Assembly: GCF_954871325.1 (NCBI RefSeq)
Contig: NC_088775.1
Location: forward strand, 88,699,561-88,763,560
Direction of reading: 5' to 3'
DNA length: 64,000 bases
DNA from: Gordionus sp. m RMFG-2023
Lineage: Eukaryota; Nematomorpha; Gordioida; Chordodea; Parachordodidae
The notes beneath the pieces are model-generated. The model did no database searches. It had not been told where the DNA came from and was given only the letters and a program-made list of their open reading frames with translations. A program made the translations under genes and the position numbers. Positions 1-64,000 of this stretch are shown here, in pieces; position 1 is the first letter of the stretch; every line of letters begins with the position of its first letter.

Positions 1-144
1 TAACTGATGATATATTATAAACTTTATGCATGTTGAATATTCATTGACCCCTAATATTCAATAAATAAAATTTTTGTTATGATATATTAACAATATTAAT
101 TATAAAAAAAAGAAAACCCTTTAGCAAATTTCATCGCCGCTAAG

Positions 145-300
145 TAGTGTTATAAATCGACTCGATTTGAGCCGATATTTAAAAATCGTTAACTCAATAT
201 TTTTGCTAGAAAAATGCCTAAGCCTCAAGATTTCACTAATAGATGTCCAAACCTTTGTGCCATCTATGACCATAATCTACAGGCGTTCACACTATTACCA
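145..300. repeat. TAGTG-family hAT MITE, right-truncated copy
   Basis: The copy starts TAGTGTTATAAATCG and follows the family layout: a GAGCCGAT block, a block reading taactcaatatttt, then an inner stretch with GATGTCCAAACCTTTG. The matching right end is not recognisable. The fullest relatives in this window are at 30665-30876 and 62488-62708. Confidence 0.6.
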
Positions 301-724
301 GGTACTACTCTTCTATACTCGTACAACAGTAAATTTTAAAGCTTAACATTTACTAAAAAAGAAAAGAAATCTTCAAAGATTTTGCCGTCCGAAAGAAGAT
401 TTTTTGAGAATGCTCAAACAGGATTTTTGATCAAATTTTATCCAAAAATCCAAAATTCTCTTTGTAAAAAAATTTTTATAAGTATATAATTGGTGATTTT
501 TGTGCATAAATATTTAAGAAAAATCACAAATTTTTATAAAAAAAAATTTCCATCTTCTTTTAAAATAATCTTCAATTTTGTTGATCTTCAAAAATTTTCA
601 CTCAAAATTTTGGGTGGAAATAATATTCGAATGTTTATTTAAAGACTTTTGTTAAACCTTGGTAAATTTAATAATATTATTTATATTCATAAACACCTCT
701 AGAATTTATTTTAAATCTTTGAAT
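301..724. other. AT-rich spacer
   Basis: Runs of A and T with several AAGAT/ATCTT words. I see no gene, RNA or clear repeat ends here. Confidence 0.4.
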
Positions 725-1366
725 TAGAGATCAGGCCTAGACAGGTCCGGGAAACGTTTGAAAAATTTATTTGGATCAGATAAAATAATTAACGGGTCGG
801 ATGGGCAAAATGTAGAGATGCCCCATGGCTTAATAGAAAAATAGAAGAAAATAATTCAAGCGCCTAAATTTCTTAAGATTATAATTTTAATAACTAAATT
901 ATGACCTATTACTAATATAATTCATTCATAAAATACGATTTCCTTTATCTACATTTTGTGTTTGGTGCTTTAATAGGAAAATCATGAAAACTAAATCCTC
1001 ATTCATTATTGGTTATTTAACAATACAATCAACATTATTTTTAGGATTTTATCCTCATCTTTTTGATCATAATTTCGAGTTTTGATTTAATCTCAAAACA
1101 TATGGTCATGTCATTATTGACAAAATAAGGGCATATTATATAATGTATTAGGCTTATTGATGAGTGTTTTTAATTTAACCCACTCCCAAATATTATAAAT
1201 AGTTGTTTAAATTGGTGTTTAGCTTCGTATATTTTGGGTTAGGTGTATTGAAAAAAAAATGAGTCGAGCTGGGGCAACCTTAATAAAAAATTGAAACCAT
1301 CTAGCAGAAATTTGATTGCATCGAGTCGGACGAAAACGAAATCTTAATTCCATTTGGAGACCTCTA
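725..1366. mobile_element. Non-autonomous hAT element, TAGAGAT/GTC ends
   Basis: The left end reads TAGAGATC and the right end is its complement GACCTCTA. Both sides carry the exact 8-bp duplication ctttgaat (717-724 and 1367-1374). No transposase frame is visible in the 642 bp. The TAGAG start and 8-bp duplication fit the hAT superfamily. Relatives with the same end type lie at 34114-34427 and 55672-56037. Confidence 0.82.
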
Positions 1367-1374
1367 CTTTGAAT

Positions 1375-2217
1375 AACTTATAAAGGATTATTATATGGTT
1401 GGCTAGATTATGAAAATGTGATGGTGATGCTTAAAGTTTTCTAATGTTCAAGCTTTTATTATCATTTTTTTGGATTTAGTCATGTTTAAGAATGAATAAT
1501 TCTCTTAGTTGATCATATTTGCTTAACTATAATTCTTAATTTGATCTATTATTAGTTTAGGTGTTTATCTTCATTAAATAATTTAACTGGTTTTGTTATT
1601 AGATTGTCTAAAAAAAGAGACTAAGTTTAGTTTTATACACTGTAATTAATTGTGTTATAATCATGTTATATTTAGTGAAATATATTTGATTTTTATTAAA
1701 CTCTCATATTGCTGGTATATATATATTGTGTAATGATGTATGGTGTTAAGCATTATTGATTTTTTTTGTGTATTTTTATAGTACTTGATAGCTTCGTAAT
1801 TTATCCTTATTTATAAAATTAATTGTTAGTTTTAGAGTATCCTATGTGGCTTAGTCGATATATTATCTACAGCATAAATCTGGATTTGCAAGTAAAGACC
1901 AGAGCTCTTTTTTTTACTGAAGTCAACTAAATTATTCTGTATTGCGGGAAGCGGTAGCGATTGAAATAAAAATGAGACTTATTAATGAAATTTGATCGTT
2001 GTTTAGTGAATAGCAATCAAAGATGGGCGCAAAAATATATGTGATAGCTTTTGGGGTTAGACAAATAAAAAGAACTTCATAAAGAAGCAACAGAAATAAG
2101 GTTTCAAGCTTTAAGCTTGGGCAAAAATGTTTTAGGCCAGTTTATTGTGTTGAAAAACTAGTTTAAATATTTCTTTCGTTCTAGAACTTGCCTGATTCCG
2201 CCAAAACATATCACAAG
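1375..2217. other. AT-rich spacer
   Basis: No coding frame. A tRNA-like patch near 1836-1930 resembles an A box only and was not accepted as a tRNA or SINE. Confidence 0.4.
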
Positions 2218-2425
2218 ACGGCTAATTTTGAGCCGATTTTAAAAACGGCTAACTCAATATTTTAATAGGAAAAATATTATGCATGCCTTATGATTTTACT
2301 CATAGATGACACAAAGGTTTGAACTCTATTAACGAAATCTAGAGGCTTAGACATTATTTTTCTGGCTAAAATATTGAGTTATCCCTTTTAAAAAATATCG
2401 GCTCAAATGAGCCATGCTGACTTTA
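2218..2425. repeat. TAGTG-family hAT MITE, worn copy
   Basis: A hairpin-like repeat. The left arm has gagccgattttaaaaacggc followed by taactcaatattttaa; the right arm returns aaaatattgagtta and cggctcaaat. The terminal TAGTGTTGTTAAACGG is eroded at both ends, so no target duplication can be shown. Confidence 0.65.
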
Positions 2426-2850
2426 TTATAGTAATATTACATAAATTGAATAATAAATTCAGATTTATATCAAATCAAGTAATAAAATTATTTATCAAAG
2501 AAACACTGACAAGATTCTTTTTTTAAAAAAGCGATATAAAATTTAAAAAATTATATTTTTTTTAAAAAAAGGGATGGGGGAGGGTGCATAATTATTGGAA
2601 ACATAATTGAGTCCCTATAAGGCTCAGTATTTATATTTAAAATTTTTCTTTTTGTATTTTTTTGACTCTTAAGAATAGAAAATTATTTGGTCTCCAGTGT
2701 GTATATCCGTATTTTATGAGTTAAGTTTTCCAAAAAAAAAAAAGAAGGTGCTAGGGGGCAATGTTCACTGGTTAGACTATGAATCGTAATTATAATTAAG
2801 ATAGTTATGATCTTTTTATTACACAATAATTGATACGATAATTGATATAT
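2426..2850. other. AT-rich spacer
   Basis: Homopolymer-rich DNA with a short G-rich patch near 2570-2585. I see no gene or element ends. Confidence 0.4.
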
Positions 2851-3210
2851 ATGTCGTAGAATTTATGGAGATTCGGAATCTCTCAATTTTAAATCATTTA
2901 CTAAGAGCGATTTTTAGATCTTAAAAATCTGATTTTACAAGGAATCGTAATTCAGCATGTATAGAGTACCCAAATAAATTTCAAACAATTTTGCCAGGAA
3001 CTTTCGAACTACTCCTAATTTATGTTAATTTTTATATGGATTTTTCGTATAAAAATGTCTATAGCTGAAATTTATAAGGTAAATTCTCTACACATGTTAG
3101 ATTACATTTCCGGTTAAATCGGATTTTAAAATTTTTTAAATCGCCCTCGGTAAAGGATTTAAAATCGAGAGATTCCGAATCCCCGTGCATTCGATATCCC
3201 AATACGACAT
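2851..3210. repeat. Foldback MITE, ATGTCGTA ends (copy 1)
   Basis: A long inverted repeat. It opens ATGTCGTA and has gattcggaatctctc on the left, and closes with gagagattccgaatcc and TACGACAT on the right. Inner arm blocks such as accggttaaatcgg-type sequence also recur inverted. There is no coding capacity. The flanks are AT dinucleotides, so a TA duplication (mariner-like) is possible but not provable. Confidence 0.7.
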
Positions 3211-4262
3211 ATATATATATGAAAGTTTAACGTTAATTTTATTCTGAGCCAAATTAAAAGAAAAGATTATCTCACATATACGTTTTTTGGCAATATATTT
3301 TTTTTTCTAAATTAAAAGTGCAATAAATTTTAATATATTTTTTTTTTAATTTCGATCTATTTGTAATGTTTACCTTTTGTAAATCATACATGACCAACAA
3401 TTATTCTTTATAATAATTTCCTGGTTGAGATATATTACAATTTTATTAATTTCTATACTGCTTTCTTAGCTCTGGGAGTGGAGTCGGTCCAAAACGAGTC
3501 GTTTAACAACACTAATCAACCATTATTCTTTATAATAATTAGCTGATTGAGTGTATATTACAATTTTATTAATTTCTATAGATGTGCTGCTTCCTTAGTT
3601 TGGGAGGGGGAGGGGGGGGGAGTGTTGGAGCCACTGGTCCAATGCTTGTTAAGATTTTTGTAAGCTTCTTGTATTTTTTTAAAAAGGGTGGAAGGTAATA
3701 AGAAAAATTGAATTTTTTTTTAAATAAAAAAGAATATTATTTTAATCGTGTTAATGGTTTTTATTTTCGTTAAATTTTTTTTTTAAAGACATGATATTTA
3801 TTTGGAAATATTTATTTTTATAAAAAAAATATATTTAATGTTAAATCGTTTTTCTAAAAAAATATTATTATAAAGGTATTATATAATATTTTTAAAAAAA
3901 CATTAAAAAAAACCAGAATAGTTATATATACTTACGTCAGGGCCAAGAAATTTTAAGAATTTTTTTCATTTTATTTTTATATTTGAGTTGATCAATTAAA
4001 TATAATAATAATATATAAAAATACGTAATTTTATCATTTATTACATCAATATTAGTGTACTAACCAGTAATCTTCAAAAAATAAACTACGTGTTAGCTTT
4101 ACTTAAAAAAATTATTATAAAATTTAATTCTTTGAATATACACATTTTAGTTTATCATATGTGTTTATCATCGCAGGTCTAGGAATTGGAGGTGCTCCAC
4201 TTGACATTTTCAAAATTTTTGAGTTAGAAATTGATAATAATTTATTTATTCTCAATATAAAT
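3211..4262. repeat. AT-rich spacer with a direct duplication of about 90 bp
   Basis: A block near 3392-3480 (ttattctttataataatt, then tattacaattttattaattt, then ttcttagctctgggag) is repeated with changes near 3513-3612, about 121 bp further on. A remnant of the TAGTG MITE right end (gtcgtttaacaacacta) lies between the two. The remainder is poly-A/T-rich with one long G run near 3605-3620. I see no gene. Confidence 0.55.
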
Positions 4263-4642
4263 ATGTCGTATGGGGATTCGGAATCTCTTGATTTTAAATC
4301 CTTTACCGAGGGCGATTTTAAACATTATAAAATCCGATTTAACCGGAAATGTAAATCAAGCATGTGTAGGGCATTTACCCTATAAATTTCAGCCAATTTT
4401 GTTATGAACTTTAGAACTACTTCTAATTTCGATTAATTTTTATATGTATTTTGCATATAAATTAAAAAATACTAAAATGTCTAAGGCTGAAATTGGCTGA
4501 AATTTATAGGGTAAATACTCTACACATGCTAGAATACATTTCCGGTTAAATCGGATTTTAAAATTTTTTAAATCGCCCTCAGTAAGGGATTTAAAATCAA
4601 AAAATTCCGAATCCCCACGAATTCCGAATCCCCATACGACAT
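4263..4642. repeat. Foldback MITE, ATGTCGTA ends (copy 2)
   Basis: This is a second, better preserved copy of the repeat at 2851-3210. It opens ATGTCGTATGGGGATTCGG and closes with CCGAATCCCCATACGACAT, a near-exact inverted pair. The short open frame across its left arm is repeat sequence, not a gene. Confidence 0.78.
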
Positions 4643-5019
4643 ATATATTATAATAAATTTACTTTTTTTAAAAAAAACAACCTTATTGTAGACATATATA
4701 TATATTAATAAATTTAAAATCTAACAATATATGGTTTTTGCAAATTAAAAAAGTTAATTATTTTCTTAGTGATAAATATTACGCTTATAGTCACTGATTT
4801 AAATGAATTAAAAATTGGATTTATCTTAAATGATGACCTTTTTCACTGTTGTGCGGTCCTATTAAGGTATTATTGTAATTCTTTCATCTTTCGGAATAAT
4901 AGGTCGAAATATTTATAAAATTACTCAAAATCCGATACTAGACTAACCATTCTATTATTTAATAATTAAGATGGATTCTATAAAATTATAAAAAGTAAAT
5001 TATCGGTAAACGATTTAAT
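4643..5019. other. AT-rich spacer
   Basis: No gene or recognisable repeat. Confidence 0.4.
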
Positions 5020-5630
5020 GATTATTAATTCTTCTTTATAGGGATATATTTTCTAATTTTTGGGCAAGAGGGTGTAAGTTTTAAAAGTTCGAACTAACAG
5101 GCTTAAGTACAAAACGAATTATTATATAAAGATACGATAGTATAATTTGATTTTGGGAAGGGTAAAATTACGTTTGTAATAGTAGTGGCACAAAATAGCT
5201 ACCATTTTAGATATAAAGTAATTAAAACGTAAATGACAAATAAAAAATTAACAAGTTTCTTAGCCATGGGAAAATAATAAATAGCCAAATAACGATTCCA
5301 AACTAATCAATATATAAAAGGGATCAAATAAAATTCTTCAATGATGTCTAACAAAATAAATATGGAAATAGAATTAACGAGATTTATAAGATGAAAAATA
5401 AGAATCAAATATACTAGAATGTATTTAATTTTATCTTTCATAGAGCAGTATAATCCCAAAGAAGAATTTCTGATTATACTTAGCATTAATATGATAAGGG
5501 CTAAATATTGGAAAAACTGTCCAACAACTTTAGTTTCATATTTTAAGCTCTTGTAAATGGTGCAATTAAGAGGCGAACTATTATTAAACATCTGAATATA
5601 GAAATCATTTAAGTGTCCACCGAATAATGT
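5020..5630 (-). pseudogene. Truncated and decayed paralogue of the GPCR at 8330-9706
   Basis: Read on the minus strand, the N-terminal half aligns closely with the intact receptor downstream. The shared parts are the extracellular NCT glycosylation site, QFFQYLA at the start of TM1, SLGLYC, and the TM2 region. DNA similarity continues past the end of the 94-residue frame (5307-5591) down to about 5020, covering the regions for TM3, the second intracellular loop and TM4, for example the shared block aaaagttcgaac. The frame is broken in several places, and the TM5-TM7 half is missing. This is an ordinary segmental duplicate of a host gene that has lost function. Its start codon region is also eroded. 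The limits are approximate because they come from alignment by eye. Confidence 0.78.
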
Positions 5631-5984
5631 AGGTTTTATGGTCTTGAATTCAACAAAATGTAATTCTATAATTTTAAAGTGTTATAAACTAATTTTTTTA
5701 ACACGTTCAATATAAAATAATCAATCTGATTGATAAATTATTTTTTTTAAAAAAATAAATTCTACTTATAACTGTTTAAAAAATGTCTAACAAATCATTA
5801 AATTATATACCTATATAAATATATATTATAAATAATTGACAAGGTAAAGGTTTTATCATTTTGAACATAAGAAAAGATTAATTTATATATAGATTTTTCT
5901 TATTATTTGTAATTGAATGTTTGATTAATTATGAAAGTGTTTCATTTTTTATAAATATTTTATAATAAAATAAACGCCTTTCCC
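5631..5984. other. AT-rich spacer
   Basis: Nothing recognised. Confidence 0.4.
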
Positions 5985-6190
5985 GTGCATTCATAGTTAG
6001 TGCAAATTAGCGGCGAAGTATATCAAAATACCCAAAGATGCAGCATATTCTGTACACTTCGCGATGAACTCGGGTTAATGGTGTATGCAGGGTAACCCCT
6101 CGTTCAAAGTTAGCGGAAATTAGCGGCGGGGAGTACAAAAATACAACGTATATTGTATTACTCTCCGCAAATTAGCGTTAACTATGAATG
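5985..6190. repeat. Short palindromic MITE-like repeat
   Basis: The ends are an inverted pair, CATTCATAGTTA on the left and TAACTATGAATG on the right. Inside, blocks reading aaattagcggcg and cgcaaattagcg occur in opposed orientation. It is GC-richer than its surroundings. A relative with ends CATTCACAGTAAG / CTTACTGTGAAGG lies near 35050-35125. Confidence 0.6.
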
Positions 6191-6834
6191 AGTGGGTTAG
6201 AAGCAAAATATTTTAATTATTAATTATCAAAAAAAGTAAAATGCATTGCTTTAGACAGTATTTTACTATAACTTTTTAAATTTTTTTTATTATACTAAAC
6301 TATATTGACACATTTATAATATATCAAGGCTAACCCGATAGCGTTTATATTTAACCAGAGTGAATAATTCATTCATAAAATGACCTTTTAAAGCATCTTT
6401 AAATACAAATCAGCTGCCAACACGTCATTTAGTTTCCAGTATAGATTATTTATTTATTTTTTATTGATACTTTGATTAGTTTTGATAAAATTTTAATGTA
6501 AATTATTGACACGAATTGATCGTCAGTTTAGGTAGTTATTATATATTATTTGGCCAATCATGTATTACACAAAACGTTGGCATAATTAGCAGAGCCCCTT
6601 TAAATCTTCTCAACTCAATAAAGCTAATCCCCACTCATCAACTGGTGAATAACGCCGCGGTGAGGTATTTAACGGTGCGTTATTTACAAAATCCCGTCAA
6701 TAAATAGGTATGCTATGATAAAATTTGAAAAATGTTTCAACGTATATTTCAAAAAATTAATATCCGCTGTGAAGTATCAGCTGTGATTTTGATAGCGTTA
6801 AATACAACATCACTTTAACAAATCGCGTTTACTC
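6191..6834. other. Spacer
   Basis: AT-rich DNA with a slightly GC-richer stretch at 6600-6720 containing a small inverted pair (gtgaataacgc / gcgttatttac). The 63-codon open frame here has no recognisable family and is not called a gene. Confidence 0.35.
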
Positions 6835-7457
6835 CTGGTACCCGGAGTGAACCGTATCGAACCGTTAAACCATTATAAACCGTTTTAAATATCAGAACCG
6901 TAACCGTAACTGTAACCAAACCGATATAATAATTTTTTGAAGGAGTAAAAGAACCTTTATAAAGAAGGTTAAACCGGTTTAAACCGCTTCAGTTTTTATA
7001 TTTTAGGGATCAGAAAATTTTGAATATCCAAAATTATATAAAGTTGCTCTTATAGTACAGGCGGTTCTCGCAACACAAGTTTCTATAGAAAGGGCCTTTT
7101 CGGGGCTAAAATTTGTGTTATCGTCACAACAAACAAATATGAATCCATTTATATTAGAAAATATATTACTAATAATATATTTAAAAATGAGTTATTTTGT
7201 ATCTTATATATTTTTTTTATATATAATTCATAGATGCTTATAATAAAAATAAATTAGACGATGGTGTTGCTTCAATAAAAAAAAAATTTCTAATCGTAAT
7301 GAACCATTATGAACCTTTATAATTAGCTGAACCGAACAGAACCTTTGTAAATTTTTTCTTAAGAACCGAAACCAAAACGTAACCATTATAATTTATTACA
7401 TACTTAACCGTAACCAAACTGAACCGTTATAAATAACGGTTCGGGTCCATGCTCGGT
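6835..7457 (+). mobile_element. hAT relic (GAACCG-repeat family) with transposase C-terminus
   Basis: Both ends are packed with GAACCGT or ACGGTTC words, as in the related copy at 11019-12407. The right end reads aacggttcgggtcc. A plus-strand stretch at about 7020-7200 translates as the hAT C-terminal dimerisation region, including VLATQVSIERAFSGLKF. Everything between the N-terminal domain and that region is missing, so this is an internally deleted, non-coding copy. No clean 8-bp duplication was found. Confidence 0.65.
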
Positions 7458-8329
7458 TACCTATTAGGAATAACCTTTACTCTAAAATTAGTCAATTAAA
7501 AAAAATAAGTATTGACAATGTATTATAATTAAAGAGAGTACCCCTCTCTTAAGATAAAATTTGAATGACCACTTACAACTTACGAGAATTAGGCCAGCCA
7601 CCTAATATTTATATTTATTTTTTATTATAGAATAGAAGTTAAAAATTTGTCAAATTAAAAAACGAATTCTACAGCCTCTTATATAATGTAATTTAAATAT
7701 ATATATTATTTATTATCTTGTGTTGAGAATGTTGTTTATTCAATGGTGATGATGGTAGAATGAAAGTTTGGATTCTAAGATTGAATTCTAAACTTAACAG
7801 ATGATCCTCTGAATGACAGAAATACATGAAAGAAATAAAAAAAGCAGGGTGAAAAAAAATCATTCCAATAAATGCTATTTAGATAAAAAAAAATATTAAT
7901 GTTATGTTTTTAAAATTTTAATATTAAAGGGAATGCATTCATAAACAAGGTTATATGTTATACTTGAATCTTTTAGATTCAAAAAATGAATCTAAGTCTA
8001 CTTTTTAGAGTTACATGTATTTTATACCGAAAATCATGTTGGAGTTTGATAGATATCTTTGAATCATGAATTTTAATATATTATTCACATCATTAATTTA
8101 TGAACATAACAAATATACTTGTTTTATGATTTAGAAAATTGGTAATTTAACTAAAAAAAACTTATTTTTGATAAATTTTTCTAAAATAAATTAATTAAAA
8201 ATTATACTAAAATAATATTATAATATCGTCTAACAAATATTTTAATATAAATTATACGGGTCAATTTATTTAGAAATATGACAGAAAATTTACCACCGGT
8301 AAAATATTTGTTATCCTCTCGGAATAGCT
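7458..8329. other. AT-rich spacer downstream of the GPCR gene
   Basis: This includes the probable 3' untranslated region of the minus-strand receptor gene at its right edge. I see no further gene or repeat. Confidence 0.4.
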
Positions 8330-9706
8330 TCAACATCTACCAAATTTTTCTTGCATTTTATAACAAAATTTGCCGAACCATGATTTTTTTAAGACCCTAA
8401 TCACATCCTCTCGATAAGCAGGATTAAATATCATGTTGAGATAAAAGGTAAGGGATATATATGAATACTCCAACATGGTACAGCCAGCAAAGGCTATGTC
8501 GGATTCCCCGGTAGTCAATAGGTAATCAAAAAAGTCTACCGTGGTAAGGTAGATTGATACGGGAAATAAAAAAACTAAAAATTCAAGCATTAGTATAGCC
8601 AGCATTCTAATGCTTATCTTATATTCTAGCTCCCTCTGCATAATTTTACGTTGACCTTGGGAATCGGTTCTTGAAGGAATGTTGTTTATCAGCTTCGAAT
8701 CTTGAATAAATTTGGAATTGCAACCAACCCTAGAATTCTTACTCGGGATAATATTTGACGAATTTGTAATAGGGGCTACATTGTATTCCAATTTGGATGG
8801 TTCCGCAATCTGGAAAATGTTATCGCGGAGTTCATTCTTAATATTCCCGTCCACTACAGCAGAAATATTAGTTCCTCGAGCCATGTTAGAAATAGACGTT
8901 TCTGGTAAATTTGATACGCGGTGGCTCAATCGCCATCTGAGCTTTAATTTTTTGTGCTTGAGGGAGAAGAAGTTTAACACCAGAATTATTGCCACGGGTA
9001 TGAATCTCGTAAAGGTTTCTCTAAAGAACCCAAAGATAATCCATCTCGTTCTTTCCATCTTTGTGAAGGAAGCGAATATTCTGGTATAAATGATTTTAGT
9101 TTCTAATCCGCATACATTACTAAACTTTAAAAGTTCGAACCACCAGGCTGAAGGTATGTACCAAGCTAGGTAGTATAAAAAGCTTATCGCTAACATGATT
9201 TTGATTCTACGGAGAGTGATGAAACGTTTGTAATAATGGGGATACACTATAGCTATCATCTGGGATATGCCGAATATCACGTAAATGCCAAAGGCAAAAT
9301 TGAGAAGGGTTTTAGCCATAGAGAAGTGGTATTTAACCAAGTAGAGATTCCAAGGTAATTGATTTACAAAGTCGAGCAAATACGATTCACCGATCATGTC
9401 TAAAATCGGGTACAGTAACATGAAAACAGCATTGAAGAGATTTACCGCGTGGAAAACACGTGTCAGATACACTCGGATGTACATAACATTATCTTTCATG
9501 GCACAGTATAATCCCAAGGAATTTCCGATTATGCCTAGTGTTAGTATGATAGGGGCCAAATATTGGAAAAACTGCCTAACGACTCTAGTTTTGTATTTTA
9601 AATTCTCATTATAATGGGTACAATTAAGACCCGAACTGTTCAGCATCTGAATCTCGAAACTCTTCTGGGTATCCACCAAATCTTCCAAGTTAAATAATCG
9701 AGTCAT
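8330..9706 (-). CDS. Divergent rhodopsin-like G protein-coupled receptor, intronless
   Basis: A 458-residue seven-helix plasma-membrane receptor. By hydrophobicity the helices lie near residues 48-68, 82-104, 128-152, 168-190, 225-248, 365-387 and 407-429. N-glycosylation sites occur in the extracellular N-terminus (NSS, NCT near 23-30). TM1 carries the family GN (61-62). TM6 has a proline in FLVFLFP, and TM7 ends NMIFNPAY, a one-residue-short form of NPxxY. The usual E/DRY after TM3 is replaced by SQMIAIVYP, and I see no cysteine at the top of TM3 to pair with C199 in loop 2. The third intracellular loop is long (about 248-365) and polar. The layout resembles invertebrate peptide (FMRFamide-type) receptors, but the ligand cannot be inferred. 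The start was chosen at the ATG heading the full frame. A decayed paralogue lies 3 kb away on the same strand. Confidence 0.8.
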   Translation of the reverse strand: MTRLFNLEDLVDTQKSFEIQMLNSSGLNCTHYNENLKYKTRVVRQFFQYLAPIILTLGIIGNSLGLYCAMKDNVMYIRVYLTRVFHAVNLFNAVFMLLYPILDMIGESYLLDFVNQLPWNLYLVKYHFSMAKTLLNFAFGIYVIFGISQMIAIVYPHYYKRFITLRRIKIMLAISFLYYLAWYIPSAWWFELLKFSNVCGLETKIIYTRIFASFTKMERTRWIIFGFFRETFTRFIPVAIILVLNFFSLKHKKLKLRWRLSHRVSNLPETSISNMARGTNISAVVDGNIKNELRDNIFQIAEPSKLEYNVAPITNSSNIIPSKNSRVGCNSKFIQDSKLINNIPSRTDSQGQRKIMQRELEYKISIRMLAILMLEFLVFLFPVSIYLTTVDFFDYLLTTGESDIAFAGCTMLEYSYISLTFYLNMIFNPAYREDVIRVLKKSWFGKFCYKMQEKFGRC

Positions 9707-10657
9707 TTAAATTTTTTATATCTATGGGTTTTAGATATATATATATATCTTTATATAAGGATTACGGAAAGAAAAACATTTTTAGATATTCAAAATTAAT
9801 TTTTTTTATTTTAAAAAAAAAAATTTAGTAAAATTATGATTGATATATAAAAATATTAAAAAAAATCACCATTCCAACTGTTTTAAAAATATTTTACAAA
9901 ATCAATAAAATAAAAAATTAAAATTTTTTAAAAACATATATCATATTTATCAATTAGAGAAGAGATAAAAGCTTTTATTTTTTGCTTTATTTAAGAGAAA
10001 AATCAAATTAATGTATTCTCACAATGGGGCAGATTTGTAGAAAATTGAAAATATAAATTAAATTTTTTTATTATTATTATTTCCGTTTAAACTCTCCATT
10101 TCCCTTTAAATTGATATTTAAGATATGTAAGATATTAATTGTAAACATATAAATTAACACTTTTTAAGATACACAAAAGAGAAATTAATTACACGGAGTT
10201 CAATAGTTAATTAGCTAAATTAAAGAATGCAATATCTTGAAATATGCGGTATCCGAAGGATAATAAAAAAAAATAAGAATTTCAAGAATTTTTATATTAT
10301 TCAGTAAAGTTGACTTACAGAACCAGGATAGTCTTGCTATAATATAAATCAATCTAGTTAAGTGCTACAGTGATCGCTTATTTATCATTTTTAACCTATG
10401 GATGGCACATAAAAATTTTACAAAAATAGGAAAAAAAATAGGTAATTCTCTAAGGGGGTTCTCCAGTTTTCAAGAGACTTGAAACCTCGTGAACCTAAGA
10501 ATGCTACAGTGTATATTTATTTATAATAACATCTTTAGAAAGTTTAAAAGGGAAGACAGTCGATGATTTGCAATTAGAGACTCGGGAGAAATAGAATTTA
10601 TTTTGGTCCGATCCTGCAGGAAATATTTATTTTAGTTTCCATATTTTAATGTTATAT
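9707..10657. other. AT-rich spacer upstream of the GPCR gene
   Basis: This should contain the receptor promoter, but no TATA box or initiator can be singled out in such AT-rich DNA. I see no other gene. Confidence 0.35.
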
Positions 10658-11018
10658 ATGTCGTATTGGGATATGGAATCATGTGGGATTCGGACTTGAA
10701 TCCCCACGTTTTATTCAGGATCTTTTTTTAAAAATATTTAAAAAATATTCCGAATCCTCATGAATAAAAAATAAAATAATATAATTACTTTTTCTTCTCT
10801 TTTTTTGCGGCTGACCATATAATTAAAAGGCCAAAATAAGGGATTTAAAAAGAGAATTTTAAAAAAAAGTAAATAGTATAAAATTAAGGCATATAATGAA
10901 TGAAAAGGGATGAGGTTAAGACTTTTTTGTTTTAAAATATTAAAAAATATATTTATAAAAAATCCGAATTATTGCAACAATTATTCAATGCAATATAGCA
11001 TTTCATTGAACATTTAAG

Positions 11019-12407
11019 CAGGGACCCGAACATTTATAACGGTTCAGTTTGGTTACGGTTCAGTATATAAAAAAATATAATGGTTTATTTTTCTGGATGT
11101 AATATTGAGTTAGCCGTTTTTAAAAATCAATTATGAATAAGGAGAAATACTATGTATCTTTAGGTTGAGCCAAATAAGGTCAGACTCATTTAGAGATTGT
11201 TAAAACTAAATTATTTACGAACAAATTTTAAGTTGAGATTATCAAAATGTTTTTTAAAAAAAAAGGCTAAGGACCAATATATATTTTTATTTAGTAATTT
11301 TATATATTTTTACATATTTTTATATAGTTTTAATATTTTAGTGTTTTATCATTTTTTTTAAATTATACCAATATCAATATTATCAAAATAAAATTTTAAA
11401 AAATAAATCAAATAACAATTGCAATATTTTGAAGTTTTGGAAGCAGGAAAATTTATTTCCTTTTTTGAGAAAATTAGAGAGTAAAATATTTTCAGCCCTG
11501 GAAAATTCGGCTTCTAGTGAAAGGTTATTTTCTGTAGCCAATCGCCTATTAGAGGAAAGGCGTACACAATTGAAATAAAAAAAAATAGACATTCTTCTTT
11601 TTCTAAGTAAAAATTTGGATTTATAAAATGTATTTATTTTTTGTTATTATGGATTATGGAATTAAAGAAATAAATAGAATAAATTCAAAAAAGTGTAAAA
11701 AATTTTAGCATTAAAGTTTTGAAAAATTTAAAAACATCGTGAATTTTCGGGCGTGAATCAAAATATTGCCTTAGAGTATTTAATGATTTAAAGCATAAAA
11801 GTTATACATCGGCAAAAAAATATAATTTAATTGTTTTTTTAATAAAAAGATTCCGAATCCCCTTAAAACCTTAACCAAACTGATATAATTATTTTTTGAA
11901 GGAGTAAATAAAAAGAACCTTTATAAAAAACGGTTAAACCGGTTCAGTTTTTATATTTTAGAAATGGAAATAATTAATATCCAGAATTATATAAACGTGC
12001 TCTTATAGTACTGGCGGTTCCAGCAACACAAGTTTCTGTAGAAAGGGCTTTTTGTGTTATCGTCACAACGAAAAAAAAGGAATACATTTATACTTAAAAA
12101 TATATTACTTATAAGTTGAAATAATATATTTAAAAATGAGTTATTTTGAATCTTATATATTTTTTATATATATAATTCATAGGTGCTTATAATAAAAATA
12201 AATTAGAAGATGGTGTTGCTTCAATTAAAAAAAAATTTCTAACAGTAATGAACCTTTATAAACCTTTATAATTAGCTGAACCGAACGGAACCTTTATATA
12301 AATTTCTTCTCAAGAACCGTAACCAAAACGTAACCACTATAATTTTTTATATACTGAACCGTACCGTAACCAAACTGAACCGTTATAAATAACGGTTCGG
12401 GTCCCTG
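11019..12407 (+). mobile_element. hAT derivative with CAGGGACCCGAAC ends
   Basis: The ends are an inverted pair: CAGGGACCCGAAC on the left and the matching GGTTCGGGTCCCTG on the right. The flanks are catttaag and cttaaatg, complementary to each other rather than a direct 8-bp duplication. This suggests that one end and its flank were duplicated in inverted orientation. Between the ends are two plus-strand hAT C-terminal fragments: one at about 11435-11580 (NSASSERLFSVANRLLEER) and one at about 11980-12060 (VLAVPATQVSVERAF). The latter belongs to the GAACCG family also present at 6835-7457. Confidence 0.65.
11435..11580 (+). pseudogene. hAT transposase dimerisation-domain fragment
   Basis: The plus-strand frame begins FWKQENLFPFLRKLESKIF and continues through SSERLFSVANRLLEERRTQL before a stop. 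The SSERLFS core followed by a conserved R..L is the hAT C-terminal dimerisation signature. No catalytic part is present nearby. Confidence 0.7.
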
Positions 12408-12907
12408 CTTAAATGTTCAACGAAATGCCATATTGCGAATAATTGTAGCAATAATTTGGATTTTTTATAAATATATTTTTTAAAACAAAAAAGTCTTAAC
12501 CTCATCCCTTTTCATTCATTATATTTCTTAATTTTATACTATTTACTTTTTTTTTAAATTCTCTTATTAAATCCCTTATTTTGGCATTTTAATTATATGG
12601 TGCCAGCTGCAAATAAGAGAATATTTTTTAAAACAAAAATATCTTAACCTCATCCCTTATCATTTATTATATGCCATAATTTTATACTATTTACTTTTTT
12701 TTAAAATTCTCTTTTTAAATCCCTTATTTTGGCCTTTTAATTATATGGTGCCAGCCGCAAAAAAGAGAAGAAAAAGTAAATATATTTTTTTTTTCATGGG
12801 AATTCGGAATATTTTTTAAATATTTTAAAAAAAATATGGATTCAAAAATCTTTAATCTCCACGTTGGGATTCAATATCCCACATGATTCCATATCCCAAT
12901 ACGACAT

Positions 12908-14699
12908 TTATATATGTCACAAGGTTGTTTTTTTTTAAAAAATAATAAAAAATTCCATAATTATGATTGGTAGCCAAAATTAGGATAAAAAATTGATTTT
13001 TTTTAACTTTGCAAAGTTAGTCTTTATTTTTCCTTTTTCATAATCAGGTGAATCGTTTAATCAGAATCAAGAATAACATTTTTACCCAGGTTGCTTAAAA
13101 CGAACTTAAATATCTAAAGCATAATAAAATATGACTAATAAATTCATTAAGTATTAAAATGAGAAGTTACCCTTAGTAAATGACATAATAAAATATCAAA
13201 AGCATCTAATCAAGAGCCATGAATATTTAGTTAGGAATGGAGTAATAGTTTATTTGGAGATTCCTAATATTTCTTTTGAGATTAAACAAATATTCAAATA
13301 CTCATATAAATATAAATATATTAGATATTTTTTGAAAATAGATAATGTAAATAATCACTAACATTCAAAATATTTATAAAATAATAATTTTTATTTTTTA
13401 ACACAAATGTATTAAAACCATATTTTGTATTATTTATTTTTCATACGCCCATTAGCTTATTTTGTTTATTTTTTATTGGTTCCCTTGTGGCATATAAAGC
13501 CCTCTTTAAATAAATGCTGCTGAATAGCATTTTTATAAGTCAATGATACGTTTTTCAAATATAATATTAATAATATGTTCAAAATCTTCTACCTCTTACC
13601 GATACTTCACCGCTAATAATCCATAGTGATTCTCATTTATATCTAAATTTCTATTTGTGTGAGCACCGTACCTCCTCTACATGGTTAAAAGACTAAAAGT
13701 ACTTTTTCATAAAATTTAACTTTTTCCGATTATATTGGAAATAAAGTGTACGTACTGACATTCATGTAAATGATTAAATTATCAGTCTTGTATCTCATTG
13801 GTAACTGACCTGATAACTATTTTCACTTGGAACTATCTCATATATATTTTTCCAACGAGATCTTAATCCGTCAACAAAACGGGCATGATTAACAATAACA
13901 AAATTGAATAATAATTGACATCTGATGAAGTATACACGTTTTACAATGCAGCTTCTTGCCCTGATTGAAATCTAATTAAAACTTAAGTAATATCATGAAG
14001 TAAATCTGTTAAGAAAATGCAGCCATACTATTCGGTAAATTTTAAAATAGTCATATATGTAAGAGGAATCATGCGAAAATCTTATAATTTAATTTTTGAT
14101 GGAACAAAATGTGTTATTAATATTAGTTAGGAAAGATAAGGATGAACGTTGTAAATTATAAATCAATAAAAATTTCCCTAAATCATAAACAATTATCAAT
14201 ACAATTTTCGAAACTGAATTTCATTATTTTATCAACAAATAAAAAAATTAGTGCATTCTCTAATTTTTATAATTCAAATATATTATTTAATATTGAATAT
14301 TTAATATTCATAAAATAATTTATTTACAATATTATAAATATTTATTAAAACCATATACACAACCGAGCACATTATCTTAAAATTAAATTACACAATTGAT
14401 TACACGTCAAAAAATTCTTTTCTAGAAATACGTTCCTTTCAAAACCTAAACAAGTGATTATAAAAAGGAAGGTTTTTAAATAAACACTTTATGTTTTTCG
14501 ATACGATTACAAGTAATATTTTAATTCAATTTAATTATTATATTACCCTAACAGTTCTTGAAACTCTGAGCGAATTGAACAAAAGTGCATCAAATAAAAC
14601 TAAATATTCTGAAATATCTCATCATTTTATGAATATAATTCCTGCTCTGAGCAATTTAGGGAAACATATACTTGAATTATTTAGGAATCCTAGCAAAAA
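12908..14699. other. AT-rich spacer upstream of eIF5
   Basis: No gene recognised. The last few hundred bases should hold the eIF5 promoter and 5' untranslated region; no motif is distinctive. An open frame at 14491-14766 overlaps the first eIF5 exon in another frame and is not counted. Confidence 0.4.
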
Positions 14700-17600
14700 A
14701 TGGGAACTATCAACGTTAATCGAAATGTGTCAGACAAGTTTTATAGGTACAAGATGCCTTCATTGATAGCAAAGGTACCATAAATCAATTTTTATTAAAA
14801 ATTACTAAATAATAGGTTGAGGGTAAGGGAAATGGAATAAAAACAGTTATTGTAAATATGACAGAAATTGCAAGATGCTTGTCAAGACCTCCTACATGTA
14901 ATAAAGAATTAATAAATAATTAAATATTATTTTTAGACTTGACCAAATTTTTTGGATGTGAATTTGGAGCACAAACAAAGTGTGATAACAAAAATGATAG
15001 ATTTATTGTAAATGGTTCACATGAAGGAGTTAAATTGCAAGAAGCACTTGATATATTTATAAAAAAATTTGTGCTATGTACAGAATGCAACAATCCTGAA
15101 ACAGAATTGGTATAATCTTTTTAAAATTTATTTGATCATTTATATACACTTGATAACAACTGAAATATTTTTGTATTTATGGTATATTAATAATTTTATC
15201 TATTTTCTATAAATCTTGTTAAACAAAATATGTTTTGTATATAATTTTAATCACTTAATAAAATAACTTTTAATTAAAAGCACATAAGTGCCAAAAAACA
15301 GTCCATCACTATATCTTGTAAGGCCTGTGGTTATGTTGGTAACATTGATCCCAATCACAAACTAAGTGCCTTCATTCTTAAAAATCCTATTGAAGATGTC
15401 TCACAGGAAGATGGTTAAATTGATATCTTTAAATTTATTAAATAATAATATAATGTTATAGGTAAAAAGTCTAAAAATGGAAAGAAAGGAAAGAAAATTG
15501 ATTCCACCGAAACTCAAAAAAATGGACAGGGAGCCAAAGAAAATGTAAGATTTGAAATATTTTTATAAATTAAAACATTTCACAATGGAGACCTAAGTAA
15601 ATGTAGTTTTACCAAACAAATATTAATTTTTATTTTTAATGTAATGATGAGTTCAAATTTAATTAGTTACAAAATGTATAAAATAAAAATTCAATGCTAT
15701 ATCTTATTATCTCAAATTTAAATTCCTGCACTTTTACATTAATGAATATTTTTTTATCATTATCTTTTTCAGAATGAGGTAGTACCTTCTATGGAAGAGG
15801 TTATCCCCAATTTTGGAGGATTAGTTCTAACTGAAGCAGAAAATTGCAAAAATACTAACAAAGCTTTGAATTCAAATGAACTGACAGAGTTGAACCAGCC
15901 CTTTGAAGATGACTGGAATGAAGACGGAGTGGAAGCAAGAGCTGGGGATAATTGCTCTAACAGTCAGCAGGATAGAATTGATAAATTTTATCACTTTATC
16001 AGGGTAACAAAAAGTTATCTCATTTTATTAAAACTAGATTTAATAAACTAATTGTGAAGATTGAGAAGCAATTTTAATTTATTGTATTAAACTCTGGATA
16101 GGTCTCAGAAATTTATTTTTCAAAAAATAAGTGTAAATACTTTGAAGGTCAGAATGATTGACTAAAGTTAGCCTTGAGCCATTTGTAAAATAAGATTAAA
16201 ATAATGAAATTTGCCATGTTTATTTTGAGACTCGCCAATATTTGGTATCATGATTTATCAATGTTAACTCAACCAGTTGGCCCTACCCAAAGATGATAAT
16301 TAATTCATAAATAAATTAATCATGCACCTTATTAAATTTATATTAAAAAAATTGCACCTATTTCTGAACCAATAAGAAGTAAAGAAAAGATGTCAATAAT
16401 TTTTTGTACTATATTTATTAATTTTATAAATTTCATTAAATTAATTGTAAAATCTTTTTTTTTAAATTTATTTTTAAAATACATTATAAATTCTATAAAA
16501 AAAATTGTTTTTGGTATTTTTTTAGTCAGAGTTAGGTTTCCAGAAAACAATAAATATTTGTATATTTTGAGTCAAACATATTATTTGTGTTTTTTTTAAC
16601 TAAATTATGTGGATATTTTAGTTAAAATCATTTTGCATACTTCATGATTGACTATTTTTTATAGCTAATTCTTTTGGGCTTGAAGCTTTCCTAATTGTTT
16701 CTTTAAGACAATTGAATTTTTGTAAACATATATATGTTGATAAAAGGTTGAAACTCACCCTTATTACTTCATTTCATTCTTTTTGCATAATTTTCTCATT
16801 ATTGTTGTTGTTACAAATTACCAGAGTTGTTAAAGGATCTAGATACAAGTAACTAGATCCTGTATCTAGATTTAAAAATGTGGTATTTGTATCTAGATAT
16901 TGTTTTAGACGATGTATCTATATCTAGATCCATTTAAAAAGTATCCTTTAACAACTCTGCAAATTACATTCTTATAAAGGTTATTATTTACATTTTTAAG
17001 AAAGTAACTGTTATAATTAAAATATAACTAATTACAAGTTCAGTTTTTTGCAAAAAATCTATTGTTATTATTTTGAAAACACTAAAATTATTTAATTTAG
17101 GAAATTTTAAACAAAAAATCAGGTGCCAGAAAATTTTAAATTATACCCTAGTTTTGGATATCAATAAAAAAAATGGCCTAGATCAGATCACTAAATGAGA
17201 ATTATTGTGGTTTCTTTTACAAGTCGTAATCATTCATAATTTTTATTTGGGATAAAATATTAAGGACTTGAAATCCTCTGGCGATTTGGATAATCCAGGT
17301 GTGGACAAAAAGATTTTGGCGGAGGCGGAAAATTTAGAAATAAAGGACAAGGCTCCCATGATATTGGCTGAATTATTGTTGGATCAAAATTCCCTAACTC
17401 AAATACCCAAATATCGCTTGATCTTTTTGCGGGTAATAATTTCCTTTATCTACACTTATCATTTCAGATTTATCTCATAATAACACAATTTAATATAATG
17501 AAACAAATTATAAAATATGTTTAAATTATATTTTCCTTTGTATTAGCAATAAAAGAAAACAACGTTAACTTTTTCCTTCAGGAAGTCAATTTTTTATTCT

Positions 17601-18569
17601 TAGGTTTATCATTTTTTCACTGATCTTTTTGAAATACCTGAATTTGGCCTGATAAAAAATCTCATTTAGAATACATTCCTTTTTTGCACACTAATTTTTA
17701 ATACCGATTATTTTTTCAATTACAAAAAAAAATGTTTTTCTTAGTTTTGTCATGAATGCCCTAAAGCTCAAAAATACTTGCTCGGCGCCTTTGAACAACT
17801 AGTGGGCAAGGAGTACAGATCTGAATTGATGACCAAAGTTCCTCATCTACTTAAAGCATTTTACGATGCCGATCTGCTCGAAGAAGCCGTTATTGTTGAA
17901 TGGGAAAATAAGGTTAAGTAGATTTTATAATTAAATCCTTGCTTTTGCACCATTAAACTATTTTTTGCTTGACTTAAACGACTATTTATCGAGGCAGGAT
18001 TAAAGGAGGTGTTTATTGTTATCAACACTTAACTCTGGTTTCATATCGTAGAAATTTATTTAAAAATATACGATTTTTATATAATAAGTATCCACCTTGA
18101 TATAAGAACGCCTCTAGATATAGATGAACCAAAAAATGGGCCCACTTCATGTTAATAAGGAGTTAAAAAAGTCTTGATTTAACTGGAATATTTTGCTAGA
18201 CTAAACATTCGAGGGTTGGATAAATAAGCTTGGTACTATTTATTTCTTTTGCCATAAAATTTTTTTCATTCGCAGGTCTCCAAAAAATATGTGGACAAAG
18301 AAATAGCAACCGAGATTCGCAAAAGGGCTGCCCCTTTTGTCAAATGGCTAAAGGAAGCCGAGAGTGAGGAAAGTTCTGGTACCGAAAGTGAAGATGCTAA
18401 GGATTTCAGTGATTCGGAGGAGAATGAGAAAGAAGAAGAATCACATTTAAGGGAAAAGCACGTTAAACGGGGTGCATTACTCTCCAATAATACCAAAACT
18501 TCTAACCATGATAAAGTAAACTTTTTTAGATGCCATGTGTATATAATACAAATATTTATTTTTTTTTAA
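14700..18569 (+). CDS. EIF5: Eukaryotic translation initiation factor 5 (eIF5), nine exons
   Basis: eIF5 is the cytosolic GTPase-activating protein for eIF2 in start-codon selection. Exons, all in consistent phase: 14700-14774, 14816-14897, 14937-15109, 15281-15413, 15462-15544, 15773-16003, 17265-17432, 17745-17912, 18276 to 18515 or 18569. Introns are GT-AG; the first two are 41 and 39 nt. The ATG at 14700 gives the family N-terminus, with FYRYKMP and the catalytic arginine at residue 16 (Arg15 in human and yeast). [27 protein letters not shown] and the C4 zinc ribbon CTEC...CKACG follow. After an acidic-basic linker comes the C-terminal HEAT/W2 domain (exons 6-9), ending in [12 protein letters not shown] and an acidic tail. 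The length is about 451-468 residues, against about 430 in human. The last frame runs to a stop at 18567 through non-conserved residues. A donor GTAAAC at 18516 suggests either a further tiny exon or a lineage-specific tail. Confidence 0.93.
16822..16959. mobile_element. hAT MITE in eIF5 intron 6
   Basis: 138 bp with inverted ends CAGAGTTGTTAAAGGAT / ATCCTTTAACAACTCTG and an exact 8-bp duplication caaattac (16814-16821, 16960-16967). It is made mostly of TATCTAGAT words. It lies in the largest eIF5 intron and does not touch the splice sites. Confidence 0.9.
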
Positions 18570-19578
18570 TGGTGTGCACAAATTGAGCGTTTTAAAGGAT
18601 ACATTGCCAAAACGTAAATAACCAATTTCAAATAATACTATAATACCTAATAGTGAGCACAAATTTACAGTTTAAATGATACATTGCAAAAACGCAAATA
18701 ATGAATTTCATGTGGTATTGAGCAAGTTGGTCAAATTACCGTTTGGCTTTATAAAACCATTTTGGAAAAAACGTTAACTAGTTTGCTTTTCTCATTCCAT
18801 TTCACACATGGATTTTTTACAAGGAAGCTAACAAAGCCTTGATACCTAGAAAAGAATAAGGTGGGTGGAGGGCGAAAAATCTGGTGTAATTATATATATA
18901 CTTTAATAATAAATTATGAAAAATTGTCTTTTAAAAGTATAATGTTCCAAATGAAATAAAATTTAAGAAACAATTCCTCTTTAAACATTTCGTTGAAATT
19001 CAACAAGTTGTAAAATAAAAAGGCAACCCCAATTTAAACCAAAGATCTGCACAGATAACGTTGTTAAAACCCCGATTTGGTTCGTTTTTTTTAAACGGTC
19101 ACGATTAAGATTTTAGCCAAAATAATAATGTAAGTCTCGAGATTTTGCTCATAGATGGCAGAAAGGTTTCGACCTCTTGCCAAATCTCGAGGCTTACAAA
19201 TTATTTTGGTTAAAATCTTAATCGGGGTTTTTATCAATACTACCTGCAGAGGTACCAATTGCATGGCCTAACTCGGATTTGTAAGAAAGGGTTTGTAAAA
19301 ATTTTCCGATAAAATGGTTTTGAAACGATATAGGAAATATGAGAAGTTTTTAAATATATTTTATTACATCCATTTATTTTATATATATAATCCCAATGTA
19401 ACATTCACTCTGGCATGGCTTTTATAGCTAAAACAAATTTAGGTCCGCCCCCGATATTTTAAAAAATTTGGCCCTTCTCTTGTATCCAGAGAGAGCTTAA
19501 GGCCGGGCATGCTGAACTCTTAGGTTTTTTTTATTAAAGAAGTACAGCGAAATGCAAACGCTCAATTTATGTGCACTA
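18567..19578. repeat. Non-autonomous element with TAATGGTG/TAGTGCAC inverted ends
   Basis: The left end TAATGGTGTGCACAAATTG and the right end CAATTTATGTGCACTA form an imperfect inverted pair, followed inwards by gcgttt / aaacgc. A second, diverged copy of the left end (taatagtgagcacaaattta) follows about 85 bp in. There is no coding capacity, and no target duplication was found. The TAA ending the last eIF5 frame is the first three bases of this repeat. Confidence 0.5.
19056..19243. repeat. TAGTG-family MITE variant
   Basis: The inverted arms gttaaaaccccgatt / aatcggggtttttat surround the family core (gattttgctcatagatggca, then aatctcgaggctta). The ends are TAACGTTG / CAATACTA. It is inserted in, or part of, the element at 18567-19578. 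Confidence 0.6.
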
Positions 19579-21464
19579 TAAGAGTATTTAACAAGAGTCT
19601 ATACTATTAAATGTTGAAAAATATGAATAATGAAGATAAATTTTATGCTAAAATGTGTAATGTTTTACTCTAGTATTTACAAAACAGAAATTTGTTTATA
19701 TTTTGAGCCTTAAAATCTTCAAAGATTTCATATTTGTAAATCTTTAACTTTAAGATCCTTAATTTTATGATCTTTAATAAGTTTTTATTCAAAATTTTAA
19801 GTAATAAACCTTTGAAATTTTTTACCTTACTAAATTTTTAGGGTCACGATAGTGATATAGACATAGACGCCATATGAAACGGGAAAAAATGCGAGTATTG
19901 AATTTTGCTCCTAAATTTTTACTGTAATTTATTTTTAAATACGTTTTTTTTAAATATACAAACTTATATACATTTATATATAATATAATTATTATTGAAT
20001 ACAAGAATTCCAAATTATAATTTTGATAAATATTGCAATTTATACTTCATAATAAAATTCAAGCTACATTCTCCGTGTTTATTGTGTTTTATTAGAATTG
20101 GCTGATTTAGTCTATGTTCTTAAATTATATTTTATTTTACTATATTGCTAAAAGTTTTTATTAATTGCTACATTATATCTTTTTTTCTTGTTAATGGCAA
20201 TTTTTAGGTTTATTTGGTAAGGTAGTTTTCTCTGATATTTTTTTGGTATAATCAACTCATAAAAGTTACCTTAATATTATCAAAAATTAAGTATGTAAAA
20301 TATCAATAATTATTTTTTTCTCCAAACTTGGGAATTTTTTAAAGCTTCTAAAACAATAAGAATAATGGCTTTTTCAAATGAACAGTGAATTTCTCTGTTT
20401 TTGACAAAGATTGCAGAGTGAAACCCTTCATGGGAATATAACTAAAAGATAGTCTTCCCTTATTTTAACTCATTACAATTAAATTATTTAAAAAAATTTT
20501 AAATAAAAATAAAGTAAATTAATTTCAAATGCAGTTATAAATTTTTAAGTCAAATATTTATTATTATCAATAAATAAACATTAAATATTGAAAATTTAAT
20601 AAAAACATAGATGTTAACTAAAATAAAGTAAATACATGTTGGATTAATTTGTCATGGGAGTTATTTTATTTTGGGCCATTTTATGTTATAAAATTTGATC
20701 TTAAAAAATGTATACAATTCAAATAAATCGTTTTTATTTTCAAAAATCATGGTTTTTTGCCAACCCTATGTGTTTTATGAGTTTGTAAAAAATTGATTTA
20801 TTTTAGAATAATATATAACAATTTTTAAAGATGAAGTAATCCCATTTTACCCAGTTGTGGTAACATCTTAATTTTTTTTAATTATCTGGCCAATTCTGGT
20901 ACTGGATTTTATTAAAAAATATTTATACATAAAATATCAACTTAAATTCATATATTGAATCTGCACAAGATCTGCCGGCTTAGACCTCCAGAATTAAATA
21001 ATAAAATTGAATTCCTTGTTATTTCGAAAGTGTTTTTATCAGACAATTTTTCAAAAATTTTTGCTACAAATGCTCAAAATATTTAAAGCAAGACTTCGCC
21101 CCTTTCGCAAAAAGGGGTTTAGGGTTATTCTCAAACTGTTTATCCGGAGAGGGGCCTCTACTTACAATTTTATCCATAGCCAAAAATAATAATTGATCTA
21201 ATAAATTTAAAAAATAATCCATTCTAAATCGACTGAATTTACTGATGTTTTTTTCATATTTCTTTTTACTTTTGTAAATTAATTATTTTACGATTTTGCC
21301 GAAATATAATGTTTATCCAAAAATCTTATAATTAAGAAAATCAGATGGTGCCTATTTCTAAATTAAAATTAGATCAGCTCTAACTTTTAATAAAAATTCT
21401 GGGAATGGTGGACTAAAATTTCCTTAAATAGAACCATTGATCATAATCGATCTTCAAACAGGAC
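19579..21464. other. AT-rich spacer with one small open frame
   Basis: The only stretch with non-random composition is about 21060-21180. On the minus strand, 21064-21177 is a 37-codon ATG-initiated frame (MDKIVSRGPSPDKQF...). It matches no family I know and may be a chance frame or an exon. Otherwise nothing is seen. Confidence 0.35.
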
Positions 21465-21608
21465 CAGTGACCCCTACACTTTTTGAGGGATAGAAGCAGA
21501 ATACCCCCCTAAAGTACCCCCCCCCCCATTGTAAATTATTTTTTGACACCAATAAATTTCAATATTTATTATAATATAAATATAATGTAAAAAATATATG
21601 CTTTAAAA

Positions 21609-21950
21609 CAGAGTTGTACAAAATGAGCGAGATCTAGCTCAAAAATTTGAGCAAGATCTTTGAAGATCGTAAAATTTGAAGATCTTTTATTTTTTAAAAA
21701 TTTTGTGTAAAGATCTTCATGATATTTATTTTTTTACCCTTTTATTAAAAGCCCAGATGTTTTTCAATTTTCATCAAGGCAGGAGGAGAGGTATAAAACA
21801 TTAAAGAAATATTATGTTAATAAAATTGAAAAACATCTGGGCTTTTAATAAAGGGGTAAAAAAATAAATATCATGAAGATCGTTACACAAATTTTTTAAA
21901 AAATATAGATCTTTGAAGATCTTTTTATTTTGAGCAAATGTACAACTCTG
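21609..21950. mobile_element. hAT-type foldback MITE nested in the hAT transposon
   Basis: The inverted ends are CAGAGTTGTACAAAATGAGC / GAGCAAATGTACAACTCTG, with an exact duplication ctttaaaa (21601-21608, 21951-21958). The arms are nearly complementary along most of 342 bp (for example aaaagcccagatgtttttca and its complement), so the transcript would fold into a long hairpin. The ends share CAGAGTTGT with the MITE at 16822-16959. Confidence 0.9.
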
Positions 21951-21967
21951 CTTTAAAAATATTATTT

Positions 21968-22282
21968 TTAAATTAATAATTTAGATAAATTAGGGGAAGA
22001 GAAAGCAAAAGAATTTATAATTTCATCAATATTTAATTGTTTAAATAAATTATTTTCAATTGATAAAATGGTTAAATTATTAAGAAATGGATCTTTCATG
22101 ACACTACGAAGTCTTGTTTTAATTAGTTTAATTTTACTCATGACCCTTTCGGCAGTACATGATGTAGTAGGAATAGTTAATAAATATTTATATAAAATTG
22201 TTAAATTTGGGAAAGCAGAAAAATTTATAAGCAGACGATAAGGTAAAATAAATGAATAGTTTCTCCAGTCTGAATCATTCAT
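21968..22282 (-). pseudogene. hAT transposase C-terminal dimerisation region
   Basis: 104 codons on the minus strand with the hallmark TTSCTAERVMSKIKLIKTRL, where an S-C-x-ER-S block is followed by a conserved arginine-leucine run. This belongs to the transposon at 21465-24242. It is separated from the catalytic region by an interval lacking an intact frame. Confidence 0.75.
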
Positions 22283-23202
22283 CTCAGAATTATTATCATC
22301 ATCAGAAGAAGCTAAATAATGTATTAGTAAAAATATTTTAATTAAATAAATTTACAATTCTCAGAATCTGACAAATCTTCTTTAACCTCTACGTCACGAG
22401 TAATAATTACGTCCCCCGTTTTAGCCATTTTATAAATATTTCTAAACATCAACATTTCCTCAAAAACTTGACTTGTATTTAATTGATAAAATTCACAGAT
22501 ATCCTTGATATCATCTTTAACAATTGCATTTTCCGCCATTCCCTTTGGTGTAAAAAATGATGTTTGGCTCAAAAATTTTATCGATTCATCGTTAAATCTT
22601 TCACTAAACTGCATAATAATTAAATCAAGTGCAGCATAAAACACACTGATTTTAAAGTTAAAATAAAATATTATATTTAATGATGAAAGTATATATATAC
22701 CTCTCCTTTTTGGAATGTAATGTTTGAAGTCTTGAACTTTCAAAATCAAAAGGTAAATTTCTCTTCTTCATAAAATCTTGGGCCTTTGAAAAGACATCCA
22801 AAAATTCAGTGTTATTATCTATTTTAGGATTATAAAATAATAAAAGATAATAATTTAAATTATACTTATCATATTAATCAGGCAATCTTTTGCCAATTGA
22901 ATTTGATTTATTGCAAACCCTATATCCTTCGAAATGGTTTGCAATTTTGTACAAGCCAAGCTTGTTATCAACAATATTTTATCCAAAACACATAGTGATA
23001 AAATAAAATAAAATTTTTCTATTCTATAGACTATAGCACTAGCCATAGTGGAAGTGGCAGGATCTTCAGAATCCTTTAAATTTGCCAAAGCTGCCCTCAA
23101 AGCATCATAAAGTAGGAAAAAATTTACAATCGCCTTATAGGATGTTAGCCAGATTCTATAAATATAAAATAAACATTATATATTGAAATAATTAAGATAA
23201 TA

Positions 23203-23757
23203 TTACCGAGTGGTATTCTTGATGCGTAAAAATCTATGTGATTTTGTCAGTAAATCACTCTGACATGTTTTGAGCACTTCATATCTTTTAACACCATTAA
23301 AATATACGTAAATTTCGTCTAATATTTCTAAGACATTTCGCAGCTCTTTTACTGATTGGCATAATTGAACAACTATTAAATTTAATCGATGACAATAGCA
23401 CCAAATAAAAGCTGCCTTTGGCGCCTCCACTCTAATCAAAGCCTGCACTCCATTAATTCTTCCACTCATGTTTGAGGCGCCATCATAGCTTTGCCCCACT
23501 AGGAATTCGAGGGGTAGATTCATGGAGCCAAGCTTGGATATTATATTCTTTTTAATATCGAGGCCCGTTGTATTTCCCGTACAATAAATGTCTATCAGCC
23601 TTTCAACGGGCTTAGGTGTCTCGCTATTTTCAACATATCTCACTATCAAAGCTATTGCTTCTGATTTCGATACATCATATGTGCCATCAACTATAATTGA
23701 ATTGCACCTGTTGAATACAATCTCCTTTTGAATTTTTTTTATAACCATATTTTTCAT
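23203..23757 (-). pseudogene. hAT transposase catalytic region (DUF4371-like)
   Basis: 184 codons on the minus strand. It contains DGTYDVSKSEAIAL (first catalytic aspartate), then VGQSYDGASNMSGR (second aspartate, the DGA block) and CYCHRLNLIV (zinc-binding C and H of the insertion domain). These motifs are typical of ZMYM1-like hAT transposases. Splicing or decay joins it to the other pieces; several breaks are needed to reach a full-length protein, so I regard it as inactive. Confidence 0.8.
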
Positions 23758-24250
23758 GGTTTCAATAAGAATATTTATGTTATTATATGATAACAGATTT
23801 GAATATAATTTAGATTTTAATCCCTTAATTTTTTTCTCATTCTTCTTTCTTCATTATCTTGTATATACATTTTAAGAACAGGCTCAGAATTTGCAATAAG
23901 TTTAATAAGGCTCATCATATTGCCATTTTGTTGCCTATTCCCCCAGAAGGCTTGATTGCGAGATAAGCATTTATATATTTTTTGGTTAATATTTTTGGGC
24001 ATATTTTGACAATGATCTAAAAATTATAAATGATTATATATAAGATTTAATATTTAAATTTTTACTATTCACTTTGATAAAATTTTAATTTTGCGTCAAA
24101 TCTTGAAAGTGGGAAAATAATTTTATGATAAGAAATATCGGATAACAAACTAATTTGCTAAACATCAACCAAAAGTACCCCCATAAAAATTTATAGAAGC
24201 AGTTGTTTCGGACCCCCCCCCCCACCGTAGTAGGGGTCACTGAACAGGAC

Positions 24251-25143
24251 AACAACAGAATCAACCACTACTCAGTTGTTAAAAATTTTAAAAATGGCAC
24301 TTTGCCCAACTTAAAGGAATGCAATCTTTCTCCCATTTTGACAAATATTTAGTGCTATAACTGCTCCTACGTATTCATCAAAAGGAATGTCAAAAAATAA
24401 AATTACTGGAAATTGGGTTATTAGCAAAGTAAAAATCATAAATTTTTAAGGATTAACTAAACATAATTTAATAAGTTATATAAACACTAATATAGGTAAA
24501 TTAATATTGTAGATCAAAAGATCGATCAATAGTAAAAAACTCACCGACTTTCATTTTTAAAGAATCTCTAGTCTAGGCAAATTAGAATAGAATCCGGGAT
24601 CCTCTATTCTTAGATCGCAATCTTTTAACAACTTGGGTAATACGCATATATAATTGTGACCCGACGAAATTATCAGCGAACTGCGCGTGTTTTAGGAATC
24701 GTCGCTTTTTTAGCCGCCATCCGATATAAATTTTTATAATATATTTTTTAAATTGCAATTGAATTTATTTAAGAAAAAAATAAAATATACACTATAGATA
24801 TATCAGCATGAGAATCATTTATTTTTTTTAAGAAAAATTATTTCATTTTGGACTTACTCTTAGCTAAAAAAATGAATATTATTTTTATATAATGTTAAAA
24901 AATTTATATTTTCAATCATTTTTACTATTCGGACAAATATATTCGAGGGAAGCAAATTTAATATTGCTTATTATTTAAAATAAATAAAAGAAAAAAAATC
25001 AATCTCATACTTAATGTTTGATGTAATATTTTATTACGATTAAAAATATAACCCAATAAATATAGAATAGCATTCTTAATTGTATGTGCAATTTAACGAA
25101 ACAAATAAATAAAGAAGAAAAATTTTTCTTAGTATAATTTTAT
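24251..25143. other. Spacer with a short coding-like patch
   Basis: The stretch 24540-24720 is less AT-rich. On the minus strand it has an open frame of about 46 codons ending at 24557 (including LPKLLKDCDLRIEDPGF) with no ATG. It could be an isolated exon or a gene relic; no family is recognised. The rest is AT-rich without features. Confidence 0.3.
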
Positions 25144-25151
25144 CTCCTTTT

Positions 25152-27537
25152 CAGGGCCGTAGCCACGGCCCCCCCTCCCCAAAAAAAATATGGGGCCATA
25201 AACCTGGCCCTCATAATTTTTCCCTGCCCCCCAAATTTTTAAAAATTGATTATTTTTATATTTTTAAAATAAATTTTAAATATTCATTCAAAAAACATGT
25301 CTTGTTTGGAAATTTCTTCCTATCCTGTTTTATTTTTATCCAATAATAAATTATCATTCATTCATATTTTATCATTTTCTTGTGTGTTTGTGTATAGCAT
25401 TATTTAGGCGCTTTATTATAACGTTTAAATTGTACTTATTTTAATGATAATTATTTTATTTATCATGGTTTAATCACAATATTATTATCTTTTGAAGGTC
25501 TCTGATATAGATCTGGGTGAAAATCATAAAAAACCGGGATTTTCTGAAGCTAATCAAGTGGTTCTCAAGGCTTGATGTATAAATCAAATATAAGGAAACA
25601 GATTGATACCGATCCGTAAATATTTATTTAAATAAAAAAGGTTCATATTATATTTTTATAAAATTTGGTAATTATTGTGCAATGTTGCTAAACAGCTAGA
25701 TTTGTAATGATTTTTTTAGACAAAATAATATTATCTAAGCCCGATATAACCAGTTATTTAAAACAGCTGTGAATATTTTAGTATTATTAAGAAAATACTG
25801 AGATAACAACAATTTTGATAAGCCAACAAATTAACCGTAATCTTTAGGACCTTAATCAAGATTTCATGATAATAAGAAGCTACCTTTCCCTGGAACTGGT
25901 TGAACAAAAATTACGGATGCTGCAAATGTAGAAAACATAATTTATTCTTTTTGGACAATTTATAGCAATGTTTTCATATACCATCCAAAAAGATCCTGAA
26001 TTAAATAAAATTAAATTTATATACAAAAATACGCATGAGATGCCTTTTATTTTGTCTTAAGGCGGATAAGCATTACTAATTGCACTTCAAAGCAACTTAA
26101 TGAGTTAAAAATTAATTCAACGAATATGATAAACCAGGCATATGATGATGCAAACGTTATGTCTGGCCGAAATGGAAGAGTGCAAACCCTACTTCAAAAA
26201 AAAATTTATAAAAAGTTCCTTTTATACATTTCTACAACCACATGTTGCATCATGTGGTTCAAAATTAGTATATAATATTGTTATCATTTCTAATTTTTTT
26301 AATTTATTCAATACATTGCATAATTTTTTAGGCGATTTAACGTATCCTGTAAATATGCAGGCCATACTTAAGAGACTTTTAGACCAGAGGTGGGCTGGTC
26401 AGAAACATCTCACATCATTTATATTAATTTTGAGGCTATTGGTGAAGTATTAGTTTACTTTTCTGATAGAACTTTTAATTCAGAGGTTAGCACTCATGAT
26501 TCAGTTATAGCCTCTGGTCTTTTATCTCAATACGTTAATATAAATTACATTATATTAGCCATTATAATTTATGAGATATTAATAACAATAGATCAACTAT
26601 GTATCTACAGTCAGTAGGTACTTATCAAGTGGGTGTAAAAATTATATAGATTCCACTATCAATATATTTAAAATTATAAGAAGCAATAATTCTATTGATT
26701 TGATTAGAATAAAGGCTTAAAAACTTTTAACAAAATTTAATCTCACTCCCCACAAATCATCAAGCATACGTAAAACGCTTATAAGATTTTTTAGTCGAAA
26801 CTAAATTACAATTTGTTTGCTTAAAAGACTCCAATTGAAGTTCTTTAAAATAGATTTAGTATGAAATTATTGACTACATAATTTTTTAGATAGATTTACA
26901 CAAGATAATTATAATCATCTATCGTTTTAATGCATTGCCCCCCTTAGATAGTGATTATTTTATATCGTACAAAATGGCCCGATTAGAATAATTATTAAAC
27001 TTAAATATGGAAACTTTACATCATGAAATGAAAATTGGCTAATAGATTATTAGCTGCAGAAGTTAAGGTAACACATAATTTTTGAAAATATCCTAAATAT
27101 TATGTATAAAAAAATATCATCATGCATTTAAAGAAGAATTGTATAAATGCTACTCAGCATTGGGGTAACAACGGCTTCTTGTGTGGCTTCTTACTCTATA
27201 ATAAAGAGAGTTCTATAGAGCACTAGAGGGTCGATGAAAGATCAAAGTAAGCAAAATTTATTTCGTATTGATGGCTTATGAAAAAATATTAACAGGAAAT
27301 TTATCTCTTAATTAATTTATGTTAAAATTTAAAAATAAACATCGTCGTATTATATAATAATATTATTTTTGTATGTTCATAATATAGTATTATTTTGTAT
27401 TCATATAACATTAATAATTTATAAATAAAAAGAGCAAAAAATTTCTATGAATGCTCAATTATTTGTTTTTTAAAAATAGTGGGCCCCCTAAGTAAGCAGC
27501 TGGCCCCCCTAACGGAAAATTCCTAGCTACGGCCCTG
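25152..27537 (+). mobile_element. hAT transposon with CAGGGCCGTAGC ends, decayed
   Basis: The inverted ends CAGGGCCGTAGC and GCTACGGCCCTG are flanked by the exact duplication ctcctttt (25144-25151, 27538-27545). The left end is followed by long C and A runs (GGCCCCCCCTCCCC). Plus-strand remnants of a ZMYM1-like transposase are readable: YDDANVMSGRNGRVQ near 26140-26190 (the DGASNMSG block) and TTASCVASYSIIKRV near 27167-27215 (dimerisation block). Stops and frameshifts are frequent between them, so the element is dead. Confidence 0.88.
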
Positions 27538-27545
27538 CTCCTTTT

Positions 27546-30500
27546 TATTAAAAAATTCCTAAACTCATTATTTGCATATTGGAGTCTATAATACCTACTA
27601 GATTTAATTAATTTAAAATTTATAATAATTTCAATTGTAGTATCAAAAATATTATTCAGCTCAAGAAATTTTGATGTGAAGAAATTCATTTATGAAGAAG
27701 GAAGACTAAATGTATTTTACAAAACTTGAAAAAAGTAATCAAAACTTGCATTCGTAATTTTTCTATCGATAATATGAAATATATGAGTGGCTCACTGAAT
27801 GTGAATTGGTTATACCTATTATTTCCATAGTAAAAATATCTTTGAAATGATAAAGGATTTTCATATATGAATAATTTTTTGAAGGTAGTTCAACTGCGTG
27901 AAGAATCAATGGCTCATTGCTGTCGATGATTTAATTATCAACTGGAAAAAATAGAATGGAATTAAAATATGATTCTATACCTATCTAAATTTTACTAAAA
28001 AACAAATATGGATTCTCTTTATTTATAAATCTTTAAGAAAAAGTTTTCCATTTGCTTCCCTAGTAATAAACATAAGCTTCTTGATATAATTGTTATTAAA
28101 TCAATATTATAATTTCTTCAAATTTATTTAATTATTATAATTTTTTTTAATATTCTTCCAAACTCTATCACGCTAGCCGAAAACACAAAAACAAACAATA
28201 TAGACCTTAATAATGTTTTGTTTGTTCCGGTAGTCTCAGATACCTGTGGTTCATTTGGACACCAAGCCCTAAAATTATTCAAAACAATAGGGCAAATATT
28301 ACGCTTAATCACAGGTGATCCAAAATAAGGCTTCTACCTTCGACAGAGAATATCAACTGAAATCTGCCGTTATAACTGCATATCCATCATACATGGATCT
28401 ATAAGCCCTGTTGATCATACCTAATTAAATGTATTATTATTTAATTTAATATAATTTTTATATAAATTTTATTTTACAAATAATTTACATGTTATTTTAA
28501 ATATATATAATTTTTAAAAAATAAAAGAAATGCATGAATATTTAAATTATTTATTTTAATTTATATTTAAAATAATAATACTTTATATTGAATAAATACA
28601 TACTAATAAAAAATATTAGGCATTTGTTTAATAAAAATTTTATCTGGTAACTCGAAAAAATTAAATATTTTGCTATCAATAAATTTTTTAAAAATTATTT
28701 TAAACAATATAATTTAACATTTATAGTGGAATAGAAGATAAAGCGCAAAATTGAAAAATGCTTAAGTTATGAAAAGAGCAACAAAAAAAGTTAATGCTAT
28801 CAAAAAACAAGATAAGGTAAATATGCATATTATAACTTAAAAAAATCTTATAGATTGTTTTCTTTAATTTAAGTTTTATTATGGTTTATACTATTTTTTC
28901 TTACAAATATTAGTATCAAAAGTAGCTATCCTCATAATTTGAAGAAAATTATTATTATTTTTTAATTGATATGAATAATAAATATTATTGAAATATGCCT
29001 TAAATTATTTAAATTAAAATAGGTTAACAAAATAAAAATTAAGTTATTACTCAATTTTTATAAATTTATTTACAAATAGACCATTAGGTAAAATTAATAG
29101 TATATACTCTAAACTGTATTTGAGTGTCTACCCATAGCCTATTAGAAAAATTTCTTTTATATCTAGTTCTGGTCTATTTAATTGCAGCTTGTGTCCTGAT
29201 TTTTTTAAAAAATAGGAAAGAAATCTTATACAAAGTTCTTTTTTAATGTATTTTATACTTTTCATCACAAAATATTATTTCAAAAATTAATACTAAATAT
29301 TTCCCATCAAATATTTTTAAGCTTTTCTTCATTTTTTATCAGTCAGGCAAATAAAAAATGGAGATAAATGAAATATAACATAGACATTTTTTTTAGCCAC
29401 AAGCTAGGTCAATATTTTATTTATCGTATTACCAGTGGGCCAAGTGAGCTCTGCAGAATTTTAATATATAGTGATCATTTATCTAGCTAAGCTTATTCAA
29501 AAACTAGTTTAGGATATTATAATGCACTTATCAGACTATGCTGACTGAAAGCTTGGCATTAATATGTTTATATTAATTTCTATTTTTTTTTGAACTTCTA
29601 TTTGAAAACAAAAATCAACCATTGTAATTATATTTCAATTAAATTTTTTAACTTATAACAGTTAAAAAGGATTAAATTGAAATTTAAGTAATGATATAAA
29701 AAAATATATTGTTTTTTTGTAGATCATCTTACATACCCAGCAAGTATTTGTTGATGCATAGGTGGCAACTACAAAAATGTGTATAGGATCCAGGTTGCCA
29801 GATTTTTTCAATTATGATGTGGGAAAATTTAACCATAAATCCAAAAATTATTTCATTAAATTTTTAGAAAAAAATAAACACAAAATATTAAATCAATACA
29901 TAGATCATATTTTTTAGAAGATTTTTATTAATTAAATTGTTTATTTGTTTTAAAATCAAGGTCCTGCCAAGCATGGATTCAAATCTTTGATTTTTTACTA
30001 GTTTATTTAAAAGTATTGTTTCTTTATTAGAATAGTGCAGAATTATTGGGAATGTTTTGACATCCTGGCTTGTGCAGGATTTATTTTTTAAAAATTTTTC
30101 TGACCTGACCTGTATTTTTTTTTTCAGTGTGCCTTTCAAATGAAAATGCCATAAAGCCCGATGGTATATCCCTTGTTCCCTAAACTAATGGTCTCCCGCT
30201 GACCTGGTACAATATTTGTGATTTTGAAGCAAATTCCAACCTCTCATTTTCTGCTATAGAAAAGACAAAGTCTTTTTAAAAAACAAATAAGCTGGTCTCA
30301 CCAACACAGTGTTCATACCAATCGTTACCAATTCCTTAGGCATGTTTGGAAGTGAGACCCTCAATTCCATTAAAAGCATAGGAAAAAAATGAAACAGATC
30401 ACATGGGACATCTTTAAATTAAACCCACTTTTTAAAATAAAAAAAATATATATTTGATTTATTTTAATTTTTATAGCTAATAATAACGATTTAAAATATT

Positions 30501-30656
30501 TGGGTTTAAAAATATACAGGCCTGGCCCACGTATTTAAAAATATTTAAATTAATTATTAGGCACATAAAATATGGCTTAGGACTGGGGCAAGTCTCTGAT
30601 TTTCATTATTTATGAATGGATTGATTTTTCTTCAACTCTAAAAATTGTCTCTTATT
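27546..30656. other. AT-rich spacer, no confident gene
   Basis: Two minus-strand stretches look slightly coding. 28124-28312 is a 62-codon frame with AWCPNEPQVSETTG. 29888-30139 is an 83-codon frame with KTFPIILHYSNKE. Neither can be assigned to a family with confidence. Everything else is very AT-rich without repeat ends I can define. Confidence 0.35.
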
Positions 30657-30664
30657 GCTGGACC

Positions 30665-30876
30665 TAGTGTTGTTAAACGGCTCGTTTTGAGCTGATTACT
30701 TAAAACGACTATAGCCAGAAAAATGTTGCCTAAGCCTCGAGATTTCGTTAATATATGTCTAGACCTTTGTTCTTCCTATGAGCAAAATCTTCGGGCTTGT
30801 GTAGTATTTTTCTGGATGAAATATTGAGTTAGCCATTTTAAAAAATCGGCTCATAACCAGCCGTTTAACAACACTA
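30665..30876. mobile_element. TAGTG-family hAT MITE, intact copy
   Basis: 212 bp with perfect ends TAGTGTTGTTAAACGGCT / GCCGTTTAACAACACTA. The flanking 8-bp duplication is gctggacc / gctgggcc (7 of 8). The arms read gctcgttttgagc and gctcataaccagc around an inner, partly palindromic core. This copy defines the family ends for this window. Confidence 0.88.
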
Positions 30877-31002
30877 GCTGGGCCTATAATTTACGAAACT
30901 ATCATTGAGGCTTTTGTTTTTTTTAACAATTTATGTTTTTTTTTTAAAAAATGGATTTGCCTTGTTGAATCTTTTACATATCATGGACTGTTCCATATTT
31001 GA

Positions 31003-31500
31003 TAGGGATGCACCGATACTTTTTATTGGATCAGATCGGGACGATGATTCATCTTTTTAAGATATGTCGATTTTTGACTAAATTTTCCGATCCGATCGTT
31101 ATAAAATATCGTCTTAATTTTTAAAAATATTCATTTCTAAAGAAAATCGAACGCGTTGACGTTCGTCCAAATAAAATTTTTTTAATTTAAAATTAGCTAT
31201 GTTTAAAATTATTAATTTTATGTAAAATTGGCCTTATTATTTAAAAAGATTTAAAATAAATAATACTTTTAAAATACTATAAATCTATTTTTAAAAAAGA
31301 AATAAAATTTAGAGGGTGTTGTGTATTTGCTTTGTTTAAAAAAAAATTATTTAGAAAATATTATAACAATGTAAAATAAATAAACAAAAAAAAAAGTAAA
31401 AAGATCGGATCGATTCTTTGCGGGTATCGGCCCGATCCGATATTTTTGGAAAACGCTAAATATCTGTGCCGATCTGATATTTAATATCGGCACCGTCCTA
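31003..31500. repeat. Non-autonomous repeat with TAGGGATGCACCGAT ends
   Basis: The left end TAGGGATGCACCGATA and the right end ATATCGGCACCGTCCTA form an imperfect inverted pair, with subterminal gatcgg words. No coding sequence and no clear duplication. A second right-end copy lies at 32983-33061, so the palindrome between them may have inserted next to or into a relative. Confidence 0.6.
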
Positions 31501-31895
31501 GAAATAATATTTAAATTAATCAAATTTTTTAAATAAATTATTCCAAGTACATTAATTATATTTTACAAAAGAAAAAAGATGGACAATATGTTTATATCAT
31601 TCATTTTATATTTATAAAAAACAACTTTAAACCATTTTTTGAGCTCGTTTTTTTTTAAATTTAAAAATCAGATTTTACCGGAAATGCATTCCATCATGTT
31701 TGGAATACCCACCCTTTAAATTTCAGACAATTTTGCAATCAACTTTAGAACTTAATTTTTTATAAAAGTTATAAACGACTCGAAGTTAACAGCAAAATTG
31801 TCTATAATTCATATATATAAGGATTAATTAAAATTTATTATGCAGTCAAAATGCTGGCGATAACTTTTTAAATTATATTCAAATTGAATTTTTTT

Positions 31896-32982
31896 GATGT
31901 TACTTAATTTTTTTTAATTGGTGTGTAATATGCCCATTTATAAATAGTATGGATAATTATATTTGTCTGAAGCATAGTTGCCATTGCAACCATCTCCACC
32001 TCTGTTCCATGAGTTGCATTTTGGGCCATGCCTGTTCTCTCCAAATATACTTCGACGAGTTCTCCCGAAAACCCCTTCATCTGCTCAAGCTTATTTTTGC
32101 TCCTCATAAAGAGAATGTAGTACCAGCTGTAATTGACAAAAATGGGCCGGTTTATTGAGAAAGATGTAAATTTGGTATTATCATTTAATGATGCATATTT
32201 TTTTTAAGATATTGACAGTAGAGTTCCAAGAAAGATGATACAAATCTTTTTTTCTTTCCACTAACAGTAATTGGAAAATTTATCATTCTGAACGCTTTCA
32301 TTTTGCAATCAAAATATGACAATGTTGTGAAGGGAGATAATTTTTCTACCAGTGGATTATTTCATGACGAGAATGCATTGCTGTCTCAGAAAATCATAGT
32401 AGCATTCGTCATCACAAACATCTTTGCTTATACATCTATAATAATGATTAACAATTTAATTTATAATATATATACCAGAAGAAACAATTTCCATCACCAA
32501 TAATCCACTGGTAGAAATATTATCCTCCATCACAACTGTCATATTTTGGATATCTTGATCGCAAAATGAAAGCGTTCAGAATGATAAATTTTCCAATTTC
32601 TGTTGGTGGGAAGAAAAAGATTTGCATCATCTTTCTTGTAAATTACAGTTTCTGCTGTCAATTCATTATCTTAAAAAAAATATGCATAATTAAGTGATAA
32701 TACCATTACACCTTTTTCATTACACAAGCCCATTTTTGTCAATTACAGCTGGTACTACATTCTCTTTATGAGGAGCAAAGATGTGCGTGAGCAGATGGAG
32801 GGGTTTTTGGGGAGAAAGGGTTGACCTCTATTTGGAGAGAATAGGCATGCCCCAAAATGCAACTTATGGAACAGAGGTGAAGATAGTCGCAATGGCAAAT
32901 GGCAACTACGCTTCAGACAATAATTATCCACACCATTTATAAATGGGCATATTATGCGCCAATTAAAAAATTAAGTAACATC
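31896..32982. repeat. Near-palindrome of about 1.1 kb carrying OTU-protease-like gene pieces
   Basis: The left arm (31896 to about 32362) is repeated inverted at about 32500-32982, around a 135-bp loop. The termini are gatgttacttaatt / aattaagtaacatc. On the minus strand the left arm encodes MRSKNKLEQMKGF, VYLERTGM and GTEVEMVAMATMLQTNI. The spacing and words match the middle of an OTU cysteine protease domain (LR..V..., YLE.M, W/GTEVE...A...NI). The right arm carries a more eroded copy of the same sequence. No catalytic Cys or His segment is seen, so it does not encode an enzyme. The family of the carrier element is unknown. Confidence 0.65.
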
Positions 32983-33061
32983 AAACCGGATCCCATACTT
33001 TTTGGAAAATGCTAAATATCGGTGCCTATCCAATCCGCTATTTGATATCGGCACAATCCTA
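32983..33061. repeat. Right-end fragment of the TAGGGATGCACCGAT repeat
   Basis: It shares ttttggaaaatgctaaatat and gatatcggcac..tccta with the right end of the repeat at 31003-31500. Confidence 0.6.
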
Positions 33062-34105
33062 TTTGAAAATTTCCCAAATGTTATTTTTAATGAAATTAGG
33101 TTAAAAAAAATGGTGGATATTAAATAATAGGGTAATTCAGAAGGGTTACAATTGTCATATTCGACATTTTAAAACTTTCCTATCCCAAAATATATAAAAA
33201 TTGACTATTACTCAAACTATTAATTACTTGACTGTTTTTTTAACGCTTTTCCTCCTATAACTTAATATAAACTTCGTTTTTCTTTTCTAGGGTGTTTATA
33301 TGTTAGTGGATTGGTTACCAAATCCAGGTATCACTCATCCTTCTTTACTAACACGATAAATTTATACAAATATATTATAGTCATGGCAAGAGCTATCTAG
33401 AGCGGAACATTGCTGAACTTGCACATCTAATTTAAGAAAAATTATTTAGACCACATCGGACCTAATTTAAAAAAAATTAAATTATTCATCCTCAAAATGT
33501 TTAACCTTCATCTTTGTTTTTTTTGTTCTTCCCTAGAACTTTCGTAGGGTTCGTAAAGATCCTAAGAGTTTTGTTTTTTTTTGAAAAAAAACAGGTGATA
33601 CTTAAAATCCTATAAGTATGGACAGCTTAAATTTTTTGAGTAACAGTACAAAATTCAGCTTACTTTTTTGATGAGTTCTTTTTTAGGACGATTTCGATCA
33701 GCTGATATATTTTTTTTGTAAACTAATGCATACGTGGCTGATATTTAAAAAAATGAGAATTGGCCTTCACAAAAAAAAAATATTCCTATTTTTTTATTAG
33801 TCAAAAATACTAACGAATTTTTAAACAAAATTTTTTAAAAATAAATAAATTTACAAAAAAAAAATTGATATCATTTACTAAAAATCTCGCTTTCTTTGGT
33901 GTTTTCCAAAAAAAAAAGAAGAATGACATTGGTGATTTTTGAAAATTTTATAATTTGTTTTTTTGGTTATATTTTCCTTTAAAAGGCCTCTAGTTTTATG
34001 GATGTAATGTAATTTTCTTCGGATTCCTATTCTATCGAAATCTTCAAATTTACTCGCAGATATTCGTAAGTATTCAATTTGTTCTTATTCAAAACAAAAC
34101 AAGAG
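33062..34105. other. AT-rich spacer
   Basis: Homopolymer-rich DNA. A 39-nt stretch near 33291-33329 is flanked by exon-like splice signals but is too short to call. Nothing else is seen. Confidence 0.35.
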
Positions 34106-34113
34106 AGCTGAGT

Positions 34114-34427
34114 TAGAGGTCTGCAATGGGCAGGTTTTTTAGCCAAAAAGACCGCTCACACGTTGTTTTGAAATTTTTTGAACCCGCTTTACCCGTCCGC
34201 CCGCCTATTTATCCATAAATTTTGTTTAACCAGCCCACCCTCCTAATGTTTAAAAATTATTCTGGTTTGGCTCTTTTTTTATTTAAATGTATTTTTTTTA
34301 ATTAAACATATATAATATGTATGCAATATTATGAAATAAAACTATTATTTTTAAAAATTGAAGTCTGTTCTGCTCATTTAAAGTATGGACGAGCGGGGGA
34401 AAAACCCGCCTATGCAGCAGTCTTCTA
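34114..34427. mobile_element. Non-autonomous hAT element, TAGAGGTCTGC ends
   Basis: The left end is TAGAGGTCTGCA and the right end TGCAGCAGTCTTCTA. The flanks are agctgagt / ggctgagt, an 8-bp duplication with one change. Subterminal GGGCGG/CCCGCC words face each other. No coding capacity. It is related by its ends to 725-1366 and 55672-56037. Confidence 0.8.
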
Positions 34428-34435
34428 GGCTGAGT

Positions 34436-35354
34436 CACCCGAAAACCTCTAAAAAAAAGGTCTATGAACCGGTAATTATAACTGTAACTACTCATTTTCA
34501 TTAAAAAGTTACTAGTTAAGTATTTTTAAATGTAGCGGCTAGTAATGAAATCCACCGATACTTAAAATTTTAGCCTATACCAGTTTCCGATAATTAAAAA
34601 TGCTTTAGAGAGTTTAATAAATTATTTTTTTTATATATTCAACATTGCCTCAACGAATTTTATTATAAATTTCTAACCCTATTAAAGAAAAAGGATGGTT
34701 AGTGCTATTAATCTTTTTTTCTCCTGTTATTGATGAAATGAAATATATTAGCTTTTCTGTTTTTCATTTCCATTAATTTAATGAGTTAATCTGGAATAAA
34801 TACTTATTCCTCCCCGTAGAGGCCTTTAACCTACTGATATATTTTGAAATCTGTAAAATCTGATTTTACCATACATTTTTCTCTAAATTTTTTTTTTATT
34901 TAATGAAATTTAGGGGGTTAAGTATTCCAGGCATGCTGAAATTCCATTCGGCAAGATCGGAATTTTTTTTTAAAAAAAAAAGATTAATTTAAGATTGATA
35001 GATTCCGACATCACAGGAGAATTCCAGATTAATTTGCCGAAATAATTTGCATTCACAGTAAGTACAAATCTCGCGGCGAAATATACACTAAAATTTTGCC
35101 GCGAATGTGCGCTTACTGTGAAGGCAAAATATTATTTTTTTTGGTATCGACGATATATATCTGTAATTTAGATACTTTTTTTTAAATACATTGGAAACCA
35201 TGCCGAGGTTCTATTTGGTAAGAATGGTTGTTTAGCCCAAAAGTTTTGCTAATTTGAACTATTCTTGAATTATTTATTTCGTGAAACGTTTCAAAGTAAA
35301 GATTAAAATATAATGAGTTGTTAATTGAGTTTTATTAGCTTGATCCGTCTTAAC
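34436..35354. other. Spacer with MITE fragments
   Basis: 34840-35030 shares aaatctgattttacc and tattccaggcatgctg-type words with the ATGTCGTA foldback family, but its ends are lost. 35050-35125 is a short palindrome (CATTCACAGTAAG / CTTACTGTGAAGG) related to 5985-6190. No gene is seen apart from the possible 5' region of the sororin-like gene. Confidence 0.45.
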
Positions 35355-36581
35355 ATGAGCGACTCGACCCGCAAGACTGAACTTTGGGGTCTGGACCAAT
35401 GGGTCCCATTTCCGGATCCCATGCGGGGTTTACAAATTCTTATCAACATAATATTTTTTGTAAAAGAGCATTTTATAATTAATCGAATCCTTTTCAAATT
35501 ACTGTAAAAGTTATAATCATTTATCTAGAGGTGAAAAAAAATGATTTCCTTTATTTATTTAAAAAACATTTTACTGGTTAAATAACTCAATATTTTAACC
35601 AAAAATGTCACGCAAGCCTGAAGATTTTGCTCATAGATGGCAGGCAAGAACGCTTGGACATCTAATAACGAAATCTCGAGACCTTGCATGACATTTTTTG
35701 GCTAAAATATTGGGATAGCCGTTTAACAACACTGATGTATTCAATATTTTAAATATTATAATAAAGACTTTAAGCGAAAGTTCGATATCCAATAATCCCT
35801 CCCGAAGAACTCTCCGATTGAAACAAGATAATCGTCATAAACATACATTATCGCATTCAAAGAAACCGACACCTCTGTCAGATATCACGAACCGGGTCCT
35901 CGTTAGTTCCTCTTCCTATTCCCACCACCACAAAGAAATATCGACAAGGGCTCAAAATGCCAAGCACTCTACACCAGTTCTTAACGAGCAACGTAAGGCG
36001 TCCAATCTAAATCTCAAACCACTCGCCGGCCATTTAAATTATATCAGCACCCCGGAGGCATCCTGCGAATCGCAAACCCCCATATTACGGGATTATAGTA
36101 GGCTTTCCCGATCCAATAATTCGTTAAACGTATCGCGCATATCCAAAACTCGTTCTCCTTTAGAGAAAAGCGAATCGATTATCTTGGATACTACGAAATA
36201 TCCACCTCATAATCACGATTTACTCCCAAAAAATCCCGGAAAAAATTTGGTCAAGAAAAGACGGAAGCAACCAAACGTAAAAATCATAATTTAAGGGAAT
36301 ACTATAACATTGGAACATAATTAAAATCTCATAAGATTTTTTTAGAAACTATATTGGGATGTTAAAGATCACTAGGGGAAATAAAATGTTTGAATAATGT
36401 TATTTAGTAATTTAATTGAACAATTTATGAAAACCCAATTATAATTTCCTATTTTTTATTTGTTTTTATATAATTTCATTTTATCTCCTAAACAACATAG
36501 GAAGAAGAGATCGAACGATGGTGCCATCTTAAAAATTCTGAATTAGAAAAAATCGACAGCCAGGAATTATTCATCGAATAA
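35355..36581 (+). CDS. CDCA5: Sororin-like (CDCA5-type) cohesion factor, three exons
   Basis: Exon 2 (35767-36276) and exon 3 (36501-36581) join in phase with GT-AG signals. They encode about 196 residues, basic, serine-rich and mostly disordered. Exon 3 gives a 26-residue C-terminus with IERWCHLKNSELE ending ELFIE at the stop. From memory, human sororin ends LDEWAAAMNAEFE...FDLLVE: same length, with W, N, E, E, L and E in register. An upstream DYSRLSRS recalls the sororin SYSRL segment, and a KKRRK stretch precedes the last exon as in sororin. Sororin protects cohesin on chromatin after replication by opposing Wapl at Pds5. Exon 1 is uncertain: ATG at 35355, donor at 35460 and phase 0 would give about 231 residues (human 252), but its sequence is unremarkable, and exon 2 has no ATG of its own. 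No FGF motif is visible. Confidence 0.6.
35576..35734. repeat. TAGTG-family MITE, left-truncated, in intron 1 of the sororin-like gene
   Basis: It contains aactcaatattttaacc on the left and taaaatattgggatagccg, then gtttaacaacactg, on the right, with the family core between. It falls between the proposed exons 1 and 2. Confidence 0.65.
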
Positions 36582-37124
36582 ATAAATAAAAAATTATATA
36601 ATAATTTCATTTTTATATTTATACTTAAAAATTATAAAAAAATGTTGATAGAATTGTTATTCATGTATTTTAACGTCAGCGGACTTTTAGTTTACTTAAT
36701 ATTAATAATATCTCATTCTATTAGCATACCACCAAATCTAATATATTATAAAATTTGAATTTTATTGCTAAGGCCAAACCAAACATTTAAATATTTTCAT
36801 TGCCAATTAACGAAAATTATTCATTTTTTTATAAGGAAATCAAGGAGATACTTTACAGCCAAGATTGCTTTTTCTACCTCCTGTGGTCTCGCGTTAGATT
36901 TCAAACATCCCATTTTAATTATAAGATTTTTTTAAAAAAATATAACTATTATTATATGAAAATAGACAAATTAGCTATTTTTACATGTTTTAAAATGTAT
37001 ATTTTTTTTACATTATAATAATATATTTATTTTATAGTAATATTTAATTTATTATAATTGTGGAATATGTAAATCAAAACTTGATGTTATAATTTAGAAA
37101 AAAATGAGAATAATACGAATCTTT
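36582..37124. other. AT-rich spacer
   Basis: Probable 3' untranslated region of the sororin-like gene at the left; otherwise nothing is seen. Confidence 0.4.
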
Positions 37125-37132
37125 GTTTAAAC

Positions 37133-40039
37133 CAGGGATTCGAACCCGAACCCGGAGAAGTGAACCCGGGTTTTTAGAAAAAAACTCTGAACCCGAACCG
37201 AACCTGAACCCCATTTATAAAATTTTCAAAACCCCGAACCGAACCCAAGAATTTTATTTGAACCCGGGTTCAACCGGGTTCAGTGAATTATTTAAAATCA
37301 TATATTAATATATGTAAATACAAATATTATATTTTCAAATTTCCAATTAAATGAAGTGTTAATAAATTATAAACAACTTAATTCATTTATGCTATTTTTA
37401 AATTTATTCTCGATTCCTATTGGAGTGTTAAAAAATTTTAAACAATTGAATTAATTTACGCCATTTATTTTTAAATTTTTATCTTATTATTCTTAAAGAT
37501 TATTAATTAGAAAATGGTTAACAAATCAAAGTAAAAATTATTATATTGTTAATTTAAAAAATTCTAAACATCTAACTTAAAAATTGTTAAATGTAGGGCA
37601 GTTTTTGTGAACTTATTAAAATGATTTTAAAATTTATATATCATTTATTTTTGGTTCAGATTAATTTTTACAAGATATTAATGAAGTGCTTATTATAAAT
37701 GAAATTAAATTTATAAATATCTCTTTTTTAATTCTGAAATCATTGCTATTTATAAAAATTGTTCTCTTTTTATAGATTTAAGATTAAAGATATAGTCATA
37801 TTTGATAAGCATTTTACCCTTAATACAATAGAAAAAAAATCAATATGTTCATATTGCAAAGTAAAAATGTCTGGTAATCACTTGTCAAATTTAGAAAGAC
37901 ACCTGGAAAGAAATCACAACAATGAATATTTAAATGAAAAAACCAAATATCAGGAATTGTTTTTGGCAAAAAAACCTAAAATTAATATAGAAACCTTTTT
38001 TCCAAAAAAGCTTATAAGTATAAATATATCATCTAATGATTTGATGAGTTCTATACTAGAACTTGTTACTGTAAATGGCGGGCCTTTATCAATTATTGAA
38101 GATTCGGGATTTCAAAGAATTATAAATCCACTCCTTGCTGGGCTCAATTTAGTTATAAACAAAGAAAATTTATCCAGAACTATTAATAAAACAGCCCAAT
38201 CAATTAGAGACAAAATATCGAGAGAGGTAGAAGGAAAATTAATAAGTTTAAAAGTTGATGCAGTTCAACGACTAGATAGGTCAATTCTTGGTGTAAATAT
38301 TCAATTTATATCAAAGTCCATTATAAATTTGAGGACTCTTGGAATTGTAGAGCTGAAAGAGAGATGTACAGGAGAATATATAAAAGAGAATATATTAAAA
38401 ATTTTACTAAAATTTAAAATTAATATTGAACAAATATACACAATTACTTCTGATAATGGTTGTAATTTTTTAAGAGCTATAAAGCTCCTGCAACCTGAAA
38501 CTGATTATGATATAAGGAGTGAATCAGCAGATGAGGAAAATATGGATGTAAATGTATATAAATATGATATTGATGATATACAAAATACTTTTTTATCAAC
38601 TATTATATCCTATCCGATTTATAGTGTACGGTGTGCAGCTCACACACTTCAGCTGGCACTTCAAGATGCTATAAAATTATTACCTATTGTGGAAACCATT
38701 GCAAAAGCTAGGAGCCTAAATTTAAAATTAAGACATCCCACTTACCAAAAGTTATTAAAAAATATGAAACTCCCTAAGCCTGTGTTAGATTGCCACAGAT
38801 GGCATTCAACCCATGATATGTTAGAAAGGCTGATTTTACTAAAACCCAATATCGAAGATTTTTTTCAGAGCAATCTGATTATTTATTGACTGAAGATTGG
38901 AAAGAGTTAATAACGATTGTTGAAATTTTAAAACCGCTAAAAATCGCAACCAAACAATTCCAATCTGAACAGTTAACACTGACAGATTTTTATGCAGCAT
39001 GGTTAAGATGCTTCATCGAACTGGAAAAAAATCCAAACCATTTTGCTCAATTACTATATTCTTGTCTTAAGAACAGAGAAGAAAGGTTTATAAAGAACGA
39101 AATTCTCTTAGCTGCCATATAGCTGGACCCAAGATACAAGGTTAATTAAAAGCTTAGTAAATTAATTATTTTAGATTTATATTAAAATTGTTATTTTATG
39201 GAATATTTAAATATAAACAATATAAATCCTTAAATATTACAGGTATTACTAAGTGATGATGATAAGATTTGTGCGAAAAGGCATCTTGTCAATTTATGGA
39301 GACGAATTAAAAGCTTAACAACGCCGATTTTATCTGATGATATAAGTTCCGATGAAGTTATTGAACAAGAAGATGATTTAGAGAAATTGATACAACTTAA
39401 AGAAAGGCAGGAGAAAATACTTAAAAGAGGGCCAACGATTGCTGAGAAAAGTATTGAACAATAATTACTGGATTTAGCGATTATAAAAGATTAGATAAGA
39501 AGGAAAATATTTTGCATTTTGGGAGTCTGCTAAGCTGGAACACCCTGAATTATATATTTTATCTAAAATCTTATTTGCTGTTCCTGCAACCCAAGTTAAT
39601 TTATCATATTTTCACATATAAATACATTTAACATAGGTTAGCGTTGAAAGATCAATTTTCACATTTGAAATTCATTCTTTCACCACATAGATCGAGGATG
39701 AGTGAACAACTCTTGGAAGATATTATGCTAATACGTCTTAATAAAATTTTTAAAATTGATACATGACTATATGCTTTGTATTTTTAACTATATTTGCCTA
39801 TAAATAAAAAAAAAAATTTATTTTTTATATCAAATTTATGTCTAGTTTTTTATTATGATTTAAATATAGAATTTTTTTTATCAACTCAAAAATTCTTGAA
39901 CCCGAACCGAACCCGAACCAAACCCGGGTTCAAAAATATTTCCCTGAACCGAACCCGAACCGAACCCACCTTTTTTTTTATACCTTTAACCTAACCCGAA
40001 CCGAACCCGGGCAAAAATTTTGTCGGGTTCGCATCCCTG
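37133..40039 (+). mobile_element. hAT transposon, BED-finger transposase, GAACCC-rich ends
   Basis: 2907 bp with ends CAGGGATTCGAACCC / GGGTTCGCATCCCTG and an exact duplication gtttaaac (37125-37132, 40040-40047). Both subterminal regions are dense arrays of CCCGAACC or GGTTCGG words, probable transposase-binding sites. The transposase runs 37759-39475 on the plus strand, in pieces, with a dimerisation relic near 39520-39765. It is autonomous in layout but broken. Confidence 0.93.
37759..39122 (+). pseudogene. hAT transposase, N-terminal BED finger and catalytic core
   Basis: The first frame (37759-38889, 376 codons) contains a BED-type zinc finger: CSYCKVKMSG, then LERHLERNH (C2H2, about residues 31-54). 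It continues into the catalytic core with VDAVQRLDRSILGVNIQF, where the RNase H-fold aspartate follows LKVDA. Then come TSDNGCNFLRAI (second Asp) and RCAAHTLQLALQD (zinc-binding C/H). The frame ends early by a shift, and the protein resumes at 38886-39122 in another frame and again near 39241-39475. A late piece reads SKILFAVPATQV. At least two frameshifts or stops separate these parts. Confidence 0.85.
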
Positions 40040-41358
40040 GTTTAAACAATGTTCTTTCTTTCGAAATAAAGAACTTAGATATAGCCTTCCCTTGGATGAA
40101 ATTTATTTTGACGGAAGAGATGGATCTAATATAGTTTATTAGTTGTCACTTATATTTTTTAAATAAGAAAATTAATTTTCCGAGACATTTAGCAGGGACG
40201 AGAACCCTCCTTCTAAAAAAGAGTTCAGGTTTGGGTTCAGTGAAAAATCTCTGAACCTGTTTCGGGTTCACGTGGTTTCGGAGACTAGAAAAATAATGAC
40301 TTATAAAAATTAGTTAAAATACCAAGAGACATCATTTTAAAAAAATTTATAAAATTTTATGCATAGTAGAACATATGAAAGAAACAAGGGCAATAGTTAT
40401 AACATCTCAGTCACAAGTCTCGGTTGACTGAAGTCAGGAGTGAGAACAAATTTAATATTTAGTAACTCTTGAATCATTCTTAAAATTTTTTGTTCGTATT
40501 ATTTTTAAAAAAGTTTCAAATTTGCGGAATTAAAATGGCATTTTTGAAAATGAAATAAGCTTATTGGTAGTTTGAGGAATAATGATTGTATAAAATTTGT
40601 AAACATATTCTGTACCACTTAAAGGTGCTCCAAAGATAATTAAATTTTTCAGGGATAGTTGTCAAAAATTATCCATTAGAATACATCTCCAAAATTTGTC
40701 GTTTGATTGATCTAAAAATGCAAATATTATAAAATGAATTCCAGATAAGATATGAAGACTAAGAAATTTACATAATATAAAAGAATTGGGTTACCGATAA
40801 TCGTAGAAATATTTTATTAATTTAAGTTTAATATTTATTTATATTTAAGATCTATAAAATCTTTGAATTAATTTTTTGCTCATATATGTTTATAAAATTC
40901 AACTATTAATAATTAAATGCAAAATTGACATTACTTTATAATAAATAATTTTTTAATTTAAATGTTCCAAATCTGCGACGATTATGTTTTTTATATAAAA
41001 TATTTAATAAAATGATGATGATATTAAATTGATATAATAATGTATAATATCAAAAATATTCCTATGTTCAACATAGTTTTCTAGTGGCTATACTTGGTAA
41101 ACATATAACATTTTAAAAATAAAATGATGGCAGTTAAATTTTATAAATTTTACACCTGTATATAAATATTATTTTTATCATAGGTAAAATTAAATATGAA
41201 TTTACCTTTATTTATAAAAATATACCTCATATATCAAAAACAGGATTATCAACTAAAATTTTCAATATATTCTTTCTTCTATCATAAAAATCTAAAAGAA
41301 ACTTGATTCAAGGTGAAATAATATGGTATTATATCTGAGAGAGCATCTATAAAAAAGT

Positions 41359-41408
41359 ATCGCTTCTCGGCCTCTTGGCTAAGATCAAAGTGTAGTATCT
41401 GTTCTTAT
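41359..41408 (+). ncRNA. U2: U2 snRNA gene, 5' part (interrupted)
   Basis: The first 50 nt of U2 spliceosomal RNA, starting ATCGCTTCTCGG. It keeps stem I, the TAAGATCAAAGTGTAG stretch pairing with U6, and the branch-point recognition sequence GTAGTA at 41392-41397. The spelling ATCAAAGTGTAG is the arthropod-like form. The gene breaks after GTTCTTAT, where the retrotransposon begins. A TATA-like ctataaaaaa lies just upstream (41347-41356). Transcription from this start would now run into the retrotransposon. Confidence 0.95.
41397..41408 (+). repeat. Target-site duplication, left copy
   Basis: ATCTGTTCTTAT, native U2 sequence, repeated exactly at 46873-46884 on the far side of the retrotransposon. 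Confidence 0.93.
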
Positions 41409-41648
41409 AATTAAATTTACTTTAGATTAATATATTAAAATTAAAATTATTTTATTAAACTTATAAAACATTTTCTTCTTTTCAATTTTAAAACGCGATT
41501 AATATCCTACAGACTAGAGGCCATTTCTTATGGTAGTCTGCGCCGATCGTGACAATATTATCCACTGCGCAAGATCGCGGCCATTTTCTCTATAATTATA
41601 TGGCCTTATTGACGCCATTTCTTATTTTATTGAATATTCAACGTAAGT

Positions 41649-43505
41649 ATGCAACCAATTTTAATTGAAAACATTTTAATATATTATTTCCCCGCGCCCG
41701 ACCATTATAATTGCCCGGTGATTGGATGTGGCAAGGTATTTAGATGCCTTGAGTCGACAGCCCAGCGACACTCGTTGCTTAAACATCTGCGTCGTGATCA
41801 CCATCTTGAAATCGAAACGTCCAACATATGTTCAAGGTGTAACGCAGGTATAGGGGCATATCCATCTAAACACCGGTGCTCAGGACCCCCCGAAGTGGCG
41901 AGACCACCAACAACCTTCCTTTATGCGTGTGGAAGATGTAGCTGTTCTTTTCCTTCTACGAGAGGACTTAGAAACCACGTTCGTGCATGCAATCTTGCCC
42001 ACAGGCCTGACCCGATTTTAGCTTCAGTAGCAAGTCCGGAGGGAATGATCCATCCTATCCTAACTCCCGCCAGCCCGCTGGATATTTCTATACATCACCC
42101 CAATGAGAATCCACATTTGGCCTGGATTACTAACAGTGCCTCTCATAATACTAACCAACATGATGTAGTTATCCAGCAATCGATACCAACTCGTTCCGTG
42201 CAATGCCATTCAGCTCCCCGTATTATTGGATACCGGAGTCCGATGGCTAACATTGGCTCTCCCAATATATGGTCAACGAGACGTGCCGCCCAATCTTCCT
42301 GCACTCTCCCAACCCCATTGGTGTCCTCATGGTATCTTCAACCACGGGTTACATCACAGAACTCCGATACACGAGAACAATTGGTACTGCGCGGAGACTC
42401 CGATCAAACGACTCCCGTAATCGTAACTCGGGCCATAGCTCATCTTACTCCCCAGTCTACACCGATTAGAGCTAATTACGAGTCCGACTTTCCAGCATTG
42501 TCACCACCTCCAAGTCCGCTTCTCTCGGTGGCCATAACCCCCTCATCAGAGTTTCAAACTCCTTTATCGTACACCGGCCCAAGAATGGGTTACCGTACCC
42601 TAAGCTCCCCAGCACAAAGCAATACATTTGGAGCCCTCGCCTACTCGCCAAGTATCTCGCCTTCCCCACCAAGGCTAGTCATCGACGAGGAACCACCCTC
42701 AAGATCTTCCCCCACTTCCTGGCCATCTCATACACAAACTCAAATCCTGAGGCCAATTCATACCGATATTATACGTCAGAACCGTACTCAGCATCATTCC
42801 TTTGTGGCTTCTCGCTCGCCAATCCACGAATTCCAGTTTCCTCCATATCCAATTCAGCCTCGCATCATCGCACATCACCACCAACCTGCTCAACATCCTC
42901 AGGAGACGATCCAGCCTAATAGTTCTATTTCCGCTCAACTTCAACCTAATCCGCTCAATTCAGCCCGTACAAGAGTTCAACCTGATGCCCGCATGCGCCC
43001 CAGGCCCGACCAGCCTGTCCACCTCTTTCAACCAAATGCCCACGTTAGACGACCAGCACCCAGATCCCATCCACAAACCCATGTCGTCTCATCTCCCGTT
43101 CCAAATCGTATATTTAGACCCCCAATTCGTCGTACTTTCTTCCCGAACCATCAGTCCTATCGAACTAACTCGGGTGGTGCCATTCCAGTGCCCAGACCTC
43201 GTTCACATATTCATGGTCCCCCTCCGCCCACCTCAAATCCCATCACTAGGTCCCTAATTCGGCGGATTTTCTTCCCAAATCAGCCGTCCATTCAACTCAA
43301 CTTGGATGGTATCATTCCAGGAGCCAGACCTCGTCCACAAATCCATGGTCCCCCTGCGCCTGTCCAGAACCGCAGCACTAGGCCTCCCATTGGTCGTGTC
43401 TTCTTCCCGTATCATCCGTCCAATCGACCCAACTCGGAAGGTATCGTTCAGATCTCGTCCACAAATCCATGGTCCCCCTTCGCTTGCCCAGAATCGCAGC
43501 ACTAG
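41649..43505 (+). CDS. LINE protein, N-terminal part: zinc fingers and proline-rich repeats
   Basis: 618 codons from the first ATG. Three cysteine/histidine fingers occupy residues about 22-114: C22-x4-C27 with H45 and H51; C61-x2-C64 with H75 and C77; and C94-x2-C97 with H110 and C114. Such N-terminal fingers bind target DNA in R2-like elements, here presumably U2. The rest is proline-, serine- and histidine-rich and low in secondary structure. It ends in 44-residue tandem repeats (GRVFFP...SNRPNS.GI). The frame closes at 43505 because one repeat unit is 8 bp short. Before that change this frame and the next would have been one protein of roughly 1650 residues. Confidence 0.85.
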   Translation: MQPILIENILIYYFPAPDHYNCPVIGCGKVFRCLESTAQRHSLLKHLRRDHHLEIETSNICSRCNAGIGAYPSKHRCSGPPEVARPPTTFLYACGRCSCSFPSTRGLRNHVRACNLAHRPDPILASVASPEGMIHPILTPASPLDISIHHPNENPHLAWITNSASHNTNQHDVVIQQSIPTRSVQCHSAPRIIGYRSPMANIGSPNIWSTRRAAQSSCTLPTPLVSSWYLQPRVTSQNSDTREQLVLRGDSDQTTPVIVTRAIAHLTPQSTPIRANYESDFPALSPPPSPLLSVAITPSSEFQTPLSYTGPRMGYRTLSSPAQSNTFGALAYSPSISPSPPRLVIDEEPPSRSSPTSWPSHTQTQILRPIHTDIIRQNRTQHHSFVASRSPIHEFQFPPYPIQPRIIAHHHQPAQHPQETIQPNSSISAQLQPNPLNSARTRVQPDARMRPRPDQPVHLFQPNAHVRRPAPRSHPQTHVVSSPVPNRIFRPPIRRTFFPNHQSYRTNSGGAIPVPRPRSHIHGPPPPTSNPITRSLIRRIFFPNQPSIQLNLDGIIPGARPRPQIHGPPAPVQNRSTRPPIGRVFFPYHPSNRPNSEGIVQISSTNPWSPFACPESQH

Positions 43506-43700
43506 GCTTCCCACTGGTCGTGTCGTCTTCCCGAACTATCCGTCCAATCGACCCAACTCGGATGGTATCATTCCAGGAGCCAGAACTCGTCCACAAATCC
43601 ATGGTCCCTCTTCGCCTGCTCCGAATCGCAGCACTAGGCCTCCCATTGGTCGTGTCTTCTTCCCGACCCGTTCGTCCAATCGTCTCAACTCGGTCATTGG
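43100..43700 (+). repeat. 132-bp tandem repeat inside the LINE coding region
   Basis: The landmark tcgtccacaaatccatgg (or close variants) recurs at 43199, 43331, 43455 and 43587, spacings of 132, 124 and 132 bp. Each unit encodes 44 residues containing R-x-FFP and IHGP motifs. The 124-bp unit lacks 8 bp between ggtatcgttca and gatctcgtcc, relative to the ccaggagccagacc of its neighbours, which shifts the frame. Confidence 0.88.
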
Positions 43701-46590
43701 GATACCATTAGCTACGAACCAATATGAGGCGTTGAGTACCGATGATGACGTTGACGTGGTTGTATCCCAGGAGTCTACATCAACAAGGAGGGCAGCTCCA
43801 TCAACAAGGAGGGGAGCTCCATCAACAAGGAGTTCCATGCTAACACCGCGGGACACCACTCCGATGCTGCCATTTGTTGAGAGAATAGAGCGGTTCCTGA
43901 ATACACCTGCAGTAGAGGAAGACTGGACCTCGTTTACTGCGGTCATGGACGACTTGATCTCGACGGCCCACGAAATACTACGGATACGGCCTCGAGGTTG
44001 CAGAGTCCGGACACCTGGAAATGATAATGATAACACGGAGAATTCAGGTAATCCGGTGGACCGCAACAATATCGCTTGTGACGCGAAAGCAGTCCAAAAG
44101 CTTTACAACATTAACCGGAAAAGGGCAGTCCGCCATATTGTTGAAGGTTCCTCCCCTCGCTGTAATATAATCCGCGAGACCGTGCAAGCCCACTTCGAAT
44201 CAACAATCGGGATAGCAGCGAGCTGTGATACGTCAATCTACGGCATCCCGGAGATGGCATCACTGGAGATAACCAGCTTTACAGCGGAGGAAGTATCCCT
44301 CCAGTTACAGCGTGGCAACAACTCTGCTCCGGGTCCTGATCAACTGACCTTCAACAATTGGAGGAGACTTGACCCGCAGGCTACATTGTTAACCCACATC
44401 TTCAATGTATGCCTCAAGCATGGTAGGGTTCCTGACTCTTGGAAGCAGTCTGTGTCCGTGCTCATCCACAAGAAAGGTGATCAAGCAGATATCCTCAATT
44501 GGAGACCGATATCGTTAAACAACTGTATATACAAAACGTATACTGGTCTTCTAGCCAAGCGGATATCTACTCACGTGGATGATAACGGCCTTATCTCCAG
44601 AGGGCAGAAAGGGTTCATGCCCTATGATGGGGTCTTCGAGCATAACTTCGTGCTCCAAAACAATATATTGGAGGCGAGAAGATCGAAGAAGGAGTTGTGC
44701 GTGGCTTGGCTCGATTTAGCAAGCGCATTCAATTCCATACCCCATCTGGCGATGCTATCTGGTCTCAGGAGTGTTGGGGCTAATGAGCGTGTGGTTGACA
44801 TGGTGAAGGATCTATACAATGGGTCAAGAACTCGCTTCATCCTCAACAACGGGCTTACGGAGGAGATAACCTTCCACTCGGGCGTTAAGCAAGGATGTCC
44901 GCTCTCCGGCATCTTATTCAACATCGCCATAGATCCGCTACTGCGAAGGCAAGAGACTGATCCGATTGACTCTACCACTCTTGCATACGCAGACGATATT
45001 GTGTTATTGACGGGCTGCGCCGGAGATCTGCAGCGGAGACTCGATATCGTGGCTTCTGACTGCGAAAGAATTGGACTATCGCTAAATCCTGGAAAGTGCG
45101 CCGTTATGCATTTTAGTGGGCAAGCTCCAGTCGGGGTCCGCGAAAGCACCTTTAAAATCAATAGCGGTCGGCTCAGGTGCCTGAAAGAAGGTGAGTCAGA
45201 AGCCTTTCTGGGTAAACCAACAGGGTTCCTTTGTGATAAATATGATAATAATAACAGAACCTTGGAGATTACCCAGAAAATCAGCGGATCTAAGTTAGCC
45301 CCGTGGCAGAAGATAGACGCCATCAAAACGTTTGTCTTTCCCACGCTAAGCTTTCCAATGCGATGTGACCTCCTCGCGAAGACGGCCTGCGACAAGGTGG
45401 ACAAGGAGATTCGTATAATACTAAAGTCCTTATTAGCTCTTCCCCTATCTGCGGCTAACAACTACCTGTACGGGTCGCGGAAGTTAGGTGCTATCGGAAT
45501 CCCGCTGATGGCTGAGGATAGTGATATTTATCGGATCGACAACGCCTTCAAGCTTTTGACCTCAAAGGATCCCCTCGTCAAAGAGTTGGCCCTTGCAGAG
45601 CTTGGAGACACCGTCGCCAGTCGGACTGGAAAGCACCTGATGGATGTATCATCGGCTGACATCGCAGACTACCTATCTGGGGTAAATGATGAGCGCTTCA
45701 AAAACTCAGCAAACCCCTATAGGAATGCATGGACAAGGGCCCGTCAGGCTTCGTTGAGGCTCATAGTGAGGTGGAGGTTGGTTGATGGAGTTTTTACGTT
45801 GACAAAGGACGATTTTGTGCTGGATCCACATTGTCGTAGGTTGGTGGTAAAGCGATTGAGAGAGGCGATGAGGTCACAGAGGGACCGGGAACTTCGGGAG
45901 CTGAGGAACCAGGGCAAAGTCATGGAGTGTGTTGGTCAACACCCGGCGAGTCATTTCTTCCTCACGAGTGGACAATACACCTCATTTCGTGAATGGAGAT
46001 TTATACACCGGGCTAGACTCAACGAACTACCATTAAACGCGAGACCAGGCTGTTCAAGAGACCCGCGTTGTAGGAGGTGTGGACAATCAAACGAAACCCT
46101 CCCGCACGTCTTGAATCATTGCATGAGGTACTCGCGTTGGATGGTAGAACGCCACGACGCCGTCGTCGAACGACTTAAAACGACCGTAGCTGCAGAATTC
46201 TCAATTCTTGCGGAGAATCAAGTCGTCGACGATACACTCCTGAGACCGGACCTGGTGATAGCGAAAGGCAATCAAGCCTTTATAATCGACGTCACTATTC
46301 CCTTTGATAATCGCTTAGCTTCTTTGGACGCAGCTTACAACGAGAAGATAGCTAAGTATCAAGGGATAGTGCAGTTTCTGAAGCAAACTTACTCATCGGT
46401 AGATGTCGTGCCGATAGTGGTTGGGTCCCTGGGTTCCTGGTACGCAAAAAATGATTTCTTAATAAGGCGTATCTGTGCCAAGACCTACGGGAAGATGCTT
46501 CGGAAACTAATCGTCGCTGACGTCATTAAAGGATCTTGCAATCTCTATCATCAGTTTATTTCGGGGAGGATGAATGGTAGGAGGCAGTGA
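43306..46590 (+). CDS. LINE protein, C-terminal part: reverse transcriptase and restriction-like endonuclease
   Basis: 1094 codons; the true in-frame sequence begins near 43450, and the residues before that are an out-of-frame reading of the tandem repeat. The reverse transcriptase spans about residues 340-620: SAPGPDQLTF, WRPISLNNCIYK, AWLDLASAFNSIPH (first catalytic Asp), GVKQGCPLSGILFN, and YADD at 561-564 (44986-44997). A thumb-like region follows, then a CCHC knuckle CRRCGQSNETLPHVLNHC at about 922-939 (the H and final C are inside this span). The restriction-like endonuclease has PD at 981-982, D995 in FIIDVTIPFD, and a following K..KYQG. This order is diagnostic of R2, NeSL, R4 and Utopia-type elements. 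I see no Ulp1 protease and no upstream RNase H. The protein would nick U2 DNA and prime reverse transcription there. Confidence 0.93.
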   Translation: MVSFQEPDLVHKSMVPLRLSRTAALGLPLVVSSSRIIRPIDPTRKVSFRSRPQIHGPPSLAQNRSTRLPTGRVVFPNYPSNRPNSDGIIPGARTRPQIHGPSSPAPNRSTRPPIGRVFFPTRSSNRLNSVIGIPLATNQYEALSTDDDVDVVVSQESTSTRRAAPSTRRGAPSTRSSMLTPRDTTPMLPFVERIERFLNTPAVEEDWTSFTAVMDDLISTAHEILRIRPRGCRVRTPGNDNDNTENSGNPVDRNNIACDAKAVQKLYNINRKRAVRHIVEGSSPRCNIIRETVQAHFESTIGIAASCDTSIYGIPEMASLEITSFTAEEVSLQLQRGNNSAPGPDQLTFNNWRRLDPQATLLTHIFNVCLKHGRVPDSWKQSVSVLIHKKGDQADILNWRPISLNNCIYKTYTGLLAKRISTHVDDNGLISRGQKGFMPYDGVFEHNFVLQNNILEARRSKKELCVAWLDLASAFNSIPHLAMLSGLRSVGANERVVDMVKDLYNGSRTRFILNNGLTEEITFHSGVKQGCPLSGILFNIAIDPLLRRQETDPIDSTTLAYADDIVLLTGCAGDLQRRLDIVASDCERIGLSLNPGKCAVMHFSGQAPVGVRESTFKINSGRLRCLKEGESEAFLGKPTGFLCDKYDNNNRTLEITQKISGSKLAPWQKIDAIKTFVFPTLSFPMRCDLLAKTACDKVDKEIRIILKSLLALPLSAANNYLYGSRKLGAIGIPLMAEDSDIYRIDNAFKLLTSKDPLVKELALAELGDTVASRTGKHLMDVSSADIADYLSGVNDERFKNSANPYRNAWTRARQASLRLIVRWRLVDGVFTLTKDDFVLDPHCRRLVVKRLREAMRSQRDRELRELRNQGKVMECVGQHPASHFFLTSGQYTSFREWRFIHRARLNELPLNARPGCSRDPRCRRCGQSNETLPHVLNHCMRYSRWMVERHDAVVERLKTTVAAEFSILAENQVVDDTLLRPDLVIAKGNQAFIIDVTIPFDNRLASLDAAYNEKIAKYQGIVQFLKQTYSSVDVVPIVVGSLGSWYAKNDFLIRRICAKTYGKMLRKLIVADVIKGSCNLYHQFISGRMNGRRQ

Positions 46591-46872
46591 TTCAGACGAC
46601 ATCGCGTTTTTATTTATATTTATTTTTAATATCGCGCGTCTTATTGACTTCTCTACTTTTATATCGCGTTTAATTATATTCGTCTTTATAATATCGCTTA
46701 CTTTGCTATTCCATTTTCGCTGGTATTCTTTTTTTATATAGAACATATATATATATATATCGCTTATCATATTACATCGCATGTATTACATATGTTTATT
46801 ATCATATATCATATCATTGAAAATGCTATTTGGAATATTTTTTTTTAACATATCTTTTTTTTAAAATAAATA

Positions 46873-46884
46873 ATCTGTTCTTAT
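46873..46884 (+). repeat. Target-site duplication, right copy
   Basis: ATCTGTTCTTAT, an exact match to 41397-41408. It rejoins U2 sequence in register. Confidence 0.93.
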
Positions 46885-47025
46885 CAGCTTAATCTCTGGT
46901 ACGTCCCCTAATGGGGACCAGTATATTAAACTCATTTTTCGATATTTTGGGGAGGTGCTCTGGGCTTGCCTATCCCTCTCCTAAGGGTCAACCTAGTATT
47001 GCAGTATATCTAGGAGTGGCCCAAA
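46885..47025 (+). ncRNA. U2: U2 snRNA gene, 3' part (interrupted)
   Basis: This continues U2 exactly where the 5' part stops: CAGCTTAAT (stem IIa), GTCCCCTAATGGGGAC (a perfect stem IIb), and CATTTTTCGA (Sm site position). Stem III has GGGCTTGCC in its loop. Stem IV is CCTAG...CTAGG around TATTGCAGTA, the loop bound by U2B''. Both parts together give 191 nt, the normal U2 length, with stems preserved by paired changes. The Sm site reads ATTTTTCG where the usual form is ATTTTTGG. The 3' end near GGCCCAAAC is inferred by comparison. An AAAAAAGATAATTTAGA stretch after it could serve as a 3' box. Confidence 0.93.
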
Positions 47026-48554
47026 CTATTAAAAAAGATAATTTAGAATTATTATAAATAGATAAATTTAATGTTCTCTACAACAAAAACATTCAAACTT
47101 CATTTGGTAAACATCTTTATTTTCCCCTCATTAATCACATCTTTAATTTCCCCTCATTAATCTGATAGTAATTTTTAAAATATTTATCCCCAAAAAGCAT
47201 TTTAATTTTTTAAAATAAATTAACACATTATCCTTATTAATCTATTTGTTTAATTGTCACCAGTACCACCATGTGTTAAAATATTTGTTTTGTTTGTAAT
47301 CAAATCTTAAATATCATTATTGAAATATGAATTTATAGAAAATTTCTTATAATTTTATTTTGCTTCTGTATTTAAAAACTGCTAAATAATAATTTAAAAT
47401 GATATTATAATTTAAAGTTTAAATAATATTAATAATATTATACTGATTTATAATGATTTCAAATTTAATATTTTTTTAAGTTTTACATGATACTTTAATT
47501 TTAACATGATATTGTAATTTTGAAATTTAAATTATATTCTGCAGATATAAGATGTATTTTAAATTTTTTAAGTTGAAATTATATATATGGTGAAATGATT
47601 GATAGCTAACTTAATATTTTAATAAAAATCAATACTGATATATTTCTAGCAGTCTCAAAAAATCAAACTTTTAATTTATCATTATTTTTTAAAGACACAT
47701 TTATAAAAAAGTCCTCTAATTTAAGAAGACATAGATTTTAAATTTTTTAATCACTATTTAACTATTTAATTTTCAAGTCTTACATGTATTTATTTGAATT
47801 CATATTAATTTACTACATAGCTTGGATTATTGAGTTAATATTTTAAAGGGGGTTTTGCAGGAGTAGATAGAAGCTTAGTCCTTATTCTTCAAATATAATG
47901 TATTTAATTATCAGTGTGTTTTTAACAGTTTATTTTTAAAAATTATATAACACATTAATTTAAAAACACATTTATTATATTTTAAATATTATTTTTGAAA
48001 ATTGATAAAAAATATCCAACGCTACACTTTTCCTCTTAGATTTATTTTTATTTGTTTTTGTTTTAAGATTTTCATTATTTGTGACTGCATATTAATATTT
48101 TTTTGATTAAAAAAAGCAATTGTTTTAAATATGAAATCAATAAAAATAGTAAATTACATGTTTTTTTATATTATATTTTTTTAACACATAATTTAAAATG
48201 AAAGTTTAAAATAATAAAAATAAAATTTTTTAAAATTAAAAAAAAAGAAGTTTGAAACCTGAACCCTAAATTTTAAAAAAGGGTTTGGTTTCGGCGAAAT
48301 ATCGAGGGTTCGGGTTCTCGTCCCTGATATTTAGATTAACCGAACGATATTCGGTAAAAAAAATAAAGGGGAACGAGGATCAATTTTTACTTTCCTTTAC
48401 TATTCCTGCCAATTTTCCGTTCCATGTTTCGAAAACATTTTCTGGAAGAATATCTAAAATGTAGCGATAAAAGTAACAAGTTGCTTTTTTAAGATACGTT
48501 AAATATTTACATTATCTTTCATTTAATATTTTTATAATTATAATTTCTAAAATT

Positions 48555-48690
48555 TGACAAACGCTTGTGTAGAACGTTTTTTTACTCTGGGGAAGGTTAT
48601 TTTTAAAGAAAGACAGGAGTGCGCTCTAAAGACACCAATAAAAAAATATGTATATTTTTTGTTATTTACATATTTCTCGGTTGAAAATAT
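48555..48690 (+). pseudogene. hAT transposase dimerisation-domain relic
   Basis: The plus-strand frame reads LTNACVERFFTLGKVIF then KERQECALK. The S/N-A-C-V-ERFF-S/T block, followed by a charged stretch, is typical of the hAT C-terminus. No other part of a transposase and no ends are seen. Confidence 0.5.
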
Positions 48691-49339
48691 TTTGATATAT
48701 ATATATATATATATTTATTTCGGCTCAAAATGCTGCATTACACAATATATGTTTCTTTACTCAATTAAATTTGTTTGTAATGGTTGTCCGCTGAGAATTA
48801 TTTTTTTTATCAAACTATTGCTTGTCCGAGAATAATTTTAAAATAAAATGAAGTAAATAATGATCATATATTGCCTCAAAATCGGGTTTCTATATTCTAC
48901 AATTTAATAAATATCTATCCTACAAATTATACAATTCATAATCAATGCTTTCGCCGTTGTTACACAGCCAAATTAAAAAAATTAATAAATACCTAAAACA
49001 TGCAACCAAATAAAGAAAAACAACACCAAATATAATAGTTTGATTGCTTTCGTAGGACCAACATTAACTTCGCCTTATAACTATAAATGCTAATGAAATG
49101 TTGTTAGAATTATAAAATAGGGTTAAAGTTTCCTAGATTTCTTTATCGAGATTTTAAAGTTTATTTCTATGGAGGGAAATGTTTGGATTGATCAAAACGC
49201 ATTTTTCTAAGTAAAAATTATAATGCTCACGATTTTCAATTTTTTTTTGGCCTCTAGTATAACATGAATCACGATTAGCTATATTCGGTTTGAATTTCTA
49301 AAGTTATTACAGGTCTACAAATGGCAGAATTTTCAGGCT

Positions 49340-49482
49340 ATGTTGAGATTTTTCGACCGGCCCAGTTTTAATATAAGCCTGGAGATATTACTCATCTATA
49401 TCTCTAGGGTTTGCATAATATTATTTTGCTAAAATAGTGTGTTAGCCGTTTTTAAAAATCGGGACTTTAAACAACAACCATT
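49340..49482. repeat. TAGTG-family MITE, worn copy
   Basis: The right end gtgtgttagccgtttttaaaaatcgg followed by tttaaacaac, with the family core tatctctagggtttgcataa, identifies it. The left end is lost. Confidence 0.5.
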
Positions 49483-51297
49483 ATTTATTACGCAGCTTAA
49501 GAAAATTTTGACTTTTTTTAACGTAAATCTATTATATTTTTATAACTTAAAAATATCAAAAATGGATCTATTATATATATTAATAATTATATTTTCTCAA
49601 TATAGAATATTATTTTATTCCGATAAGTTATTGTTTATTGATTTGTAGAGTTCAATTTAATTATCTTTAGCGTAGAGTTGCTAAATATTTTTGATTTTTG
49701 CCCAATAAAGATATTAATTTGCTAAACAGCTTTAATTACTTTTTTTGAGATATATATATATATATACAATTGATGTAAATTATTATCATTTTAAAATAAA
49801 TTTTCTCTTATTGTTGTAGAATAAATATCAAGATGTCCCGATATTCTATATTGGTGATAAGGTAAATTATTTATAAATAAGTCTAGTGGATGTCTTAGAA
49901 ACGCCTAGCATCAAATTATCTAACTGGGGTTTGAGAGCCAGAAAAGGACATCCTCAGATACTTTAAAAATAATAATATTTTAAATTTTTTATAGCAAGAG
50001 TGATTTCATATGATTATTTCTCATTTAAAGGTGACTTTCGATTTATGAATAAATTGGAATATAAAGCTGCAAAGATAATAATTCTAATAAAGTCAATATT
50101 CATAGGGATATGATTTTAAAATAATTGAATAGCGATCGGGGTACCGATCATTATAATATGAGAAATAAAATTTTTAGAGATTTTAGCAATAGTGAAATAT
50201 AATTCCAAACATAAGTTTTGAACATTATAGAAAGAAAGATAAAATTAAATGACTCGATTAATTATATTTAGCAGTGTTACATATAAAAATTTGGGAAGCC
50301 TACCCCATTCAAATATCCCTCTAAACGCATATGGCAGCAAGTAGCTAGTTTTAAAGGGAGATTTTGTGGCATAGGTTCACATTGACGCTACCGGTAATCA
50401 TCATAAATTCTAAATATATTCTATATTTTTAGGGGTTACTTAGATTTTAGAGAAATTTCAAAACAATTTACAATTATCCGAAAAGCGAGAACAGATGTCC
50501 ACATAGTAAAGCGTAGGACGGTGTCCTATATGACCCATAAATGAAATAAAATATCCCAAAAATGCTCAACGCTCCTATCTAGATAATATAATATATCTTG
50601 ACCCATTCTTTATCCTATCTAGCTACATACATTGTTTAATAAAAGTAACTGACTCAAGTTATTAGCTAACTTTTATATGATATTAACTATCCATATTACA
50701 TTTAAAATTGTTTTTAAAAAATATAAAATTTAATATCTATCCCAGTTTATTTCTTTACAATTAAAAAAAACAAGACAAATTTTCTCACCAGAAATAATAA
50801 ACAATATAAATCTTAAGAATTTATGTGGATTTTTTTAACACCGCTTAGGAGGATGAGTAAGATAAGGATACAAATTTTGATCCTCATCAAATCTTTGAAT
50901 TATTTTTTTTTTAATGTGTCTCAAGATGGATTTATATAAAATATCAAAAAGTTTGGTTCAGTTTAAAATTTTAACAATAAATTCCCAAATTTGATGCACA
51001 CCTTACATTATTATAACAAAAAATAAAATCTTAAATATATCTTGAAAAAAAATATTAACTCTGAAAAAAAAGACTGCCTGTTTTTTCAAACACCCATGTT
51101 ACGAATTAATTTATAGGAATAATTATTTCCCCATTGTTTATTTTATTTCATAAAATATAAGCTTAATAATTTTATGCATCATCATTATATTTAATTAAAT
51201 AATTATTATTTCATGAAATTGATAATTAAGTGAGGAATATTTTTATCATGTAACATTATGTTTTCACTTAAGGATGTTTGCATTACTAATGATATAT

Positions 51298-52836
51298 TTA
51301 TTTTTTTATCAAAAAATGTCCGTAGCGATTGTGTGCCATTAATGCTTTAGTCCAATATGATTTTATTTTTTCTCTATTACCGTCATTTTCGGAAAAAAAA
51401 ATATATTTCATTTTGTGGGTTAAGTATTGATCACGCCCAAAACTAAATGGTTTAGCCGTATAAAATTCGTCAAATTTACTTTCAAGGTTAAACCCATCGC
51501 CTACGTCTATCATAAGAGTACCGGCCATTCTTGCCAATCTACCTGTTACGTGAGCATCATCCACTTTGTAATATGGGCGGGCAAAATAGGCCTTGTGTAT
51601 TTTGTAGGCGGTAGGCGGAGTCAATATCATAATCCACCCAGAACAATAAGGTTCATAAAAAATCCCCGGGTATTCATTTGGAGTGGTATGCCATTTGCCT
51701 CCATCTCGTAAAACTCTCTCGTTAATCTGAACGCGGCATAATATAATGTCCCTTATGCGTCCTTTACTCCCAAATAATTTTCTATATTCTGTGGAAATGT
51801 ACTGATCCGTATCAAACATAGTGTAAGGCCTTTCATCACAACTCGTGTAACCCTGAGTAGTACTATTCTGAGTGGCATTTGTAATGGTGAGTGACGTGGT
51901 TACTCGATCGATCAAGTTTTCCCGAAGCTTAAAACCCTTAATTATATAACCAAAGCTTTCAATAGGTAAAGCGCGAGTTCGATTATAGAGGTATGGCAGC
52001 AATCTTTCTTTCGGTCTAATTTTATCTATATCGCGAATCAAATACGAGCTGTATATTTCATCAAAGTATCGTAACGTAGTGATGACCTGTAAAATATCTG
52101 CAAAAATATCGTCGTCCATTTTGAGAACGAATTTAGCCTGAGGACAATAATATGATATCCATTTAAAACCCATCGAGATCTTGTAAGTCATATTAACGTA
52201 GGCATCTATGAATGAAGCTTGAACAATATCCTCGTACATTTTACTCTCGTTAGTTAGTTTGGCCTGAATCGTTTCATTTGCAGCGATGCCTAACATAAAT
52301 ATGAGACGAATACTATAATTCTGGTATTCCTTAACAGAACCCCATGTTTCCCGTATTGATTCTCTTAAATTGACGTTGCTTGGAGCACTGTGAATCATTA
52401 TAATGATAAATATGTCTTTAGGTACATTAACTTTTATTGGCGCGAGTGGGTCGCTTTTATTCGTCACATCTTGCATACACATGTGTTTCGGGTTAATCAA
52501 ATATTTGAAATCCTGGGGTAAGTCTTTCCGTGATACATTTTTTTCTAAGAAAAATCCGTTTAATACATTGTAATTCGATTTCAGCATCTTTAAACATTCT
52601 TGATCTTGCAATGTAAGTTTAGAATGATTCCGGCCAACTGTCAACATTATTTGATTTGAAGATTGTTTTGACTTATTTTTTCCAATCGATATGCTACGCT
52701 TAAATGTACGTTCTAAGATGGGGGATATCATTATTATATAAAATACCACAAGACATGAACAAGGCATCAAACATATAATAATTTTTTTCGATCTCATGTC
52801 GAAAGAAAATAATATAGCAAAATGTTGATTCCTCAA
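51298..52836 (-). CDS. GT31-family beta-1,3-galactosyltransferase-like type II membrane protein
   Basis: 512 residues on the minus strand. A short cytosolic tail, one membrane anchor (about 18-41) and a lumenal catalytic domain fit a Golgi enzyme that adds galactose or GlcNAc to glycans from a UDP-sugar. Family motifs in order: RESIRETWGS (158-167), IRLIFMLG (176-183), YEDIVQASFIDAYVNMTYK (201-219), KMDDDIF (239-245) with the metal-binding DDD, YPGIFYEPYCSGW (389-401) and VDDAHVTG (425-432). Several NxS/T glycosylation sites are present. Between the DDD block and the YP..YCSG block lie about 145 residues, longer than in typical vertebrate B3GALTs. Met14 starts just before the anchor (MRSKKII) and may be the real start. 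The acceptor and exact linkage cannot be inferred. The gene is intronless. Confidence 0.85.
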   Translation of the reverse strand: MRNQHFAILFSFDMRSKKIIICLMPCSCLVVFYIIMISPILERTFKRSISIGKNKSKQSSNQIMLTVGRNHSKLTLQDQECLKMLKSNYNVLNGFFLEKNVSRKDLPQDFKYLINPKHMCMQDVTNKSDPLAPIKVNVPKDIFIIIMIHSAPSNVNLRESIRETWGSVKEYQNYSIRLIFMLGIAANETIQAKLTNESKMYEDIVQASFIDAYVNMTYKISMGFKWISYYCPQAKFVLKMDDDIFADILQVITTLRYFDEIYSSYLIRDIDKIRPKERLLPYLYNRTRALPIESFGYIIKGFKLRENLIDRVTTSLTITNATQNSTTQGYTSCDERPYTMFDTDQYISTEYRKLFGSKGRIRDIILCRVQINERVLRDGGKWHTTPNEYPGIFYEPYCSGWIMILTPPTAYKIHKAYFARPYYKVDDAHVTGRLARMAGTLMIDVGDGFNLESKFDEFYTAKPFSFGRDQYLTHKMKYIFFSENDGNREKIKSYWTKALMAHNRYGHFLIKK

Positions 52837-55110
52837 TTCGAAAATATAAAGTTTAAGAGCGTGACTTAAATAATGATTTCTCGTATAGCTAGATACGTAT
52901 AAAAAATATTACAGGGTTTTTCGGATAAAATTTTACTTGATGCCCAAACGACCAAATTGAACTTAAAACGATTTGTCTTATGCGCCAATATTTGAAATTA
53001 TACATGATATTCATGTCACCAATATAGAAAAGAAGAAGTTATTAATTATAAATGGGTTATTTAACCTATGCGAGGTCTTAGAAGTTAGTATAAAACTTTT
53101 AATCTGTTATAATAAATTATAATTATAATATAAATTCTTTATTTATTTCACTCCTAAGAAAATGTGATGATAATGATTTTTTATAGATATTTTTTATTTA
53201 TTAAAGTAATACTTATTGTTGAAATTTAAATGAAATTATCAAATTTTGATCTAATTATACCTTTTCTATTGTTGGTTTTGTTCAAAAATAATTTCTTTAA
53301 AGGGTAATAATAAAAAATAAAATTTGTATAATGTATTTTCCCTGACCCGAAATCGGCCCATAGCAGTGAAAAAGACCAGGTGCAAATTATACAAAATATT
53401 TTTTCGTCCTGTCTTTTCTATCACAGAATCAGTTATTACAAAGCGATTAAATCCTTGGTTCTTTACTTCCTTCAAATGGTTAACGGTCAGCACAAATTAG
53501 GAAAGGACCAAATCTAAAGACCAAAATAGGTTTATCAAAATCTTAACTTTTGAGAATGATATCTGCCACAATAGATCCTAAAGGAAGGGAATGCCAGCGT
53601 TGCCCGTCCCGCCCCATTCTTCTCTTCTTATTAACGAAAATCTAAAAAATTTAGATAATTCGTTCTTCAACTCAATAATGGTCGTTTGCCAATAATATTG
53701 GCATAGGCTGTGAACGAGCGGTTCCGAATGCACTAAATAAATTTTCCAATCACTCTAAAGTTTCCATACTATTTGTATAACCGACTTAATTTATTTCTGG
53801 TCATTTAATGGAACTGCCAATCCCTAAAAATTCAGGTCTTTCTACCTTAAGCCAAATTGGTCTAAACAGTCTGGGAGATTTGTGCAACTTTGACATATAT
53901 TATATGTCTACAAAATTTCCAATATCCTTATTGACTATCACCAACAGATGTTCTAGAGCAAGATTTTCCATAGGTGTGGTTCAGGTTGACTAATTTCCTT
54001 GGTGTATAAATTATAATATCGATGCTTGTAATACCTTTGGAATGATCAATGATTATCCCCAGACTCATCATTCTTCCATAATAATTTTAAACCTTTTAAT
54101 AAAAATTTATGTTTAATCTCATGCCACATCGGGCTACTTTATCTCTTCTGAAAATTTTTCATTAGTCCCTTAATGTTAATTCTGCAACCAAATTGGCTTC
54201 ATTTTCTATTAAAATTAACCTACTTACTATCACGTCACCCAAATAAAATGCTGATCTTGGTAGACGACCTTATTATAGTGAATCATTGGCGTGTTAAAAT
54301 ATCGTGGGGGCCGAAGTCATTCCAAATAATAGTTATTCTGGCGGTTAATAACGGGTATTTTTTAAAAATGTTTTCTTCAATTTGATTCGCTGGTGGGCAT
54401 GATAAATCGAGTTGTAATGTGCGATCCTCCTCCAATAGTTGTTAGATTGATCGGTTATCGATTAATCGTTGATATATGCCAAAATCCCCGCATATCTTAA
54501 TCGACTCATCTTTTTAATATCGAAAAACAATGGACAAGGCTAAGCAAGAAAATTTTACATTTCCAATTATATTTAAGATATGGTATATTTTGTTTTTCTT
54601 TTAATGGTATGAGACGTGGCTTGGAAAACCAATCTTTTGAATCTTCTCTTAAGGTTATTTTACTTCAAAATTATGTAATTTCCCTAAACTTGGCTCAAAA
54701 AATCGGCAAATTTATTGATTTCGCCAGTTAAATGTTTTAAAATATTAGGATAATTTTTTTAAAATATATTATCTCTACCTATAAGATTTTTGCTATCAAA
54801 TATAACAAATATTGTAAACAGTAGTTTTAAAAAAAAAATTTTTTATATTATTTTTTAGAATTATATAGTAATATAGTAAAATACGTATACAGCAACCTAA
54901 ACTTATTAAGGCTTTGCTGATACAAATTTTCCACCAATCTCTAATATTAATATAGATAACAGTTATTTAAATTGAAATTATTTATCAACTGATCTTTGAA
55001 TCAATATCATAAAAAATGCCAACTAAAAAAAATATAACAAACTTTCATGAATTATAAGTGTATTTTTTTTATTCCTCAATAAGTTAATTTAAAATATGGG
55101 CAATGTTGGC
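52837..55110. other. Spacer with weak coding-like patches
   Basis: 53250-54400 is less AT-rich than its surroundings and has several short frames on both strands (for example 53266-53493 minus, 54173-54385 plus). None joins into a recognisable protein, and I cannot name a family. It may be an old gene or element relic. The left edge should include the glycosyltransferase promoter. Confidence 0.3.
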
Positions 55111-55114
55111 TGTA

Positions 55115-55310
55115 TGAAATGCAGCTCAATTTAGCCAATTTAAAAATGGCTATAATGATTTTAAGCAAAATATTATTACCTAAGCCTAGAAATTTCACCG
55201 ATGTGTCCAAATCTTTCTGTTAACTGTGAGAAAAGTATCCAATCTTAGACAATTTAGATTTGTCTAAAATCTCAAGTTAGTTGTTTTAAAAAAATAGGCA
55301 TAATATAGCC
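55115..55310. repeat. TAGTG-family MITE, worn copy
   Basis: The family core is present (attacctaagcctagaaattt, gatgtgtccaaatctttctg), with eroded arms tttaaaaatggct and aagttagttgtttt. The terminal repeats are not preserved. Confidence 0.5.
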
Positions 55311-55671
55311 TTTGACTTTTTTTAAAAATTAGTAATAAATTGAATTTTAATTTCTTTTATGAATAAATTATTATATGATTAAAATCTGTTAAAAATAGAT
55401 ATTATTATAGATAATCATAATATAACCTATAACAATAAAAATATTTAGATTAGTTCTGATTTGGTCCAATATTGGTATGATCCTAATTTAAATTATTTTA
55501 AGATAGTGACAAAAAAGTCTTCAACTAAAACAGTATATTTTAAGGATATTGTTTTTATAAAAATGAACCTTTGTTTAATATTAAAATTTTCAATAATATT
55601 TCTTTATGAAAATTTTTTCAATTCAATATACTTATCATTTTCATTCAAATAAAACTCTAAATGAATTTAAC

Positions 55672-56037
55672 TAGAGATCCTTCAGGCCGGGCTCGGGCCT
55701 AATTCTATTTAAAATATATGGGTTTGGGCCGGGCCTAATATTTTAAAAAAAATTCGGGCCGGATCAAGTCGAACCTTTAATTTTTTAAGATATATCTAAA
55801 TTTAACAATTTTATATTGAATTTTTTATGTAAAATAAAAAAATTTGATTTTATTTATTGAAACTAAACGATATATAACATGTCTTGAGTAATTAAATATA
55901 TTAATTTCTATATTTAAATAAATTCGGTAAATTTTTTTTAAAAAAATTTCAAGTTCGGGGCTGGCCAGCAAAACTTTTTTTAAAAAAAAATTTGGACTGG
56001 GTCGGGCTTGAAAAATTAGGCCCAATGCAGATCACTA
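55672..56037. mobile_element. Non-autonomous hAT element, TAGAGATC/GATCACTA ends
   Basis: 366 bp with ends TAGAGATCCTTCAGGCC / GGCCCAATGCAGATCACTA. The 8-bp duplication has one change: aatttaac (55664-55671) and aattcaac (56038-56045). Subterminal GGGCCGGGCC-type words face each other. No gene. Confidence 0.8.
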
Positions 56038-56045
56038 AATTCAAC

Positions 56046-56577
56046 TATTTTTTTGGAATCATCATTTAAAAAATAAACAATGGTTAAATCAAATTATTTT
56101 ATTACTCAGATGAAAAATAAATTATAAAATTCTAATATAAGTAAATTTTTAGAATTAAAATAATCAAATAATAAATTATTCATTTCATAGACCTAATAAT
56201 GGAATTAATTTAGATTAATTGCCATAAAAAATGATAGACAAAATACTCAATATTTTACATTCTTATTAAAGAGCAAAATAATCTTAAATGTTATTATATA
56301 ATAAGAAATTATGACAAACATAATATGTGACCTATTCATTTTTAGTAACGAATATCATTATTTGAGAGCATGTATACAAATTTCTCTTACGAATTTATTA
56401 TTAAAAAGAAATATAAAAATAATATATTAATAAAAGACCATGACTCAATTTATAAAGCAAAGTCCATAATTTATGTGCCATCATTGTTTTGCTATATATG
56501 ATAATCAATCAATTTATTTAATACAAATCCAAAATATTAATCATCTGCAATTATTACATCTTAAACATCTTCTGGTC
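56046..56577. other. AT-rich spacer
   Basis: Probable 3' untranslated region of the ATP synthase epsilon gene at the right; nothing else is seen. Confidence 0.4.
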
Positions 56578-56827
56578 CTAATTATAAATATATATAAACA
56601 CAAAAAGTGAAGCGATTAAACTTAATATTGGCTTTCCATTCAACCATTTTGTAACTTTTATTGATACCCCTACATTTTTAGTGGGGTCTATTTTATATTG
56701 AGGCTTTAAAATTTGTCGCACAGCCTTGGCAGCTATTCTAGAGTAGCTTAGATAGCTATACATTTTTAACTATTAAAAAATTAATCATAAGAACTTACGA
56801 AATGCCATAAGATCTCCAAATTGACAT
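56578..56827 (-). CDS. ATP5F1E: Mitochondrial ATP synthase subunit epsilon, two exons
   Basis: Minus-strand gene: exon 1 56827-56799 (29 nt), a 43-nt GTAAGT...TAG intron (56798-56756), exon 2 56755-56578. The product starts MSIWRSYGISYLSYSRIAAK and continues AVRQILKPQYK, then VSIKVTKW. From memory, human epsilon starts [20 protein letters not shown], then KAVRDALK, so the match is collinear from the first residue and confirms both the intron and the start. The subunit sits at the foot of the F1 central stalk in the mitochondrial matrix and, as in other animals, needs no cleaved presequence. The length is 68 residues against 51 in human; the last 16 or so, after KVTKW, are hydrophobic and unlike the family. 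They may be a lineage extension or read-through of an unrecognised intron. Confidence 0.85.
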
Positions 56828-57739
56828 TTTTACAGATGGAAATAGGATGGGTGAATAAAGATTTATGCTAAAAAAATTTGATTTAATCAAAATTTAAAAT
56901 CCTTTAGATTCTTTTTAAGTCTTAATTTTAGAGATGACGCTTTGTCTCAAAGTGTTAATAATATTTCGATTATAAATAATTACTCCTACACATAACTAAT
57001 CTGAGATAAAAATGTGGAGCAAATCTCTATTGAAGAAAGCTGTATCGCAACATCACAATCATGGAAAATAAAAATAGATATATAATAATAATTTATATAT
57101 AAAAAAGAAATAAACTCTGATCTCGATAAAATATAAAGTAAATGCAATTTTATTGTATTAACTTTAAATAAATTGTTGTATTTTGTTTAAGGATACAATT
57201 TATGGTAATTGATAGACTATAATAAATATATCTTCAATCAATATATAAACATATTATTCTAAAAGTTAAATTACCTTTTATACTTTTCATTTTGTTAAAA
57301 TAATATTATTTTTGATTCTTATAAAACCCTTAATATCTTAAACATCACATTGGCGCCGATCAATTAAAATGACATTAAATATAAAGGGTTAAAGAGACGA
57401 AGAATATAATACTATTCCTAATGAATACTTAAAAATAGCTCTGAACATTTAGTTAATTTTAGATTTTTTAAAATCGTAGGTGAATAGTTAGGACCTTGTA
57501 TTTAATTTAGAACTCATTTTCAAAAAGATATTGTCCATATAATAATAAAAAAGATTTGTTACTATCATAAATAGGTACTGATAGCTTAATTAAAATAAAA
57601 AATTTCCATTACCCTATTAATTTAGAGAGCATTAATTATTTAACTATTGTTTGGAGAAAATATTTAAGGATATCTCTAATATTTTCCCTAGATCAAAATA
57701 ATTTTTTACCTTAAAAAGAGGTCAAAAAATATGATAGAT

Positions 57740-57860
57740 GTTTATATCAAATTAAAAACTATTTGCTCACTATGTAATTTTAAATCGCCTTTTTGATCAT
57801 AAAGAGTTTGGTGTTTAGCGATCGCGTTGTATACCTTGTAAAAGGAAACCCAAGTAGAAG
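57740..57860 (-). pseudogene. Possible DnaJ-domain exon relic
   Basis: The minus strand has an exon-like frame after a polypyrimidine-AG (ccttttacaag). It reads KVYNAIAKHQTLYDQKGDL, which resembles the end of a J domain of the DNAJC9 type (KVYSVLSD...R.VYDEQG). Weakly similar patches (DILKYFL near 57660, MDNIFLKM near 57530) follow on the same strand in different frames. The HPD-bearing start of the J domain is not found upstream. Either an exon of a gene with lost neighbours or a chance match. Confidence 0.3.
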
Positions 57861-58166
57861 TTAACATAATCATTAAACATATAAGGTTCTAAAAACACGT
57901 ATTTTAGGAATAATAGTTATAATAACGGTAATAATTTTAATCATAAGTTTTTTTTTCTAAAATGGCATTAAAATGCAAATATAAGAATTGATACAATTAA
58001 ATTTATTCTGTTATATTTTTTATTAAATATAATAGTGGAGTTTTAAAATATCAAGCTCAACCCAGGTTTATAGAGAAAAAATTTATTTGGTCTGGGTTGT
58101 TAAAAAAAATAATTTTTTGAGACTGACTTGGGTTTCTTCTAAAGAATTTCTTCCATGCCTGCAGGT

Positions 58167-58279
58167 CTCGAGTATTTGTATTTAAAATACATTTCTCCTA
58201 AAATATTTGTATTATAAAATACTTTTTATTGAATGGTATTTGTAATTATATTCAAATACAAAATAATTCCAACTCTGCA
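58167..58279. repeat. Probable hAT MITE made of GTATTTGTA words
   Basis: It starts near CAGGTCTCGAGTATTTG and ends CAACTCTG, with internal gtatttaaaatac-type palindromic words. The right end CAACTCTG matches the MITEs at 16822 and 21609. Flanks catgcctg / catgtata agree only in part, so the duplication is uncertain. Confidence 0.45.
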
Positions 58280-58458
58280 TGTATAACTGACAGCAGTAGA
58301 GTCACTAGGATGGTATTCACAGGGGCTTGAGCCTCTAGAAAAATTCTAAGAGCCTAAAAATTAGCGCACTCTGAAAGTTTGAAGGTGTAAAGGATAGGGA
58401 TGTCCCTGGCTGACAGTCATCTATTTGAGTGTCGAACCTTTCGATTTTGGCTCAGGTT

Positions 58459-61400
58459 CAGGGTTGTCAGGTCAAAATTTTTAAATTGCTGGAGAAATTT
58501 GGTATTATGCGGGAGAAATATGAAAATTGGGGTAGAAATATAAAAATTGCTTAAAAAATTTTTTAGCGGGTCAATTAATTATCCGCCTATTATTTTTAAA
58601 ATTAGTTTATATAAATACAAAGTCGGTAACTATTTTAAAAAATAAAATTCATCTTAATTTATTAGAATATATTAATTTATAAAAAAACCAACGATCTTTT
58701 CTAAATATAAAAGAATGTAAACAAGATAAAATTTTATTAAAAAAAACGATTTTAATAATACAATTAAAAATATTTTTTATGTGAATGTCCCGCAAAACCG
58801 CAATTGGAAATCTACCGTGTGTTTGTATGTATAATATTATAGGGATAGATGCTTAATTATCACGTATCACGTTTAAATACATAATAAGATACTTCAAAAA
58901 TAAGAAATAATACAGATGAAACTACAGTTGCGGCAATTTTAATCACTTATCTTGTAGTGCAACATTCACAGAGATACTTATTATCACAATGTTGGCAGAA
59001 TCTTTTTCTCATAATATTTAACGACTCTAATATAAATGATAACTATACTTGTAGAACAAAAATGAGCAAGGCTATCATCAATGTTTTAGGACTTAAATCC
59101 AGGAGGTTCTTGACGATTTGAAAGATGGGCATACATATGCAATTCTAACAGATGCATCGCTATTTCAACAAAATTAAGGTCGTTTCAATAAAACTATTAA
59201 ATTTTTTCCCCTAGTGAAAAATCTAAAAACATAGCTAACCATATAATGGTAAATATAGCAGATTAGATATTATCAATAAATTGCATTTTGAAAACAGAGT
59301 GTATTTACAAAATTGAGTCAGCACAATGTTGGTTGCAATATGTTCCTAATACCCGCCATCGATAAAATTTTAAAATTTTATAAACCTTTAAAAATATATT
59401 TCTTAAATAAAGATTATAAAAGCTGTCCTAACATTATGAAAATTTTTTTTAATAATGAATGGCAGTGGTATATTTAGGAATGATTTTACATGTAGAAAAT
59501 CTACAACATGAATGTGGTTGCAATCAGAAGAATCTTAACAAAGATTCACAAAATTATGCTGCAGAGTGTTCATCTTTACAGTTAAAAATTGACAATATGG
59601 CGCCAAAAACTTAATTATATTTTATTTGAGATTTAAATAATAGAACTATGTTTACCGTCGTTATTGAGATATTTATTAAATTCCTGGCATGACATATTAT
59701 ATATTTGTTTAACCATTAGCTCTGCCTCTAATGTTGTTAAAGCAATCCGATTTCTCTCCTTTTTTCCAGGCAGTCCTCATCAGGCTAAAAATGCTGTCGT
59801 ATGAGGCATTATAATAAGGTAAGGAAAAGACATACTCGCATATATTTTCCAAGCATGGGATTTATCGTTATTACGAAAAAATTCTACCCATTTCTCCTCT
59901 GCTTTTAGACCATCTAACTTTGAGTATTTTGGCGAATCATAAAATATAGAGAGAATTACAATCTCCTCAAACAAGACATCAATGTCGTTCGGTATTTTTA
60001 ATATATTTAAATTATAAAAATCATCAATTTATGGTTTCTGTTCCAAGGTCATAATATTTACACACTTGTAAATAGAGTTATTAAAATCAAATTTTGATTG
60101 TAAATATTCTAAAATTGTCTTAATAAAAATATCTGATTCATTTAAAAATGTATTAATTAGATTATTATTTGAACATTTAATATAATATTTTTAGCAATAG
60201 CGCCATAAAATTTATTATCATTTTTTAACTGTAGAGATGAACAGTGCTTTAGCATGATTTTGTTGCAACTAAATATTAACTGCATGAAGTAGATTTCCTA
60301 CATGTGAAATGAATCTCAAATATGCTTCTGCTATTTCATACTCGAAAATTTTTTTAAAAATTTTAGGAGAGCTTTTAAAATCTTTATTTAGTATTTTTTA
60401 AGGGCTTGTAAAATTTTAAAATTCTATTGATGGCAGGTATTAATGACAAACACATGATAGGTATATATCGCAACAACTCACACTATTCCAAGTCAGACCA
60501 CTTTACCAACTCTTTTAATTTATTAACTCTTTTAGTTGATGAACTAAATTGTTAAAACATTTCATCATAATTATTTCGACATCCACTGATAGTACATTCA
60601 TTGCCTTCTTGTAAGAATTATGTAGTATATGGCATATACAGCCAATTAGTATTAATTCATTATTGTGCTGCCTCAATTCAGAAACTTTGGTTTTTGCTAA
60701 AATTTACAGAGGCATTATCAGCGCAGAAAGCTGACATGCAAATCATTGATAACCCTGAATCAGCTATATTTACCATAATGTGGCTAGCTACATCGTTGGA
60801 TTTTTTACTATCCGAGGAAAAAATTATAACAGTTTTATTGAAAAATTCTCATTCTTGTTGAAATAGCGAAGGATCGAGGGAAATGTTTTAATATATCCCT
60901 TATTAGATGCATCTGTTAGAATTGAATATGGATGCCCATCTTTCAAATCGTCTAAAATTAACCTCTAGGATTCAGATACTAAAACACTTGTGATAACCTT
61001 GCTCATTTTTACTCTGCCACAAGTAAGGTTTGCACTTGTATTGGAGTCGTTAAATATCATGAGAAAGATTTGACCCACATTGTGATGATATAGCTCTGTG
61101 AATGTTAAACTACATGATAGATGCACACGATTTCCGCAAATGTAGTTGCATCTGTATTATTTATTATTTTTGAGAATATTTTTGTATTGCAATCAATGTT
61201 GATATACTCCCCTGTACTGACTTATATGAATGAAATGATTTTGATTTATTATTGGATAAAAATAAAATAGGATAGAAAGAAATTTACAGACTAAACATGT
61301 TTTTTAAATATTTAAAATTTCTTTTAAATATATAAAAATAATCAATTAATGTCTCTCAAAATCATTATTTATATATTAAAAACGTTAAAATACTTTTTTT

Positions 61401-61542
61401 AAAAATTGCGGGAGAAATTAAAATATTGCGGCAGATTTTTGCGGGATATTTCCAATTGCGGTAGTTTTGCGGGAAAGAGATCTCTGCGTGTAAACTAAAA
61501 AATTACAGGAGTCTCCCGCTGAGGGGGAGCATGGCAACCCTG
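58459..61542 (-). mobile_element. hAT transposon with CAGGGTTG ends, decayed
   Basis: 3084 bp with ends CAGGGTTGTCAGG / GCATGGCAACCCTG and an exact 8-bp duplication ctcaggtt (58451-58458, 61543-61550). Subterminal gcgggagaaat words occur on both sides. The transposase is on the minus strand. The dimerisation region near 59660-59800 reads SIFSLMRTAWKKGE, then RIALTTLEAELMVKQIYN in another frame, and 59780-59974 is a 64-codon remnant upstream of it. Further upstream the frame is broken throughout, so the element is inactive. Confidence 0.9.
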
Positions 61543-61550
61543 CTCAGGTT

Positions 61551-62339
61551 CCAGGAAAATTATAATTTTAGATTTAAGGGTTCCGGTAAATATTTAAATA
61601 AATGTTCAGATATAATTTTTTTTACATTGAATATCTATGCATAACTCAATAAAGAATTTTAACATTATTTTAGAATAAATATAGAAGAATAAAACACAGT
61701 TTTTAAAGTTAATCAAAAAATATTATTGTCAAATTTTTGTTTGAATATTATGATTATACAACATATAATTAAAAATATCATTCTAATATAACCTTATCCA
61801 CTCCACTCCAGTTTTCTGTAGTGTTGAAATGTATTTTCAATACTATAGACGTTCTTTGGACCAAAACCTGGATGGCTGGAACGCATGGCTATCACTAATA
61901 GATAAACTTGGGTTTTCTCTTAATTTTACTTTCTTCCTGTCAGATGTTTTAAAGAATTTATAATAATATATATTTATCTCCCTTTTTTTGTATTGGCATA
62001 TTTTAGCCTTTATTATCTTCTTTCATTTACAATAAGGATTTAAGATCATCTTTGGGGTCGGATAATTATTTGGACTAGAAACTCATGTTAGAAAGGAATT
62101 ATATATCATTATACTATCACCAAGTACATCAATTATACAAGCCAAGTTTGTAAATGTTTTCTAATCCTGTTATTTTCTTCATATGTTAATAAAAGTTAAT
62201 ATCAAGGATCAAATAGAGACACGCACCGAAAATGTAATTTTTAGCGTTATTTCCCTTGATTTTATTGAAGAAATTAGAGAATTGGCAAAATTTGATATTA
62301 TCTTTGTTATTTCAATCGCGCATTTTAAGTAGCGTTGTT
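61551..62339. other. AT-rich spacer
   Basis: Nothing recognised. Confidence 0.4.
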
Positions 62340-62773
62340 AAAGGCTCGTTTTGATTTTTAAAAACAGCTAACTCAATATTTTAGCCAGAAAAATATTGCC
62401 TAAGCCTCGAGATTTCGTTAATAGATGTCCAAACCTTTGTTCCTTCTACAAACAAAATCTTCAAGTTTGCTTGTTACTATTCTGGATTAGTGTTGTTAAA
62501 CGGCTTATTTTGAAGCCGATTTTTAAAATCGGCTAACTTAATATTTTATTAGGAAAAATATTATGCAAGCTTTAAGATTTAGTTCATATGTGGCATAACG
62601 GTAACATCTATTAACGAAATCTTGAGGCTTAGACAATAATTTTCTGAATAGAATATTGAGTTAGCCGTTTTTAAAAATCGGCTCAAATCGAGCCGTTTAA
62701 CAACACTATTCCGGATGAAAATCGAGTTTACCGTTTTAAAAATCGCCTCATTACGAACCGTTTAACAACACTA
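62340..62773. mobile_element. TAGTG-family MITE (outer copy) split by another copy
   Basis: The outer ends are TAGCGTTGTTAAAGGCTCG and ACCGTTTAACAACACTA. Removing the inner element (62488-62708) and one copy of its 8-bp duplication leaves a family member of about 205 bp. No duplication is recognisable around the outer copy, in line with greater age. Confidence 0.78.
62488..62708. mobile_element. TAGTG-family MITE (inner, younger copy)
   Basis: 221 bp, ends TAGTGTTGTTAAACGGCT / AGCCGTTTAACAACACTA, duplication ttctggat / ttccggat (7 of 8). It sits inside the outer copy. Confidence 0.87.
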
Positions 62774-64000
62774 AGAGATAAATAGAAACACTTTTATGTG
62801 GGTCTTTTTTTTTTCTTAAACAATTGCGATACTTATTAAAAATTAATCTAATATAATGGTAGATACATTTATTTACAGATAGCTACTTTATGTCTTGTTT
62901 TTGTGAAACTCAAAAAAACTCTATTTTCTTACGCAAAATTTCAATTTAACCATTTGCTAAATATTTAAGATAATTCATTACCAAAATATTTTTTTACAGG
63001 CCGTCTGAAATTTTGAATACAAATTTCGAAAGATAATTTAGGGATAAATTTATATCTTTTTTCCTTTATAAAAAAAAATAAATAAAATAACTGACCGGGT
63101 CTTGCATAAAAATATTTTAACGTGTAGCTAATAAAATTAGATGCTAATTTAGATAGCTATGCTGGCCTGGCCTTTAAACTTTGGTAAAAGTTTTTAAACA
63201 CAAATGGCAAAAAAAAGAGACATGATTAATAACATCTTTCCAAATTTTTGGAAGTGGAACTGCCGACTTTTGGATTGTGAATCCAGACGTCATAACTACC
63301 TGGATCAATCTTGCTTTAACTAGTATAGTTTATGAATTACATGTAATTTTGGTCACCCTTTACCAAAAGTTATTTTATTTTCAAAATTACACAGCAATAT
63401 GATATAGGTTAGAACTAGCTGTGAAAATGTTGGATAACTTGTTTTCGAAATACTCTAAAACTAAATCTATCTCTTTGGTACCGAATGGTTGCGTAATTTT
63501 ACGAGTTGGTATACAGTTCTATGACCGCTTTTTTTATAATAGCGGATTAATTATAGGTTCAGCCTACTTCTATTTTCTACATTAATATCGAAATTTTGAG
63601 GGTATCATCTCTACCTTTATAAATATTTTTTGTTATGGGGTAGTGAATGTCATGCTCCGATCTTTTCTTCACCGGGCTAATGTACTCAGACCAGACTACG
63701 GTTTTTATAAAAGATTGATCCAGACCACGGCCCTAAATAAAAAGACCAGTCCAAGACCTGTTTTTTAATTTGTTATTTAATTTTTGTTAATTGAGAAGTA
63801 AAATGCTTCTTAAAACAAACTTATGGTTTTCATATTGCAAAATAAAAATGAACTAAAAAATCACAAAAAAAAACTTAAATAACTCCTCTAGAAAAAATAA
63901 TATAAAATAAAATGAGAACTCTAAATAAAATAACATAAAAATAAAATATATGAAGAAAATTAGTTTAAAAAAAATTATATTAATTGAATAGTAATGCCAA
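62774..64000. other. AT-rich spacer to the window end
   Basis: A tRNA-His-like fragment near 63255-63305 is discussed and rejected below. Short GGTC/GACC-rich words at 63650-63765 may be a repeat end. No gene is seen. Confidence 0.35.

Follow-up and report, generated by a model that had tools for sequence, protein, structure and literature searches.

What is the element that breaks this U2 snRNA gene, how did it come to lie there, and has the same position been struck more than once? The gene lies in a window of 64,000 nucleotides, i.e. the whole stretch of DNA analysed here, on contig C1 of Gordionus sp. m RMFG-2023 (Nematomorpha, taxid 3053472; genome 287 Mb). It begins at 41359, is broken after its own nt 50 and resumes in register at 46874, with an insert of 5,465 bp. 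Its halves score 62.9 bits (41359-41464) and 112.3 bits (46850-47029) against Rfam RF00004, the gathering score being 46. The U2 gene at C1:89090528-89090845 is a paralogue without an insert (the empty paralogue); it aligns with the left flank at 97% and with the right one at 98%, and these alignments share exactly 12 bp. Thus, the split after nt 50 and the in-register resumption described in the initial annotation are borne out both by the Rfam halves and by the empty paralogue. The resumption point nt 39 is given in human U2 numbering and is nt 40 in the worm's own count (one extra A). The features of the split gene are:

41359 to 41408, + strand: U2 5' part, nt 1-50 of the worm U2 (1-49 in human numbering); Rfam RF00004, same part in intact copies
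41397 to 41408, + strand: left target copy, ATCTGTTCTTAT; 20 bp of U2 retained at this point in 8 of 10 junctions
41409 to 46873, + strand: Utopia-type LINE, 5,465 bp; final A common to element and target
46873 to 46884, + strand: right target copy, ATCTGTTCTTAT
46874 to 47029, + strand: U2 3' part, from nt 39 (human numbering); Rfam RF00004 and 3' junction reads

Because the first A of ATCTGTTCTTAT, found at both 41397-41408 and 46873-46884, may be the element's own, the target duplication is 11 or 12 bp. The 15-mer TCTGTTCTTATCAGC, with up to 2 mismatches allowed, occurs once (at 46874), and at least once in 9 of 100 shuffles; the evidence against chance is the empty paralogue, not the motif count.

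The insert reads as a LINE with the following parts:

41409 to 41648, + strand: 5' leader upstream of the first ATG of the long frame
41649 to 43505, + strand: first open frame, 618 aa, with zinc fingers and a proline-rich linker
41712 to 41801, + strand: zinc finger 1 (C22 C27 H46 H51); ligands invariant in 18 rows, model pLDDT >90
41829 to 41879, + strand: zinc finger 2 (C61 C64 H75 C77); ligands invariant in 18 rows, structure model
41928 to 41990, + strand: zinc finger 3 (C94 C97 H110 C114); 18-row alignment, model, weak C2H2 match below the Pfam cut-off
43120 to 43693, + strand: tandem repeat within the linker, 4.4 copies of a 132-bp (44-codon) unit; the switch of reading frame falls inside it
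43306 to 46590, + strand: second open frame, 1,094 aa, with reverse transcriptase (RT), CCHC finger and restriction-like endonuclease (RLE)
44464 to 45135, + strand: RT (RVT_1); Pfam 4.6e-33, RT tree
44986 to 44997, + strand: YADD catalytic motif; ADD invariant in 32 rows
46069 to 46122, + strand: CCHC finger N-terminal to the endonuclease; C780, H792 and C797 invariant, C783 in at least 90% of 32 rows
46243 to 46356, + strand: RLE motif (R)PD..D..K..K; P839, D840, D853, K872 and K875 invariant in 32 rows, aligned with R2 nucleases
46591 to 46873, + strand: 3' UTR; five genome matches, four besides itself

Both the RT with its YADD motif and the PD..D..K endonuclease of the initial annotation hold up, the former through the RVT_1 match and the invariant ADD, the latter through the alignment with R2 nucleases and its invariant residues. 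The window copy lacks a continuous reading frame, being broken into two separate frames, and an unbroken ATG-to-stop frame was found in none of the element copies examined, though all Utopia domains are present in order. The fourth ligand of zinc finger 3, C114 here, is H in at least 90% of the 18 rows. In a PDB sequence search the element protein finds R2 first (7.7e-65), with LINE-1 ORF2 far weaker. Its predicted structure (pLDDT 86.5, pTM 0.84) likewise retrieves R2 first in Foldseek (E 9e-45 to 6e-30), LINE-1 following at 2e-22 or weaker. It has the RT-RLE core fold of R2 (a LINE of 28S rDNA; R2Bm, R2Tg and R2Pm structures), and the worm fingers weakly resemble the N-terminal fingers of vertebrate R2. 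Neither frame matched a Myb, Ulp1-like protease or apurinic-like endonuclease (APE) domain in Pfam (E up to 1). The RLE region weakly matches the viral L-protein N-terminal domain PF15518 (E 0.078 for the element, 7.2e-5 for protein P0028, both below the cut-off), perhaps through a shared PD..D..K nuclease core.

An RT tree was computed from 47 rows, comprising 43 homologues (among 120 listed of 320), the protein of locus L009 and three R2s. In it the worm's element groups, with support of 100/98, with 5 unnamed rows and 19 from arthropods (spiders, ticks, aphids, springtail, crayfish, plant bug), and the other 19 rows (turtles, ants, wasp, beetle, scorpion, nematodes, locust, unnamed) fall into a second set supported at 88/81. 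The sister of the element is weakly placed (87/40). Published Utopia hosts include Acyrthosiphon (A. pisum), Ixodes, Pelodiscus, Camponotus and Dendroctonus (PMC4640811, in the part available); the element's half of the tree holds the Acyrthosiphon and Ixodes rows and the other half the Pelodiscus, Camponotus and Dendroctonus rows, all of them linked to Utopia through their host species. The grouping with arthropod rather than nematode rows, together with the parasitism of hairworms on arthropods (stated in the available part of PMC10380579), could speak for horizontal transfer from an arthropod host to the hairworm. Since the best identity to the homologues is 47% among the matches listed and the element's terminal branch measures 1.13, it would have to lie very far back in time; in a comparison that covers one nematomorph, the grouping is accounted for equally well by two old paralogous lineages, and we regard transfer as unlikely.

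We then consider the site across the genome. Of 19 U2 matches in Rfam, 8 are intact genes, 10 represent the two parts of each of 5 split genes and 1 falls below the cut-off; these counts are lower bounds, 46 of 33,096 candidates having been scored with Rfam and 20 candidates in another genome search. Besides the gene in the window, the split genes comprise L023, whose insert is of the same family, L009, which holds an array, L015, with a single ~488-bp element (described below), and L014, with an old, rearranged insert. U2 from nt 39 follows all 12 readable element 3' ends, a count that omits the copies without 3' ends (L011, L012 and L024). Copies at unrelated, non-U2 sites, which the initial annotation had named as a finding that would tell against it, are thus not seen among the readable ends. 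These ends include a shortened 488-bp copy that joins U2 within its own tail, the L014 end, where the adjoining U2 carries substitutions, and one old copy in L010, after which the U2 remnant is TCTGTT only. After the first 488-bp copy in L009, TCTGTTCT is kept ahead of the next element.

A shared site might also reflect a single ancestral event, with insertions carried along as U2 loci duplicated. The U2 genes at C1:87-89 Mb do have diverged flanks in common, so the loci are duplicates, and the upstream flanks of the window and L023 (93.2% over 1,035 bp by BLAST) are little below their elements (96.0% with gaps counted; 101 differences in 5,372 sites, 17 indels), a comparison in which coding constraint could slow element change. 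Against this, the downstream flanks are just 80.6% alike over 774 bp, and the flanks of the empty U2 gene L017 are 90.5%/85.1% identical to those of the window and 93.0%/88.3% to those of L023, i.e. L017 resembles each of these loci about as closely as they resemble one another, so that an ancestral insertion would need precise loss. Furthermore, the window carries AATTAAA at its 5' junction at the place of L023's CAGCTTAATG, which, at an overall substitution divergence of 1.9%, suggests a different joining event rather than decay, and in L009 and L015 a different element occupies the same base. Duplication of an old insertion is accordingly disfavoured, and we consider it very unlikely. From these sequence comparisons we conclude that the loci duplicated first and the elements inserted afterwards, and that this one base has been struck more than once. 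Differences between the window element and that of L009 amount to 13 in 3,478 sites, pointing to recent activity.

To which lineage does the element belong? Utopia elements, as described in the available part of Kojima and Jurka (2015, PMC4640811), encode one protein with 1-3 N-terminal fingers, RT, a C-terminal finger and RLE, join U2 at nt 39, are inserted in tandem and split some U2 genes beside intact ones; the worm element shares the target, the nt 39 junction, the order of domains, the tandem insertions and the coexistence of split and intact genes. Absence of a Myb domain is a further criterion for Utopia (PMC13188248, in the part available). The worm element has U2 from nt 39 as its 3' flank and RLE rather than APE, and showed no Myb match. 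An R2, NeSL or other RLE element reaching U2 independently might present a similar picture: the best solved relatives by sequence are R2s, and the comparison set holds no labelled Utopia sequence. However, a branch at 100/100 parts the element and its relatives from the three R2s, the remaining relatives carrying no clade label (no NeSL, R4, HERO, CRE or Tx1 reference rows are included). R2 inserts in 28S rDNA, whereas U2 lies on either side of this element; NeSL elements target a spliced-leader exon and carry an Ulp1-like protease, whereas here the target is U2 and neither a Myb nor an Ulp1 domain was matched (Pfam, E up to 1). As the insertion site is moreover the published Utopia 3' junction (PMC4640811, in the part available), an independent arrival at U2 is highly improbable. 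A Keno-type element (Tx1 clade), for which the same source gives the same U2 site and an identical 3' flank, has a negligible probability, since Keno carries an apurinic-like endonuclease and the worm element has conserved RLE residues, no APE match (Pfam, E up to 1) and a LINE-1 ORF2 match far weaker than that to R2.

Together, the insertion site in U2, the order of domains, the residues of the RLE and the RT tree uphold the proposal of a Utopia-type element in an invertebrate host, probably a new family. We think it very probable that this nematomorph harbours a new Utopia family, which would insert into U2 by the mechanism proposed below and is accompanied by a 488-bp element probably copied in trans. 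By mechanism and site it is likely an ordinary Utopia, with family and phylum being new: Nematomorpha are not in the host list of 2015 (Table 1 of PMC4640811, in the part available), and no Utopia in Nematomorpha was found in the open-licence literature among the matches listed.

The 5' junctions are informative about the second cut. At 8 of 10 of them 20 bp of U2 are kept, five of the eight lying in the L009 array and perhaps being non-independent; the window keeps 11 bp and a 5'-truncated copy in L009 keeps 8 bp; for L023, a duplication of up to 22 bp is also compatible with the sequence. L014 has 20 bp of U2 (one substitution), then unmatched sequence, then inverted Utopia pieces, and so shows target length, not a normal element start. 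Thus, the exact 12-bp copies first reported are present on both sides of the window element (as 11 or 12 bp), but they do not represent the usual duplication of the family, and a 12-bp rule is ruled out. Published 20-bp duplications are those of reptile families, with none reported for arthropod families in the available part of Kojima and Jurka (2015, PMC4640811); the worm family differs from the latter in this respect and also in having a short companion element at the site.

A plausible course of insertion is as follows. Firstly, the element protein would bind the U2 gene; we infer that its three N-terminal fingers take part in reading the site. Secondly, the bottom strand is nicked before U2 nt 39, as the junctions show, presumably by the PD..D..K nuclease, and from this point RT would copy the element RNA by target-primed reverse transcription, by analogy with R2. 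In most cases the cut in the top strand falls after nt 58, which yields the 20-bp duplication seen at the junctions. As the duplication keeps upstream U2 beside an unoccupied target, one gene can receive several insertions in succession; the L009 array is such a stack, presumably built up stepwise. The same Utopia machinery probably copies the ~488-bp non-coding element in trans.

Six copies of this ~488-bp element were found outside the window, in two U2 genes: five in L009 (559-1046, 4551-5703 and 5724-6719) and one in L015. They are 97.3-99.6% alike, one pair 95.0%, and by eye a ~35-bp internal unit varies in number among them. All six start with G after 20 bp of U2. No protein domain is assigned to the element, whose longest frame among those listed spans 119 aa and occurs in a single copy. 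A genome search gave a single further piece, 152 bp and 100% identical, at L031:1501-1652 (C2:27273027-27273178), sitting between G runs in an AT-rich region. Its final 140 nt are similar to the Utopia 3' UTR across 63 columns (window, p 0.004; L023, p 0.002; not significant for the L014 3' end, p 0.076). Against the window family, the first 348 nt reach a score of 22, with a shuffle mean of 23.6, and an internally deleted copy was thereby rejected for the window family only. At its very start, 11 nt are perfectly complementary to U2 nt 6-16, a match noticed post hoc with a chance of ~185 in 4^11. The junction of U2 and this element folds there into a long stem (z -2.26, 3 of 200 shuffles as good), and the fold of the L023 Utopia junction is unremarkable (z -0.78, 38 of 200). 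Rfam searches of L009, L015 and L023 with a threshold of E 5 returned U2 only and no ribozyme; a simple scan for an HDV-type first stem found none in the 488-bp element and one unconvincing stem just before the start codon in L023.

In the available part of Eickbush and Eickbush (2012, PMC3414825), R2 SIDEs are short non-autonomous elements at the site of an autonomous partner, in which the partner's 5' and 3' ends are joined by internal deletion and a self-cleaving ribozyme lies at the 5' end. The 488-bp element resembles them in being short, non-autonomous and at the site of its likely partner, and perhaps in needing the transcript of the target gene; it differs in a body that does not match the window family and in having no recognised ribozyme. 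It is probably a freeloader copied in trans by the Utopia protein. A more specific and tentative proposal, to which we give limited credence, is a U2-specialised non-autonomous retroelement: it would be co-transcribed with U2 from the snRNA promoter, its 11 nt would fold on U2 nt 6-16 and so set or expose the 5' end without a known ribozyme, and the Utopia protein would copy it via the Utopia-like tail. Among the matches listed in the open-licence literature no U2-targeted non-autonomous retroelement was found; if true, this would be the first parasite of a LINE targeting an snRNA gene known to us.

These results extend a target-specific LINE lineage of very wide distribution to a further phylum, Nematomorpha. 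They provide a protostome case of the 20-bp duplication, reported for reptiles in the available part of the 2015 paper (PMC4640811), so that top-strand cutting can be compared within one lineage. With at least 8 intact and at least 5 split U2 genes, recent copies and a freeloader at the same site, the worm offers a compact system in which to ask how LINEs maintain themselves in essential genes of low copy number. LINEs with such site specificity are also useful for targeted gene insertion.

Old Utopia copies often form inverted pairs, as in L010 (centres 1234 and 5754), L011 (~1447), L012 (1437) and L014. Their arms are 75-83% similar in L010 and L011 and 98.8% in L012, and in these three loci overlap in element coordinates, which argues against simple twin priming. 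In the first L010 pair, remnants of U2 lie at the outer end of each arm. P0004 (L012), a public protein of Gordionus, joins a PF01135 methyltransferase part to Utopia RT fragments, probably an annotation error; its Utopia part matches contig C4 at 98.9-100% over 92, 249 and 132 residues. Elsewhere in the window, a 458-residue frame at 8330-9706 (-) has by eye the look of a seven-helix receptor, with no Pfam match at E up to 0.01. The open frames at 37759-38889 (+) and 23203-23757 (-), with a BED finger and a DUF4371 match, are perhaps relics of hAT-like transposons, and a single-frame galactosyltransferase-like gene (PF01762, 4.1e-34) lies at 51298-52836 (-).
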